The position numbers and the translations under genes are program-made. A stretch of DNA of 44,197 nucleotides from an uncultured Parabacteroides sp. (GTDB lineage: Bacteria > Bacteroidota > Bacteroidia > Bacteroidales > Tannerellaceae), in contig CASFXH010000024.1 in NCBI GenBank assembly GCA_949298575.1, forward strand, positions 1-44,197, read 5' to 3'. Shown one piece after another: positions 1 to 44,197 of this stretch. A model generated the notes under the pieces. It saw only the letters and a list, made by a program, of their open reading frames with translations. It had not been told where the DNA came from and ran no database searches. Every line of letters begins with the position of its first letter. Positions within the stretch are counted from its first letter, which is position 1.

Positions 1-65
1 GACATGACATCCCAGAGCTTGATAAAAACGTAATTTTTCCATAGTAAAGGTACTGGTTAAAAAAC

Positions 66-172
66 AAAAAGCCTGACTAGGAAGACCAGCCAAGCTACAC
101 AACTCCATAGCCAAGGTGTCGGTCTATTTAAACTATGTCTTGATTTATCCTTTTCCCTTTGTTTTGGGATTA
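66..172 (-). ncRNA. Candidate small RNA, copy A of a tandem element
   Basis: No protein gene fits here. On the minus strand the segment ends in a 10-bp hairpin (arms 86-95 and 71-80, 5-nt loop) followed by five T, an intrinsic terminator. The block from about 40 to 300 is a diverged copy of the block from about 453 to 715. At the place where copy B has its -7 element, copy A has only TTATTTTG (178-185), and its -33 equivalent is TTTT, so this promoter looks weaker or decayed. The predicted RNA is about 105 nt. The family is not one I recognise; function unknown. Confidence 0.35.
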
Positions 173-341
173 CAACGCAAAATAAGCTATAATTCTTGAC
201 ATGAGAAAAGTTTTACATTATGTTTCACAACATGCTTTTAGAACACATTCGTGACAATGAAATCTGAGAGAGGGGAGAGAAAAGGGTAAAAGTGGAATTG
301 TATATGAGCGGGTTTTGACTTTATATTTCCGACATAAATGG

Positions 342-370
342 AGAGGGGGCGCCATAAAGACGTCCCCTCT
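342..370. other. GC-rich hairpin between the two small-RNA-like copies
   Basis: A 10-bp stem (342-351 with 361-370, including one G-T pair) encloses the 9-nt loop CCATAAAGA. No T-tract follows on either strand, so it is not a standard intrinsic terminator. It lies just upstream of copy A on the minus strand. Confidence 0.4.
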
Positions 371-404
371 GGTGTTTATATAGTTATATGTTAAGGTTTT
401 GGGC

Positions 405-419
405 ACGTCATTATGACGT
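405..419. promoter_or_regulatory. Inverted repeat ACGTCATTATGACGT
   Basis: A perfect 7-1-7 inverted repeat lies between the two small-RNA-like copies. Such symmetry suits a dimeric DNA-binding protein, but no regulator gene adjoins it and the role is unknown. Confidence 0.3.
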
Positions 420-478
420 TCGGATCAGGACATTCTGAAAAACGCGATTTTTCATAGTAAAAGTACTGACTAAAAAAC

Positions 479-597
479 AAAAAAGCCTGACTAGGAAAAC
501 CAGCCAAGCTACAGCAACTTCCATAACTAAGGCATCGGTCTATTTAAGTATGAAAAAATATGTCTTTTATTGTCCTATTCGTTTCGTTTTGGAATTA
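479..597 (-). ncRNA. Candidate small RNA, copy B of a tandem element
   Basis: The minus strand shows a promoter-like pair, CTTG (631-634), 20 nt, TAACTTTG (603-610), matching the Bacteroidetes sigma-ABfr pattern. About 100 nt downstream is a hairpin with a 10-bp stem (arms 100-109 in the second line of this block, i.e. 500-509, and 485-494) and a 5-nt loop, followed by six T (479-484). The stem sequence and the T-tract are the same in copy A although flanking bases differ. Predicted RNA about 118 nt. The reading frames across the two copies are not conserved, which argues against a short protein. Confidence 0.42.
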
Positions 598-602
598 CGG
601 TA

Positions 603-634
603 CAAAGTTAGATGCCTTTTTTGAGATGAGCAAG
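603..634 (-). promoter_or_regulatory. Bacteroidetes-type promoter for small RNA copy B
   Basis: Read on the minus strand: CTTG at 634-631, a 20-nt spacer, then TAACTTTG at 610-603. This fits TTTG-N19-21-TAnnTTTG with one mismatch in the -33 element. Transcription would start near 597. Confidence 0.5.
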
Positions 635-812
635 GTTTGACTTTGTGTTTCACAACATATTTTTTTGAAAAAGATCGTATTAATGATGTTTCGTTTTTTA
701 AGGGAGAGCGAGAGAAATGGATTTTGCCAATAAAAGGATTCGTGTTATATTCGCCACTTGAGACTTCGCATCTCAAGTTTTAGGATTATTATTGGCAATT
801 AATATTGGTTTT

Positions 813-1889
813 ATGGCATCGTGGGCGAAAGAGGAGATTACATTGGAGAATGGGGATAAGGCGGTTGCGCAAGTCCCCGTGATTGTCTCGGCGAGCAGGA
901 GTACGGATATTCCCGCTTTCTACGCGGATTGGTTCCTTTATCGGTTGAAAGAGAAAGGTTATTCCGTGTGGACCAATCCGTTCAATGGCGTGAGGAGCTA
1001 CGTGTCATACGCCAATATGCGGTTTATCGTCTTTTGGTCGAAGGATCCTCGTCCCTTGTTGACTTCCGGATTGTTGGACTATTTGGAGGAAAGGGGAATA
1101 GGGTGCTATGTGCAATACAGCTTGAACGACTACGAGGCGGAGGGTCTGGAGAAAGGGGTGAAGCCCTTGGCCTACCGGATAGAGACGTTCCATCAACTCG
1201 TCGAGCGCTTGGGGAAGGGCCGGGTGATCTGGCGGTTTGATCCCCTGATCTTGACGGATGCGTTGGACGAGGAACGGTTGCTCGAGAAAGTACAGCGTGT
1301 GGGCGATCTGTTGCGAGGGCTAACGGAGAAGCTCGTTTTCAGTTTCGCGGATATCGAGGAATATGCCAAGGTCAAAAGTAATTTGAAACGAAATGGCGTC
1401 CCTTATCGGATATGGGAGGCGGGGCGGATGGAAACCTTCGCAGAGCGTCTTTCCCGGATGAACCAAGAAAGAGGTTGGGATTATCAGTTGGCGACCTGTT
1501 GCGAGAAGGTCGATATCGAGCGGTATGGAATCGTCCATAACCGGTGTATCGATGGCGATTTGATCACGAGGATCGCTTGGCGGGATAAGGCCTTGATGGC
1601 GTTCATGAAAGTGGAGATCCAAGAGCTTCAGCCCTCTCTATTCGATACGCCTCAATTGCCAACGGACGCGATCCGGCTGGATGATACCCATTATTTTTAT
1701 AGTAAGCATAAGAAGGACGCGGGACAACGTTCCTTTTGCGGGTGCATGATGGCCAAGGATATCGGGGAGTACAACACTTGCGTGCACTTGTGTGAGTATT
1801 GTTACGCGAATACGAGCAAGGAGGCCGCACGGCGTAATTACGAGGCGCATCGCTTGAATAAGTACGCGGAAACGATTACCGGACGTTAA
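813..1889 (+). CDS. DUF1848 family protein with C-terminal Fe-S-type cysteine cluster
   Basis: This is a 358-residue DUF1848 protein of unknown function. The family start motif SASRSTDIPAFY lies near residue 27. The C-terminus has Cys309, Cys311, Cys323, Cys327 and Cys330. The last three form CxxxCxxC, the pattern that holds the 4Fe-4S cluster of radical SAM enzymes, here at the wrong end of the protein, as is known for this family. I chose ATG 813; an in-frame TTG at 792 would add seven residues but has no better ribosome site. The next gene starts 18 bases after the stop behind a strong AAGGAGGAG, so the two are probably co-transcribed. Confidence 0.85.
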   Translation: MASWAKEEITLENGDKAVAQVPVIVSASRSTDIPAFYADWFLYRLKEKGYSVWTNPFNGVRSYVSYANMRFIVFWSKDPRPLLTSGLLDYLEERGIGCYVQYSLNDYEAEGLEKGVKPLAYRIETFHQLVERLGKGRVIWRFDPLILTDALDEERLLEKVQRVGDLLRGLTEKLVFSFADIEEYAKVKSNLKRNGVPYRIWEAGRMETFAERLSRMNQERGWDYQLATCCEKVDIERYGIVHNRCIDGDLITRIAWRDKALMAFMKVEIQELQPSLFDTPQLPTDAIRLDDTHYFYSKHKKDAGQRSFCGCMMAKDIGEYNTCVHLCEYCYANTSKEAARRNYEAHRLNKYAETITGR

Positions 1890-1907
1890 AAAGGAGGAGA
1901 GTGGAGT

Positions 1908-4900
1908 ATGGCCTTGCGTGTGTTTAAGATATCGAAATATGATCATGCCGCGGAGCGGAAACAATTCGACGCGATCCGGGCGATGCTTGAGGCGAAGTAT
2001 GCCGATCGTACGGATCTTTGCCTGTTGATCGGTAATTACAATATCGAAGGGGTCGAGTTGGATGCGTTTTTGGTGACCACGGGTGGATTCCGGATTTTAG
2101 AGTTTAAGAATTGGGGTGGCCAGATTGTCGCGCGAGAGAATGGCTCCTGGACTTCGGATGGCCTGATTATCGAAGGCGGAGCCGGAAAAAAGACCCCGTA
2201 TGAGCAAATCCGGTTGAATCGGAGTCGGGTGGCGAAAGGGTTGACAGTGTTGTTAGGACAGAAGGTTCAGGCGTTGGGAGCGACCATTATCTTTGGGAAA
2301 AAGGCCCGTATCGATACGACCCAGTTGTCCGAAACGGTCAAGGCGTGGCTTTCCGTATGCGACCACACGCGGCTTTCGGTCCTTTTGGAAAGCCTGAATC
2401 GCCCTGTTTTCGAGGCGGAGTATATTGAGCGGATACCGGCTTTGTTGCGGATAGAGGAATTCGAGGTGACGAAAGAGCGGGGGCAAGAAGAGTCGGCAGC
2501 GCTTTCCGAGGCTTACGATCCGGAGTCGTCCACGAATTTGTTTGAGGACTTGGAGGCGGCTATCCGGCAAGTTCCGGACTATCCGGCCGTTTATCAGGCC
2601 TACAACAGGGTATTCCATAAATGTCTGGATTTGAATACGAGCACGACGAGACTTCATTTTGGTGGGCCTTTCGCCAAGACGGATTACCTGCTGAAGGAAC
2701 ACGGCGCGTCTCGCGAGATGGCGAGGCATACGAACGATACACGGGTCAGACTGAGGAAAAGTAGCAAGCTCCCCGTTCAGGATTTGGAAAAATATTATCG
2801 CCATGACTTGAGGAACCTGTGCGCGTTCATTGCGTTCGTTTATCCGAGAGCCCGGATTCCGGAGGCGCTCTCGGCGCTCTTCCCGAAAGAGGAGCTGCCC
2901 GTGTTCAAAGCGCCGCTTGTCGGAGAGCGGCTACGGGTGCTGGTGGAGCAATGGGACGATCAGTATGTCTATGGGCAATCGGAGGAGTTCGGGGAGGAAT
3001 TGCTTAAGATAGACTATCTGACCAATCGTGCCTATGATTACGATTGGAGCTATTTGAAGAACCTTTTCTATCAAGGCGCCCAGTTGAACTTGGTTCGCCC
3101 TCGCAAGGAGGAGGGAATCCTCTATCCGGAATTGATCGTGTTCGAACCCGACTTTCTGGTGGATATTTCTTCTGTTGCCCGCTGTTTCACGAACTACGCG
3201 GAATCCCCGTTCGTGAACCTCTTGAACAAGATCGCGCCCGTTCAAGCGACAGGCCCGATCCTGTTGGGTAATTTTGCGGGGCAGTTATTGGACGAGGCGA
3301 TCCATCAGTTGCCGGACGAGCAATCGTATGCCCGGAGCGTAAAGGATTTCTATCAAGGCAACGCGCTGAGCCTATTGACAGCGAAAGTCGACGAGCACTT
3401 TCATGACGATGCGCGAAAGCAGAAGCAAAACATCGCCTATGCGCTTTATACAGGATTGCCGAACCACATGAAGCATTTCGATTTGAAAGCGGCGATGGTC
3501 GAGCCTTCCTTCTTCTCTGAGTTGTTGGGTCTCCAAGGCCGTATGGACTATCTGCAACTGGACTTCCGGGTCTTGATCGAGCAAAAGTCCGGGAAGGGGG
3601 AGTTCCCTTATGATAACTATGTCAAGCCTATACAGAAGGAGGAGCATTACGTGCAGCTGTTGCTCTACATGGCGTTGATACGCTATAATTTCCGGGAGAT
3701 TTACGAGCGGAACCAGGAGCTGCACGCTTTCCTTCTTTATTCAAAATACACGGACAGTTTGTTGGGATTGGGATTCGCCCCGAGGTTGATCTTCCGGGCG
3801 ATGAAGATCCGGAACGAGATCGCTTGGACGGAGATCTTGTACGCCCGTCCGTCCGGTTTTCGGATCTTGGAGTCGATCACGCCGGAGAAGATGAACCAAA
3901 AGGAGGCTTCCGGTCGGCTTTGGGAGGATTACCAATCAAAGCAAATCAAGGGCCTGGTGGCCCCAATCCACCAAGCTTCCGAGTTGGAGAGAGCTTATTA
4001 TTTCCGCTTCATGACCTTCATCGCCAACGAGCATTTGCTGTCTAAACTGGGCAACAAGACCAAGGAGAACTCCGGCTTCGCGGCGAAATGGTATGATTCC
4101 TTGGAGGAAAAGCTACGGGCGGGCAATATCTATTGTGGCTTGAAGCTTGCCTCGCCGAACGACCAGACGGAAGGGGAGATTAAGTCCGTAACGCTGCATT
4201 TCTCGGAGACGAAGGATAACGATATGTCCAATTTCCGCGTTGGGGATATCGTGATCCTTTACCCCTATAATCCGGGCGAGGAGCCTGACGTGCGGACGAC
4301 CATGGTGTTCCGCTGCACGATCGAGGACTTGCGAATCGATACCATCCAATTGGCGTTGCGGGCCACGCAGTCCGATGGGCGGGTGTTCAAGCGGGAGGCG
4401 GGGAAATTGTGGGCGATCGAGCACGACTTCCTGGACTCCTCCTACAGCTCGCTCTATCGGGGGATGCACGCGTTCCTGTCGGCACCCCAGGAGCGTCGCG
4501 ACTTGTTGCTCTTCCAGCGAGCACCCGAACGCGACCAGTCGCTCGCGTTGAAGGGGGATTATGGCGCTTTCAACGAGCTGGCCTCGCGGGTGAAAAGGGC
4601 GAGGGATCTTTTCCTGATCATTGGTCCTCCGGGAACGGGCAAGACCTCCTATGGCCTCTTGAACACGGTGAAGGAAGAGTTGCTGGAGCCGAAGAGCAAC
4701 ATCCTCCTGATGGCCTATACCAATCGGGCCATCGACGAGATTTGCGGCAAGCTGGTGGCGGAAGGGATCGACTTTATCCGGATCGGGACGACATTGGGGT
4801 GTTCGCCAGCCTATCGGGAACATATGCTCAGCGCCCAGGTCCGGGACTGCGCGAAGATGGAGGAGTTGCGGCAAAAGCTGCTCTCAACACGGGTCTTCGT

Positions 4901-6803
4901 GGGGACGACGACCGCGCTGAACGCCAACCTCTCTCTTTTCCAATTGAAGTCTTTTAGCTTGGCGGTGATTGATGAGGCTTCCCAGATCTTGGAGCCGCAT
5001 TTGATCGGCCTGTTGAGCGCCCACCGGGAGGAGGGCCCGGCCATCCGGAAGTTCGTCTTGATTGGCGATCACAAGCAACTGCCCGCGGTGGTGCAGCAGA
5101 AGCCGGACGTCTCGCGAGTACAGGACGCCCTGTTGAATGAGATCTTGTTGACGGATTGCCGCCTCTCCTTGTTCGAGCGGTTGCTCAAGAAATACAGGAA
5201 CGACAAGGACCTGACTTATATGCTCACCAAGCAAGGACGGATGCACCACGACATCGCCCTTTTCCCCAATTATACCTTCTATAATAACGCCCTCGAGGAA
5301 GTGCCCCGCCCCCACCAAAACCGGGTGTTGCCAGCCTTGGGGATGGGTAAGAATGGCATCGTCGACCTGCTCACCACCCGACGCGTCGCCTTTATCGCCG
5401 CCAGGAACCCGGAAGCGTCTTCCTCCTCCGATAAGGTCAATCAGGTGGAGGCGGATATCATCGCCGCGACGGTCGTGAAAATCTATGAGATCGAGAAGGA
5501 AAGTTTTGATGTCAATGAGACCGTGGGCGTGATCGTCCCCTACCGCAACCAGATCGCGACCATCCGCAACACGATCGACAAATACGGCATCCAGGCCTTG
5601 CACGACATCACGATCGACACGGTGGAGCGTTATCAAGGCTCCCAGCGGAAATACATCATCTATGGCTTCACGATCCAGAAATATTACCAGCTGGACTTCC
5701 TGACGAACAACGTCTTCGAGGACGCGGATGGCACGGTGGTCGACCGCAAGCTCAACGTGGCCATGACGCGGGCGGAGGAGCACTTGCTGATGGTCGGCAA
5801 CCCCGAATTGCTCTCGAACAACTTCACCTTCTTCAAGCTCATCGAGTTCGTCCGCAGCCGGCAGGGCTATTTTGAGGTGGAAAAGGACAACTACGTGGCG
5901 GGCCGCTTTGAGGTGCCGGAATACGAGCGAGTGGAGGCCTTCGACTTGAGCCAAGCCATTTACACCACCACACGCGAGTTCAACGCCGCCTACGAGCGCC
6001 ACGTGCTCCAGCCCGTCAAGGAGGGCTCGGGCGAGGAATGGCCCGCGAAGGTCTTTGGCTATGACATGCCCACGAACCTGAACGCCATTGGCTATGGCCG
6101 CGTGAACTTCTCCAACCAGATTACCCTCTTCGACGACGTCGCGATGAGCCCCGAGCGGCAGGTGCTGCTTTATTGTTATTACATCATGCGCCAACACTAT
6201 TGCAGCGCCAAGAACTTGTATGAGAGCTTTGGCGCCTGGACACGTGCGCTGATCCGCTCCGTGGACGGCCGCGTACGGATGATCGATATCGGTTGTGGCC
6301 CGGCGACATGCGGCCTGGCCTTCGCCGAGATCTTCTTGCCCGACGCCCCGAACATGGTCTATACGGGTGTTGACATCTCGGCGGCGATGAAGCGGATGGG
6401 CGCGCGGCTGCTCGACGACCGCTTCCAAGGGCGTTTGCGCTACCGGATGGTCGAGTCGTTCGCCGCGCTCGACGAGGCGTATTGGGCGGGGTGCTCGGAG
6501 CTCCCCTCGCTGGTCGTCCTGAACTTGTCCTATTTCTTCTCCAACATCACGGCACGTTTCGCCGAGCGGCTCGCCCAGCGGATCAACGACGTCATGGCGC
6601 GTTATCCGCTCAACCACTATGTCATTTTCGTCCAGCACTCCGACGTCGACCGGCAATTGAACACCTACAAGGTCTTCGCGGACATCCTGGCCCCACGTGC
6701 GCGGGTGGTCAAGCGGGAGAGGGCCTCGTTCGCCTACATCTTGAACTACAAGGAGCGGACGTTGCCCTTCTGCTTCGACATATATAATAATGCATACATA
6801 TAA
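1908..6803 (+). CDS. NERD / PD-(D/E)XK nuclease / SF1 helicase / methyltransferase fusion protein
   Basis: A 1631-residue multidomain protein. Residues 1-115 resemble a NERD nuclease domain (E50, D52, E65xK67 in EFKNWGG). Residues about 455-620 hold a Cas4/Dna2-like PD-(D/E)XK nuclease (D547 in GRMDY, E558xK560 in IEQKSGKG), without the cysteines of the Dna2/Cas4 Fe-S cluster. Residues about 880-1310 are a UPF1/Dna2-type SF1 helicase: Walker A GPPGTGKT 906-913, DEAS 1022-1025, GDHKQLPA from 1053, ERYQGSQ 1240-1246, AMTRAEEHL from 1285. Residues about 1440-1631 look like a class I SAM methyltransferase (DIGCG from 1460, GVDIS from 1487). It likely acts on nucleic acid ends. GC content rises along the gene. 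A defence role is inference; a repair role is equally possible. Confidence 0.85.
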   Translation: MALRVFKISKYDHAAERKQFDAIRAMLEAKYADRTDLCLLIGNYNIEGVELDAFLVTTGGFRILEFKNWGGQIVARENGSWTSDGLIIEGGAGKKTPYEQIRLNRSRVAKGLTVLLGQKVQALGATIIFGKKARIDTTQLSETVKAWLSVCDHTRLSVLLESLNRPVFEAEYIERIPALLRIEEFEVTKERGQEESAALSEAYDPESSTNLFEDLEAAIRQVPDYPAVYQAYNRVFHKCLDLNTSTTRLHFGGPFAKTDYLLKEHGASREMARHTNDTRVRLRKSSKLPVQDLEKYYRHDLRNLCAFIAFVYPRARIPEALSALFPKEELPVFKAPLVGERLRVLVEQWDDQYVYGQSEEFGEELLKIDYLTNRAYDYDWSYLKNLFYQGAQLNLVRPRKEEGILYPELIVFEPDFLVDISSVARCFTNYAESPFVNLLNKIAPVQATGPILLGNFAGQLLDEAIHQLPDEQSYARSVKDFYQGNALSLLTAKVDEHFHDDARKQKQNIAYALYTGLPNHMKHFDLKAAMVEPSFFSELLGLQGRMDYLQLDFRVLIEQKSGKGEFPYDNYVKPIQKEEHYVQLLLYMALIRYNFREIYERNQELHAFLLYSKYTDSLLGLGFAPRLIFRAMKIRNEIAWTEILYARPSGFRILESITPEKMNQKEASGRLWEDYQSKQIKGLVAPIHQASELERAYYFRFMTFIANEHLLSKLGNKTKENSGFAAKWYDSLEEKLRAGNIYCGLKLASPNDQTEGEIKSVTLHFSETKDNDMSNFRVGDIVILYPYNPGEEPDVRTTMVFRCTIEDLRIDTIQLALRATQSDGRVFKREAGKLWAIEHDFLDSSYSSLYRGMHAFLSAPQERRDLLLFQRAPERDQSLALKGDYGAFNELASRVKRARDLFLIIGPPGTGKTSYGLLNTVKEELLEPKSNILLMAYTNRAIDEICGKLVAEGIDFIRIGTTLGCSPAYREHMLSAQVRDCAKMEELRQKLLSTRVFVGTTTALNANLSLFQLKSFSLAVIDEASQILEPHLIGLLSAHREEGPAIRKFVLIGDHKQLPAVVQQKPDVSRVQDALLNEILLTDCRLSLFERLLKKYRNDKDLTYMLTKQGRMHHDIALFPNYTFYNNALEEVPRPHQNRVLPALGMGKNGIVDLLTTRRVAFIAARNPEASSSSDKVNQVEADIIAATVVKIYEIEKESFDVNETVGVIVPYRNQIATIRNTIDKYGIQALHDITIDTVERYQGSQRKYIIYGFTIQKYYQLDFLTNNVFEDADGTVVDRKLNVAMTRAEEHLLMVGNPELLSNNFTFFKLIEFVRSRQGYFEVEKDNYVAGRFEVPEYERVEAFDLSQAIYTTTREFNAAYERHVLQPVKEGSGEEWPAKVFGYDMPTNLNAIGYGRVNFSNQITLFDDVAMSPERQVLLYCYYIMRQHYCSAKNLYESFGAWTRALIRSVDGRVRMIDIGCGPATCGLAFAEIFLPDAPNMVYTGVDISAAMKRMGARLLDDRFQGRLRYRMVESFAALDEAYWAGCSELPSLVVLNLSYFFSNITARFAERLAQRINDVMARYPLNHYVIFVQHSDVDRQLNTYKVFADILAPRARVVKRERASFAYILNYKERTLPFCFDIYNNAYI

Positions 6804-6820
6804 TAAGGTAGGGGAGACCG

Positions 6821-7459
6821 TCACGCGCCGGGGCTTTTCAGCACGTAGACCTTGTGCGTCCCCCAGCCGGAGGTGCCGATCCCGCTGTCCGGCGTCTCGC
6901 TCCATCGCTTGAGCTCCTTGCCGGCCGCCCCCCGGCCGAGCCCGGTGATGGCGCAATAGGCGCCGATGTTCATCGTCTGGTGGAGGGCGAGGTACTTCTT
7001 CGCCTGCGCCAGTCGCTCCTCGGGCGTGTAGCGCGAGACGTGGCGCGCGCTCTTCTTCTTCGAGCGCTCCAGCCGGCAGAGCCTGTCCGTCTCGCGGATC
7101 AGCTCCTTGTCGGCCCGGAAGTTGATGTTGCCTACCTTGATGCTCATGGCGTTGCGTTTCGTCCCGCTGCCGTCCGCGCGCTCCCGCTCCTTGCCTTCCT
7201 TCAGCTCGAGGGCGGGGGTGAAGGTCCCGATGCCGTCTATCTTCACCGGCCTTCCCTGGGCCATCATCCAACTCATCCAGCTGGTCATCTGGAGGATAAT
7301 GCCCTTGACTTCGCCCACGCCATAGGTCGAGCCCGCCGCCACCCGCTCGGCCAATTCGGTCAGGCAGCAGCGTTCCTGGAGCTCCATGCGGGGGTAAAGC
7401 AGCGTCTTGCCCTCGTTGTTGAGGTCGTTCATCTCTTGCATAAAATACTTAGCGCTCAT
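6821..7459 (-). CDS. HU-like DNA-binding protein with C-terminal winged-helix-like domain
   Basis: A 212-residue protein of the Bacteroidetes HU-like class. Residues 20-125 fit the HU fold, with a conserved segment around VKIDGIGTFTPALEL near residue 75. A basic linker (RLERSKKKSARH) follows. Residues about 155-210 (NIGAYCAITGLGRGAAGKEL) resemble the small winged-helix unit often attached to such proteins. It would bind and bend DNA; target unknown. It converges on the helicase fusion gene with a 17-bp gap, so the two 3' ends probably share a termination zone. The start is the only ATG giving a full HU domain. Confidence 0.75.
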   Translation of the reverse strand: MSAKYFMQEMNDLNNEGKTLLYPRMELQERCCLTELAERVAAGSTYGVGEVKGIILQMTSWMSWMMAQGRPVKIDGIGTFTPALELKEGKERERADGSGTKRNAMSIKVGNINFRADKELIRETDRLCRLERSKKKSARHVSRYTPEERLAQAKKYLALHQTMNIGAYCAITGLGRGAAGKELKRWSETPDSGIGTSGWGTHKVYVLKSPGA

Positions 7460-7761
7460 CTTCTTTGGGTTTTATACGATTGAAAATTGTTGTCCACGTG
7501 TCGATAAATTATTTACCCCACGGTGAAGTAAATAGATATGCCACGGTAAGTAAGGCTGATCTTTCGCCGCGTGCTTTATAGCCTGCGCCATGTGCTATGA
7601 AAAACGCGGCGCGTGCTTTTTAGCATACGACGTGAATCTAACCTTACCCACCCGCGAAGATAACTTTACTTCACGGCATAGGCAAGTTTTTAGGCTTGCG
7701 TGGGTGATCTTTTTTAGCGAGGGAGGGGTGGGGGAAGGGTGTCCATGAAATAGACCTCGGC
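7460..7761. other. Gene-free stretch with short repeats
   Basis: This divergent intergenic region holds a 10-bp inverted repeat GTGAAGTAAA (7523-7532) and its complement (7665-7674). Between them are imperfect copies of a GCGTGCTTTWTAGC-like motif near 7565-7580 and 7609-7625. No coding signal was seen. The function is unknown. Confidence 0.4.
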
Positions 7762-7793
7762 TTTGGCGGGGAAAAATGTTTTGACTAATTTTG
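7762..7793 (+). promoter_or_regulatory. Consensus Bacteroidetes promoter before the PCMD lipoprotein
   Basis: TTTG (7762-7765), a 20-nt spacer and TAATTTTG (7786-7793) match the sigma-ABfr consensus exactly. Transcription would start near 7800, about 30 bases before the ATG at 7831. Confidence 0.7.
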
Positions 7794-7830
7794 CCTCTCG
7801 ATAAAAATCGATAAAACAAGAATAGATCAT

Positions 7831-8913
7831 ATGCGTAAGAGTTGGTTAGGACTATTGGGCGCGGTCGGGCTATCGCTCACCGCTTGTATCCGCGAGGAGG
7901 CGCCCAACGCGGAGGCGGATATCCTGTCGTGCGTCGTGCCGGGCGACGTGCTGCGGGCCGATCCGGAGATCAGTAACGAGACCGTCTTGCTGTACGTGCG
8001 CTCGGAGGCGGAGGTCGAGGCCTTGGCCCCGGAGTTCACGCTGACGGAGGGGGCGACGATCGTCCCGGCGAGCGGGACGACGCGCGATTTCTCACGTCCG
8101 CAAGTCTATACGGTAACCTCCGAGGACGGGCTTTGGGAAAAGAACTATACCGTCCGCTGCGTGCTGTCGAGCGTGGGGACGTATTATGATTTCGAGCGCG
8201 TGCGGATGGAGCCCCGCAACGGGCGTTTCCAGATCTTCTACGACCTCTTCTCGGGCGACACGATCGACTGGGCCTCGGCCAACGCGGGCTATGCCCTGAC
8301 CGGCATGGCCTCCTCGCCCGAGGAATACCCGACGACCCAATGGCCGGATGGCTATAAAGGCAAATGCGCCCGGCTGGAGACACGCTCGACGGGCACGTTC
8401 GGCGGATGGGTCGGGATGGACTTGGCGGCGGGGAACTTGTTCATCGGCGCGTTCGACGTGGCCAACGCCCTCTCCAACGCCCCCAAGGCGGCCCATTTCG
8501 GGAAACCCTTCGAGCACGTGCCGACCTACTTGAGCGGTTATTACAAGTATCGGGCGGGCGATTGTTATATCCAGAATGGCGAGGCGGTTTCCGGCCGGAA
8601 AGACCAGTGCGACATCTATGCCGTTTTCTACGAGACCGACGAGAACACCCCCTACCTGGACGGCTCGAACGCCTTGACGCATCCGAACCTCGTGGCCTTG
8701 GCCCGGATCACCGACCAGCGGGAATCCGACGAGTGGGTGCATTTCAACATCCCCTTCGTCCGCCAGGAAGGGAAAGAGATCGATGAGGAGAAGCTCCGGG
8801 GGGGAGGTTATCGCCTGGGCGTCGTCTTCACCTCGAGCATAAAGGGCGATTTGTTCGAGGGCGCGGTGGGCAGCACCCTGCTGATCGATGAGGTGGAGGT
8901 CTCTTATGAGTAA
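7831..8913 (+). CDS. PCMD domain-containing surface lipoprotein
   Basis: A 360-residue lipoprotein. The signal peptide ends in LTAC with Cys19, and the following IREEAP is close to the acidic lipoprotein export signal of Bacteroidetes, so surface display is likely. Residues about 30-105 form a small Ig/BACON-like repeat ending in YTVTSEDG. Residues about 115-360 match the PCMD (putative carbohydrate metabolism) domain, beginning YYDFE and ending in LLIDEVEVSYE. The domain is a beta-sandwich thought to bind glycans; no catalytic residues are known. A beta-barrel gene follows after 27 bases, a common pairing. The consensus promoter at 7762-7793 serves both. Confidence 0.82.
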   Translation: MRKSWLGLLGAVGLSLTACIREEAPNAEADILSCVVPGDVLRADPEISNETVLLYVRSEAEVEALAPEFTLTEGATIVPASGTTRDFSRPQVYTVTSEDGLWEKNYTVRCVLSSVGTYYDFERVRMEPRNGRFQIFYDLFSGDTIDWASANAGYALTGMASSPEEYPTTQWPDGYKGKCARLETRSTGTFGGWVGMDLAAGNLFIGAFDVANALSNAPKAAHFGKPFEHVPTYLSGYYKYRAGDCYIQNGEAVSGRKDQCDIYAVFYETDENTPYLDGSNALTHPNLVALARITDQRESDEWVHFNIPFVRQEGKEIDEEKLRGGGYRLGVVFTSSIKGDLFEGAVGSTLLIDEVEVSYE

Positions 8914-8940
8914 AGTAGGAACGAGAAAATAACGGAGCGA

Positions 8941-9726
8941 ATGAAAAGGATCTGTTTGTTATTGATCGCGCTTCTGGGCTTGTCGGCGATGGGCCGGCTG
9001 GAAGCGCAAGAGGAGAGGAACCAGGGAATCATCCTTTCCTCGTTGAGGGGTTTGGAATATTCCGTGAAGGCGGGAGTCAATATCGGCGGGACGACGCCGT
9101 TGCCCTTGCCGCGGGAAATCCGTTCGATAGACGGCTATCGGCCGACGTTGTGCATCTCCATCGAGGGCGATATCAAGAAATGGTTCGGCGAGGAGCGCCG
9201 TTGGGGCATGATGCTCGGTCTCCGTTTGGAGAACAAGGGCATGGAGACGAAAGCGACCGTGAAGAACTACAAGATGGAAATCATCGGGAACGGCGGCGAG
9301 CACCTGAGCGGCTATTGGACGGGCGGCGTCCAGACGAAGGTGAAGAACTCTTATTTCTCGATCCCCGTGGTCGCCTTGTATCGCTTGAACGACCGGATGA
9401 ATTTCTCCGCCGGCCCCTATGTCTCGTTCCTGACGAGTGGCGACTTCTATGGCTACGTCTACGAGGGCTATCTGCGGGAGATCGACCCGACAGGCGTCAA
9501 GGTGGAATTCTCGGGCGATAACCAAGCGTCATACGATTTCTCGAAGGAGCAGCGGAAAGTCCATTGGGGCGTCCAGGTCGGCGCGGAATGGAAGGCGTTC
9601 AAGCACCTGATCGTGTTCGGCGACCTCATTTGGGGGCTGAATGACTTGTTTAAGAAAGACTTCCAGACCATTTCCTTCGCGATGTATCCGGTATACCTGA
9701 ACGCGGGCTTTGGCTATTTCTTTTAA
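8941..9726 (+). CDS. PorT-like outer membrane beta-barrel protein
   Basis: A 261-residue protein with a signal peptide (MKRICLLLIALLGLSAMG, cut near LEAQ) and alternating amphipathic strands. It starts at YSVKAGVNIGG and ends in an aromatic residue (GFGYFF), the usual outer-membrane barrel C-terminus. It fits the PorT-like outer membrane beta-barrel domain. It probably partners the preceding PCMD lipoprotein, as the two genes are 27 bases apart on the same strand. Specific function unknown. Confidence 0.75.
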   Translation: MKRICLLLIALLGLSAMGRLEAQEERNQGIILSSLRGLEYSVKAGVNIGGTTPLPLPREIRSIDGYRPTLCISIEGDIKKWFGEERRWGMMLGLRLENKGMETKATVKNYKMEIIGNGGEHLSGYWTGGVQTKVKNSYFSIPVVALYRLNDRMNFSAGPYVSFLTSGDFYGYVYEGYLREIDPTGVKVEFSGDNQASYDFSKEQRKVHWGVQVGAEWKAFKHLIVFGDLIWGLNDLFKKDFQTISFAMYPVYLNAGFGYFF

Positions 9727-9808
9727 GGGGAAAAGGGAGATTGGAAGAAAAAAAGGGCATGCGTGAATATTTTTTATGAAAAACGCGGTCCGTAATGAAT
9801 TTTTTCTA

Positions 9809-9816
9809 TACCTTTG
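9809..9816 (+). promoter_or_regulatory. -7 element TACCTTTG upstream of the Gfo/Idh gene
   Basis: The site matches TAnnTTTG 64 bases before the ATG at 9880. No good -33 TTTG lies at the expected spacing, so only half the promoter is visible. Confidence 0.4.
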
Positions 9817-9879
9817 GCACGGTATTAAAAAAGCAGACAAATATTTAAAAATATAGTAGTGTAATATAAAAGAGAGACC

Positions 9880-11325
9880 ATGAAAGAAAACACGAAAAAA
9901 GGCGTAAGCCGTCGAGAGTTTTTAGGCCTTTCCGCATTAGGTTTGGCTAGTTTGACAATCCTTCCCAGTTGGGCAGTAGATGGCGTTAAGATCGCTCCGA
10001 GTGATCGCGTTGTCCTTGGTTTTATTGGTTTAGGTCAACAAGCGTTGTCGGATTTCCGTGGATTCGCGGGATGTCCGGGCGTTCAAGTGGCCGCTTGCTG
10101 CGATGTCGATACGATGAAGACCGAGCGTTTCCGCAGACGTATCGCGGAGTGGCAAAAAACGAAGGGCATGAACGAGCGTTGCGACAAGTACGAGTTCTAT
10201 GAGGACTTGTTGGATCGGAAAGATATTGACGCCGTGGAAGTTGCCACGCCAGACCACTGGCATGCGTTAGCGACGATCCATGCTTGCCAATCCGGAAAGG
10301 ATGTGTATTGCCAGAAACCATTGGCATATACGATTGCCGAAGGTTTAGCGATGGTCCGTGCCGTTCGTGAGAACAATCGAGTGCTGCAGGTTGGTAGTCA
10401 ACAACGTTCCAGCAAGGAGTTCCAGAAAGCGATTGAGTTGGTTCAAACAGGTGCGATCGGTCATATCGAGAAGATCTACGCACGTGTTGGTGAGCCGCCT
10501 ACGCCACTGAGCTTGCCTGAGATGCCGGTTCCGGCCAACTTGAACTTCAACCAATGGATGGGTCCGTTGAACGATCCGAAGATCCACTATCATCCCGACT
10601 TGTGTCCTCCTATCTCTTTGGATCCTGAAGAGAACGAGAAGCTGTGGGGTGCATGGCGTTGGTATCAAGAGACGGGTAACGGTTACACCGCCGACTGGGG
10701 CGCTCACATGTTCGATATCGCGCAAGCGGCGATCGGTATGGATGGTTCGGGTCCTGTTGAGTTTATCCCGAAGGGTTACAATGGTACGGAATACGCGACC
10801 ATGAAGTACGCGAATGGTATTGTCATGACGGAGCAACCGTACTTGGAGCACAACGACACGGCTCAAGGTATCAAGTTCATTGGTGACGCGGGTTGGATCG
10901 AGGTAGCTCGTGGTTATCTGGGATGCTCTGATCCTTCTAAGGTTCCGGCTGAAGTAGCGGGTACTCGCCCATTGAGTAAGGAAGAGCAACAGAAGAGATG
11001 GGAAGAGATGCGGAAGAAGATGGCGGCAGAAGGTGGCCAACGCAGAAGAGGCGGTATGGCCGGCAGCTATGAGACCAGCGCTCCGCACATGCAAGACTTC
11101 ATCGATAGCGTTCGTTCGCGTAAGGATCCTATCGCTCCGGTTGAGGTTGGTTGCAGCACCAATACGCTTTGCTGCTTGGTTAACATCGCTCGCGAGTTGA
11201 AACGTCCGGTTAAGTGGAATCCGGCTACTTTGAGCTTTGGTGACGACAAGGAGGCTGAGAACCACCGTCTGTACTGGTACAAATACCGCAACCCGTATTC
11301 GTTGCCGTATTTCAGCAAGAGATAA
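9880..11325 (+). CDS. Tat-exported Gfo/Idh/MocA family oxidoreductase
   Basis: A 481-residue NAD(P)-dependent oxidoreductase. The N-terminus carries a twin-arginine signal (SRREFLGLSALGLASL), so the folded, cofactor-loaded enzyme is expected outside the cytoplasm. The Rossmann domain begins near residue 45 (VVLGFIGLGQQ), and the CQKPLAYT segment near residue 147 corresponds to the EKP motif of the family. The C-terminal domain includes ADWGAHMFDIAQ. The substrate is unknown, probably a sugar or sugar derivative. Codon use (many GGT, CGT) is distinct from the GC3-rich neighbours and suggests high expression. The gene is monocistronic, ending at a strong terminator. Confidence 0.88.
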   Translation: MKENTKKGVSRREFLGLSALGLASLTILPSWAVDGVKIAPSDRVVLGFIGLGQQALSDFRGFAGCPGVQVAACCDVDTMKTERFRRRIAEWQKTKGMNERCDKYEFYEDLLDRKDIDAVEVATPDHWHALATIHACQSGKDVYCQKPLAYTIAEGLAMVRAVRENNRVLQVGSQQRSSKEFQKAIELVQTGAIGHIEKIYARVGEPPTPLSLPEMPVPANLNFNQWMGPLNDPKIHYHPDLCPPISLDPEENEKLWGAWRWYQETGNGYTADWGAHMFDIAQAAIGMDGSGPVEFIPKGYNGTEYATMKYANGIVMTEQPYLEHNDTAQGIKFIGDAGWIEVARGYLGCSDPSKVPAEVAGTRPLSKEEQQKRWEEMRKKMAAEGGQRRRGGMAGSYETSAPHMQDFIDSVRSRKDPIAPVEVGCSTNTLCCLVNIARELKRPVKWNPATLSFGDDKEAENHRLYWYKYRNPYSLPYFSKR

Positions 11326-11344
11326 ACGATTATTGATTTTTTGT

Positions 11345-11377
11345 GGCCTTATCCTGATAAAGGGTAAGGCCCTTTTT
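11345..11377 (+). terminator. Intrinsic terminator after the Gfo/Idh gene
   Basis: A 10-bp stem (11345-11354 with 11362-11371), loop TGATAAA, then CTTTTT. It lies 20 bases after the stop codon and separates the gene from pncB. Confidence 0.85.
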
Positions 11378-11400
11378 GTAATATAGCAGGGTGTTTTGAA

Positions 11401-12582
11401 ATGAAGGCTATGATTATAAACTCCATACTTGATACTGATCTTTATAAGTTCACGACCTCTTACGCTTACATCAAGTTGTTCCCTTACGCGATGGGTACGT
11501 TCACGTTCGTGGATCGAGACGACACGGTTTATTCGGAAGACTTTGTCCTCGCGTTGAGAGCGGCGATCGGGGAGATGACACGTGTCGCGTTGAACGAAGA
11601 GGAAAAGGATTACATGTATCACCATTGTCGCTTTTTGCCGTTGATGTACTGGGAATGGCTTTCTTCTTTCCGCTTTGAGCCAGATCGGGTGAAGGTCAGC
11701 TTGGATGAGGAGGGGCATCTCCAGATGGAGGTGACGGATTTCTTGTATAAGGTCACGCTTTATGAGGTCCCCTTATTGGCGATCGTCTCGGAAATCAAGA
11801 ACCGTTTCAATGGCTATCGGATCGACCGGAATTTTATTTTAGCTCGCTTGGAGAAGAAGGTGGCGCTTTCGAATCAATATCAAATGCCATTCTCAGAGTT
11901 TGGGACACGTCGCCGATTCTCGTACGAGGTTCAGGACTTAGTGCTTGATTATTTGAAAAAGAAGGCTTTGTTTTGCACGGGAACATCCAATTGCTATTTG
12001 GCGATGAAATACGGTATGCGGATGATGGGTACGCATCCCCATGAGTGGTTCATGTTCCATGGCGCCCAATTTGGTTATAAGCACGCGAATTACATGGCGT
12101 TGGAGAATTGGGTGAATGTTTATGACGGCGACTTGGGGACGGCCTTGTCGGATACTTATACGTCCGATTCTTTCCTTTCCAATTTTAGTCGGAAACAAGC
12201 GAAGTTGTTTGATGGCGTTCGTTGTGACTCGGGGGATGAATTTGATTTTATCGATCATCTGGTCGCGAGGTATCGGGAGCTAGGTGTTGACCCGACCACG
12301 AAGACGATTATTTTCAGCAATGCCTTGGATTTTGAGAAGGCCTTGCGCATTTTCCAGTATTGCCAGGGACAAATCCGCTGCGCTTTTGGTATTGGGACAA
12401 ACCTCACGAACGATACGGGCTTTCGGCCTTCGAATATCGTGATGAAGCTGAGTCGTTGCAAGATGAACGTCAACCAGCAATGGCGCGAGTGCGTGAAACT
12501 GTCCGATGATTTGGGAAAACATATCGGAAGCGGCGCCGAAGTCCAAGCTTGCTTGCACGAATTGCGACTGGAAAACTCTTAG
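11401..12582 (+). CDS. pncB: Nicotinate phosphoribosyltransferase
   Basis: A 393-residue enzyme that makes nicotinate mononucleotide from nicotinate and PRPP with ATP, in the Preiss-Handler NAD salvage route. The N-terminus (SILDTDLYKFTTSYAY) is typical of PncB. The segment GTHPHEW has His212 and His214; the latter lines up with the phosphorylated histidine of bacterial PncB. LFDGVRCDSGD and FGIGTNLTND form the PRPP/phosphate pocket. Length is normal for the family. The stop overlaps by 4 bases the stop of the convergent DUF5686 gene. Confidence 0.93.
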   Translation: MKAMIINSILDTDLYKFTTSYAYIKLFPYAMGTFTFVDRDDTVYSEDFVLALRAAIGEMTRVALNEEEKDYMYHHCRFLPLMYWEWLSSFRFEPDRVKVSLDEEGHLQMEVTDFLYKVTLYEVPLLAIVSEIKNRFNGYRIDRNFILARLEKKVALSNQYQMPFSEFGTRRRFSYEVQDLVLDYLKKKALFCTGTSNCYLAMKYGMRMMGTHPHEWFMFHGAQFGYKHANYMALENWVNVYDGDLGTALSDTYTSDSFLSNFSRKQAKLFDGVRCDSGDEFDFIDHLVARYRELGVDPTTKTIIFSNALDFEKALRIFQYCQGQIRCAFGIGTNLTNDTGFRPSNIVMKLSRCKMNVNQQWRECVKLSDDLGKHIGSGAEVQACLHELRLENS

Positions 12583-15146
12583 AACGAGAGTTTCATCATG
12601 AAACGAAGCCCTCTGGTTTGGATGCCGGGATGGTCTTTGTAAGTCAAGCGCCAAACATAATCCAGGCGGAGGAACTTGAAAATATTCTCGATGCCCACGC
12701 CTACTTCCATGTAAGGAGTCTTGTCCATGGTGTAGGAACCCGCGGGGAAGGCGTAAAGCCCTTCCTTGTCGGTCGTGGACAAAAGCGGGTTATTCTTGTC
12801 GGTCAGATGACCATAAAGGCCGCGGAATGAGAAGACCTCACGCCATTGCAATTTCTTGATCAATGGAATGCGGTTCAACAAAGCGCCATTCATGAAGTAG
12901 GTGATATCCCATGAAACATATTCGTCGTTAATGAACTCCAACGCGTTCATGTTGGTGTAAGACTCCGGTTGGATCAGGTACGACAGGTTGGCGTTCGGAA
13001 GGATAAGCAAGGGATAGGGGGCCTTAGTCCAAACTTTTCCCGCTTTAGCCAAGATGTCCACGTAGCCGAACGCGGAGAACCAGAATCGTTTCTGGATGCC
13101 GAACTCGGTCTTTTGGTAATCGTAGGTGCTTCCGAGGAAATTCTTGAAAGCCATGGTGTGGTTGAGCGTAAATACCGGAGCGTCCAGCGTGATGGGATAG
13201 CGGTAGTTACGTGTCTGGTAGAATTTCTCGTTGGGGGCGAAACGGAACCGGAATTCGACTTCCGACATCCGATAGTTGTCGACCGGCGTCAGGGTGCCGT
13301 CGGCGTTATAGCGGTCGAACGCGGCGTAGCCCGTGGAATATTCTTTCTTGTTCCGGAGGACCGCGCCATAGGCCCAACCATTGTAATGTTCCCGGTAATA
13401 AGTCGCTTCCGCTTTTCGCAAGTAGGTTGCCCGGGTGTCTTTTTGCCGCTTCAAGGCTAAGAACATGTTATCTTTATTTGTGTACATGTATTGTTGCCCT
13501 AGCTGGTTGATGTCGTAGCTGTATTCGAGGCGGAGGGAATGGACGGGGAATTCCTTGCGGTATTCTTTCTTGTCGATGAACGAATATTCGGCCAAGGCAT
13601 CGTATTTCCATTTCCGGTCTTTCGTGCCATAGGCGACGTAGCCGTCCAGGAAGAGGCGTTTGCTGAACGCCGTCGTGGTGGTTCCGCCCACACGGAAACG
13701 GGCGCCCTCGATCGCGTTACCACTGATGGTCGTATTCATGGGACCAAACTCGAATTTGCTCTTTTCTTTGACTTTGTTGGTTTGGATATAACCGGAAGTC
13801 AGGATGGTGACGATCTTTTCCGTCACGTAGAAGATCGGGACGGAGCGGAGGCGTTCCATCAATTTCTCGACCGTGTTTTGCTTGCGGGCTTCCACTTCCG
13901 CCGGACGGTTCGCGGCCCAGAAATTCTCGTCTTTCAAGGAGGCTTCCGTGTCGTAGATGATGGGGGCGCTCTCTTCGAAGACGGCGAGGTTGGCCGGTTG
14001 CTCAAACGATTGGTCCTCGTAGATGTTGAGGCGGCGGGCATACATGCCTTTCGATTTCTCGGTCAGTTGGAAATTGACCGTGATGTCGTCTTTCGTGATG
14101 AGGCGTGTACCGTCGGGGGTTCTTTTGAATGTTTGGTCGATGGTCATCGCGCCGACGAAGTTCAGGTTGATTTTTTTCGGGACATTCAGCCGGACTCGTT
14201 GCACGAAATAAGTGGAATCGAGCGTAATGTAAAGGTGGCCCGTAAAACCGAACGATTCGGGCGTGAAGGGCGCGAAGCCCAGGTCCACGCATTTTTGCCC
14301 TTCGATTTCCAACGTGTCGAGCAGGTAGTATTTGTAGAAATTGGGGCCCATCGTCGACATGGGGCTTACGAAACGATTCAAGAATAAGGGAATATCGTTG
14401 CGGAAAATGTCGACTTCCCGAAAGACCTCACCCAGGAGTTGCTGGATGCCGTCGCGCGAGAAGATCTCGTCGACACCGGCGGCCTTGCTTCCCAAGACGA
14501 CTCGCTTTTCCGTTTTCGGATCGTTCCGGTAATAAACCATTTGCACCTTTTCCCGTTCGGAGACCGGCAGGATCGTGGTGCCGACCTCGAGGGTGTCGAC
14601 AAAGTCGGTCAAGAAATCGAACTTGCCTTTCTTCCCTTCCTCTTTGGGTTTGGGTTGATAATCGTTCATGGCCAAGACCAATTTCTCGTATTGCTTGTAG
14701 GAATAGTAATCCTTGTTGCGGGGATCGTTGCTCTCCCGGCGTTCGATCGCGTTTTTGATGAAGATCACCGCGGGGTTGTCTTTCTTGGAATAGTGTTCTT
14801 TTCCGGGCTTGATGATGACTTCCGCGATGTCGATGGCCGTAGGCGCCAATTGGATGTCCAAGTTGCCTGTCTTACCGCGTGTCAGTTGGATTTCTTTGGT
14901 GGTATAGCCGAGGTAGGAGACTTCCAGGGTGCGTGCGGTGGAATTGGTGGAGATGTTGAAATTACCATCCAAATCCGTCATCGCCCCGATCGTCGTCCCT
15001 TTCAGGATCACGGCGACATAGGGCAAAGGTTCGCCCGTAATGGAGTCGGTCACTAGCCCTTTGATGGTGTAGTTCTGGGCGAATGCCGCGCAGGCCATTA
15101 CAATGAAGCAGCAGATAAATACAATCTTTTTTCCCATTCTTTTCAT
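12579..15146 (-). CDS. DUF5686 and carboxypeptidase-regulatory-like domain outer membrane protein
   Basis: An 855-residue outer-membrane protein. After a signal peptide (cut near AFAQN, residue 24), residues 25-105 form a carboxypeptidase-D-regulatory-like domain (IKGLVTDSITGEPLPYVAV) as in the plug-side extension of TonB-type proteins. The remainder matches DUF5686, a beta-barrel ending in the aromatic KLSF. There is no TonB plug. A typical -7 element (TAATTTCG) lies upstream on the minus strand at 15164-15171, so it probably has its own promoter although fkp lies 102 bases upstream on the same strand. Function is unknown; the family is widespread in Bacteroidetes. Confidence 0.85.
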   Translation of the reverse strand: MKRMGKKIVFICCFIVMACAAFAQNYTIKGLVTDSITGEPLPYVAVILKGTTIGAMTDLDGNFNISTNSTARTLEVSYLGYTTKEIQLTRGKTGNLDIQLAPTAIDIAEVIIKPGKEHYSKKDNPAVIFIKNAIERRESNDPRNKDYYSYKQYEKLVLAMNDYQPKPKEEGKKGKFDFLTDFVDTLEVGTTILPVSEREKVQMVYYRNDPKTEKRVVLGSKAAGVDEIFSRDGIQQLLGEVFREVDIFRNDIPLFLNRFVSPMSTMGPNFYKYYLLDTLEIEGQKCVDLGFAPFTPESFGFTGHLYITLDSTYFVQRVRLNVPKKINLNFVGAMTIDQTFKRTPDGTRLITKDDITVNFQLTEKSKGMYARRLNIYEDQSFEQPANLAVFEESAPIIYDTEASLKDENFWAANRPAEVEARKQNTVEKLMERLRSVPIFYVTEKIVTILTSGYIQTNKVKEKSKFEFGPMNTTISGNAIEGARFRVGGTTTTAFSKRLFLDGYVAYGTKDRKWKYDALAEYSFIDKKEYRKEFPVHSLRLEYSYDINQLGQQYMYTNKDNMFLALKRQKDTRATYLRKAEATYYREHYNGWAYGAVLRNKKEYSTGYAAFDRYNADGTLTPVDNYRMSEVEFRFRFAPNEKFYQTRNYRYPITLDAPVFTLNHTMAFKNFLGSTYDYQKTEFGIQKRFWFSAFGYVDILAKAGKVWTKAPYPLLILPNANLSYLIQPESYTNMNALEFINDEYVSWDITYFMNGALLNRIPLIKKLQWREVFSFRGLYGHLTDKNNPLLSTTDKEGLYAFPAGSYTMDKTPYMEVGVGIENIFKFLRLDYVWRLTYKDHPGIQTRGLRFMMKLSF

Positions 15147-15163
15147 ATCACGTCAGACGGTCG

Positions 15164-15171
15164 CGAAATTA
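15164..15171 (-). promoter_or_regulatory. -7 element TAATTTCG upstream of the DUF5686 gene
   Basis: Reads TAATTTCG on the minus strand, 17 bases before the start codon. The same TAnnTTCG form recurs before several genes here. Confidence 0.4.
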
Positions 15172-15248
15172 CAACAGGAAATCGACATGGAATGTTCCAA
15201 AGTTAATCCAGATTGTCCATTTTGTATATAAATAAGGATTTAGAACAT

Positions 15249-18080
15249 TTATGAACGACTGATTTGAAGTCCTTTGTCGGATAAGGTCATTTCCACGAAC
15301 CGGGCGTTCTTGTTGGGCGGGCAGGCCGTGAGGATTTCCCGGATCCTACGGGCGGCCTCCGGATCTTTGGCTACCATATATAAATAGCCGCCTCCGCCCG
15401 CGCCGGGGAGCTTGTAGCCCAGCGTGTAGTCGTCGATCTGGCGGATGATCGCCTCGATGGCCGGCGGATTGGTCCCGGCGTCGAGCGCCTTGTTTTGGGC
15501 CCAGGTCTTGGCGACAAGCCGACCGTATTCCTCGAAATTGCCCCGGAGGATCGCGTCGTAGAGTTGGAGCGCGTGTCCTTTCATTTCATTAAGGAGGTTG
15601 AGATGGGTCGCGCTGTTGAGGAACATGCCTCGCACGATTTCGGACAGGATGTGCTTGGCCGTGCGGGTGAGGCCCGTGTAATAGAGCAAATGGCACGCCT
15701 GATAGCCCGCCTCGCGGAACAGGTCGGTGGGCAACCAGCGGACGAGCGGGTTTTGGTTGAACCCTTCGTTGGTTTGCAAGAGTTTCAGCCCATGCAGGAT
15801 GCCGCCGTATTGGTCTTGCCAGCCACCGCCGGTGGTCAGGAGTTGCTCGAGGATCAAGGTGCGGTTGCCGATCTCGTTCTTGTCCCAGGCCAGGCCGCAG
15901 AAATCGGACAGGGCGCCGAGGACGGTCGCCGCGAGGATGGAGCTGGTGCCCAGTCCGGAACCGGCGGGGATGGCGGCCAGCAGCGTGAGGTCGATCCCGC
16001 TCCCGAACGCGCGCAACTGTTCTTCGAGTGAGGAATGACGCTCGTCCGAGAATTCGGGCAGGAAGCCGGCCAGCGCCAACGCCGCCTTGGGGATGGAGAA
16101 GGGGGAGCCGACTTTGTTGAACGCCCGGAGCTCTTCCCAATCCGTGACGCGCTCGGAGGCCCCGAGGTCGATCGAACGGAGCGTGATGGTGGGCTCGGCG
16201 GTGGGCCGGATATAGACTTGCAAGGGGGGCTGGCCATTCAATTCGATGGCGACGTTCACGACATTTCCCCCGCTGTAAAGGCAGTAGGGCGGCGTGTCGG
16301 TCCAGCCGCCGGCCAAGTCGACGCGGACGGGACTGCGCCCCCACACGATCTGGTCGGGATAGACATTGAGGCGCGGCGCTTGCCGGTCGAGGCGCAGGGA
16401 GCCGAGCAACCCGTCGCGCAGCAGGCCGAACGCTTGCCGCTCTTCCGCCTCGTGGGGCTGGCCTTCCAGCTTCCGCGCTTGCGAGCGAAACATGTGGTCG
16501 TGGATCCGTTTGAGAAGCGGCTCGCTCTCCGAGAGGGGCGCGGGCAGCGGGATCCGGTCGTGGGCGAAACATTGGGCGGCGTCGAGCAGATCCAATTGAT
16601 AGAAGACACTTTTCGCGTGGTTCTTGGCCAGCGTCGGCCAGTTCGCGGCGCGGAAACGGGCTCGTTGCGCGAAAAGGCGGGCCAGGTTCGCTTGGTCCGA
16701 GATTTGGTTGGCCGAAAGTTTGGGGGCGGCGAGCCAGAGGGCGCGTCCTTCGGAGGGCGTCCCGTCGATCATCCATTGGCAGACAATTCCCAACTCAGGG
16801 AGATTGTCCATGACGGGGAAGAGGGGCGTGTCTTGTAAATCGCCGGGCGCCAAGGGGGAAAGGGCGCGTTCGCGGAGCCATGCCGCGAGCGGTTGGCCCA
16901 AGTAGCGGGTCCGCGGGTCGCTCGTCTCGCCTTTAAAGGGATCCTCGAAGCCGTAGGGGCGGGCCACCCATCGCGTTTCCCCGAAAGGCACGATGTCGAC
17001 ACACGTCCCGGCGGGCAGGTGGAGCGCCCAGTCGTTGTGGGGCACGCCGGTGATGAGATGCCGTTGGTTCAGGCGCCAGCCGGAGGCCACGTGGCTGTTC
17101 TCGATCCAAAGCTCGGAGTTGTCGGGCGTTAACGCGATGTCGACCTGGGCGTTTTGGATGAACATGGCGGGATGGGGCTTCACGCGGCGTTGCATGATGG
17201 CCCGCTGGTCGCGGACGAGGTTCTGGATGGCGAGCGTGGAGGAGATCAGCTCGGGGCTGGTCCCGTAGTGGTAGAACTCGCCGCCGGGCAAGGGCAGGAT
17301 GGCGACCCGGAGCGTCCGTGCCTCGGCGTCGTTTACGCGGGGGGCGTCGCCCAGGGCGAGGCCAAATTCCCCATAAAGATCGTAGGCTTGCCAATGCCCC
17401 TCGGCGTCGCGCGAGCGTTGGGCCAAGAGGCGGACGGCCTTGTCGCTCAGCAACCAAATGCCGATGTCCATCAGGTAAAGATAGTCGCGCGTCAGTTCGC
17501 CCAACTCCGCGAGGCTGGGTTTCTGGAGCATGAAATCGAGGCGGTGGGGCGTCTCCCGGCGCGAGACGAAGACGCCGTGGCGCGTGGCCAGCGAGGCGTC
17601 GACCCAAAGCCCGTAGCAGACGACGTCGGCCTCCGGGATCGCCTGCAAAGGCTCGTTGGCCCGGATATAGACATCGCCGCTGGCCACGAGCGTATGGAGA
17701 TTGGCCGGCGCTTTTCCCAGGATTTTCTCGTAGAGCGGAAGTTGAAGGGCGAGGAGGTCTTGCGAGAGCCGCTGCCCCCGCGCCCAGCGGAAGACGGGGA
17801 TCGGCGTCAGGCTCTTGCCCGAGGGGGCGTAGGCGGGGAGCCGCCGGCTCTGGCCGCCGGCGTGGAGCAGCACGCGTTTCTCGCGGGCCAGCCACTCGTC
17901 GAACGTCGCCTCGGGGGCTTCCTCCCGCCGGGCCGATTCGAGCAGCCACGCCGTCCCTCCGCCCGATCCGAGCCGGGCGCCGACGGGGTCGGACGCGCAA
18001 AAATATTCCTCGCGACCCGCTTGGCGGATCTGGTGGAAACTACTGACGACGTTGGGGGGGAGGGAAAGCAACTTTTTCAT
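15249..18080 (-). CDS. fkp: Bifunctional L-fucokinase / GDP-fucose pyrophosphorylase
   Basis: A 943-residue enzyme close in length and sequence to Bacteroides fragilis Fkp. It phosphorylates L-fucose and then transfers GMP, giving GDP-fucose for surface glycans and glycoproteins. The N-terminal pyrophosphorylase half carries LLHAGGQSRRLPAYAPSGK near residues 71-89. The C-terminal half is a GHMP kinase: GRSPVRVDLAGGWTD near 578, the ATP-binding PAGSGLGTSS near 703, and GAGGGG near 893. The gene is very GC-rich at third positions. It is divergent from the DUF4494 operon across a repeat-rich 620-bp spacer. A -7 element TATTTTCG sits at 18112-18119 on its strand. Confidence 0.96.
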   Translation of the reverse strand: MKKLLSLPPNVVSSFHQIRQAGREEYFCASDPVGARLGSGGGTAWLLESARREEAPEATFDEWLAREKRVLLHAGGQSRRLPAYAPSGKSLTPIPVFRWARGQRLSQDLLALQLPLYEKILGKAPANLHTLVASGDVYIRANEPLQAIPEADVVCYGLWVDASLATRHGVFVSRRETPHRLDFMLQKPSLAELGELTRDYLYLMDIGIWLLSDKAVRLLAQRSRDAEGHWQAYDLYGEFGLALGDAPRVNDAEARTLRVAILPLPGGEFYHYGTSPELISSTLAIQNLVRDQRAIMQRRVKPHPAMFIQNAQVDIALTPDNSELWIENSHVASGWRLNQRHLITGVPHNDWALHLPAGTCVDIVPFGETRWVARPYGFEDPFKGETSDPRTRYLGQPLAAWLRERALSPLAPGDLQDTPLFPVMDNLPELGIVCQWMIDGTPSEGRALWLAAPKLSANQISDQANLARLFAQRARFRAANWPTLAKNHAKSVFYQLDLLDAAQCFAHDRIPLPAPLSESEPLLKRIHDHMFRSQARKLEGQPHEAEERQAFGLLRDGLLGSLRLDRQAPRLNVYPDQIVWGRSPVRVDLAGGWTDTPPYCLYSGGNVVNVAIELNGQPPLQVYIRPTAEPTITLRSIDLGASERVTDWEELRAFNKVGSPFSIPKAALALAGFLPEFSDERHSSLEEQLRAFGSGIDLTLLAAIPAGSGLGTSSILAATVLGALSDFCGLAWDKNEIGNRTLILEQLLTTGGGWQDQYGGILHGLKLLQTNEGFNQNPLVRWLPTDLFREAGYQACHLLYYTGLTRTAKHILSEIVRGMFLNSATHLNLLNEMKGHALQLYDAILRGNFEEYGRLVAKTWAQNKALDAGTNPPAIEAIIRQIDDYTLGYKLPGAGGGGYLYMVAKDPEAARRIREILTACPPNKNARFVEMTLSDKGLQISRS

Positions 18081-18111
18081 GATGTCTATCGGATTAAAAA
18101 TGTTTTAGCCG

Positions 18112-18119
18112 CGAAAATA
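18112..18119 (-). promoter_or_regulatory. fkp: -7 element TATTTTCG upstream of fkp
   Basis: On the minus strand this reads TATTTTCG about 32 bases before the fkp start codon, a usual distance. Confidence 0.45.
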
Positions 18120-18234
18120 ACTTTTCCGCGTGAGATCCGGAAACGGAAACCGCCGAAAGGAGACCTCCCCGAAGACATTCCGCGAACGCGGACGCCCCGC
18201 CGCACCCTCGCCGCCCCTTCCCGGAAAAGAAAAT

Positions 18235-18268
18235 GTGGAATCTGAAATCCAGATTTCACGTTTTTTTT
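18235..18268. terminator. Intrinsic terminator between divergent fkp and DUF4494 genes
   Basis: A 10-bp stem (18235-18244 with 18250-18259), 5-nt loop AAATC, then G and eight T on the plus strand. The minus strand also has a T-rich tail. No annotated gene ends here, so it may end an unannotated short plus-strand transcript or insulate the two divergent genes. Confidence 0.6.
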
Positions 18269-18291
18269 AGAAATCCTTCGAGAATGAAATT

Positions 18292-18382
18292 AGATTTAGC
18301 GTAAAACGGAAAAACCCTTCAATCTGGATTTCAGATTTAGCGTAAAATGGGAAAACCCTTCAATCTGGATTCTAGATTTAGC
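18292..18382. repeat. 41-nt tandem repeat, about 2.3 copies
   Basis: Copies start at 18292, 18333 and 18374 with the shared start AGATTTAGC. Each junction contains AATCTG-N5-CAGATT or a variant, the same stem as the terminator at 18235-18259, suggesting the array grew from that hairpin. Confidence 0.7.
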
Positions 18383-18427
18383 TTTAATTTTATTGGCGGC
18401 GAAATCTGGAAATTTTCTGGTGGGGTT

Positions 18428-18595
18428 TTCAAAAAAAATCTACGATCCGCGCCTGCGAATTGGTGTTTTTCAAAAAAAAACCTATGATCCGCGCCTGCGA
18501 ATTGGTGTTTTTCAAAAAAAACCTATTAGCCGAGCCCTCGGCTGGGCGTTTTCCCAAAAAAAACCGATCAGCCGAGCCCTCGGCTGGGCCTCCCA
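18428..18595. repeat. 42-nt tandem repeat array, four units in two subtypes
   Basis: Matching points fall at 18444, 18486, 18528 and 18570, a 42-nt period. Each unit has an A-run followed by a GC-rich block. The first two blocks read GATCCGCGCCTGCGAATT; the last two are the perfect hairpin AGCCGAG-CC-CTCGGCT. An open frame across the array gives 14-residue repeats but has no start signal or homologue I know, so I do not call a gene. Confidence 0.75.
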
Positions 18596-18664
18596 TTTTT
18601 TCCTAAAAGCGTTCCTTTCGCCAAAAAGACGGCGAAAACGGAACGAGATAAAGAGAATTGGGGT

Positions 18665-18672
18665 TATATTTG
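18665..18672 (+). promoter_or_regulatory. -7 element TATATTTG before the DUF4494 operon
   Basis: Matches TAnnTTTG 31 bases before the ATG at 18704. It lies just after the repeat arrays, which therefore sit upstream of the promoter. Confidence 0.5.
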
Positions 18673-18703
18673 TGGTCGTTTTTAATTAAATCAAGAAAAA
18701 GAT

Positions 18704-19204
18704 ATGCACAATTGGTTTGAATGCAAAGTCTCTTACATGAAAATGATGGAGAACGGGATGGAGAAGAAAGTGACGGAGCCCTATTTGGTCGACGCGCTTT
18801 CGTTCACCGAGGCCGAGTCTCGCATTATCGAGGAAATCAGGCCTTTCATCACGGGCGAGTTTACGGTGACAGACATCAAGCGGGCGCGCTATTCGGAGTT
18901 GTTCTTCAACGAGCATGGCGACCGTTTCTATAAGATAAAGGTTTATTTCATCACGCTCGACGAGAAGAGCGGGGCCGAGAAGAAGACCGCGGCGCAGATG
19001 CTGGCCCAGGCGTCGGACTTGAAGGAGGCGATCGCCGTCCTCGACGAGGGCATGAAGGGCACGCTGGCCGACTACACGATCGCCTCGGTGGCCGAGACGC
19101 AGCTGCTCGACGTCTTCCCGTTCGACGCGAACCGCGTCCCGTCGGAAAAGAGCGAGGAGGAGAAACTCGCGGAGGAAAAGCAACAAGCGGCCAAGGAGGG
19201 CTAA
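18704..19204 (+). CDS. DUF4494 family protein
   Basis: A 166-residue cytoplasmic protein of a family found widely in Bacteroidetes with no known function. It begins MHNWFECKVSYMK and has the family segments VDALSFTEAESRIIEE and DIKRARYSELFFNE. The C-terminal 25 residues are rich in Glu, Lys and Ala and probably disordered or helical. It is the first gene of a probable operon; yggS starts 8 bases after its stop. Confidence 0.85.
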   Translation: MHNWFECKVSYMKMMENGMEKKVTEPYLVDALSFTEAESRIIEEIRPFITGEFTVTDIKRARYSELFFNEHGDRFYKIKVYFITLDEKSGAEKKTAAQMLAQASDLKEAIAVLDEGMKGTLADYTIASVAETQLLDVFPFDANRVPSEKSEEEKLAEEKQQAAKEG

Positions 19205-19212
19205 GGGCAATC

Positions 19213-19881
19213 ATGGATATCGCACGGAATATCGAGGAAACGCGACGCTCGCTCCCGGCGGGGGTGACGCTTGTGGCGGTCTCTAAATTCCATCCGGCCG
19301 AGGCGATCCGCGAGGCTTACGACGCCGGGCAGCGCGTCTTCGGCGAGAGCCGGGCGCAGGAGCTGCTGGCGAAATGGCGAGCCCTTCCCGCCGACATCGA
19401 GTGGCATTTCATCGGCCCTTTGCAAAGCAACAAGGTGAAGGAAATCGTGCCTTTCGTGAGCCTGATCCATAGCGTGGACTCGGAGAAGCTCTTGCGCGAG
19501 ATCGAAAAGCAGGCCGCCCGCGTGGACCGGGTGGTCGACGTGCTCCTCGAGCTGCACGTCGCCCAAGAGGAGACGAAGCACGGGCTGAGCGAGGCGGAAT
19601 GCGAGGCCCTGCTGATGAGCGAGACGGTGGCGACCCTCGCGCGTGTCCGGATCCGGGGCGTGATGGGCATGGCCACCAATACCGACGACGAGGCGACGGT
19701 CCGCGGCGAGTTCCATCGGATCCGGGCCTTTTTCGACCGGATGAAAGCCCGCCTGGGCGAGCGTGGAGCCGCCTTCACGGAGGTCTCGATGGGCATGAGC
19801 CACGATTACCAACTCGCCGTCGAGGAAGGCAGCACGATGGTACGTGTGGGGACGCACATTTTCGGGGAGCGCGTCTATTGA
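19213..19881 (+). CDS. yggS: YggS-type PLP homeostasis protein
   Basis: A 222-residue member of the PLPBP/YggS family, a single-domain alanine-racemase-like TIM barrel that binds pyridoxal phosphate and buffers its supply rather than catalysing a known reaction. Lys25 in VAVSKFHP is the expected Schiff-base lysine. HFIGPLQSNK near residue 75 and GMSHDYQLAVEEGSTMVRVG near the end are family signatures, the latter binding the phosphate. Length is typical. It follows the DUF4494 gene by 8 bases and precedes the dihydroorotate dehydrogenase-like gene by 60. Confidence 0.92.
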   Translation: MDIARNIEETRRSLPAGVTLVAVSKFHPAEAIREAYDAGQRVFGESRAQELLAKWRALPADIEWHFIGPLQSNKVKEIVPFVSLIHSVDSEKLLREIEKQAARVDRVVDVLLELHVAQEETKHGLSEAECEALLMSETVATLARVRIRGVMGMATNTDDEATVRGEFHRIRAFFDRMKARLGERGAAFTEVSMGMSHDYQLAVEEGSTMVRVGTHIFGERVY

Positions 19882-19941
19882 CAGGGGTTCCCCTTATATA
19901 TATTATTATAGGTAGAGGAAATATTAAAAAGAAGAATAGTT

Positions 19942-20922
19942 ATGGTGGACATGAAAACTCAATACGCGGGCTTGACGTTGCGCAACCCGCTGATTGTCGG
20001 TAGTTCGGGATTGACGAACAAGGCCGAGCGGAACAAGGAGTTCGAGAAGGCGGGCGCTGGCGCGATCGTGCTGAAGTCGCTTTTCGAGGAACAGATCGAG
20101 ATGATGAGCCATTCGCTGGCTGGCTCTTCACATCACTCGGAGGCGATGGATTACATCTCGCATTACACCCGGGCGAGCGCGGTGAACGATTACCTGAATC
20201 TCATCAAGGAGACCAAGGCGCTTTGCACGACGATTCCCATTATCGCCAGCATCAACTGCTACAAGCCCGATACGTGGATCGATTTCGCGAAACAAATCGA
20301 GCTGGCCGGGGCCGACGCGTTGGAGCTGAACATCTATTTCCTGGAGACGGGCGAGGAGGAAGGCCTGGAGCTCTCACGCCGGATCTACGCCGACCTGACG
20401 CGCAAGGTGAAAGCCGAGATCCATATCCCGGTCATCCTGAAAATCAGCAAATATTATTGCAACATCCCGAACCTGGTGAACATCCTCCGGGTGAACGGGG
20501 CGGATGGCGTAGTGCTCTTTAACCGCTTTTATCAGCCCGACATCGACGTGAATACGATGCAGGTGGTCTCGGGCAATGTCTTCAGCAGCCATTCGGACTT
20601 GAGCGATACGTTGCGCTGGACGGCCATCGTCTCGGGCAAGGTGCCGGGCATCAGCATCGCCTCGTCGACCGGCGTGCACGATTGGGAAGACGTGGTGAAA
20701 TGCCTCCTGGCGGGCGCGACCGCCGTCCAGATGTGTAGCGCGCTCTATACGCATGGCGCCGAGATCATCCCGCAGATCCTGACCTGCATCGAGGAGTGGA
20801 TGCACCAGGCGAATTTCAAGTCGGTCAAGGATTTCCGCGGTCGCCTGAGTTATGCCCAAGAGAAAAACCGGGCGATGTACGAGCGCTCGCAGTTCATGAA
20901 ATATTTCTCGAATCGCGATTAA
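19942..20922 (+). CDS. Dihydroorotate dehydrogenase-like flavoprotein
   Basis: A 326-residue FMN-binding TIM barrel of the dihydroorotate dehydrogenase-like family. Motifs include NPLIVGSSGLT near residue 14, IVLKSLFEEQI near 40, LELNIYF, VILKIS, and the C-terminal phosphate-binding stretch ASSTGVHDWEDVV followed by AGATAVQMCSALY. Such Bacteroidetes proteins are separate from true PyrD and their substrate is not established. ATG 19942 is used; ATG 19951 would remove three residues. The gene is followed by a strong bidirectional terminator. Confidence 0.85.
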   Translation: MVDMKTQYAGLTLRNPLIVGSSGLTNKAERNKEFEKAGAGAIVLKSLFEEQIEMMSHSLAGSSHHSEAMDYISHYTRASAVNDYLNLIKETKALCTTIPIIASINCYKPDTWIDFAKQIELAGADALELNIYFLETGEEEGLELSRRIYADLTRKVKAEIHIPVILKISKYYCNIPNLVNILRVNGADGVVLFNRFYQPDIDVNTMQVVSGNVFSSHSDLSDTLRWTAIVSGKVPGISIASSTGVHDWEDVVKCLLAGATAVQMCSALYTHGAEIIPQILTCIEEWMHQANFKSVKDFRGRLSYAQEKNRAMYERSQFMKYFSNRD

Positions 20923-20930
20923 GCGCGGAT

Positions 20931-20980
20931 AAAAAAGACGGCCATCAATTCGTCGCGAGTTGATGGCCGTGTCTTTTTTT
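20931..20980. terminator. Bidirectional intrinsic terminator
   Basis: An 11-bp stem (20938-20948 with 20960-20970) is preceded by six A and followed by a T-run, so it works on both strands. It separates the convergent dihydroorotate dehydrogenase-like and nucleotidyltransferase genes. Confidence 0.85.
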
Positions 20981-20992
20981 GTAGCGATCCCT

Positions 20993-21895
20993 TTAGAACA
21001 GTTTCGCGGGATATTCGCCGGCGTCGACGAGCGCTTGGATCTTGTCGACAACGCCTTGGCGGTCGGCCGCGTACGTGACGCCGAACCATTTCGAGGTCGT
21101 GTCGAGCACACGGACGGTCGCCGTCCCCTCCGTGATCAACTTATTGACCATTAAGGGAATGAAATATTCAGCCTTGGGGTTCTGGATATTTTCCCGCAAG
21201 AATTCCTTGAAATACGCCTCGGAATATTGGAAATAATCCGGCGTGAATCCCCACATGTTCATGGAAACGGGCGTATTTTCCTCGAGAATAACCTTCTGCC
21301 CCTTCTCGTCGAGGAACTGGATGTCGCCGTCGATCCGCTCGATCGCCGTCCGCTCGACGACGCCGGTCAGGTAGCCCTCCGCGTTGGTCTCGCAGACGCC
21401 GCGAGCCACCGATCCACTTTCGCTCAGCGTGTTGCCTACCCGGTAGCCGACCATGCAATAAGCGTTCTTTTTCCCCTCCATCTCGCTCAGCCATTTCCCG
21501 ATCACGGCGAAGCTGTCGCGTCCATAGAAATCGTCGGCGTTGATGACGGCGAAGGGCTCATGGATCGCCCGTTTTCCCATCAAGACGGCGTGGTTTGTCC
21601 CCCACGGCTTCTGCCGGTTCTCCGGGCACGTGAAACCTTCGGGCAGATCGTTGAGATCTTGGAAAACCACCTCGACGGGGATGTGATTCTCATATTTGGA
21701 AACGATTTTTTCCCGGAAGTCCTTTTCGAAACTTTTCCGGATGACGAACACGAGCTTTCCGAAGCCCCCTCGGATCGCGTCGAAAATAGAATAGTCCATG
21801 ATGGTCTCGCCATTGGGCCCCAGACCGTCCAATTGTTTCAGGCCGCCGTATCGGCTTCCCATTCCCGCGGCCAGTACGAATAATGTTGGTTTCAT
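20993..21895 (-). CDS. Sugar-phosphate nucleotidyltransferase
   Basis: A 300-residue protein of the NTP_transferase fold. The nucleotide-binding signature LAAGMGSRYGGLKQLDGLG covers residues 8-26, and the metal-site segment INADDFYG is near residue 118. It would join NTP and a sugar phosphate; the exact sugar cannot be read from sequence. The gene follows rmuC on the same strand with a 31-base gap, so both may be read from the rmuC promoter. Confidence 0.82.
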   Translation of the reverse strand: MKPTLFVLAAGMGSRYGGLKQLDGLGPNGETIMDYSIFDAIRGGFGKLVFVIRKSFEKDFREKIVSKYENHIPVEVVFQDLNDLPEGFTCPENRQKPWGTNHAVLMGKRAIHEPFAVINADDFYGRDSFAVIGKWLSEMEGKKNAYCMVGYRVGNTLSESGSVARGVCETNAEGYLTGVVERTAIERIDGDIQFLDEKGQKVILEENTPVSMNMWGFTPDYFQYSEAYFKEFLRENIQNPKAEYFIPLMVNKLITEGTATVRVLDTTSKWFGVTYAADRQGVVDKIQALVDAGEYPAKLF

Positions 21896-21926
21896 CTTTT
21901 TATGTTTTAATAGTTTATGAATTATC

Positions 21927-23201
21927 TCACTCGTTGTCCTCGTCGTCCGTCTCCAACGGGCCGATCTCGGGCAGGATAGCCCGGGCCTCGGAGGCGCTCA
22001 GCGTATCGACGTCGCGCAGGCGGCGCTGGATGGCCCGGGTGCGCGTGCCCAAGACCTCGTCGAGTTGGCCGCTGGCCGTCCGCAGGTTCTTCTGCGCTTT
22101 TTGCAACATGCCGCCCACCTTCTCGAATTCCTTCTTGACGGCGCCCAGGATGGTCCAAACCTCGCTGGAATGCCGTTGGATCGCGAGCGTCCGGAAGCCC
22201 ATCTGGAGGCTGTTGAGGATGGCGGCGAGCGTCGTCGGCCCCGTCACGACGACCCGGTAGGTCCGTTGCAATTCCTCGAGCAAGGCCGACCGGCGGACGA
22301 CCTCGGCGTAAATGCCCTCGAAGGGGAGGAAAAGGATGCCGAAATCGGTGGTCGCCGGTGGGGCTAAATATTTCTCGGAGATATCCCGCGCCATTTTCTT
22401 GATGGTCTGTTCCAATTGCCGGCCGGCGGCCTCGACGCGCGTGGTGTCGCCCGAGTCGTAAGCGTCAAGGAGTTGCTCGTAAATGTCTTTCGGGAATTTC
22501 GCGTCGATGGGGAGGTAGACCGTCTCGCCCTGATCGGCTCCCGGCAGCTTGATCGCGAACTCCACGACGGCCGCCGAGCCCTTTTTCGTATGGACGTTCG
22601 CCTCGTATTGCTCGGGCGCCAGGATCTGTTCGAGCAAGAGGCTGAGCTGGATCTCGCCGATATTCCCCCGTGTCTTGACATTGCTCAGGACCCGTTTCAG
22701 GCCTCCGACGTCTTGCGCCAGGGTTTGCATTTCGCCCAGCCCCTTTTGCACGCTTTCCAATTGCTCCGTGACGAGGCGGAACGACTGCGTGATCCGTTCG
22801 TTGAGGGTCTTTTGGAGTTTCTCGTCGACCGTCGCCCGGATTTCCTCCAGCCGCTTCTCCGTGTCTTGGATCATCTGGCGCTGCCGCTGGTCCAGCTGGC
22901 CGAAGCGTTCTTTTTGGATCTGGTTGAACGAGGCGACCCACCGCTCGAATGCCTGTTGGAAATCGGCGAGAAGACGGCCCAAATCCTCCCGGTTGTCGCG
23001 GGCCACCTGCCGGCTTTCCTCCCGATTGACCCGGAAATCGTCCTTGAAATTCCGCTCGATTCGTTCGAAAGCCTCTTGAATTTCTTTGGAAAGCCGCTCG
23101 ACCTGTGGATTCGTCCGCGTCGACCGCTGGTTTTGTTTGTAAATCAACAGCAGTTGAAGGGCCACGATCGCGCCCAAAAGAAAAAGGATCAGAAAAGTCA
23201 T
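21927..23201 (-). CDS. rmuC: DNA recombination protein RmuC
   Basis: A 424-residue RmuC protein, thought to limit rearrangements at inverted repeats and to carry a restriction-endonuclease-like core. Residues 2-22 form an N-terminal membrane anchor, about 25-170 a long coiled coil rich in Glu, Arg and Gln, and 185-390 the conserved domain with GNIGEIQLSLLLEQIL, VEFAIKLPG, LPIDAKFP and FLPFEGIYAEV. The C-terminus is acidic. A -7 element TATCTTTG lies 30 bases upstream. The role in inverted-repeat stability is of some interest given the repeats in this window. Confidence 0.93.
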   Translation of the reverse strand: MTFLILFLLGAIVALQLLLIYKQNQRSTRTNPQVERLSKEIQEAFERIERNFKDDFRVNREESRQVARDNREDLGRLLADFQQAFERWVASFNQIQKERFGQLDQRQRQMIQDTEKRLEEIRATVDEKLQKTLNERITQSFRLVTEQLESVQKGLGEMQTLAQDVGGLKRVLSNVKTRGNIGEIQLSLLLEQILAPEQYEANVHTKKGSAAVVEFAIKLPGADQGETVYLPIDAKFPKDIYEQLLDAYDSGDTTRVEAAGRQLEQTIKKMARDISEKYLAPPATTDFGILFLPFEGIYAEVVRRSALLEELQRTYRVVVTGPTTLAAILNSLQMGFRTLAIQRHSSEVWTILGAVKKEFEKVGGMLQKAQKNLRTASGQLDEVLGTRTRAIQRRLRDVDTLSASEARAILPEIGPLETDDEDNE

Positions 23202-23230
23202 GTGCTCGTAAATAATTGTATAATGTTTCG

Positions 23231-23238
23231 CAAAGATA
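23231..23238 (-). promoter_or_regulatory. rmuC: -7 element TATCTTTG upstream of rmuC
   Basis: Read on the minus strand, 30 bases before the rmuC start. Matches TAnnTTTG; no clear -33 element. Confidence 0.5.
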
Positions 23239-23326
23239 GGTCGCTCCAGACGAGTTCGCTATTAAAAAAGATTAAACGTGTCCGATTTCTTGATAAATGC
23301 CATGTCCTTCTTTTTCAGGAAAATCT

Positions 23327-23334
23327 TATTTTCG
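23327..23334 (+). promoter_or_regulatory. -7 element TATTTTCG of the MATE leader transcript
   Basis: This TAnnTTCG form also occurs before fkp, the DUF5686 gene and the SLC13 gene. Transcription would start near 23341, at a GTTCC/GGAAC hairpin (23341-23345 with 23356-23360), just before the leader ORF. Confidence 0.4.
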
Positions 23335-23360
23335 CGACACGTTCCTTGGAAAAAGGGAAC

Positions 23361-23408
23361 ATGAAAGGAAGGAATTTTATAAGAGGATTATTGTTTTTCA
23401 TTGGTTAA
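23361..23408 (+). CDS. Leader peptide upstream of the MATE exporter
   Basis: A 15-codon ORF, MKGRNFIRGLLFFIG, with AAAGGG five bases before its ATG. It sits between a -7 element at 23327 and an intrinsic terminator at 23434-23466, with the MATE gene after that. TTCCTT at 23343-23348 can pair with GGAA-rich bases inside the leader ORF as an alternative to the hairpin at its 5' end. This order is that of ribosome-controlled attenuators of antibiotic resistance genes. Translation has not been shown; the call rests on position. Confidence 0.45.
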   Translation: MKGRNFIRGLLFFIG

Positions 23409-23433
23409 TTTAAATATTTAAGGGTTAGTGAGG

Positions 23434-23466
23434 AAAGCCGTGGGATGTGAATTTCGCGGCTTTTTT
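23434..23466 (+). terminator. Leader terminator (attenuator) before the MATE gene
   Basis: A 9-bp stem (23434-23442 with 23455-23463, one G-T pair) and 12-nt loop merge into a six-T run. It stands 27 bases upstream of the MATE start codon on the same strand, so it must be bypassed for the gene to be read from the leader promoter. Confidence 0.7.
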
Positions 23467-23492
23467 GTGGTTGTTAAATTAGGACAGAAAGT

Positions 23493-24782
23493 ATGAATAA
23501 GAAGATTTGGCGTTTAGCGATTCCCTCCATTGTCTCGAACGTGACGGTGCCTTTGCTCGGCCTGGTTGATTTGGCGATTGTCGGGCACCTTGGTTCGGCG
23601 GCCTTTATCGGCGCGATCGCGGTGGGAGGGATGCTTTTCAATATCCTTTATTGGTTGTTTGGATTCCTGCGGATGGGGACGAGCGGCTTGACCTCGCAAG
23701 CTTTTGGCCGGCGTGATTTGCGGGAGGCTTTTCTCGTGCTCACGCGGGCGGTCCTGGTGGGGCTGGCGGCCGGGGGGCTGATCCTCGTGGCGCATCCGTT
23801 GATTCGCTGGGGCGCTTTCGCGGTGCTGGAGACTTCGGGCGAGGTGGCGCGGTGGGCGTCGCTCTATTTCTCGATAGGCGTCTGGGGGGCGCCGGCGGTG
23901 TTGGCGCTCTATGGCTTCATGGGGTGGTTTGTCGGGATGCAAAACTCCCGCTTCCCGATGTTCATCGCCATTGTCCAAAACTTGGTGAATATCACGGCGA
24001 GCCTCGTGCTGGTCTTCGGTTGCGGGATGCGGGTCGAGGGCGTGGCGCTGGGGACGGTGATCGCCCAATACGCGGGCCTGCTGATGGCGGTGGGCCTGGC
24101 GTGGCGCTACTATGGGCGGCTGTGGTTTCGTCCCACTTGGCAGACGGTCGGCGCCGGGGTGCGTCGGTTTTTCTCGGTCAACAAGGATATCTTTTTCCGG
24201 ACCCTTTGCCTGGTTTGCGTGACGACCTTTTTCACCTCGACGGGTGCCCGGCAAGGCGACCTGATCCTGGCCGTGAACACGTTGATCATGCAGCTTTTCA
24301 CGCTTTTCTCTTATATCATGGATGGTTTCGCCTACGCGGCCGAGGCCCTGGCGGGGCGTTTCGTCGGGGCGCGCGACCGGGAGGCGTTGCGGCGATGCGT
24401 GCGGGCGCTTTTCGTCTGGGGCGTGGGGGCCGCCGCGCTTTTCACCATGACGTATGGTCTCTCGGGCCGCTCGTTCCTTTCGCTCCTGACCGACGACCAG
24501 GCGGTGATCGCCGCGGCCGGCGACTATTGGTTTTGGGCCTTAGCCATCCCCGCCTGTGGTTTCTCCGCCTTCCTGTGGGACGGGATTTTCATCGGGGCGA
24601 CCGCCACGCGGCAGATGCTTTACGCCATGCTGACGGCCTCCCTTCTTTTCTTTATTTTGTATTACAGCCTGTTTGGCTTATGGGGCAACCACGCCTTGTG
24701 GCTGGCATTCCTGACTTATTTGCTCTCTCGCGGCCTGGCGCAAGCGTGGCTCTGGCGGCGGATCGAGGCGCGAATCATCTAG
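23493..24782 (+). CDS. MATE family efflux transporter (DinF-like)
   Basis: A 429-residue, 12-helix multidrug/oligosaccharidyl-lipid/polysaccharide exporter in the cytoplasmic membrane, driven by Na+ or H+. The N-terminal WRLAIPSIVSNVTVPLLGLVDLAIVGHLG is the MATE opening (residues 6-34), and the second half repeats the pattern from about residue 235 (LILAVNTLIMQLF). It is most like the DinF branch. The substrate is unknown. The leader peptide and terminator upstream suggest induction by something that stalls ribosomes, which would fit a drug exporter. Confidence 0.9.
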   Translation: MNKKIWRLAIPSIVSNVTVPLLGLVDLAIVGHLGSAAFIGAIAVGGMLFNILYWLFGFLRMGTSGLTSQAFGRRDLREAFLVLTRAVLVGLAAGGLILVAHPLIRWGAFAVLETSGEVARWASLYFSIGVWGAPAVLALYGFMGWFVGMQNSRFPMFIAIVQNLVNITASLVLVFGCGMRVEGVALGTVIAQYAGLLMAVGLAWRYYGRLWFRPTWQTVGAGVRRFFSVNKDIFFRTLCLVCVTTFFTSTGARQGDLILAVNTLIMQLFTLFSYIMDGFAYAAEALAGRFVGARDREALRRCVRALFVWGVGAAALFTMTYGLSGRSFLSLLTDDQAVIAAAGDYWFWALAIPACGFSAFLWDGIFIGATATRQMLYAMLTASLLFFILYYSLFGLWGNHALWLAFLTYLLSRGLAQAWLWRRIEARII

Positions 24783-24804
24783 CGCGATTGGGAAAAGGAA
24801 CCTA

Positions 24805-24983
24805 AAAAACGTCGAAAATGCCCGGCAGACCCTTGCCTGGCCACTTCGGAGTGGTCGAAGTCGCGCGGCAAGGTTTGCCCGGCCACTTCGGAGTGGTCGA
24901 AGTCATGCGGCAAGGTTTGCCTGGCCACTTCGGAGTGATCGAAGTCGCGCGGCAAGGGTCTGCCGGGCATTTTCGACGTTTTT
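24805..24983. repeat. 33-bp perfect inverted repeat enclosing three 42-nt units
   Basis: Arms at 24805-24837 and 24951-24983 are exact reverse complements. Between them the unit starting GGCCACTTCGGAGTGGTCGA occurs at 24839, 24881 and 24923 (42-nt period). Each unit holds the inverted repeat ACTTCG-N7-CGAAGT and is joined by GGCAA-GGT-TTGCC, giving alternating small hairpins inside one long stem. It fills the space between convergent MATE and XRE genes. It may act as a two-way terminator, but no such element is known to me. Confidence 0.85.
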
Positions 24984-25002
24984 GGAGGGGGAGAGGGCTT
25001 GA

Positions 25003-25242
25003 TCAAGATTGGATGCTTTTCTCTTCAATCGCCTTGAAAAATTCTGAGAGGGTGATACCGAAATAATCGCAGAGTCGCTTTAGGGTACCGACCGTCACGT
25101 TCAGCCGTCCTTGTTCCAAGCGGGCGCAATGGATCTCCGTGTCGAGATAGACGCTTTCTTGCGACAATCCTTTTGATTGCCGGATCTGCCGAATTTCTGA
25201 GGCAATGGCTTTTAGCAATATTTCATCTTTTTGATTAAGCAC
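25003..25242 (-). CDS. Small XRE-family helix-turn-helix regulator
   Basis: A 79-residue single-domain Cro/C1-type regulator. The HTH runs over about residues 14-68, with EIRQIRQSKGLSQESVYLDT leading into the recognition helix and TVGTLKRLCDYFGITLSEFF at the end. There is no ATG near the N-terminus; I use GTG at 25242, while TTG at 25257 would add five residues. It is divergent from the peptidase-like lipoprotein gene, and two inverted repeats in the shared upstream region could be its operators. Confidence 0.75.
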   Translation of the reverse strand: MLNQKDEILLKAIASEIRQIRQSKGLSQESVYLDTEIHCARLEQGRLNVTVGTLKRLCDYFGITLSEFFKAIEEKSIQS

Positions 25243-25264
25243 AGCCAAAAGTCCCAAGTATTTT

Positions 25265-25290
25265 CGGAAATTTCCGTGACACGTATGTCA
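25265..25290. promoter_or_regulatory. Two adjacent inverted repeats, candidate operators
   Basis: CGGAAATTTCCG (25265-25276) is a perfect 12-bp palindrome, and TGACA-CGTA-TGTCA (25277-25290) follows directly. They lie between the divergent XRE gene (start 25242) and the lipoprotein gene (start 25347). A role as XRE binding sites is inference from position. Confidence 0.5.
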
Positions 25291-25309
25291 TTATTTAAGG
25301 GAATTAAGC

Positions 25310-25317
25310 TATATTCG
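25310..25317 (+). promoter_or_regulatory. -7 element TATATTCG before the peptidase-like lipoprotein
   Basis: A TAnnTTCG match 30 bases before the ATG at 25347 and 20 bases after the inverted repeats, so a bound repressor at the repeats would overlap the promoter. Confidence 0.4.
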
Positions 25318-25346
25318 CGGAGTATTAATTTAAATAAGTAAACAGT

Positions 25347-27017
25347 ATGAAAAGAATCGATTTTAAGCGAATAGTGCTAGCCATCGCTTTGATGGTGCCG
25401 CTATTCTTTGGCTGTTCGGAAGGTGAGGAGTTCATGCCAGACTTCGAAGTCCCGGATGTGGAGATTCCGGAGGAAGAAATCCCAGAGGAAGATATAGAAA
25501 TAGCAGTCCAAAATTTGGAGAGGGTGGAAGAAGCCATGAGCCCGCTCTTCCTCGAAGCCGCCGACGCGAACGCCCTCGGCCAACGCTTGGAGGAAATCAA
25601 GCGGATGGAAGGCGTGGAGGAAGCGTATATCTGCGATGAGACCACGTTCGCTATCAAGGTCAAGGATGGTGGTAAGGTTTATTATTACTATCCGCCAGAA
25701 CCCGTGTCTGTCGATTTTCCTGAAATCTTGGATGAATCGTCGCTTCGGGCGGCGATGACGAAAGCCGATGTCTGCGAGAACAAGAACGTGCTTATCATCA
25801 ACCAGCTATCGAACGATTATCGTTTCGAACATGCGTTAGAAGCTGAAAGAACATTGGAGCAGGCATTCATCGCAAAAGGATTTTCGGTGGAAATAATCCA
25901 TAGTGAGGAATTTACAGCGGAGACGCTTTGTGAGGAGATGCCGAAGTATGGTATTTCCTTCCTGATGACGCATGGTGGTTATGATAATACGACAGAAGGG
26001 TCGAAGAACACACATTTTCTTGTTACGGGCGAAAAGAACGAGGATTTGAAAGGCGAACGACTCCAAAAATGGAAACAGGCATGGTTGCGAAATGAGGCAT
26101 GTGCCTTAACCGTAAAAAACAAAACCGCCGATGGCGAATGGATCAAAGTTAAATACGTAGCGGTCAATGAACTTTATTTGAAAAAGAATATTGGGGTGAG
26201 ATTTCCGGAGAACAGTATCTTGTTTAACGTTGCCTGTCGGTCTCTCTATGGAAACACGGACATGTGGGATGTGCTGAAATCGAAAGGATTGGGTTGCTAT
26301 TTGGGACTTGACGGCATCAATAGTATCGGCATCGATAGCGGGAAATACTTTTTCTTACAACTTCTTCAAGGCGGAACGGTAAGTGATGCGTATGATGAGC
26401 TATCATTTTGGGACAAGAATCAGTTATTGGGAGTGATTTCCTTGGAATGCCATCCTTCCGATTGCCCAATCACCCTTTTCAGCGAGCCGGAAGTGACTGA
26501 TGTGGAAGCGGTGGACCTTGGTCTCTCCGTGAAGTGGCGTTCGATGAACCTCGGCGCGACGAGCTATTTGGACTTTGGCGAATCTTATACGATGGAACAA
26601 TTCGATGATATCATCGATGCGTTAGAGGAAGCGGGTTATGATGACTCGAATATCAATCTCAATGGAACGGAATATGATTTCGCCACGGAGAAACTCGGTG
26701 CGGGTTGGCGTATGCCTACCATCAAGGAGTGGGAGGAATTGGAAGAGCAATGCGAGTGGAAAGCGCTTGTGATGGAAAATGTTCCGGGCTTTCAAGTGAC
26801 AGGACCGAACGGGAATTCTATCTTCCTGCCTTGTAAGACAGAAACGGAAGTAATGGGAACCATCCTGTTCAGGTCTTTTTACGCGAGCGGTATCATTGAT
26901 AGATATGTACAAGGTGTATGTCTTGTCGGCAACGTGACATCTATAGGTATGAGCGCTGGAGACCAAGAGATAATGGATTTGATATGGGATAGCCACATTC
27001 GTCCAGTCTGCAAATAA
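25347..27017 (+). CDS. Lipoprotein with clan CD cysteine peptidase-like domain and FSMP-type C-terminus
   Basis: A 556-residue lipoprotein with Cys23 after LFFG. Residues 28-53 are strongly acidic (repeated P-E-E). Residues about 145-380 resemble a caspase/gingipain-like fold: VLIINQL as first strand, His209 in FLMTHGGYDN, and Cys297 in FNVACRSLYGN, the expected His-then-Cys order. The 88-residue gap is longer than in gingipains, so an insertion or loss of activity is possible. Residues about 390-556 look like the Fibrobacter major paralogous domain (VDLGLSVKW, GWRMPTIKEWEEL). GC content is lower than in neighbours, suggesting acquisition. Peptidase activity and substrate are inference. Confidence 0.7.
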   Translation: MKRIDFKRIVLAIALMVPLFFGCSEGEEFMPDFEVPDVEIPEEEIPEEDIEIAVQNLERVEEAMSPLFLEAADANALGQRLEEIKRMEGVEEAYICDETTFAIKVKDGGKVYYYYPPEPVSVDFPEILDESSLRAAMTKADVCENKNVLIINQLSNDYRFEHALEAERTLEQAFIAKGFSVEIIHSEEFTAETLCEEMPKYGISFLMTHGGYDNTTEGSKNTHFLVTGEKNEDLKGERLQKWKQAWLRNEACALTVKNKTADGEWIKVKYVAVNELYLKKNIGVRFPENSILFNVACRSLYGNTDMWDVLKSKGLGCYLGLDGINSIGIDSGKYFFLQLLQGGTVSDAYDELSFWDKNQLLGVISLECHPSDCPITLFSEPEVTDVEAVDLGLSVKWRSMNLGATSYLDFGESYTMEQFDDIIDALEEAGYDDSNINLNGTEYDFATEKLGAGWRMPTIKEWEELEEQCEWKALVMENVPGFQVTGPNGNSIFLPCKTETEVMGTILFRSFYASGIIDRYVQGVCLVGNVTSIGMSAGDQEIMDLIWDSHIRPVCK

Positions 27018-27049
27018 GTTCTGATCTTATTTTATCACTGAAAAATAGG

Positions 27050-27080
27050 CACGAGTCTTTTTTTTGAGATTCGTGCCTGT
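27050..27080 (+). terminator. Hairpin after the peptidase-like lipoprotein gene
   Basis: GGCACGA and TCGTGCC flank a T-rich loop, about 30 bases after the stop. The following T-run is short, so its strength is uncertain. Confidence 0.5.
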
Positions 27081-27089
27081 TTCGAATGA

Positions 27090-27185
27090 TTACCCCTTTT
27101 CCACGCCGTCGCTGAAGCGGATGCGCAACGTATAACCGTCCACATACTCGGCTTTCGTCACTGTAAGAATCTCGTTTGTTTCCAT
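27090..27185 (-). pseudogene. Truncated DUF2442 protein remnant
   Basis: A 31-residue minus-strand frame starting METNEILTVTKAEYVDGY and ending FSDGVEKG, then a stop. This is the N-terminal part of a DUF2442 protein; the remaining half is missing. It begins 7 bases after the end of the DUF4160 fragment, the usual order of these two genes. Confidence 0.6.
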
Positions 27186-27192
27186 ATGGTGA

Positions 27193-27303
27193 TTATCTTA
27201 ATGGTTCTATTTTTTGCGGAGCCTCCCTGTGGGATAAACGCTCCCAATTGTCAAGCAATTCCGCTTTGTGTTCATCAAGCCAATATCCCGGCGGGGCAGC
27301 CCC
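27193..27303 (-). pseudogene. C-terminal fragment of a DUF4160 protein
   Basis: The minus-strand frame reads LDEHKAELLDNWERLSH and ends KIEPLR, the conserved C-terminus of DUF4160 proteins. The N-terminal half is absent; the frame starts next to the stop of the SLC13 gene. DUF4160 and DUF2442 genes often form a toxin-antitoxin-like pair, so the two fragments are the remains of such a module. Confidence 0.6.
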
Positions 27304-27311
27304 CATCCTCC

Positions 27312-29096
27312 TTAAAGCGGGAAGAGGATGGGGACGATAAACAGCTCGGCCGCGAGCATGATGAAGTTCATCGGGAGACCGATCCGCATGAAGTCGATGA
27401 AGCGGTAGCCACCGGGGCCGTAGACCATCATGTGCGTCGGTGAGCCGATCGGGGTGGCGAAGCTCGACGAGACGGCGATCATCAACGCGACGCAGAAAGT
27501 GAGCGGATTGACACCCAGCGTGGTCGCGATCTGGTAGGTGATGGGGAAGAAGATGGCCGCCGTGGCCGTGTTGCTCGTGAACTCGGTCAGGAAGGTGCCC
27601 GCGAGGCAGATCCCCGCGAGGGCGAGCATGGGATTGTCGCCACAGACGGAAAGGATTCCCTCGGCGATCTTCGAGGCGATGCCGGTGTATTCAATCGCGC
27701 TACCCAAGCTGATCGAACCGGCGAAGACCATCAGCAGGCTCCAGTCGATGCTCGACCGCGCTTGGTTGATGGTGCAGCAGCGGAAGATGATCATGGCGAA
27801 AGCCGCCAGGAAGCTGGCTTGGAGCAAGGGGATCAGGTTGAGCGATGAGCAAATGATCATGGCCAAGAGGATGAGTGACGAGATCAGGGTGCGCTTGCCC
27901 TCTTGTAGCAGAAGGTCTGAGTCGAAGAATTGGAGATCGGGCGTCAAGTCTTGCTCGTTTTTCGTGCGGGGCGGGCATTCGAGGAGGAGCGTATCGCCTT
28001 TCTCGATCATGATCTCACGGGGGCTTTGGTTGACGCGCTCGCCTTCACGGGCGATGGCCACCAGGACGACGTTGTTTTTCTCCTCGAAATCGCTTTCCGA
28101 CATGCGGGTGCCGACGAGCGAGCTGCTGAAACGCACCGTGGCCACGCGAAGCCGGCGATGGGTGTCGATCTCATTGAAAGAGTAGACGTGGCGTGTGGCG
28201 CTGACCAGATGATGGCTCGCGCGGAGCTTCAAGATCTCGTCCACCTTGCCCGTGAAGACAAGACGGTCGCCGCCGAAGATGAACTCGTCCTCGCTGACGG
28301 GCGAGATGATTTCCTTGTCGAAACGGATGATCTCGACCAAGTGGCCGCCCTCCACCTCATACAAGCCGGCTTCGTGGGCGCTTTTCCCGATGAAGCTCGC
28401 GTCGGACGGGACCAGCAGCTCGACCGTATATTCGCTCGTGTCGCTCAAGGCCTCTTCCGGCGAGACACGCTCGGGAATCAGGCGGCGCATCGCGATCGTG
28501 GCCAAGATCCCGACCGCCAGGCAGAACAGGCCCGCCAGGGTTGGGGTGAAAATACTCAGTTGCTCATGCGTTTGCTCCGTATAGAATCCGGAGATCAGCA
28601 GGTTGGGCGGCGTGCCGATCAGGGTGCAGATGCCACCCATTCCGGAGGCGTAGCTCAATGGGATGAGGAGTTTCGAGGGGGTGACGTGCAGTTTCTTGGC
28701 CCAGATCTTCACCACGTTGATGAAAAGCGCCACGACAGTCGTGTTGTTCAGGAACGAGCTGAGAGCCGCCACCGGCGCCATCAGCCGGAGGATGGCCATG
28801 GGGTAACTTTTCGGCGTCCCCAGGGCATAGCGGACGATCCATTGCATCACGCCCGTATGCACCAAGCCCGCGATCACGACGAACAAGGCGCCGACCAATA
28901 CGACCGACGAGGAGGAGAATCCGCTCAACACCCGGTCGACCGGCAACGCCCCGCTCACCATCAGGATGGTCATACCTCCCAAAAAGACAAAATCGGGCGC
29001 TAACTTCGTGAAAAGCATTAGCCCAAAGACTAAAATGACCGTCGCGACAACGATCCAGGCTTGCGCGCTCAAGCCAGCGAATAAGATTGTTTCCAT
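27312..29096 (-). CDS. SLC13-family permease with TrkA-C (RCK_C) domains
   Basis: A 594-residue membrane transporter. N-terminal helices (residues 10-200, with LSSFLNNTTVVALFINVV) and C-terminal helices (about 405-594, with TEFTSNTATAAIFFP) form the two inverted repeats of the DASS/SLC13 fold, each with an S-N-T substrate signature. Between them residues about 205-370 hold two TrkA_C-like ligand-binding domains. The family carries dicarboxylates, sulfate or other anions with Na+; the substrate is not predictable. It is divergent from the MBL-fold gene. A -7 element TATCTTCG lies at 29119-29126. Confidence 0.88.
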   Translation of the reverse strand: METILFAGLSAQAWIVVATVILVFGLMLFTKLAPDFVFLGGMTILMVSGALPVDRVLSGFSSSSVVLVGALFVVIAGLVHTGVMQWIVRYALGTPKSYPMAILRLMAPVAALSSFLNNTTVVALFINVVKIWAKKLHVTPSKLLIPLSYASGMGGICTLIGTPPNLLISGFYTEQTHEQLSIFTPTLAGLFCLAVGILATIAMRRLIPERVSPEEALSDTSEYTVELLVPSDASFIGKSAHEAGLYEVEGGHLVEIIRFDKEIISPVSEDEFIFGGDRLVFTGKVDEILKLRASHHLVSATRHVYSFNEIDTHRRLRVATVRFSSSLVGTRMSESDFEEKNNVVLVAIAREGERVNQSPREIMIEKGDTLLLECPPRTKNEQDLTPDLQFFDSDLLLQEGKRTLISSLILLAMIICSSLNLIPLLQASFLAAFAMIIFRCCTINQARSSIDWSLLMVFAGSISLGSAIEYTGIASKIAEGILSVCGDNPMLALAGICLAGTFLTEFTSNTATAAIFFPITYQIATTLGVNPLTFCVALMIAVSSSFATPIGSPTHMMVYGPGGYRFIDFMRIGLPMNFIMLAAELFIVPILFPL

Positions 29097-29118
29097 GTTT
29101 CGTGCATATTTGATGCCG

Positions 29119-29126
29119 CGAAGATA
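29119..29126 (-). promoter_or_regulatory. -7 element TATCTTCG upstream of the SLC13 gene
   Basis: Reads TATCTTCG on the minus strand, 22 bases before the start codon. Confidence 0.4.
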
Positions 29127-29147
29127 CTTTTTCTGACAAGAAATCCG

Positions 29148-29155
29148 TAATTTCG
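29148..29155 (+). promoter_or_regulatory. -7 element TAATTTCG upstream of the MBL-fold gene
   Basis: Matches TAnnTTCG 39 bases before the ATG at 29195, back to back with the element for the divergent SLC13 gene. Confidence 0.4.
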
Positions 29156-29194
29156 CCCTCGGACTATTTAATCATCAAAAAGATTTTTAAAGAT

Positions 29195-30088
29195 ATGAGA
29201 AGAAGAGAATGGATACGCGGCGTCGCGAGCGCCGCTGTGCTGCTGGCGGCGACCGGCTGCGCGAATGGGAACAAGCGATCCAGCAACAGCAACGCTCCCG
29301 CCGAGGCGAAAGACGCGGCTCCGGCGGCTAACACCTTGCCCGACGGGGTCGTCAGCCGCCAATTCGGCCAGGCGAAAGTCACGTGGATTCGGGACAACGA
29401 GCCGGGGCAGATCCGGGCGAACCAAATGTTTGTCGGCGCCGACAGTACGCAGATCGCGCGATGGGCGCCGGATGGGGGCGTGCCGACGGCCACGGCCGCT
29501 TACCTGATCGAGGTGGAAGGCAAACGGATCCTGATCGACACGGCCAACGGTCGGCCGGAAAGTCGCTTGATGCCGAGCCTCGCCGCTCTGGGTATCAAGC
29601 CCGAGGCGATCGACTACATCTACATCACCCATTTCCATGGCGACCATCTCGGGGGAATGCTGAAAGACGGCGCGCCGGTTTTCCCAAACGCCCAAGTCTA
29701 TGTCTCGACACCCGAATACGACGCGTGGATGACCAGCCCCGCCCTCGCCGAGCGGCGCGCGCAGGCCGAGGCGACGATGAAGGCCTACGAGTCGCGGTTG
29801 CATAAGTTCGCGTTGGGCGACACGTTGCCCGGTGGCGTCGTCTCGATGGACGCGGTCGGCCACACGCCTGGACACGTGGCTTATATCATCGACAAATGCT
29901 TGATTGGCGGAGACTTCGTGCATGGCGCGGCGCTCCAGTTGGCGCATCCTGAGTTGTGCGCCCGTTTCGACATGGACGTGCCGAAATCCGTCGAGAGTCG
30001 CAAGCGCCTGATGGCTTACGCGAAGGAGAACGGGATGACGTTGGCCGGAATGCACCTGCCCGCGCCGGGATTTATCGAGAAGTGGTAA
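29195..30088 (+). CDS. Exported MBL-fold metallo-hydrolase lipoprotein
   Basis: A 297-residue metallo-beta-lactamase fold hydrolase. The N-terminus has both a twin-arginine-like start (RRREWIRG) and a lipobox ending at Cys22 (AATGC), so it may be a Tat-exported lipoprotein. The zinc motif THFHGDHLGG lies near residues 148-157, with further ligands in GHTPGHVAYI and GGDFVHG. Residues 26-45 are a Ser/Asn/Ala-rich linker. The fold covers lactonases, hydrolases and others; the substrate is unknown. It is followed by a large hairpin and the NlpC/P60 gene. Confidence 0.87.
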   Translation: MRRREWIRGVASAAVLLAATGCANGNKRSSNSNAPAEAKDAAPAANTLPDGVVSRQFGQAKVTWIRDNEPGQIRANQMFVGADSTQIARWAPDGGVPTATAAYLIEVEGKRILIDTANGRPESRLMPSLAALGIKPEAIDYIYITHFHGDHLGGMLKDGAPVFPNAQVYVSTPEYDAWMTSPALAERRAQAEATMKAYESRLHKFALGDTLPGGVVSMDAVGHTPGHVAYIIDKCLIGGDFVHGAALQLAHPELCARFDMDVPKSVESRKRLMAYAKENGMTLAGMHLPAPGFIEKW

Positions 30089-30093
30089 TGCGG

Positions 30094-30134
30094 TAAGCCC
30101 CCCTCAGTCGGCGAGGCTGACTGAGGGGGGCTTA
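30094..30134. terminator. 16-bp hairpin after the MBL-fold gene
   Basis: Arms 30094-30109 and 30119-30134 pair perfectly around a 9-nt loop, with a C6/G6 core. The bases after it are A/T mixed, not a T-run, so it may stabilise mRNA or partly terminate before the NlpC/P60 gene. Confidence 0.6.
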
Positions 30135-30162
30135 TATAATATATAATAAGGAAAAGAAGACA

Positions 30163-30702
30163 ATGACGCGAAAACCAACGATCCCCTGCCTGCGCCTGGC
30201 GCTAAGCCTCCTGATCGCCCTCACGCTGACGGCTTGCGGCGCGCGGCGGACGGAGCGAGTCATTCTCCCGGCGGATTTCAAGGGGCCGAAGGAATTGTCG
30301 CGGCTCTATGGCGTCCGCCTTACGCCCGACGATAACATCTTCCTCTACAACGCCGGGGCGCATTGGCTGGGCGTGCCGCACCGGATGGGAGGGCTGACGA
30401 AGCGGGGTGTCGATTGCTCCGGCTTTGTCCAGATCATTTACCGGGAAATCTATGGGAAACGCCTGGAGCGGACAGCCGCCGATATGTTGAAAAAGAACTG
30501 CAAACGTGTGGGCCGGGGCCGCTTGCGGGAGGGCGACCTGGTCTTTTTCAGGACTGGCCGTAGCCGAACCCCCAACCATGTAGGCATTTACTTGAAAAAT
30601 GGCCGTTTTATCCACACCAGCACCTCGCGGGGCGTGATGGTGAGTAGCTTGAGCGAACCTTATTATACGAGAACTTGGCTCACGGGCGGCCGGGTGAAAT
30701 AA
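30163..30702 (+). CDS. NlpC/P60 (C40) peptidoglycan hydrolase lipoprotein
   Basis: A 179-residue lipoprotein (signal peptide ending LTAC, no acidic export signal, so probably periplasmic). The catalytic domain covers about residues 60-175: VDCSGFVQ contains the nucleophile Cys, NHVGIYL the His, and FIHTSTSRGV the third polar residue. The family cuts D-Glu-diaminopimelate bonds in stem peptides. The length is that of minimal Spr-like proteins. A -7 element for serS follows directly. Confidence 0.9.
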   Translation: MTRKPTIPCLRLALSLLIALTLTACGARRTERVILPADFKGPKELSRLYGVRLTPDDNIFLYNAGAHWLGVPHRMGGLTKRGVDCSGFVQIIYREIYGKRLERTAADMLKKNCKRVGRGRLREGDLVFFRTGRSRTPNHVGIYLKNGRFIHTSTSRGVMVSSLSEPYYTRTWLTGGRVK

Positions 30703-30711
30703 AAAATTACT

Positions 30712-30719
30712 ACCTTTGT
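30712..30719 (+). promoter_or_regulatory. serS: -7 element TACCTTTG before serS
   Basis: A full TAnnTTTG match 27 bases before the serS ATG at 30747. Confidence 0.55.
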
Positions 30720-30746
30720 GCCCGGAAAAAGTAAACCTAAAATACG

Positions 30747-32021
30747 ATGTTGACAATCAAGCAAATTACTGAGAATAAGGAAGCCGTGATCCGCGGCCTC
30801 GAGAAGAAGCGTTTCGGGGGGGCGAGAGAGAAAATCGGCGAGGTGATCGCGCTCGACGTCCGCCGTCGCGACGCGCAAAACCGTCTCGACCGCAACCTGG
30901 CGGAGGTGAACGCCACCTCGAAAACCATTGGCCTCCTGATGAAAGAGGGCAAGCGCGACGAGGCGGAGACCGCGAAACGACGTGTCGCCGAGATCAAGGA
31001 AGCCAACAAGGCCATCCAGGCCGAGATGGACCAGGCGGCGGCCGACATCCAAGCCCTCCTCTACACCATCCCGAACGTCCCCTACGAGAGCGTCCCCGAA
31101 GGCGCCGGAGCGGCCGACAACGTGGTCGAGAAAATGGGTGGCATGGAAACCGAGCTCCCCAAAGACGCCCTGCCGCACTGGGAGTTGGCGAAAAAGTACG
31201 ACCTCATCGACTTCGATCTGGGCGTGAAGATCACCGGCGCGGGCTTCCCGGTCTATAAAGGGCAAGGGGCTAGGCTGCAACGGGCGTTGATCAACTTCTT
31301 CCTCGACGAGGCGCGCGAGGCGGGCTACGTGGAGATCATGCCGCCGACCGTCGTCAACGCCGCTTCGGGCTACGGCACCGGCCAGCTGCCCGACAAGGAG
31401 GGGCAAATGTACCACTGCGAGGTCGACGACCTCTACCTCATCCCGACCGCCGAGGTGCCCGTGACGAACATCTACCGCGACGTGATCCTCGACGAGAAGC
31501 AACTCCCGATCAAGAACTGCGCTTACACGCAGTGTTTCCGCCGCGAGGCCGGTTCCTACGGGAAAGACGTGCGGGGCCTGAACCGCCTGCACGAGTTCTC
31601 GAAGGTCGAGCTGGTCCGCGTCGACAAGCCCGAGCATTCCGCCGCGTCTCACCAGGAGATGCTCGACCACGTCGAGGGCTTGTTGAAAAAGCTGGAGCTG
31701 CCCTATCGCGTCTTGCGCCTCTGCGGGGGCGACATGAGCTTCACGGCGGCGCTCTGCTTTGATTTTGAGGTCTATTCCGAGGCGCAGAAGCGTTGGCTCG
31801 AGGTCAGCTCCGTCTCCAACTTCGATACCTACCAGGCCAACCGCCTGAAATGCCGTTACCGCGACGCGAACAAGAAAATCCAGCTTTGCCATACGCTCAA
31901 CGGGAGCGCCCTCGCGCTGCCCCGCGTCGTGGCCGCCTTGCTGGAGAACAACCAGACGCCCGAGGGCATCCGTATCCCCAAGGCGCTGGTGCCCTACACG
32001 GGCTTCGAGATGATCCGGTGA
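30747..32021 (+). CDS. serS: Serine-tRNA ligase
   Basis: A 424-residue class II aminoacyl-tRNA synthetase that charges tRNA-Ser. Residues 1-110 form the long antiparallel coiled-coil arm (ITENKEAVIRGLEKKRF at the start). Motif 2 is FRREAGSYGKDVRGLNRLHEF near 262, and motif 3 LNGSALALPRVVAALLENNQ near 380. It has its own -7 element and ends at a strong terminator, so it is probably monocistronic. Full length; essential. Confidence 0.97.
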   Translation: MLTIKQITENKEAVIRGLEKKRFGGAREKIGEVIALDVRRRDAQNRLDRNLAEVNATSKTIGLLMKEGKRDEAETAKRRVAEIKEANKAIQAEMDQAAADIQALLYTIPNVPYESVPEGAGAADNVVEKMGGMETELPKDALPHWELAKKYDLIDFDLGVKITGAGFPVYKGQGARLQRALINFFLDEAREAGYVEIMPPTVVNAASGYGTGQLPDKEGQMYHCEVDDLYLIPTAEVPVTNIYRDVILDEKQLPIKNCAYTQCFRREAGSYGKDVRGLNRLHEFSKVELVRVDKPEHSAASHQEMLDHVEGLLKKLELPYRVLRLCGGDMSFTAALCFDFEVYSEAQKRWLEVSSVSNFDTYQANRLKCRYRDANKKIQLCHTLNGSALALPRVVAALLENNQTPEGIRIPKALVPYTGFEMIR

Positions 32022-32056
32022 GTTTATTCGAGAACTTTTTTGAGATTATAGACTGT

Positions 32057-32092
32057 AGGAGGGGTGCCTGTTTTTTGGGCGCTCCTCCTTTT
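32057..32092 (+). terminator. Intrinsic terminator after serS
   Basis: A 12-bp stem (32057-32068 with 32078-32089), loop TGTTTTTTG, then four T. It is 36 bases after the serS stop. Confidence 0.85.
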
Positions 32093-32137
32093 GTATGACG
32101 GGGACGCCCCGCGCCCGTGCCGATCGGTCATTCAGGA

Positions 32138-32374
32138 GAGAGCCTCGTCTCTTAACCCTCATAGACGAGGCTCTCTGAGGTATCATAGACTAGGCTCTCT
32201 GATATATCATAGACTAGGCTCTATGACGTATCATAGACTAGGCTCTATGACCCATCATAGACGAGGCTCTCTGAGGTATCATAGACGAGGCTCTCTGATA
32301 TATCATAGACTAGGCTCTATGACCCATCATAGACTAGGCTCTATGACGTATCATAGACGAGGCTCTATGACCAT
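32138..32374. repeat. Nine 24-nt tandem repeats with internal dyad symmetry
   Basis: Nine contiguous units start at 32159 and every 24 bases to 32351, each TCATAGAC(G/T)AGGCTCT(A/C)TGA plus four variable bases. Many units are inverted repeats CATAGA-N6-TCTATG, and the variable joints add palindromes such as TGATATATCA. At the left edge AGAGAGCCTCGTCT (32138-32151) is the exact reverse complement of 32162-32175. Unit types recur in mixed order. It lies between the convergent serS and metallophosphoesterase genes. Open frames through it are only by-products of the period. Confidence 0.9.
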
Positions 32375-32418
32375 ACCACTGAATAAATGTTAAAACGATC
32401 CTCGTTTCTTTATTTGGG

Positions 32419-33600
32419 CTATCTCGTGGGCTTGGGAATGACCAGGTGATCGATCTCCTTGCCGGAAAGGTCGAAGACGCGGATCGTGAGGCGCTCGCTG
32501 TCGGCCTCGGCGCGGATGAACGTGTCGTTGGAATTGACGATGAGCGGGAAGCCGACATTTTCCTCGCCCGCCTCGTTGCGCTGGTAAAGGTGCAGGTGTC
32601 CACAGAGATAGACGTCGGGCTTGGCCTTGTTGAGGAGGGGGATGAACTTCCGGGCGATGTCCATCTCGCCATGCCAGCTCCCGAACGGCGGCATGTGGCA
32701 GACGACGACCTTGTAGGGGGCCGTGCGGTAGAGGTCGCTTCGCAGGGCCTCGGAGAGCCACTCGGCCTGGCGGCTCCGGTAGTCGTCGTAGGCGGTCAGG
32801 CCGTAGTACTCGATGTCGGAATCGGGCTTGTCCTCGCCGCAATCGAGCATGACGAAGCAGACGGGCCCTTGGCGGAAGAGGTAATACAGCTCGTCTTGGG
32901 CGGGGGCGAAATAGTCGTGGAAGCTGGCCGCCGCCTCGCCGCGCGTCTCGTGGTTGCCCCGGGCGTAATACATGGGTATCTCGCTGGCGAACAAGCGTGT
33001 GGCCGTATCCATGAAGCCGGAGAAAAGATCCTCGTCGCGGTTGTATTGCGAGATCATGTCGCCGTTGAAGAGGAAGAGGTCGGTCGAGGCGAGGTCGCAG
33101 TGGGAGATCATTCGCTCCAAGACCTCGTTACGGCCGTGGATGTCGTTCACCATCACGAACGAGACGGTGGGGCGGGCGTGGTCGCTGGTCGTGAAGGTCA
33201 AGGGTCGCTTCGTGTAGACGTCGGTGGCGGCGTTGTTGCCGTAATGGACTTGGTTGCGTTCATGTTTCAGGACTTCCTTGACGCAGACGCGGTAGCGGTA
33301 GCGCGTGCCGGGTCGCAGGCCGGTAAGGCGGACGACGTGCCGGCGGCCGACGCGTTTGATGCCGATCCGCGTGTCGTAGACGGTCACGCGGGGGGTGGCG
33401 TAGAAATGGGAGCTGTCGTCGGGCGCCAGTTCGACCCATCCGATGGAGGGGTGGTTGGCCGTCCAGACGATCGTGGCCTCGTTTTCGCTGACGTCTTGCA
33501 AGTACGGACCGTGCTCGATCCGGATCGCCTCGCCCCGCGCCATGGCCCAGAGGGGGAGGAGGCAGGCGAGGAGGATGGTTTTCAAGATGCGTGTTTTCAT
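32419..33600 (-). CDS. Exported purple-acid-phosphatase-like metallophosphoesterase
   Basis: A 393-residue secreted enzyme with a signal peptide (residues 1-21). Residues 28-125 resemble the fibronectin-III-like N-terminal domain of purple acid phosphatases (GPYLQDVSENEATIVWTA). The catalytic domain has all dinuclear metal motifs: NDIHGR, FNGDMI, RGNHE, VCHMPPF and CGHLHLYQR. Substrate unknown; family members cut phosphomonoesters. The phosphosugar mutase gene lies 104 bases upstream on the same strand, but a terminator-like hairpin stands between them. Confidence 0.9.
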   Translation of the reverse strand: MKTRILKTILLACLLPLWAMARGEAIRIEHGPYLQDVSENEATIVWTANHPSIGWVELAPDDSSHFYATPRVTVYDTRIGIKRVGRRHVVRLTGLRPGTRYRYRVCVKEVLKHERNQVHYGNNAATDVYTKRPLTFTTSDHARPTVSFVMVNDIHGRNEVLERMISHCDLASTDLFLFNGDMISQYNRDEDLFSGFMDTATRLFASEIPMYYARGNHETRGEAAASFHDYFAPAQDELYYLFRQGPVCFVMLDCGEDKPDSDIEYYGLTAYDDYRSRQAEWLSEALRSDLYRTAPYKVVVCHMPPFGSWHGEMDIARKFIPLLNKAKPDVYLCGHLHLYQRNEAGEENVGFPLIVNSNDTFIRAEADSERLTIRVFDLSGKEIDHLVIPKPTR

Positions 33601-33630
33601 GCTTTTAAGATAGATGGATGGATGAAAGGA

Positions 33631-33666
33631 AAGGGGTTCATCCGTATGGCGTGGAATGAACCCCTT
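33631..33666 (-). terminator. Hairpin between the phosphosugar mutase and metallophosphoesterase genes
   Basis: Arms AAGGGGTTCAT (33631-33641) and its complement (33656-33666) pair perfectly. On the minus strand a T/C-rich run follows, so it probably ends the mutase transcript. Confidence 0.7.
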
Positions 33667-33704
33667 CCGTGAATTTTCATGTCTCGCTAGGCGCGCTCAT
33701 TTTT

Positions 33705-35453
33705 TCAGATGCCCAGCGACGCCTTGATTCGCTCGATCTTCTCCAGCGCGGCGGCGTCGGCGGCGGGCAGCTCGTCGGCGCTCTTCACCTTGGAGTGGAC
33801 TTCGCAGTAGAACTTGATCTTCGGCTCCGTGCCCGAGGGGCGGATGGAGACTTTCGTGCCGTCTTCCGTGAAGTATTGGAGGACGTTGGAGGTCGTCGGC
33901 ATGTCGAGCGTCAGCGTCTCGTTCTCCAGGTAGTCGATGCCCTTCAGCGAGGCGAAGTCGTAGAAGAGGGTGACTTTCGATCCGGCGATTTCCTTCAACG
34001 GGTTCTCGCGGAAGTGTTTCATCATCGCCTCGATTTCCTCGGCGCCGCTCTTTCCTTTCTTCACGACGGAGATGCCTTTCTCTTTCGAGAAGCCATATTC
34101 CACGTAGATCTTCTGGAGCAATTGGTAGAGGGTCATGCCCTGGTCTTTCGCCCAAGCGGCGATCTCCGCCAGCACGACGCAGGCCGAGACGGCGTCTTTA
34201 TCGCGGACGAAGTCCTCGCAAAGGAATCCGTAGCTTTCCTCGCCGCCACCGATGTAGCTCTTCTTGCCCTCGTTCTCGCGCATGACGTTGGCGATCCACT
34301 TGAAGCCCGTGTAGACGTCGTAGAAGCCGACACCGTTGCGCTCGGCGATGGCGCGGAGCGTCTCTGTGGTGACGATGGTCTTGACGATGTATTCCTTGCC
34401 TTGGAGCTTACCCAACTCTTTCCAGCGGGTGATCAGGTAGTAGGTGAAAAGCAACGCGTTCTGGTTGCCGTTCAGCAAGACCCATTCGCCCTCGTTGTTC
34501 TTCACGGCGCATCCCATGCGGTCGCCGTCGGGGTCGGACGCCATCACGAGCTCCGCGTCGGTCTCTTTCGCCTTCTCGACGGCCATCGAGAGGGCTGCCG
34601 GCTCCTCGGGGTTGGGCGAGACGACGGTCGGGAAGTCGCCGCTCACGACATCTTGCTCCGGCACGTGGATGATGTTCGTGAACCCGAAAGCCTCCAGCGC
34701 GCGCGGCACCAATTTGACACCCGTGCCGTGGATCGGCGTGTAGACGATCTTCATGTCCTTGTGGCGGGCGATGGCTTCGGGCGAGAGGGAGATGGTCTTC
34801 AGGTCGTTGACGTACTGGCTGTCGATCTCCTCGCCAATGATCTCGATCAACGCCTTGTTGCCGTTGAATTTGATGTCCTTGGCGCCATGCACCTTGTTGA
34901 CCTCGGCGATGGTGTTCTTGTCGTGTGGGGCGATCATTTGCGCGCCATCGTTCCAATACGCCTTGTACCCGTTGTATTCCTTCGGGTTGTGAGAGGCGGT
35001 CAGGATAATGCCGCTTTGGCAGCCCAACTTGCGGATCGCGTACGACATTTCGGGCGTCGGGCGCAGGCTCTCGAAGAGATAGACCTTGATGCCATTGGCG
35101 GAGAAGATGTCGGCGGAGATCTCCGCGAACTCGCGGCTGTTGTTCCGGCAGTCGTGGCCGATAACGACTTTGATCTCGTCTAGGTCCGCGAACTCTTTCT
35201 TCAAATAGTTGGATAAGCCTTGCGTGGCCGCGCCAACCGTGTAGATGTTCATCCGATTGGAGCCTACGCCCATGATGCCGCGCAGACCACCTGTACCAAA
35301 TTCTAGGTCCTTGTAGAAACACTCGATCAATTCGGTAGGATCCTCGTTGTCGAGCAGAGCTTGTACTTTGGCGCGTGTTTCAGCGTCATAACTCTCAGAA
35401 AGCCATCCTTGGGCTTTGTTTCTGACCATTGTGAGCAATTCGTTGTTTTCCAT
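33705..35453 (-). CDS. Phospho-sugar mutase (phosphoglucomutase/phosphomannomutase)
   Basis: A 582-residue alpha-D-phosphohexomutase, converting the 1- and 6-phosphates of glucose or mannose. The phosphoserine is Ser154 in LTASHNPKEYNGYK. The metal loop is SDPDGDR near residue 305, the sugar-binding loop GGEESYGF near 400, and the phosphate-binding loop RPSGTEPKIKFY near 545. Length fits the long PGM/PMM form common in Bacteroidetes. A -7 element TATCTTTG with CTTG 18 bases further up lies at 35510-35539 on its strand. It could feed GDP-mannose or UDP-glucose pathways. Confidence 0.92.
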   Translation of the reverse strand: MENNELLTMVRNKAQGWLSESYDAETRAKVQALLDNEDPTELIECFYKDLEFGTGGLRGIMGVGSNRMNIYTVGAATQGLSNYLKKEFADLDEIKVVIGHDCRNNSREFAEISADIFSANGIKVYLFESLRPTPEMSYAIRKLGCQSGIILTASHNPKEYNGYKAYWNDGAQMIAPHDKNTIAEVNKVHGAKDIKFNGNKALIEIIGEEIDSQYVNDLKTISLSPEAIARHKDMKIVYTPIHGTGVKLVPRALEAFGFTNIIHVPEQDVVSGDFPTVVSPNPEEPAALSMAVEKAKETDAELVMASDPDGDRMGCAVKNNEGEWVLLNGNQNALLFTYYLITRWKELGKLQGKEYIVKTIVTTETLRAIAERNGVGFYDVYTGFKWIANVMRENEGKKSYIGGGEESYGFLCEDFVRDKDAVSACVVLAEIAAWAKDQGMTLYQLLQKIYVEYGFSKEKGISVVKKGKSGAEEIEAMMKHFRENPLKEIAGSKVTLFYDFASLKGIDYLENETLTLDMPTTSNVLQYFTEDGTKVSIRPSGTEPKIKFYCEVHSKVKSADELPAADAAALEKIERIKASLGI

Positions 35454-35509
35454 GTCTAAAAAATATTGTGTTTATTGCTATGAATGCTACTGTTTCGTTT
35501 TACCGAGCC

Positions 35510-35517
35510 CAAAGATA
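35510..35517 (-). promoter_or_regulatory. -7 element TATCTTTG upstream of the phosphosugar mutase
   Basis: On the minus strand, CTTG (35536-35539), 18 bases, TATCTTTG. The spacing is one short of the usual 19-21. Confidence 0.5.
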
Positions 35518-35600
35518 CGAATTAATTGAGGTCCGCAAGGATTATGAGGAATATTTTTGGAAAATCTTGGGGATCGTGCGCTGAAATGGGGCGGTTTTCT

Positions 35601-35608
35601 TACTTTTG
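35601..35608 (+). promoter_or_regulatory. dnaX: -7 element TACTTTTG before dnaX
   Basis: Matches TAnnTTTG 34 bases before ATG 35642. It covers the in-frame GTG at 35606, which therefore cannot be the start from this promoter. Confidence 0.55.
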
Positions 35609-35641
35609 TGTCTCGAAAAAAGCGAAACGAGTAAGGAAAAC

Positions 35642-37396
35642 ATGGAAAACTACATTGTCTCAGCGCGAAAATACCGTCCGGCGACGTTCCGAAGCGTCGT
35701 GGGGCAAAAGGCTTTGACGACGACCTTGAAGAACGCGATCCAAAGCAATAAGTTGGCGCACGCGTATTTGTTCTGCGGCCCGAGGGGCGTGGGCAAGACG
35801 ACTTGTGCCCGTATTTTCGCGAAAACCATCAATTGCTTGAACCCGAAAGCGGATGGCGAGGCTTGCGACGTGTGTGAGTCGTGTGTCGCTTTCAATGAGC
35901 AACGTTCTTACAATATCCATGAGCTGGACGCGGCCTCCAATAACTCGGTAGACGATATCCGCTCGTTGATCGAGCAGGTCCGTATTCCGCCTCCTATCGG
36001 GAAATACAAGGTTTTCATCATCGATGAGGTGCACATGTTGAGTACGGCCGCGTTCAACGCTTTCTTGAAGACTTTGGAGGAACCTCCACGGCACGCCATC
36101 TTCATCCTGGCGACTACCGAGAAGCATAAGGTCTTGCCGACGATTCTCTCGCGGTGCCAGATTTATGACTTTTCCCGGATCTCGATCCCGGATATCGTGG
36201 AGCATTTGGAATATGTGGCTTCAAGTGAGGGCGTATCGGTCGAGCCGGAGGCCCTGAACGTCATCGCCCAAAAGGCGGATGGCGGGATGCGCGACGCCCT
36301 GTCGATCTTTGACCAGATCGTGAGCTTCACGAATGGGCAAGTGACCTATCAAGCGGTGATCAACAACCTGAACGTGCTGGATTACGAGTATTATTTCCGC
36401 TTGACCGATTGTGTGCTCGAAGGGAATGTCCGTTCGGCCTTGTTGTTGCTGAATGAGATTTTGAGTAAAGGTTTCGACGGGCAGAACATCATCACGGGGC
36501 TGGCGACGCATTTTCGAGACTTGCTGGTCTGTCGCGACGAGGCGACGCTGGTCTTGTTCGAGGTGGGCGCGTCGATCAAGGAGCGCTATAAGACAATGGC
36601 CAAACGTTGCTCGGACGCGTTGCTGTTCAAGGCGATTGAGTTGGCGAATACGTGCGATTTGAATTATCGGGCCAGTCGGAACAAGCGTTTGCTTTTGGAA
36701 TTGACATTGATCCAACTTTGCCAATTGACCCATCCGCTCCCACAAGAGAGCGATAAAAAAAAAGCGGTTATAGAACCGATTGATGAGGTTGCCCAACCCA
36801 CGGGCGCACCTAAGGCTCCGTCTTCCCAGCCCGCGTCTTCGCGACTGTCCTCACCGTCGACGACAACCATTCCGGTTTCGCCCCAAGTTTCGGTCGCGCC
36901 ACCGTCGGGTCAAGCGGCTAAACCCCGTCTCTCCGCACGGCCGATGGGGCTTTCCTTGCGAGAGATGACCGAGCAAAAACGGACGCAAGTCGCGACCGCG
37001 TCCCCGCAGGACACTTCAAAATCCCTCATGGAAACGGCTTTCGAGGAGCCAGACTTGGTGAACGCCTGGAACGCTTACGCGAATACGATTGAGAAGCAGG
37101 TGCATTTGAAGAACACGATGTTCAATTGTAAGCCATCTCTTCAGGAGGGTTATTATTTCGAGGTCGTCGTGCATAATCCCGGCCAGCAGGAAGAGCTGAA
37201 CAATAACGCCATTTATATTTTGCCCTTTTTGCGGGAACGGTTGAAGAACGGGCGAATCCAAATGCGTGTCCGCCTGTCGGAAGGCAATGAGAAACATTTA
37301 GCCTTCACGCCCCAAGAAAAATACGCCCATTTGCTGGAAATCAATCCGGCGCTGGACCGGTTGCGGAAGGAATTCGATTTGAGGATGGATAATTGA
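35642..37396 (+). CDS. dnaX: DNA polymerase III subunit gamma/tau
   Basis: A 584-residue clamp-loader ATPase. Domain I has Walker A GPRGVGKT (46-53), zinc cysteines Cys65, Cys75, Cys78 and Cys81, Walker B IDEVHML, and sensor 1 with SRC (SRCQIYDF). Domains II-III run to about residue 370. A Pro/Ser-rich linker follows to about 445, and the C-terminal part would be the tau-specific region. Nine A at codons 372-374 could cause slippage and a short gamma form. The start at 35642 (MENYIVSARKYRP) is chosen over the in-frame GTG at 35606, which overlaps the -7 element. Confidence 0.95.
   Translation: MENYIVSARKYRPATFRSVVGQKALTTTLKNAIQSNKLAHAYLFCGPRGVGKTTCARIFAKTINCLNPKADGEACDVCESCVAFNEQRSYNIHELDAASNNSVDDIRSLIEQVRIPPPIGKYKVFIIDEVHMLSTAAFNAFLKTLEEPPRHAIFILATTEKHKVLPTILSRCQIYDFSRISIPDIVEHLEYVASSEGVSVEPEALNVIAQKADGGMRDALSIFDQIVSFTNGQVTYQAVINNLNVLDYEYYFRLTDCVLEGNVRSALLLLNEILSKGFDGQNIITGLATHFRDLLVCRDEATLVLFEVGASIKERYKTMAKRCSDALLFKAIELANTCDLNYRASRNKRLLLELTLIQLCQLTHPLPQESDKKKAVIEPIDEVAQPTGAPKAPSSQPASSRLSSPSTTTIPVSPQVSVAPPSGQAAKPRLSARPMGLSLREMTEQKRTQVATASPQDTSKSLMETAFEEPDLVNAWNAYANTIEKQVHLKNTMFNCKPSLQEGYYFEVVVHNPGQQEELNNNAIYILPFLRERLKNGRIQMRVRLSEGNEKHLAFTPQEKYAHLLEINPALDRLRKEFDLRMDN
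36755..36776 (+). promoter_or_regulatory. dnaX: Candidate dnaX slippage site: A9 run plus small hairpin
   Basis: Nine A (36755-36763) form three Lys codons. CGGTT-ATAG-AACCG follows one base later. In the -1 frame a stop comes after about six codons (SGYRTD), and in the +1 frame after two. Either shift would give a protein of about 375-380 residues ending after domain III, as gamma does in other bacteria. Confidence 0.4.
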
Positions 37397-37424
37397 AATG
37401 CTTTTCTATCTCACGTTTATTTCC

Positions 37425-37432
37425 TATTTTTG
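37425..37432 (+). promoter_or_regulatory. -7 element TATTTTTG upstream of the Wzz gene
   Basis: Matches TAnnTTTG 101 bases before ATG 37533, leaving a leader of about 90 bases with no obvious structure. Confidence 0.4.
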
Positions 37433-37532
37433 CGCGCATTATCTTTATTTCCCATTCATGTCAAGGCAATCATATGGTTTGGGGGTATTTTAGTCGTATA
37501 ATTTATTAGTCAGTCATAGAACATTTTCAGGA

Positions 37533-38624
37533 ATGGAATCACAAACACAACCATCTCTTCCGGCGGAAGAGCAAGAGATTGACCTGCTGGAGTTGGCGGG
37601 TAAGCTGTGGAAGCGAAGGAAAACGATTTATAAGACTTGTGGCGTGGCCGTTATCGTCGGTTTGATTATTGCTTTCAGTATTCCGAAAGAGTATAGCGTG
37701 ACAGTTACCCTGTCGCCGGAATCTGGTAAGTCGAGCAGTGGGCTCGCGGGGGCTGCCGCCATGTTGGGCTTGGGGAATTTCTCGATGGACGCGGGAGAGG
37801 ACGCCTTGAACATCACCTTATTCCCGGATATTCTTGTCTCTGATCCATTCGCGTTGGAGTTGTATGCCATGCCTGTCACGCCAGACGAAGAAGAGCCTCT
37901 TCCCTTGAATGAATATATTGAAAACGAGCGTCAGCCGTGGTGGGGCTGGACTTTGGGCCTGCCGGGTAAGGCGATTGGTGGAATCATGTCCTTATTCTCG
38001 GATGAGGAAGAGGAAGTGGCATTGGATCCTTTCCGGTTGACGCGCGAGGAGACCCGAAGACTGGAAGCGATCAAGGAATCCATGTCGGCGGTAGTGGATA
38101 AGAAGACGGGGATCACGACCATTACCGTGACGATGCAGGACGCCGTGGTGGCCGCGACGGTGGCGGATAGCGTGGTGACGAAATTGCAAAATTACGTGAC
38201 CGCTTATCGGACGAAGAAAGCGATCGAGGATTGCGATTATTGGGAAAAACTTTACAAGGAACGTCAGCAAGAGTATTATGCGGCCCAGCAGCGTTATGCG
38301 GATTACGTGGATGAGAACAAGGGGCTGTATACGCAGCGTTCGAAAGTGGAGGGCGAGCGTTTGCAAAACGAGATGAACTTGGCTTATCAGGTCTATAACC
38401 AGATGGCGCAGCAGTTGCAGCTGGCGAGAGGGAAGATTCAAGAGGCTAAGCCCGTGTTCGCGATCGTCAATCCGGCGACGGTCCCGGTTAAGGCTTCCGC
38501 TCCTCGGAAAGCTCTTATATTAATAGGTGTCGTTTTCCTCGCCTTTTTCGGCGCGTCCGGTTGGATCTTGTTTGGTGAGGACGTATGGAAAGAACTGAAA
38601 GAAGCGACGAAAAAGAATGATTAA
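37533..38624 (+). CDS. Wzz-type polysaccharide chain-length determinant
   Basis: A 363-residue inner-membrane protein of the polysaccharide co-polymerase family. Membrane helices lie at about 34-51 and 327-347, the periplasmic part between them includes a coiled coil (about 215-300), and a Pro-containing motif NPATVPVKASAPRKA precedes the second helix, as is typical. It controls the length of O-antigen or exopolysaccharide. The outer-membrane exporter gene follows 30 bases after its stop, forming a pair. No kinase domain is present. Confidence 0.88.
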   Translation: MESQTQPSLPAEEQEIDLLELAGKLWKRRKTIYKTCGVAVIVGLIIAFSIPKEYSVTVTLSPESGKSSSGLAGAAAMLGLGNFSMDAGEDALNITLFPDILVSDPFALELYAMPVTPDEEEPLPLNEYIENERQPWWGWTLGLPGKAIGGIMSLFSDEEEEVALDPFRLTREETRRLEAIKESMSAVVDKKTGITTITVTMQDAVVAATVADSVVTKLQNYVTAYRTKKAIEDCDYWEKLYKERQQEYYAAQQRYADYVDENKGLYTQRSKVEGERLQNEMNLAYQVYNQMAQQLQLARGKIQEAKPVFAIVNPATVPVKASAPRKALILIGVVFLAFFGASGWILFGEDVWKELKEATKKND

Positions 38625-38654
38625 AGCAAAAGAAAAGAATTGATTATTGAAGAT

Positions 38655-41195
38655 ATGAAGGCAAAGAAAATTTGGGTAATGGCCTTGTTCCTCTTGCTTC
38701 CATGGGGGAACATTTCCGCGCAATACTCGACGATGAGCGATCAGCAAGTCTTGGAATACGCGAAAAGTGCTCTGGAACAGGGCAAGGATCAAAGGCAGAT
38801 CGCGAATGAGCTTGTCCGTCGGGGCGTGACGAGAGAACAAGCGGAACGCGTGAAAAAACTGTACGATCAACAACAAGCGGGCGCGTCAACAGGTGAGTTT
38901 TCTGTGGGCGAAGAATCTCGTCTCCGTCAGGTACGGCGGGATACGGCGACGAGCGTATGGGGCGATATCGCCACCCCTTTACAGATGAGACAAGGACAAA
39001 TCGTTCCCGGAATGCTGGAGCCGACAGATCAGGTTCAAAGCATGCCTTGGGGTTATGAGCAGAACCAGAATGTTTTTGGGAATTATGAGTCGTCGCAAAT
39101 GGATCCTTGGGGATTGGGCCTCGGACCGGTCCAACAGCCGGAAGAACAAGTTTTCGGCCGGAGCATCTTCAATACGAGAAATTTGACTTTTGAGCCGAGC
39201 GTAAATCTCGCGACTCCGCCCAATTATCGATTGGGCCCGGGCGATGAGGTGATCATTGATATTTGGGGAGCCAGCCAGACCACTATTCGGCAGACCATAT
39301 CGCCTGATGGTACGATCAACTTACAGGAATTGGGGCCCGCCTATTTGAGTGGCATGACGGTGAAGGAGGCCAGTGAATATCTGAAAGGAGAGTTGGGTAA
39401 AGTTTATTCCAATGAGGATAATCAAATCAAGGTGACATTGGGAAATGCCCGTACGATCCAAATCAATATTATGGGTGAGGTGACGTTGCCTGGAACATAC
39501 GCGTTATCCGCTTTCTCGACCGTGTTCCATGCGCTTTATCGTGCGGGGGGCGTGAATGAGATCGGCAGTCTGCGTAATGTGTTGTTGGTGCGAGACGGCG
39601 CGCAAGTCGCTTCCGTTGACGTGTACGATTTCATTATGCATGGAAGGATTGATGGGGATATCCATTTGCAAGAAGGTGATGTCGTGATTGTCCCGGCTTA
39701 TGAATTGATGGTTAAGATTGATGGCAACGTGAAGCGCTCGATGAGATTTGAGATGAAAGCGGATGAGACGCTCGCGACATTGATTGATTATGCCGGAGGT
39801 TTTGACGCGGACGCTTATAGTAAGACATTGCGGATCGTTCGGCAAAATGGAGAGGAATATGAGGTGAAGACGGTCGATGCGGAGGAGTATGCGACGACCT
39901 CGTTGAGAAATGGTGATAGGATAACCGTTGGCGCGCTCTTGGATCGTTTTACCAACCGGGTGGAAATAAGAGGCGCGGTCTATCGTCCGGATATTTATGA
40001 GTTGAGCGAGGAAGTAAGTACCGTGCGGGCATTGATTGAGAAAGCGGAAGGCCTGATGGACGACGCTTTCACGAATCGCGCCGTGTTGCGACGTGAGCGG
40101 GACAATTTGACTAGCGAGATGCTTTCCGTGGACGTGAAAGCCCTGTTGGATGGTCGTGTCTCGGACATTCCTTTGAGAAAGAATGATATCCTTTATATCC
40201 CGAGTATTCATGATTTGCAGGATCTGGGGAATGTGGAGATTTTAGGAGAAGTGGCTCGTCCGGATAGTTATCCGTACGCGGACAATATGACGTTGGAAGA
40301 TTTGATTATTCAGGCTGGCGGCTTGAATGAGGCCGCCTCGACGGTGCGGGTAGACGTCTCTCGTCGGGTGAAGGATCCGAAAAACGTGAGCGGGACGGAC
40401 TCGATCGGCCAGATGTTTAGTTTCGCCTTGAAAGATGGTTTCATTATCGATGGCGAACCTGGTTTCGTGCTTCAACCCTATGATCAAGTTTTTGTCCGCC
40501 GTTCGCCCGGTTATCAGGAGCAGCAGAATGTTGAGGTTAAGGGCGAGGTCCTTTTTGGGGGAACTTATACTTTGACGACGAAAACGGAACGCTTAAGTGA
40601 TTTGATCAAGAAAGCGGGTGGCGTGAAAAGTTCGGCCTATGTTCGTGGCGCGAAGTTGACTCGTGTGGCGAATGAGGAAGAAAAGAAACGTATGCAAGAC
40701 GTGATCAACTTGATGGGGCGTGAATTGGGCGAAGGCCTTCTGGATTCCTTGAATATAAAGGTTGATAGCACTTATACGGTTGGCATTGATTTGGAAGCCG
40801 CGCTCGCCGAGCCGGGCGGTGACGCGGACCTGGTGGTTCGGGAAGGTGATGTATTGATCGTGCCGGAATATACGAATACGGTAAAGATCAGTGGCGCGGT
40901 GATGATGCCGAATACGGTCGCTTATAAGGAAGGCGAAAACGTGAAGTATTATCTGGCTCAAGCGGGCGGTTACAGCCAGCACGCGAAGAAGAACAAGAAG
41001 TTTATCATTTATATGAATGGGCAAGTCGCGGAGGTCAAGCGAAGAGGCGGTAAACAAATAGAGCCTGGTTGTGAGATTGTCGTGCCGAACAAGAGGAGAC
41101 GGAATGGCGCCGCGTTGACCTCTATCTTGAGTTACGCGACTTCTTTCGCGTCGTTGGGTACGATGGCCGCTTCGATCGCGAATCTCGTGAAATAG
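38655..41195 (+). CDS. SLBB-domain polysaccharide export outer membrane protein (Wza-like)
   Basis: An 846-residue protein. A signal peptide (cut near ISAQ, residue 23) is followed by a short helical hairpin region (residues 28-75). The Poly_export domain begins with YRLGPGDEVIIDIWG near residue 193, followed by about five or six SLBB domains, each starting with a V-x-I-x-G-x-V type strand (INIMGEVTLPGTY, VEIRGAVYRPDIY, VEILGEVARPDSY, VEVKGEVLFGGTY, VKISGAVMMPNTV). It would form the periplasmic and outer-membrane channel for the polysaccharide handled by the Wzz protein. ATG 38655 is chosen over an in-frame TTG at 38640. It ends just before a small hairpin and a strong terminator. Confidence 0.92.
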   Translation: MKAKKIWVMALFLLLPWGNISAQYSTMSDQQVLEYAKSALEQGKDQRQIANELVRRGVTREQAERVKKLYDQQQAGASTGEFSVGEESRLRQVRRDTATSVWGDIATPLQMRQGQIVPGMLEPTDQVQSMPWGYEQNQNVFGNYESSQMDPWGLGLGPVQQPEEQVFGRSIFNTRNLTFEPSVNLATPPNYRLGPGDEVIIDIWGASQTTIRQTISPDGTINLQELGPAYLSGMTVKEASEYLKGELGKVYSNEDNQIKVTLGNARTIQINIMGEVTLPGTYALSAFSTVFHALYRAGGVNEIGSLRNVLLVRDGAQVASVDVYDFIMHGRIDGDIHLQEGDVVIVPAYELMVKIDGNVKRSMRFEMKADETLATLIDYAGGFDADAYSKTLRIVRQNGEEYEVKTVDAEEYATTSLRNGDRITVGALLDRFTNRVEIRGAVYRPDIYELSEEVSTVRALIEKAEGLMDDAFTNRAVLRRERDNLTSEMLSVDVKALLDGRVSDIPLRKNDILYIPSIHDLQDLGNVEILGEVARPDSYPYADNMTLEDLIIQAGGLNEAASTVRVDVSRRVKDPKNVSGTDSIGQMFSFALKDGFIIDGEPGFVLQPYDQVFVRRSPGYQEQQNVEVKGEVLFGGTYTLTTKTERLSDLIKKAGGVKSSAYVRGAKLTRVANEEEKKRMQDVINLMGRELGEGLLDSLNIKVDSTYTVGIDLEAALAEPGGDADLVVREGDVLIVPEYTNTVKISGAVMMPNTVAYKEGENVKYYLAQAGGYSQHAKKNKKFIIYMNGQVAEVKRRGGKQIEPGCEIVVPNKRRRNGAALTSILSYATSFASLGTMAASIANLVK

Positions 41196-41229
41196 CTTAA
41201 ACCAGCCGTTATTGGTTTAAATCTTATGG

Positions 41230-41289
41230 GCCGAATGCCCCTATTCCTGAAAATTGAAGGAATGCGGGGGATTCGGCTTTCTTCTTTTA
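41230..41289 (+). terminator. Intrinsic terminator after the SLBB export gene
   Basis: GCCGAAT and ATTCGGC, CCCC and GGGG, ATTCC and GGAAT pair in a long stem (41230-41277) with a T-rich tail. A smaller hairpin TTAAACCA/TGGTTTAA precedes it. Confidence 0.8.
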
Positions 41290-41300
41290 TAAAGTTTATG

Positions 41301-41308
41301 TAAGTTCG
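41301..41308 (+). promoter_or_regulatory. -7 element TAAGTTCG before the GroES-like gene
   Basis: A TAnnTTCG match 26 bases before ATG 41334. Confidence 0.35.
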
Positions 41309-41333
41309 CGAATCGATAACAAATAAGAACGAT

Positions 41334-41720
41334 ATGCAGCTGACAATAGATCAAAAAGACATGGACAAGTTCCTCATGATTGGCGACAAGGTTTTGATTA
41401 AGCCCAAGAATCCGCAAAGCCAGACGAAGACAGGCCTTTACTTACCGCCTACGGTGCGGCAAGGCGAGAAGATTCAAGCGGGCTACGTGATTAAGACGGG
41501 GCCGGGTTACGCCTTGCCTTCGTCGACCGAGGATTATGAGGTATGGGAGAAAAAGGAAGACAAGGAGGTGCGTTATTTGCCATTGCAAGCCCGCGAAGGC
41601 GATTTGGCGATTTATCTCCAGAACGCCGCTTATGAGATCAATTTCGATGAGGAGAAGTTTCTCATCGTTCCTCATTCGGCTATCCTGATGCTCATCCGCG
41701 ATGAGGAACTTTTCAAATAA
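41334..41720 (+). CDS. GroES-like (Cpn10) co-chaperone family protein
   Basis: A 128-residue protein of the Cpn10 fold, longer than true GroES (about 95). FLMIGDKVLIKPKNPQSQTKTGLYLPP covers the first beta-strands and a mobile-loop-like turn; GYVIKTGPGYALP and REGDLAIYLQNAAYEINFDEEKFLIVPHSAILMLI complete the barrel. No groEL adjoins it, so it may be a paralogue of the chromosomal groES rather than the main co-chaperonin. The NfnA-like gene starts 25 bases after its stop on the same strand and may be co-transcribed. Confidence 0.8.
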   Translation: MQLTIDQKDMDKFLMIGDKVLIKPKNPQSQTKTGLYLPPTVRQGEKIQAGYVIKTGPGYALPSSTEDYEVWEKKEDKEVRYLPLQAREGDLAIYLQNAAYEINFDEEKFLIVPHSAILMLIRDEELFK

Positions 41721-41745
41721 TGGATAATTTATACGATTGAGAGAT

Positions 41746-42543
41746 ATGAATAAAATTGTAAGCAAGGAGCGTTTCTCGGCCAACGTGGTGAAGCTCGAGG
41801 TCGAGGCGCCGTTGATCGCCCGGTCGCGTAAGGCGGGGCATTTCGTGATCGTCCGTGAAGGCGAGCATGGAGAACGTATCCCTTTGACGATCGCCGACGC
41901 TGATGTGGCCAAGGGTACGATCACGCTTGTGATTCAGGCCGTGGGGGATTCCTCCCGAAAATTGTGTGCCCTGAACGTGGGTGATGAGCTGACGGATGTG
42001 GTCGGTCCATTGGGGCAGGCGACGCGGGTGGAGAAAGTCGGGACCGTGGTCTGTGCCGGTGGTGGAGTAGGCGTGGCGCCGCTCTTACCCATCGTTAAAG
42101 CGTTTCACGCGATGGGCAACCGGGTCATCGTGGTCTTGGCCGCTCGCACGAAAGAGTTGATTATCCTTGAGGAGCAAATGCGCGCGAATTCCGATGAGGT
42201 CATTATCATGACAGATGACGGTTCTTATGGGACGAAAGGATTGGTGACCGACGGTGTCGAAAGCGTAATCCGCCGGGAGAAGGTTGATCTTTGCGTGACG
42301 ATCGGTCCCGCGATCATGATGAAGTTTGTCGCCGCTTTGACAAAGAAATACGAGATCCCGACTGTCGCCTCGTTAAACACGATCATGGTCGACGGGACGG
42401 GCATGTGTGGCGCCTGCCGCGTGACCGTAGGGGGAAAGACCCGCTTTGTCTGTGTCGATGGACCTGAGTTTGACGCGCATCAAGTCGACTTTGATGAGAT
42501 GATCATGCGTCTGGGAGCTTATAAAGATGTCGAGAAGAAATGA
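41746..42543 (+). CDS. NfnA / SudB-like ferredoxin-NADP reductase subunit
   Basis: A 265-residue FAD/NAD-binding oxidoreductase subunit. Residues 1-95 form the FAD-binding beta barrel, followed by the NAD-binding domain with VVCAGGGVGVAPLLPIVKA near 100. The C-terminal GMCGACRVTVGG and FVCVDGPEFDAH hold the cysteines of the 2Fe-2S cluster, as in dihydroorotate dehydrogenase electron-transfer subunits. With the next gene it matches NfnAB, which couples NADH and ferredoxin to NADP. ATG 41746 is preferred to TTG 41737. Confidence 0.9.
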   Translation: MNKIVSKERFSANVVKLEVEAPLIARSRKAGHFVIVREGEHGERIPLTIADADVAKGTITLVIQAVGDSSRKLCALNVGDELTDVVGPLGQATRVEKVGTVVCAGGGVGVAPLLPIVKAFHAMGNRVIVVLAARTKELIILEEQMRANSDEVIIMTDDGSYGTKGLVTDGVESVIRREKVDLCVTIGPAIMMKFVAALTKKYEIPTVASLNTIMVDGTGMCGACRVTVGGKTRFVCVDGPEFDAHQVDFDEMIMRLGAYKDVEKK

Positions 42544-42556
42544 AAGGAAGACGATT

Positions 42557-44035
42557 ATGACGACTGAAGAATTGATCGCGGCTCGCCGGGCGGAGCCGTG
42601 GCGCGAGGTATTGCGCAAGAGCATGAAGAATAAGGTACGCTCATCCATCGAGCGGGTAAAAATGAATGAGCTGGATCCCGACTACAGGAGCCGCGTGAGG
42701 ACGGAAGAAGTCAACCTCGGCCTTACGAAAGAACAGGCGATCATCGAGGCGCATCGTTGCCTCGACTGTCCGTCGCCGACTTGCATGCGAGGTTGCCCCG
42801 TGGGGATCCATATCCCTTCTTTTATCAAGAATATCGAGCGGGGGGAATTCCTGGAAGCGGCTAAGGTCTTGAAAGAGACGAGCGCTTTGCCCGCCGTTTG
42901 TGGACGGGTCTGTCCGCAGGAGAAGCAATGCGAGAGCCAATGCGTCCAGCTCAAGATGGGGAAACCCGCCGTGGCCATTGGCTACTTGGAGCGCTTCGCC
43001 GCCGACTATGAGCGGGAGAGTGGCCAGATCTCCATCCCTAAGATCGAGAAGAAGAATGGCGTGAAGATCGCGGTGGTGGGATCCGGGCCCGCCGGCTTGT
43101 CGTTCGCGGGCGACATGGCGAAGCGGGGCTACGACGTGACGGTCTTCGAGGCCTTGCACGAGATCGGGGGCGTGTTGAAATATGGCATTCCGGAGTTCCG
43201 CCTGCCCAACCGGATTGTCGACGTGGAAATCGATGGCTTGCGCCAGATGGGCGTGACGTTCGTCAAGGATTGCATCGTGGGCAAGACGATCAGCTACGAT
43301 GACTTGCACGACGAGGGCTTCCGGGGCATCTTCGTGGCCAGCGGGGCGGGCCTTCCCAATTTCATGAACATCCCGGGCGAGAACCTGGTGGGCATCATGT
43401 CGTCGAACGAGTACCTGACCCGTGTCAACCTGATGGACGCGGCCAATCCGGAGAGCGATACGCCGGTCTGGCGGGGACGCACGGTCGCGGTGATCGGGGG
43501 CGGCAACACGGCGATGGATTCCGTCCGCACGGCCCGCCGCTTGGGCGCCGAGAGGGCGATCATCGTTTACCGCCGGAGCGAGGAGGAGATGCCCGCCCGG
43601 GCGGAGGAGATCAAGCACGCCAAGGAGGAAGGCGTCGAGTTCATGACGCTCCACAACCCGATCGAATACTTGGGCGACGAGCGAGGCCGCGTGAAGCAAA
43701 TGCGTTTGCAGAAGATGGCTTTGGGTGAGCCTGACGCCTCGGGCCGCCGTCGGCCGGTGCCGGTCGAGGGCGCGATCGAGACGATCGATGTCGACGAGGT
43801 GATCGTCAGCGTCGGTGTCTCGCCCAATCCGTTGATCCCGCATGCCTTCAAGGGATTGGAGATCAGCAAGCGGGGGACGATCATCGTGGGCGAGGCCGAC
43901 ATGCGTTCCTCTTTGCCGGACGTGTACGCGGGTGGCGACATCGTACGTGGGGGCGCGACCGTGATCCTGGCGATGGGCGATGGCCGACGGGCCGCCGCCG
44001 CGATGGACGAGGCGTTATCGCGGGAAAATCGTTGA
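42557..44035 (+). CDS. gltA: NfnB / glutamate synthase small subunit-like NADPH oxidoreductase
   Basis: A 492-residue flavoprotein. The N-terminal Fer4_20-type region has two cysteine clusters (CLDCPSPTCMRGC and CGRVCPQEKQCESQC, residues about 66-130) for 4Fe-4S centres. The FAD site is VVGSGPAGLSFAGDMAKRG near residue 173, and the NADP site VAVIGGGNTAMDSVRTARRL near 311. It is the homotetrameric GltA/NfnB type. ATG 42557 follows AAGGAAG by six bases and is preferred; ATG 42527 would overlap the upstream stop and add ten residues. Together with the preceding gene it forms the NfnAB pair. Confidence 0.92.
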   Translation: MTTEELIAARRAEPWREVLRKSMKNKVRSSIERVKMNELDPDYRSRVRTEEVNLGLTKEQAIIEAHRCLDCPSPTCMRGCPVGIHIPSFIKNIERGEFLEAAKVLKETSALPAVCGRVCPQEKQCESQCVQLKMGKPAVAIGYLERFAADYERESGQISIPKIEKKNGVKIAVVGSGPAGLSFAGDMAKRGYDVTVFEALHEIGGVLKYGIPEFRLPNRIVDVEIDGLRQMGVTFVKDCIVGKTISYDDLHDEGFRGIFVASGAGLPNFMNIPGENLVGIMSSNEYLTRVNLMDAANPESDTPVWRGRTVAVIGGGNTAMDSVRTARRLGAERAIIVYRRSEEEMPARAEEIKHAKEEGVEFMTLHNPIEYLGDERGRVKQMRLQKMALGEPDASGRRRPVPVEGAIETIDVDEVIVSVGVSPNPLIPHAFKGLEISKRGTIIVGEADMRSSLPDVYAGGDIVRGGATVILAMGDGRRAAAAMDEALSRENR

Positions 44036-44074
44036 TTTTTTTCTCATCTTCCTTTTTCTTTTCAGATTAATCCG

Positions 44075-44082
44075 TATCTTTG
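44075..44082 (+). promoter_or_regulatory. -7 element TATCTTTG before the edge ORF
   Basis: Full TAnnTTTG match 25 bases before ATG 44107, supporting that a gene begins there. Confidence 0.5.
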
Positions 44083-44106
44083 ACGGCGAATCAAAAGAAA
44101 AACAGG

Positions 44107-44197
44107 ATGAATAATAAAATCAACAACATGTTAACGTCTTTTATGCTAAATCCTTTGGCGGAAGAGGATAATTTCTTAGCAAGCAAGCAAGCAAGCA
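44107..44197 (+). CDS. Start of an unidentified gene, cut by the window edge
   Basis: The frame reads MNNKINNMLTSFMLNPLAEE and runs open to the window edge, 30 codons in. It is preceded by a -7 element at 44075 and by AGG. The last 20 bases are five copies of AGCA inside the coding frame, so the gene could change frame by repeat slippage. The product is not recognisable from this piece. Confidence 0.5.
   Translation, partial: MNNKINNMLTSFMLNPLAEEDNFLASKQAS
44178..44197. repeat. AGCA tetranucleotide repeat, at least five copies
   Basis: AGCA occurs five times to the last base of the window, so the true length is unknown. A 4-base unit changes the reading frame whenever a copy is gained or lost. 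Confidence 0.85.

Follow-up and report, generated by a model that had tools for sequence, protein, structure and literature searches.

The window analysed here covers positions 1 to 44,197 of contig CASFXH010000024.1 (assembly GCA_949298575.1, an uncultured Parabacteroides sp., a gut bacterium). Two genes lie in tandem on its forward strand. The first (813..1889) starts with ATG and encodes a 358-residue protein of the DUF1848 family (PF08902, E = 1e-81); an alternative TTG start at position 792 would give 365 residues, and homology to the nearest relative, locus L031, begins at 802. The second, directly downstream with 18 bases from stop to start, occupies a frame open for 1631 codons from its ATG (1908..6803) and encodes a fusion protein of 1631 residues. 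Pfam hits, conserved residues and a structure model for this frame bear out a sequence-only reading of the DNA, which had placed four domains with intact motifs on one chain, and refine the domain limits to approximately residues 1-190 (NERD), 400-640 (nuclease), 890-1318 (helicase) and 1345-1631 (methyltransferase). That reading had overlooked the DUF1848 gene directly upstream. A long antisense open reading frame at 4884-7271 was rejected as a shadow of the conserved fusion gene.

The N-terminal NERD nuclease-related domain (residues 1-190; 1908..2477, forward strand) passes the Pfam cut-off (29.3 versus 22.1 bits over residues 36-112, E = 1.4e-6), and its residues D52 and E65-x-K67 are kept in all ten aligned rows. 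It is followed by a Dna2/Cas4-like PD-(D/E)XK nuclease (residues 400-640; 3105..3827, forward strand), whose motifs Q543-G-R-x-D547, E558-x-K560 and Q583-x3-Y587 are conserved in every one of 19 aligned rows (the window's protein among them; 11 rows are long proteins and 8 are short). Pfam Dna2 matches nine of 11 family members (best E = 4.5e-5) and PDDEXK_1 six of 11; the window's second nuclease has PDDEXK_1 as its sole Pfam match, below the cut-off (0.0032), and a profile of this region found no nuclease among solved chains in the PDB. Dna2 enzymes carry Fe-S cluster cysteines that flank the nuclease, one before and three after. Such cysteines were not found here: residues 390-760 of the window's protein contain only C426 and C743, and no cysteine C-terminal of QxxxY is invariant in the nuclease alignment. 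The SF1 helicase (residues 890-1318; 4575..5861, forward strand) shows the motifs GPPGTGKT, DEASQ, GDHKQLP, VERYQGSQR and AMTRA, is assigned to AAA_11/AAA_12 by Pfam (E = 1.4e-23 and 2e-31), and gives the fusion its top solved relative, DNA2 (residues 886-1303, E = 2.8e-23).

The C-terminal part (residues 1345-1631; 5940..6800, forward strand) carries D1460-x-G-C-G-P-x-T, D1489 and N1539-x-S-Y1542 and is predicted to be a class I methyltransferase with a fold nearest METTL17/Rsm22. The AlphaFold2 model of residues 1320-1631 has class I topology (mean pLDDT 79, pTM 0.77; pLDDT below 50 at residues ~1340-1345 and 1384-1403). Among the 50 VIA-align structure matches listed, ranks 1-8 are Rsm22/METTL17 chains from intermediates of mitoribosome assembly, and enzymes with a methyltransferase fold take ranks 9-50. 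Model and matches together support the Rossmann methyltransferase that had been proposed for this region from its motifs. Unlike the fold comparison, the sequence profile fails to single out Rsm22: a PDB profile search with the methyltransferase returned a SAM-dependent methyltransferase (E = 0.015), and adding four distant relatives brought up trans-aconitate 3-methyltransferase (1.8e-4), with RSM22 sixth (E = 0.2). Pfam Rsm22 matches eight of 11 family members, the window's being among those without a match. The Fe4S4 ligands of human METTL17 are C333, C339, C347 and C404 (PMC11046306). The corresponding pattern C-x5-C-x7-C is absent from residues 1345-1631.

The fusion belongs to a real protein family. 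When the genome collection was scanned with the fusion protein by a pattern-based method, 11 loci were returned, nine of which have the four domains in identical order; NERD is missing from L036, and the L041 protein is a short relative. The order recurs in L072, which gives a four-domain set of 11 (window, L031-L035, L037-L040 and L072). Against the nearest relative, L031, dN/dS lies between 0.09 and 0.16 over the part from NERD through helicase and reaches 0.29 in the methyltransferase; the long linkers lie within 0.09-0.29, and a 26-codon linker stands at 0.07. All domains of the fusion are therefore under selection, the methyltransferase more loosely, and the common domain order across loci together with the low dN/dS argues that the four-domain fusion is not a chance product. 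More distant fusion relatives without NERD occur in L073 and L074; the nuclease-helicase-methyltransferase protein of L073 (8989-13041, reverse strand) has lost the glycine-rich SAM motif and is adjoined by neither DUF1848 nor AlkB. Shorter Dna2-like nuclease-helicases of ~1120-1190 residues, without NERD or methyltransferase (L022-L028, L041), are patchy within the genus, being found in six of 24 other same-genus genomes and in one same-order genome, and have no constant neighbour among these loci.

The upstream gene is a regular companion of the fusion. DUF1848 is adjacent on the same strand in ten of the 11 four-domain loci (window, L031-L035, L038-L040 and L072, in the last of which it lies downstream); L037 has no adjacent DUF1848. 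Seven cysteines (C229, C245, C309, C311, C323, C327 and C330) are invariant in 75 of 75 DUF1848 sequences. Three of them form C323-x3-C327-x2-C330 (1779..1802, forward strand), a CxxxCxxC of the radical-SAM type that stands at the C-terminal end of the protein, and the other four would be enough for a second cluster. On this motif we regard DUF1848 as a putative radical-SAM enzyme, and it is probably half of the system. A DUF1848 profile gave no meaningful match to solved structures in the PDB.

The two genes behave as a mobile cassette. In a blastn comparison of window positions 1-9000 with L031, the copy in Candidatus Parabacteroides intestinigallinarum (L021, on the same contig as L031, was dropped), the interval 802..6779 on the forward strand was the sole match, at 93.0% over 5984 columns. 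It runs from 11 bases before the DUF1848 ATG to seven codons before the fusion stop, and the neighbouring genes differ between the two copies. The window's right-hand neighbours (PCMD and OMP) are kept in five same-genus genomes that have no full-length copy (G001, G011, G012, G014 and G015); in the L031 species the PCMD gene and the cassette lie on separate contigs, and the neighbours of the L031 cassette find their best matches in the window's genome on contigs other than the window's. Gene calls came from a greedy open-reading-frame picker that sometimes chose the antisense frame (the PCMD gene of L156, for example, lies on the opposite strand). We infer transfer from the position of the cassette and its sharp ends; identity alone is not the argument, flanking genes being 64% to 92% identical between the two species. 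DUF1848 and the fusion thus form a horizontally moving two-gene cassette, of which the fusion is the larger half. Copies stand among differing neighbours and not only in conserved core loci; homologues confined to such core loci would, by the sequence-only reading's own standard, have spoken against it.

Two observations concern the cassette's surroundings. Just behind it lies a 212-aa gene (6821-7459, reverse strand) whose BLAST-cluster relatives are found near DUF1848 in L079, L080 and L102 (a P. distasonis record), and which may mark a favoured site. Positions 1-812, where the contig begins, have a G+C of 0.36, compared with 0.52-0.56 in the cassette and the rest, and contain short open reading frames only.

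The fusion is rare. The full-length protein occurs in two of 41 near genomes, and a methyltransferase profile matched in three of 393 order genomes and five of 395 phylum genomes, one of them weakly (1.4e-4). Pattern-based scans of IMG/VR with the whole protein and the methyltransferase profile confirmed no viral copy of the fusion, and among plasmids 156 records match it, none spanning 80% of the protein. IMG/VR does contain DUF1848, at seven loci.

DUF1848 genes are commoner than the fusion: PF08902 matches 18 of the 41 near genomes, and a window-type DUF1848 profile matches 48 of the 393 order genomes at 1e-60. Among 51 DUF1848 places, five were already in the set, six were left out and 40 were newly taken. 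With a methyltransferase model built from loci outside these 40, a methyltransferase gene was found within the gene run of DUF1848 in 15 of the fresh loci, compared with two matches among 434 control genes that lie over six genes away from every DUF1848; the two are the very methyltransferases for which L075 and L076 were picked. The gene run lacks a methyltransferase in the remaining 25 loci, a count that includes L138, where the gene picker missed DUF1848, L139, where a methyltransferase-helicase run lies just outside, and some loci that stop at contig ends; the link is therefore frequent and not universal. The methyltransferases of other DUF1848 operons are weakly related to the window's (hhalign probability 61%, E = 8e-5, and 87%, 4e-6, in the SAM-binding part).

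Several arrangements recur among these operons. One runs DUF1848, UvrD-like helicase, ADP-ribosyltransferase/glycohydrolase and methyltransferase (L085, L122, L124 and L125, the third gene of L125 being assigned by clustering only); the ADP-ribosyltransferase and glycohydrolase were identified by Pfam (2CompART/2CompARG) in L085 and by similarity elsewhere, and an operon of this kind in L075 has AlkB in the place that DUF1848 takes in the other four. A second consists of methyltransferase, helicase, a large protein of no known kind and DUF1848 (L084, L091, L137 and L145, with another order in L133), and a third of DUF1848 and a methyltransferase/DEAD-helicase fusion (L086, L087 and L127). In a maximum-likelihood tree of 65 DUF1848 sequences, partner labels need 23 changes versus a shuffled mean of 32.2. 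Well-supported sister pairs carry different partners (L039, with the fusion, and L122, of the ADP-ribosyltransferase type; L085 and L087), which shows that the effector is exchanged while DUF1848 stays.

Other DUF1848 and methyltransferase proteins vary further. A single 891-aa chain in L121 (7493-10168, reverse strand) combines DUF1848, a methyltransferase-model match and BspA-type leucine-rich repeats; the methyltransferase is joined to Sel1 in L110 and L120, and in L110 also to LRR repeats. Two near-identical viral contigs from IMG/VR (L149 and L150) encode DUF1848 followed by an 836-aa methyltransferase-model protein, and another (L153) DUF1848 followed by a UvrD-like helicase. On viral contig L155, a 476-aa protein directly before a divergent DUF1848 was left uncounted, its match to the methyltransferase model being weak (5.6e-8 with the first model, not within 1e-5 with the wider model). 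A second module stands behind the cassette in L035 and L038, with a methyltransferase/DEAD-helicase protein of ~1745 residues (L035:12104-18228 and L038:14915-21043) and a 291-aa protein; in L035, the locus scanned, the former is DpdF-like in PADLOC with a sub-threshold nuclease match, and the latter has weak matches to SMC-like and other defence proteins.

Relatives of the methyltransferase outside the order have a different neighbour. A search by methyltransferase similarity alone found them in G428, G634 and, weakly, G759, and also on three plasmids of Picosynechococcus. In all of these but G759, the gene next to the methyltransferase encodes an AlkB-type 2OG-Fe(II) dioxygenase, and PF08902 has no match in either G428 or G634. 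AlkB, which repairs bases by direct reversal, uses oxygen to remove their methyl groups. Among the 19 loci of the methyltransferase family, DUF1848 adjoins the gene in ten, AlkB in five (about three lineages, the three plasmid proteins being 89-96% alike) and neither in four (L036, L037, L073 and L076). L076 was counted for its family match of 1e-17, and L137 was dropped, its match of 3.5e-7 falling in a different group of methyltransferases. In L127, AlkB (model E = 4.5e-6) is the immediate neighbour of DUF1848. On a Planktothrix plasmid, DUF1848 and AlkB lie one gene apart on opposite strands, with no match to this methyltransferase model. Further AlkB-type relatives were sought in two families, and only the known genomes were recovered (one of 100 and one of 159). 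Besides the three cyanobacterial plasmids, two of 27 plasmid records with AlkB were inspected, from Roseobacter and Streptomyces; in neither does an annotated methyltransferase adjoin the gene, so AlkB does not always travel with the methyltransferase.

On the cyanobacterial plasmids, the methyltransferase-AlkB pair is directly preceded by a P-loop kinase-like protein (L169:3723-9405, L170:5666-9333 and L171:5666-9333; AAA_33 and KTI12 in L169 and L170, which were scanned). On pAQ5, a reverse transcriptase lies three genes before the pair, and an Abi protein and a restriction endonuclease lie further on. The other two plasmids carry the pair near cmr genes, in CRISPR type III-B regions.

The alternation of the two partners may be related to oxygen. 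COX1 is present in three of three genomes with AlkB in the operon (G428, G634 and G355); it was not found in four of four genomes with DUF1848 and no AlkB in the run (G000, G005, G235 and G411), nor in G282, which has neither. This pattern, in a small sample of eight hand-chosen genomes that ignores kinship, is consistent with oxygen users having an oxygen-dependent enzyme and other genomes DUF1848. Radical-SAM enzymes do not need oxygen. DUF1848 would then be the oxygen-independent radical-SAM counterpart of AlkB, serving anaerobes as AlkB serves aerobes, and would erase or oxidize a base methyl group set by the Rsm22-like methyltransferase; this writer/eraser core would be portable across at least four machineries, namely the Dna2-like nuclease-helicase, the ADP-ribosyltransferase/glycohydrolase, the DEAD-helicase protein, and CRISPR type III or reverse-transcriptase loci. 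We offer this proposal tentatively and consider it unlikely.

Several indirect links connect the cassette with defence. In PADLOC, the methyltransferase matches C3a159 (6.3e-10), the NERD part PDC-M16A (2.6e-21) and DUF1848 RTasDUF1848 (5.6e-34). The cassette is patchy and horizontally transferred, as defence systems are. Its neighbourhoods point less clearly in this direction: of nine large neighbour proteins searched (from L034, L037, L039 and L040), seven have no PADLOC match, so the loci of the fusion are for the most part no evident defence islands, the context of that kind being the DpdF-like helicase module in L035 and L038 and, for the cyanobacterial relatives only, CRISPR neighbours. 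From the PADLOC matches, the plasmid pairs near cmr or a reverse transcriptase, the viral loci L149 and L150, the mobility and the patchiness, we give about an even chance to a mobile system against invaders, with the methyl state of a base set by methyltransferase and DUF1848 and acted on by the nuclease-helicase. In such a system, an end or flap of DNA or RNA would be the loading site of the helicase-nuclease, which would unwind and cut it. The methyltransferase and DUF1848 would jointly set or change a base modification: the base would be methylated and the methyl group then removed or changed further, a role that AlkB could play in the related loci. Cleavage might be restricted to material whose state is wrong, or the cell might be shielded from its own nuclease.

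The strongest competitor is accessory repair, in which the nuclease-helicase would process stalled forks or flaps, DUF1848 or AlkB would reverse alkylation and the methyltransferase would have a regulatory or RNA role, with no part in defence. DNA2 as the closest solved relative and the direct-reversal enzyme adjoining the methyltransferase in five of 19 loci agree with it. However, such a patchy presence (two of 41 and three of 393 genomes) and exact cassette transfer are not what repair would lead one to expect, a methyltransferase beside a dealkylase makes little sense for pure repair, and related pairs occur in CRISPR type III-B regions; we consider this account unlikely. Improbable in our view is a scheme of damage and cure, in which the methyltransferase would make a toxic lesion on RNA or DNA of invader or host, DUF1848 or AlkB would be the antidote, and nuclease and helicase would deliver or clear the target. 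It draws on the same five AlkB neighbours and on the sister operon L085, where writer and eraser likewise occur together as an ADP-ribosyltransferase and its glycohydrolase, but in loci of the window's type the methyltransferase and the nuclease-helicase share one chain, and DUF1848 is also found with no methyltransferase nearby.

The sequence-only reading had suggested that the methyltransferase could mark self, and in the sense of classical restriction-modification this part of it is not supported. DNA amino-methyltransferases have (N/D/S)PP(Y/F/W) as motif IV, and Type ISP enzymes combine a nuclease, an SF2 translocase, an amino-methyltransferase and a target-recognition domain in one polypeptide. 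A Type ISP-like system, with methylation protecting self DNA while nuclease and helicase cut unmethylated DNA, would share the single chain of nuclease, helicase and methyltransferase, but is highly improbable given an SF1 and not SF2 helicase, a motif IV of N1539-x-S-Y1542 and not of NPPY type, no target-recognition domain among the Pfam hits, a nearest fold of METTL17/Rsm22 and a DUF1848 partner in ten of 11 loci.

If the anti-invader reading is true, the cassette would represent a mobile machinery for processing nucleic acids in which a single chain links base modification with a helicase and two nucleases. It would offer an initial hypothesis on what DUF1848 does and open to experiment the question of how anaerobes could manage in the absence of AlkB, and the methyltransferase-AlkB and methyltransferase-DUF1848 pairs would be a lead on the methyltransferase in CRISPR type III regions. 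The arrangement had been unfamiliar to the sequence-only reader, and the literature searched (without most subscription papers and without bioRxiv as a collection) contained no description of the fusion or of DUF1848 systems and no paper naming DUF1848.

Among known systems, Dna2-type enzymes (Pfam Dna2, PF08696, plus SF1 helicase), which unwind and cut flaps, are the closest in plan: PD-(D/E)XK motifs precede an SF1 helicase on a single chain, and DNA2 is the nearest PDB relative through its helicase part, whereas the fusion adds NERD and a methyltransferase, lacks the Fe-S cysteines, and is accessory and mobile. METTL17/Rsm22, linked to ribosomal RNA, shares its fold with the predicted model of the window's methyltransferase, which differs in being fused to a nuclease-helicase and in lacking the Fe4S4 cysteine pattern. 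From Type ISP enzymes the fusion is set apart by another helicase superfamily, another methyltransferase class and its DUF1848 partner. Mokosh MkoA and other SF1-helicase defence proteins are alike in the helicase part (MkoA, E = 1.6e-46, residues 893-1304), yet Mokosh features a kinase or PLD domain, which was not found in either cassette gene (Pfam, E 0.01), and the window's cassette has other nucleases and another partner. Similarity to the PADLOC families RTasDUF1848, RTasNERD-Hel (in the DRT group) and C3a159 (methyl transferase) is seen for the window's DUF1848, its methyltransferase and a sister-operon helicase (1.7e-14); the window's operon differs in having no reverse transcriptase or CRISPR effector, while the reverse transcriptase three genes before the methyltransferase on pAQ5 recalls the RT-linked families. 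The component families are known; the four-domain chain, its pairing with DUF1848 and the exchange of AlkB and DUF1848 look new.
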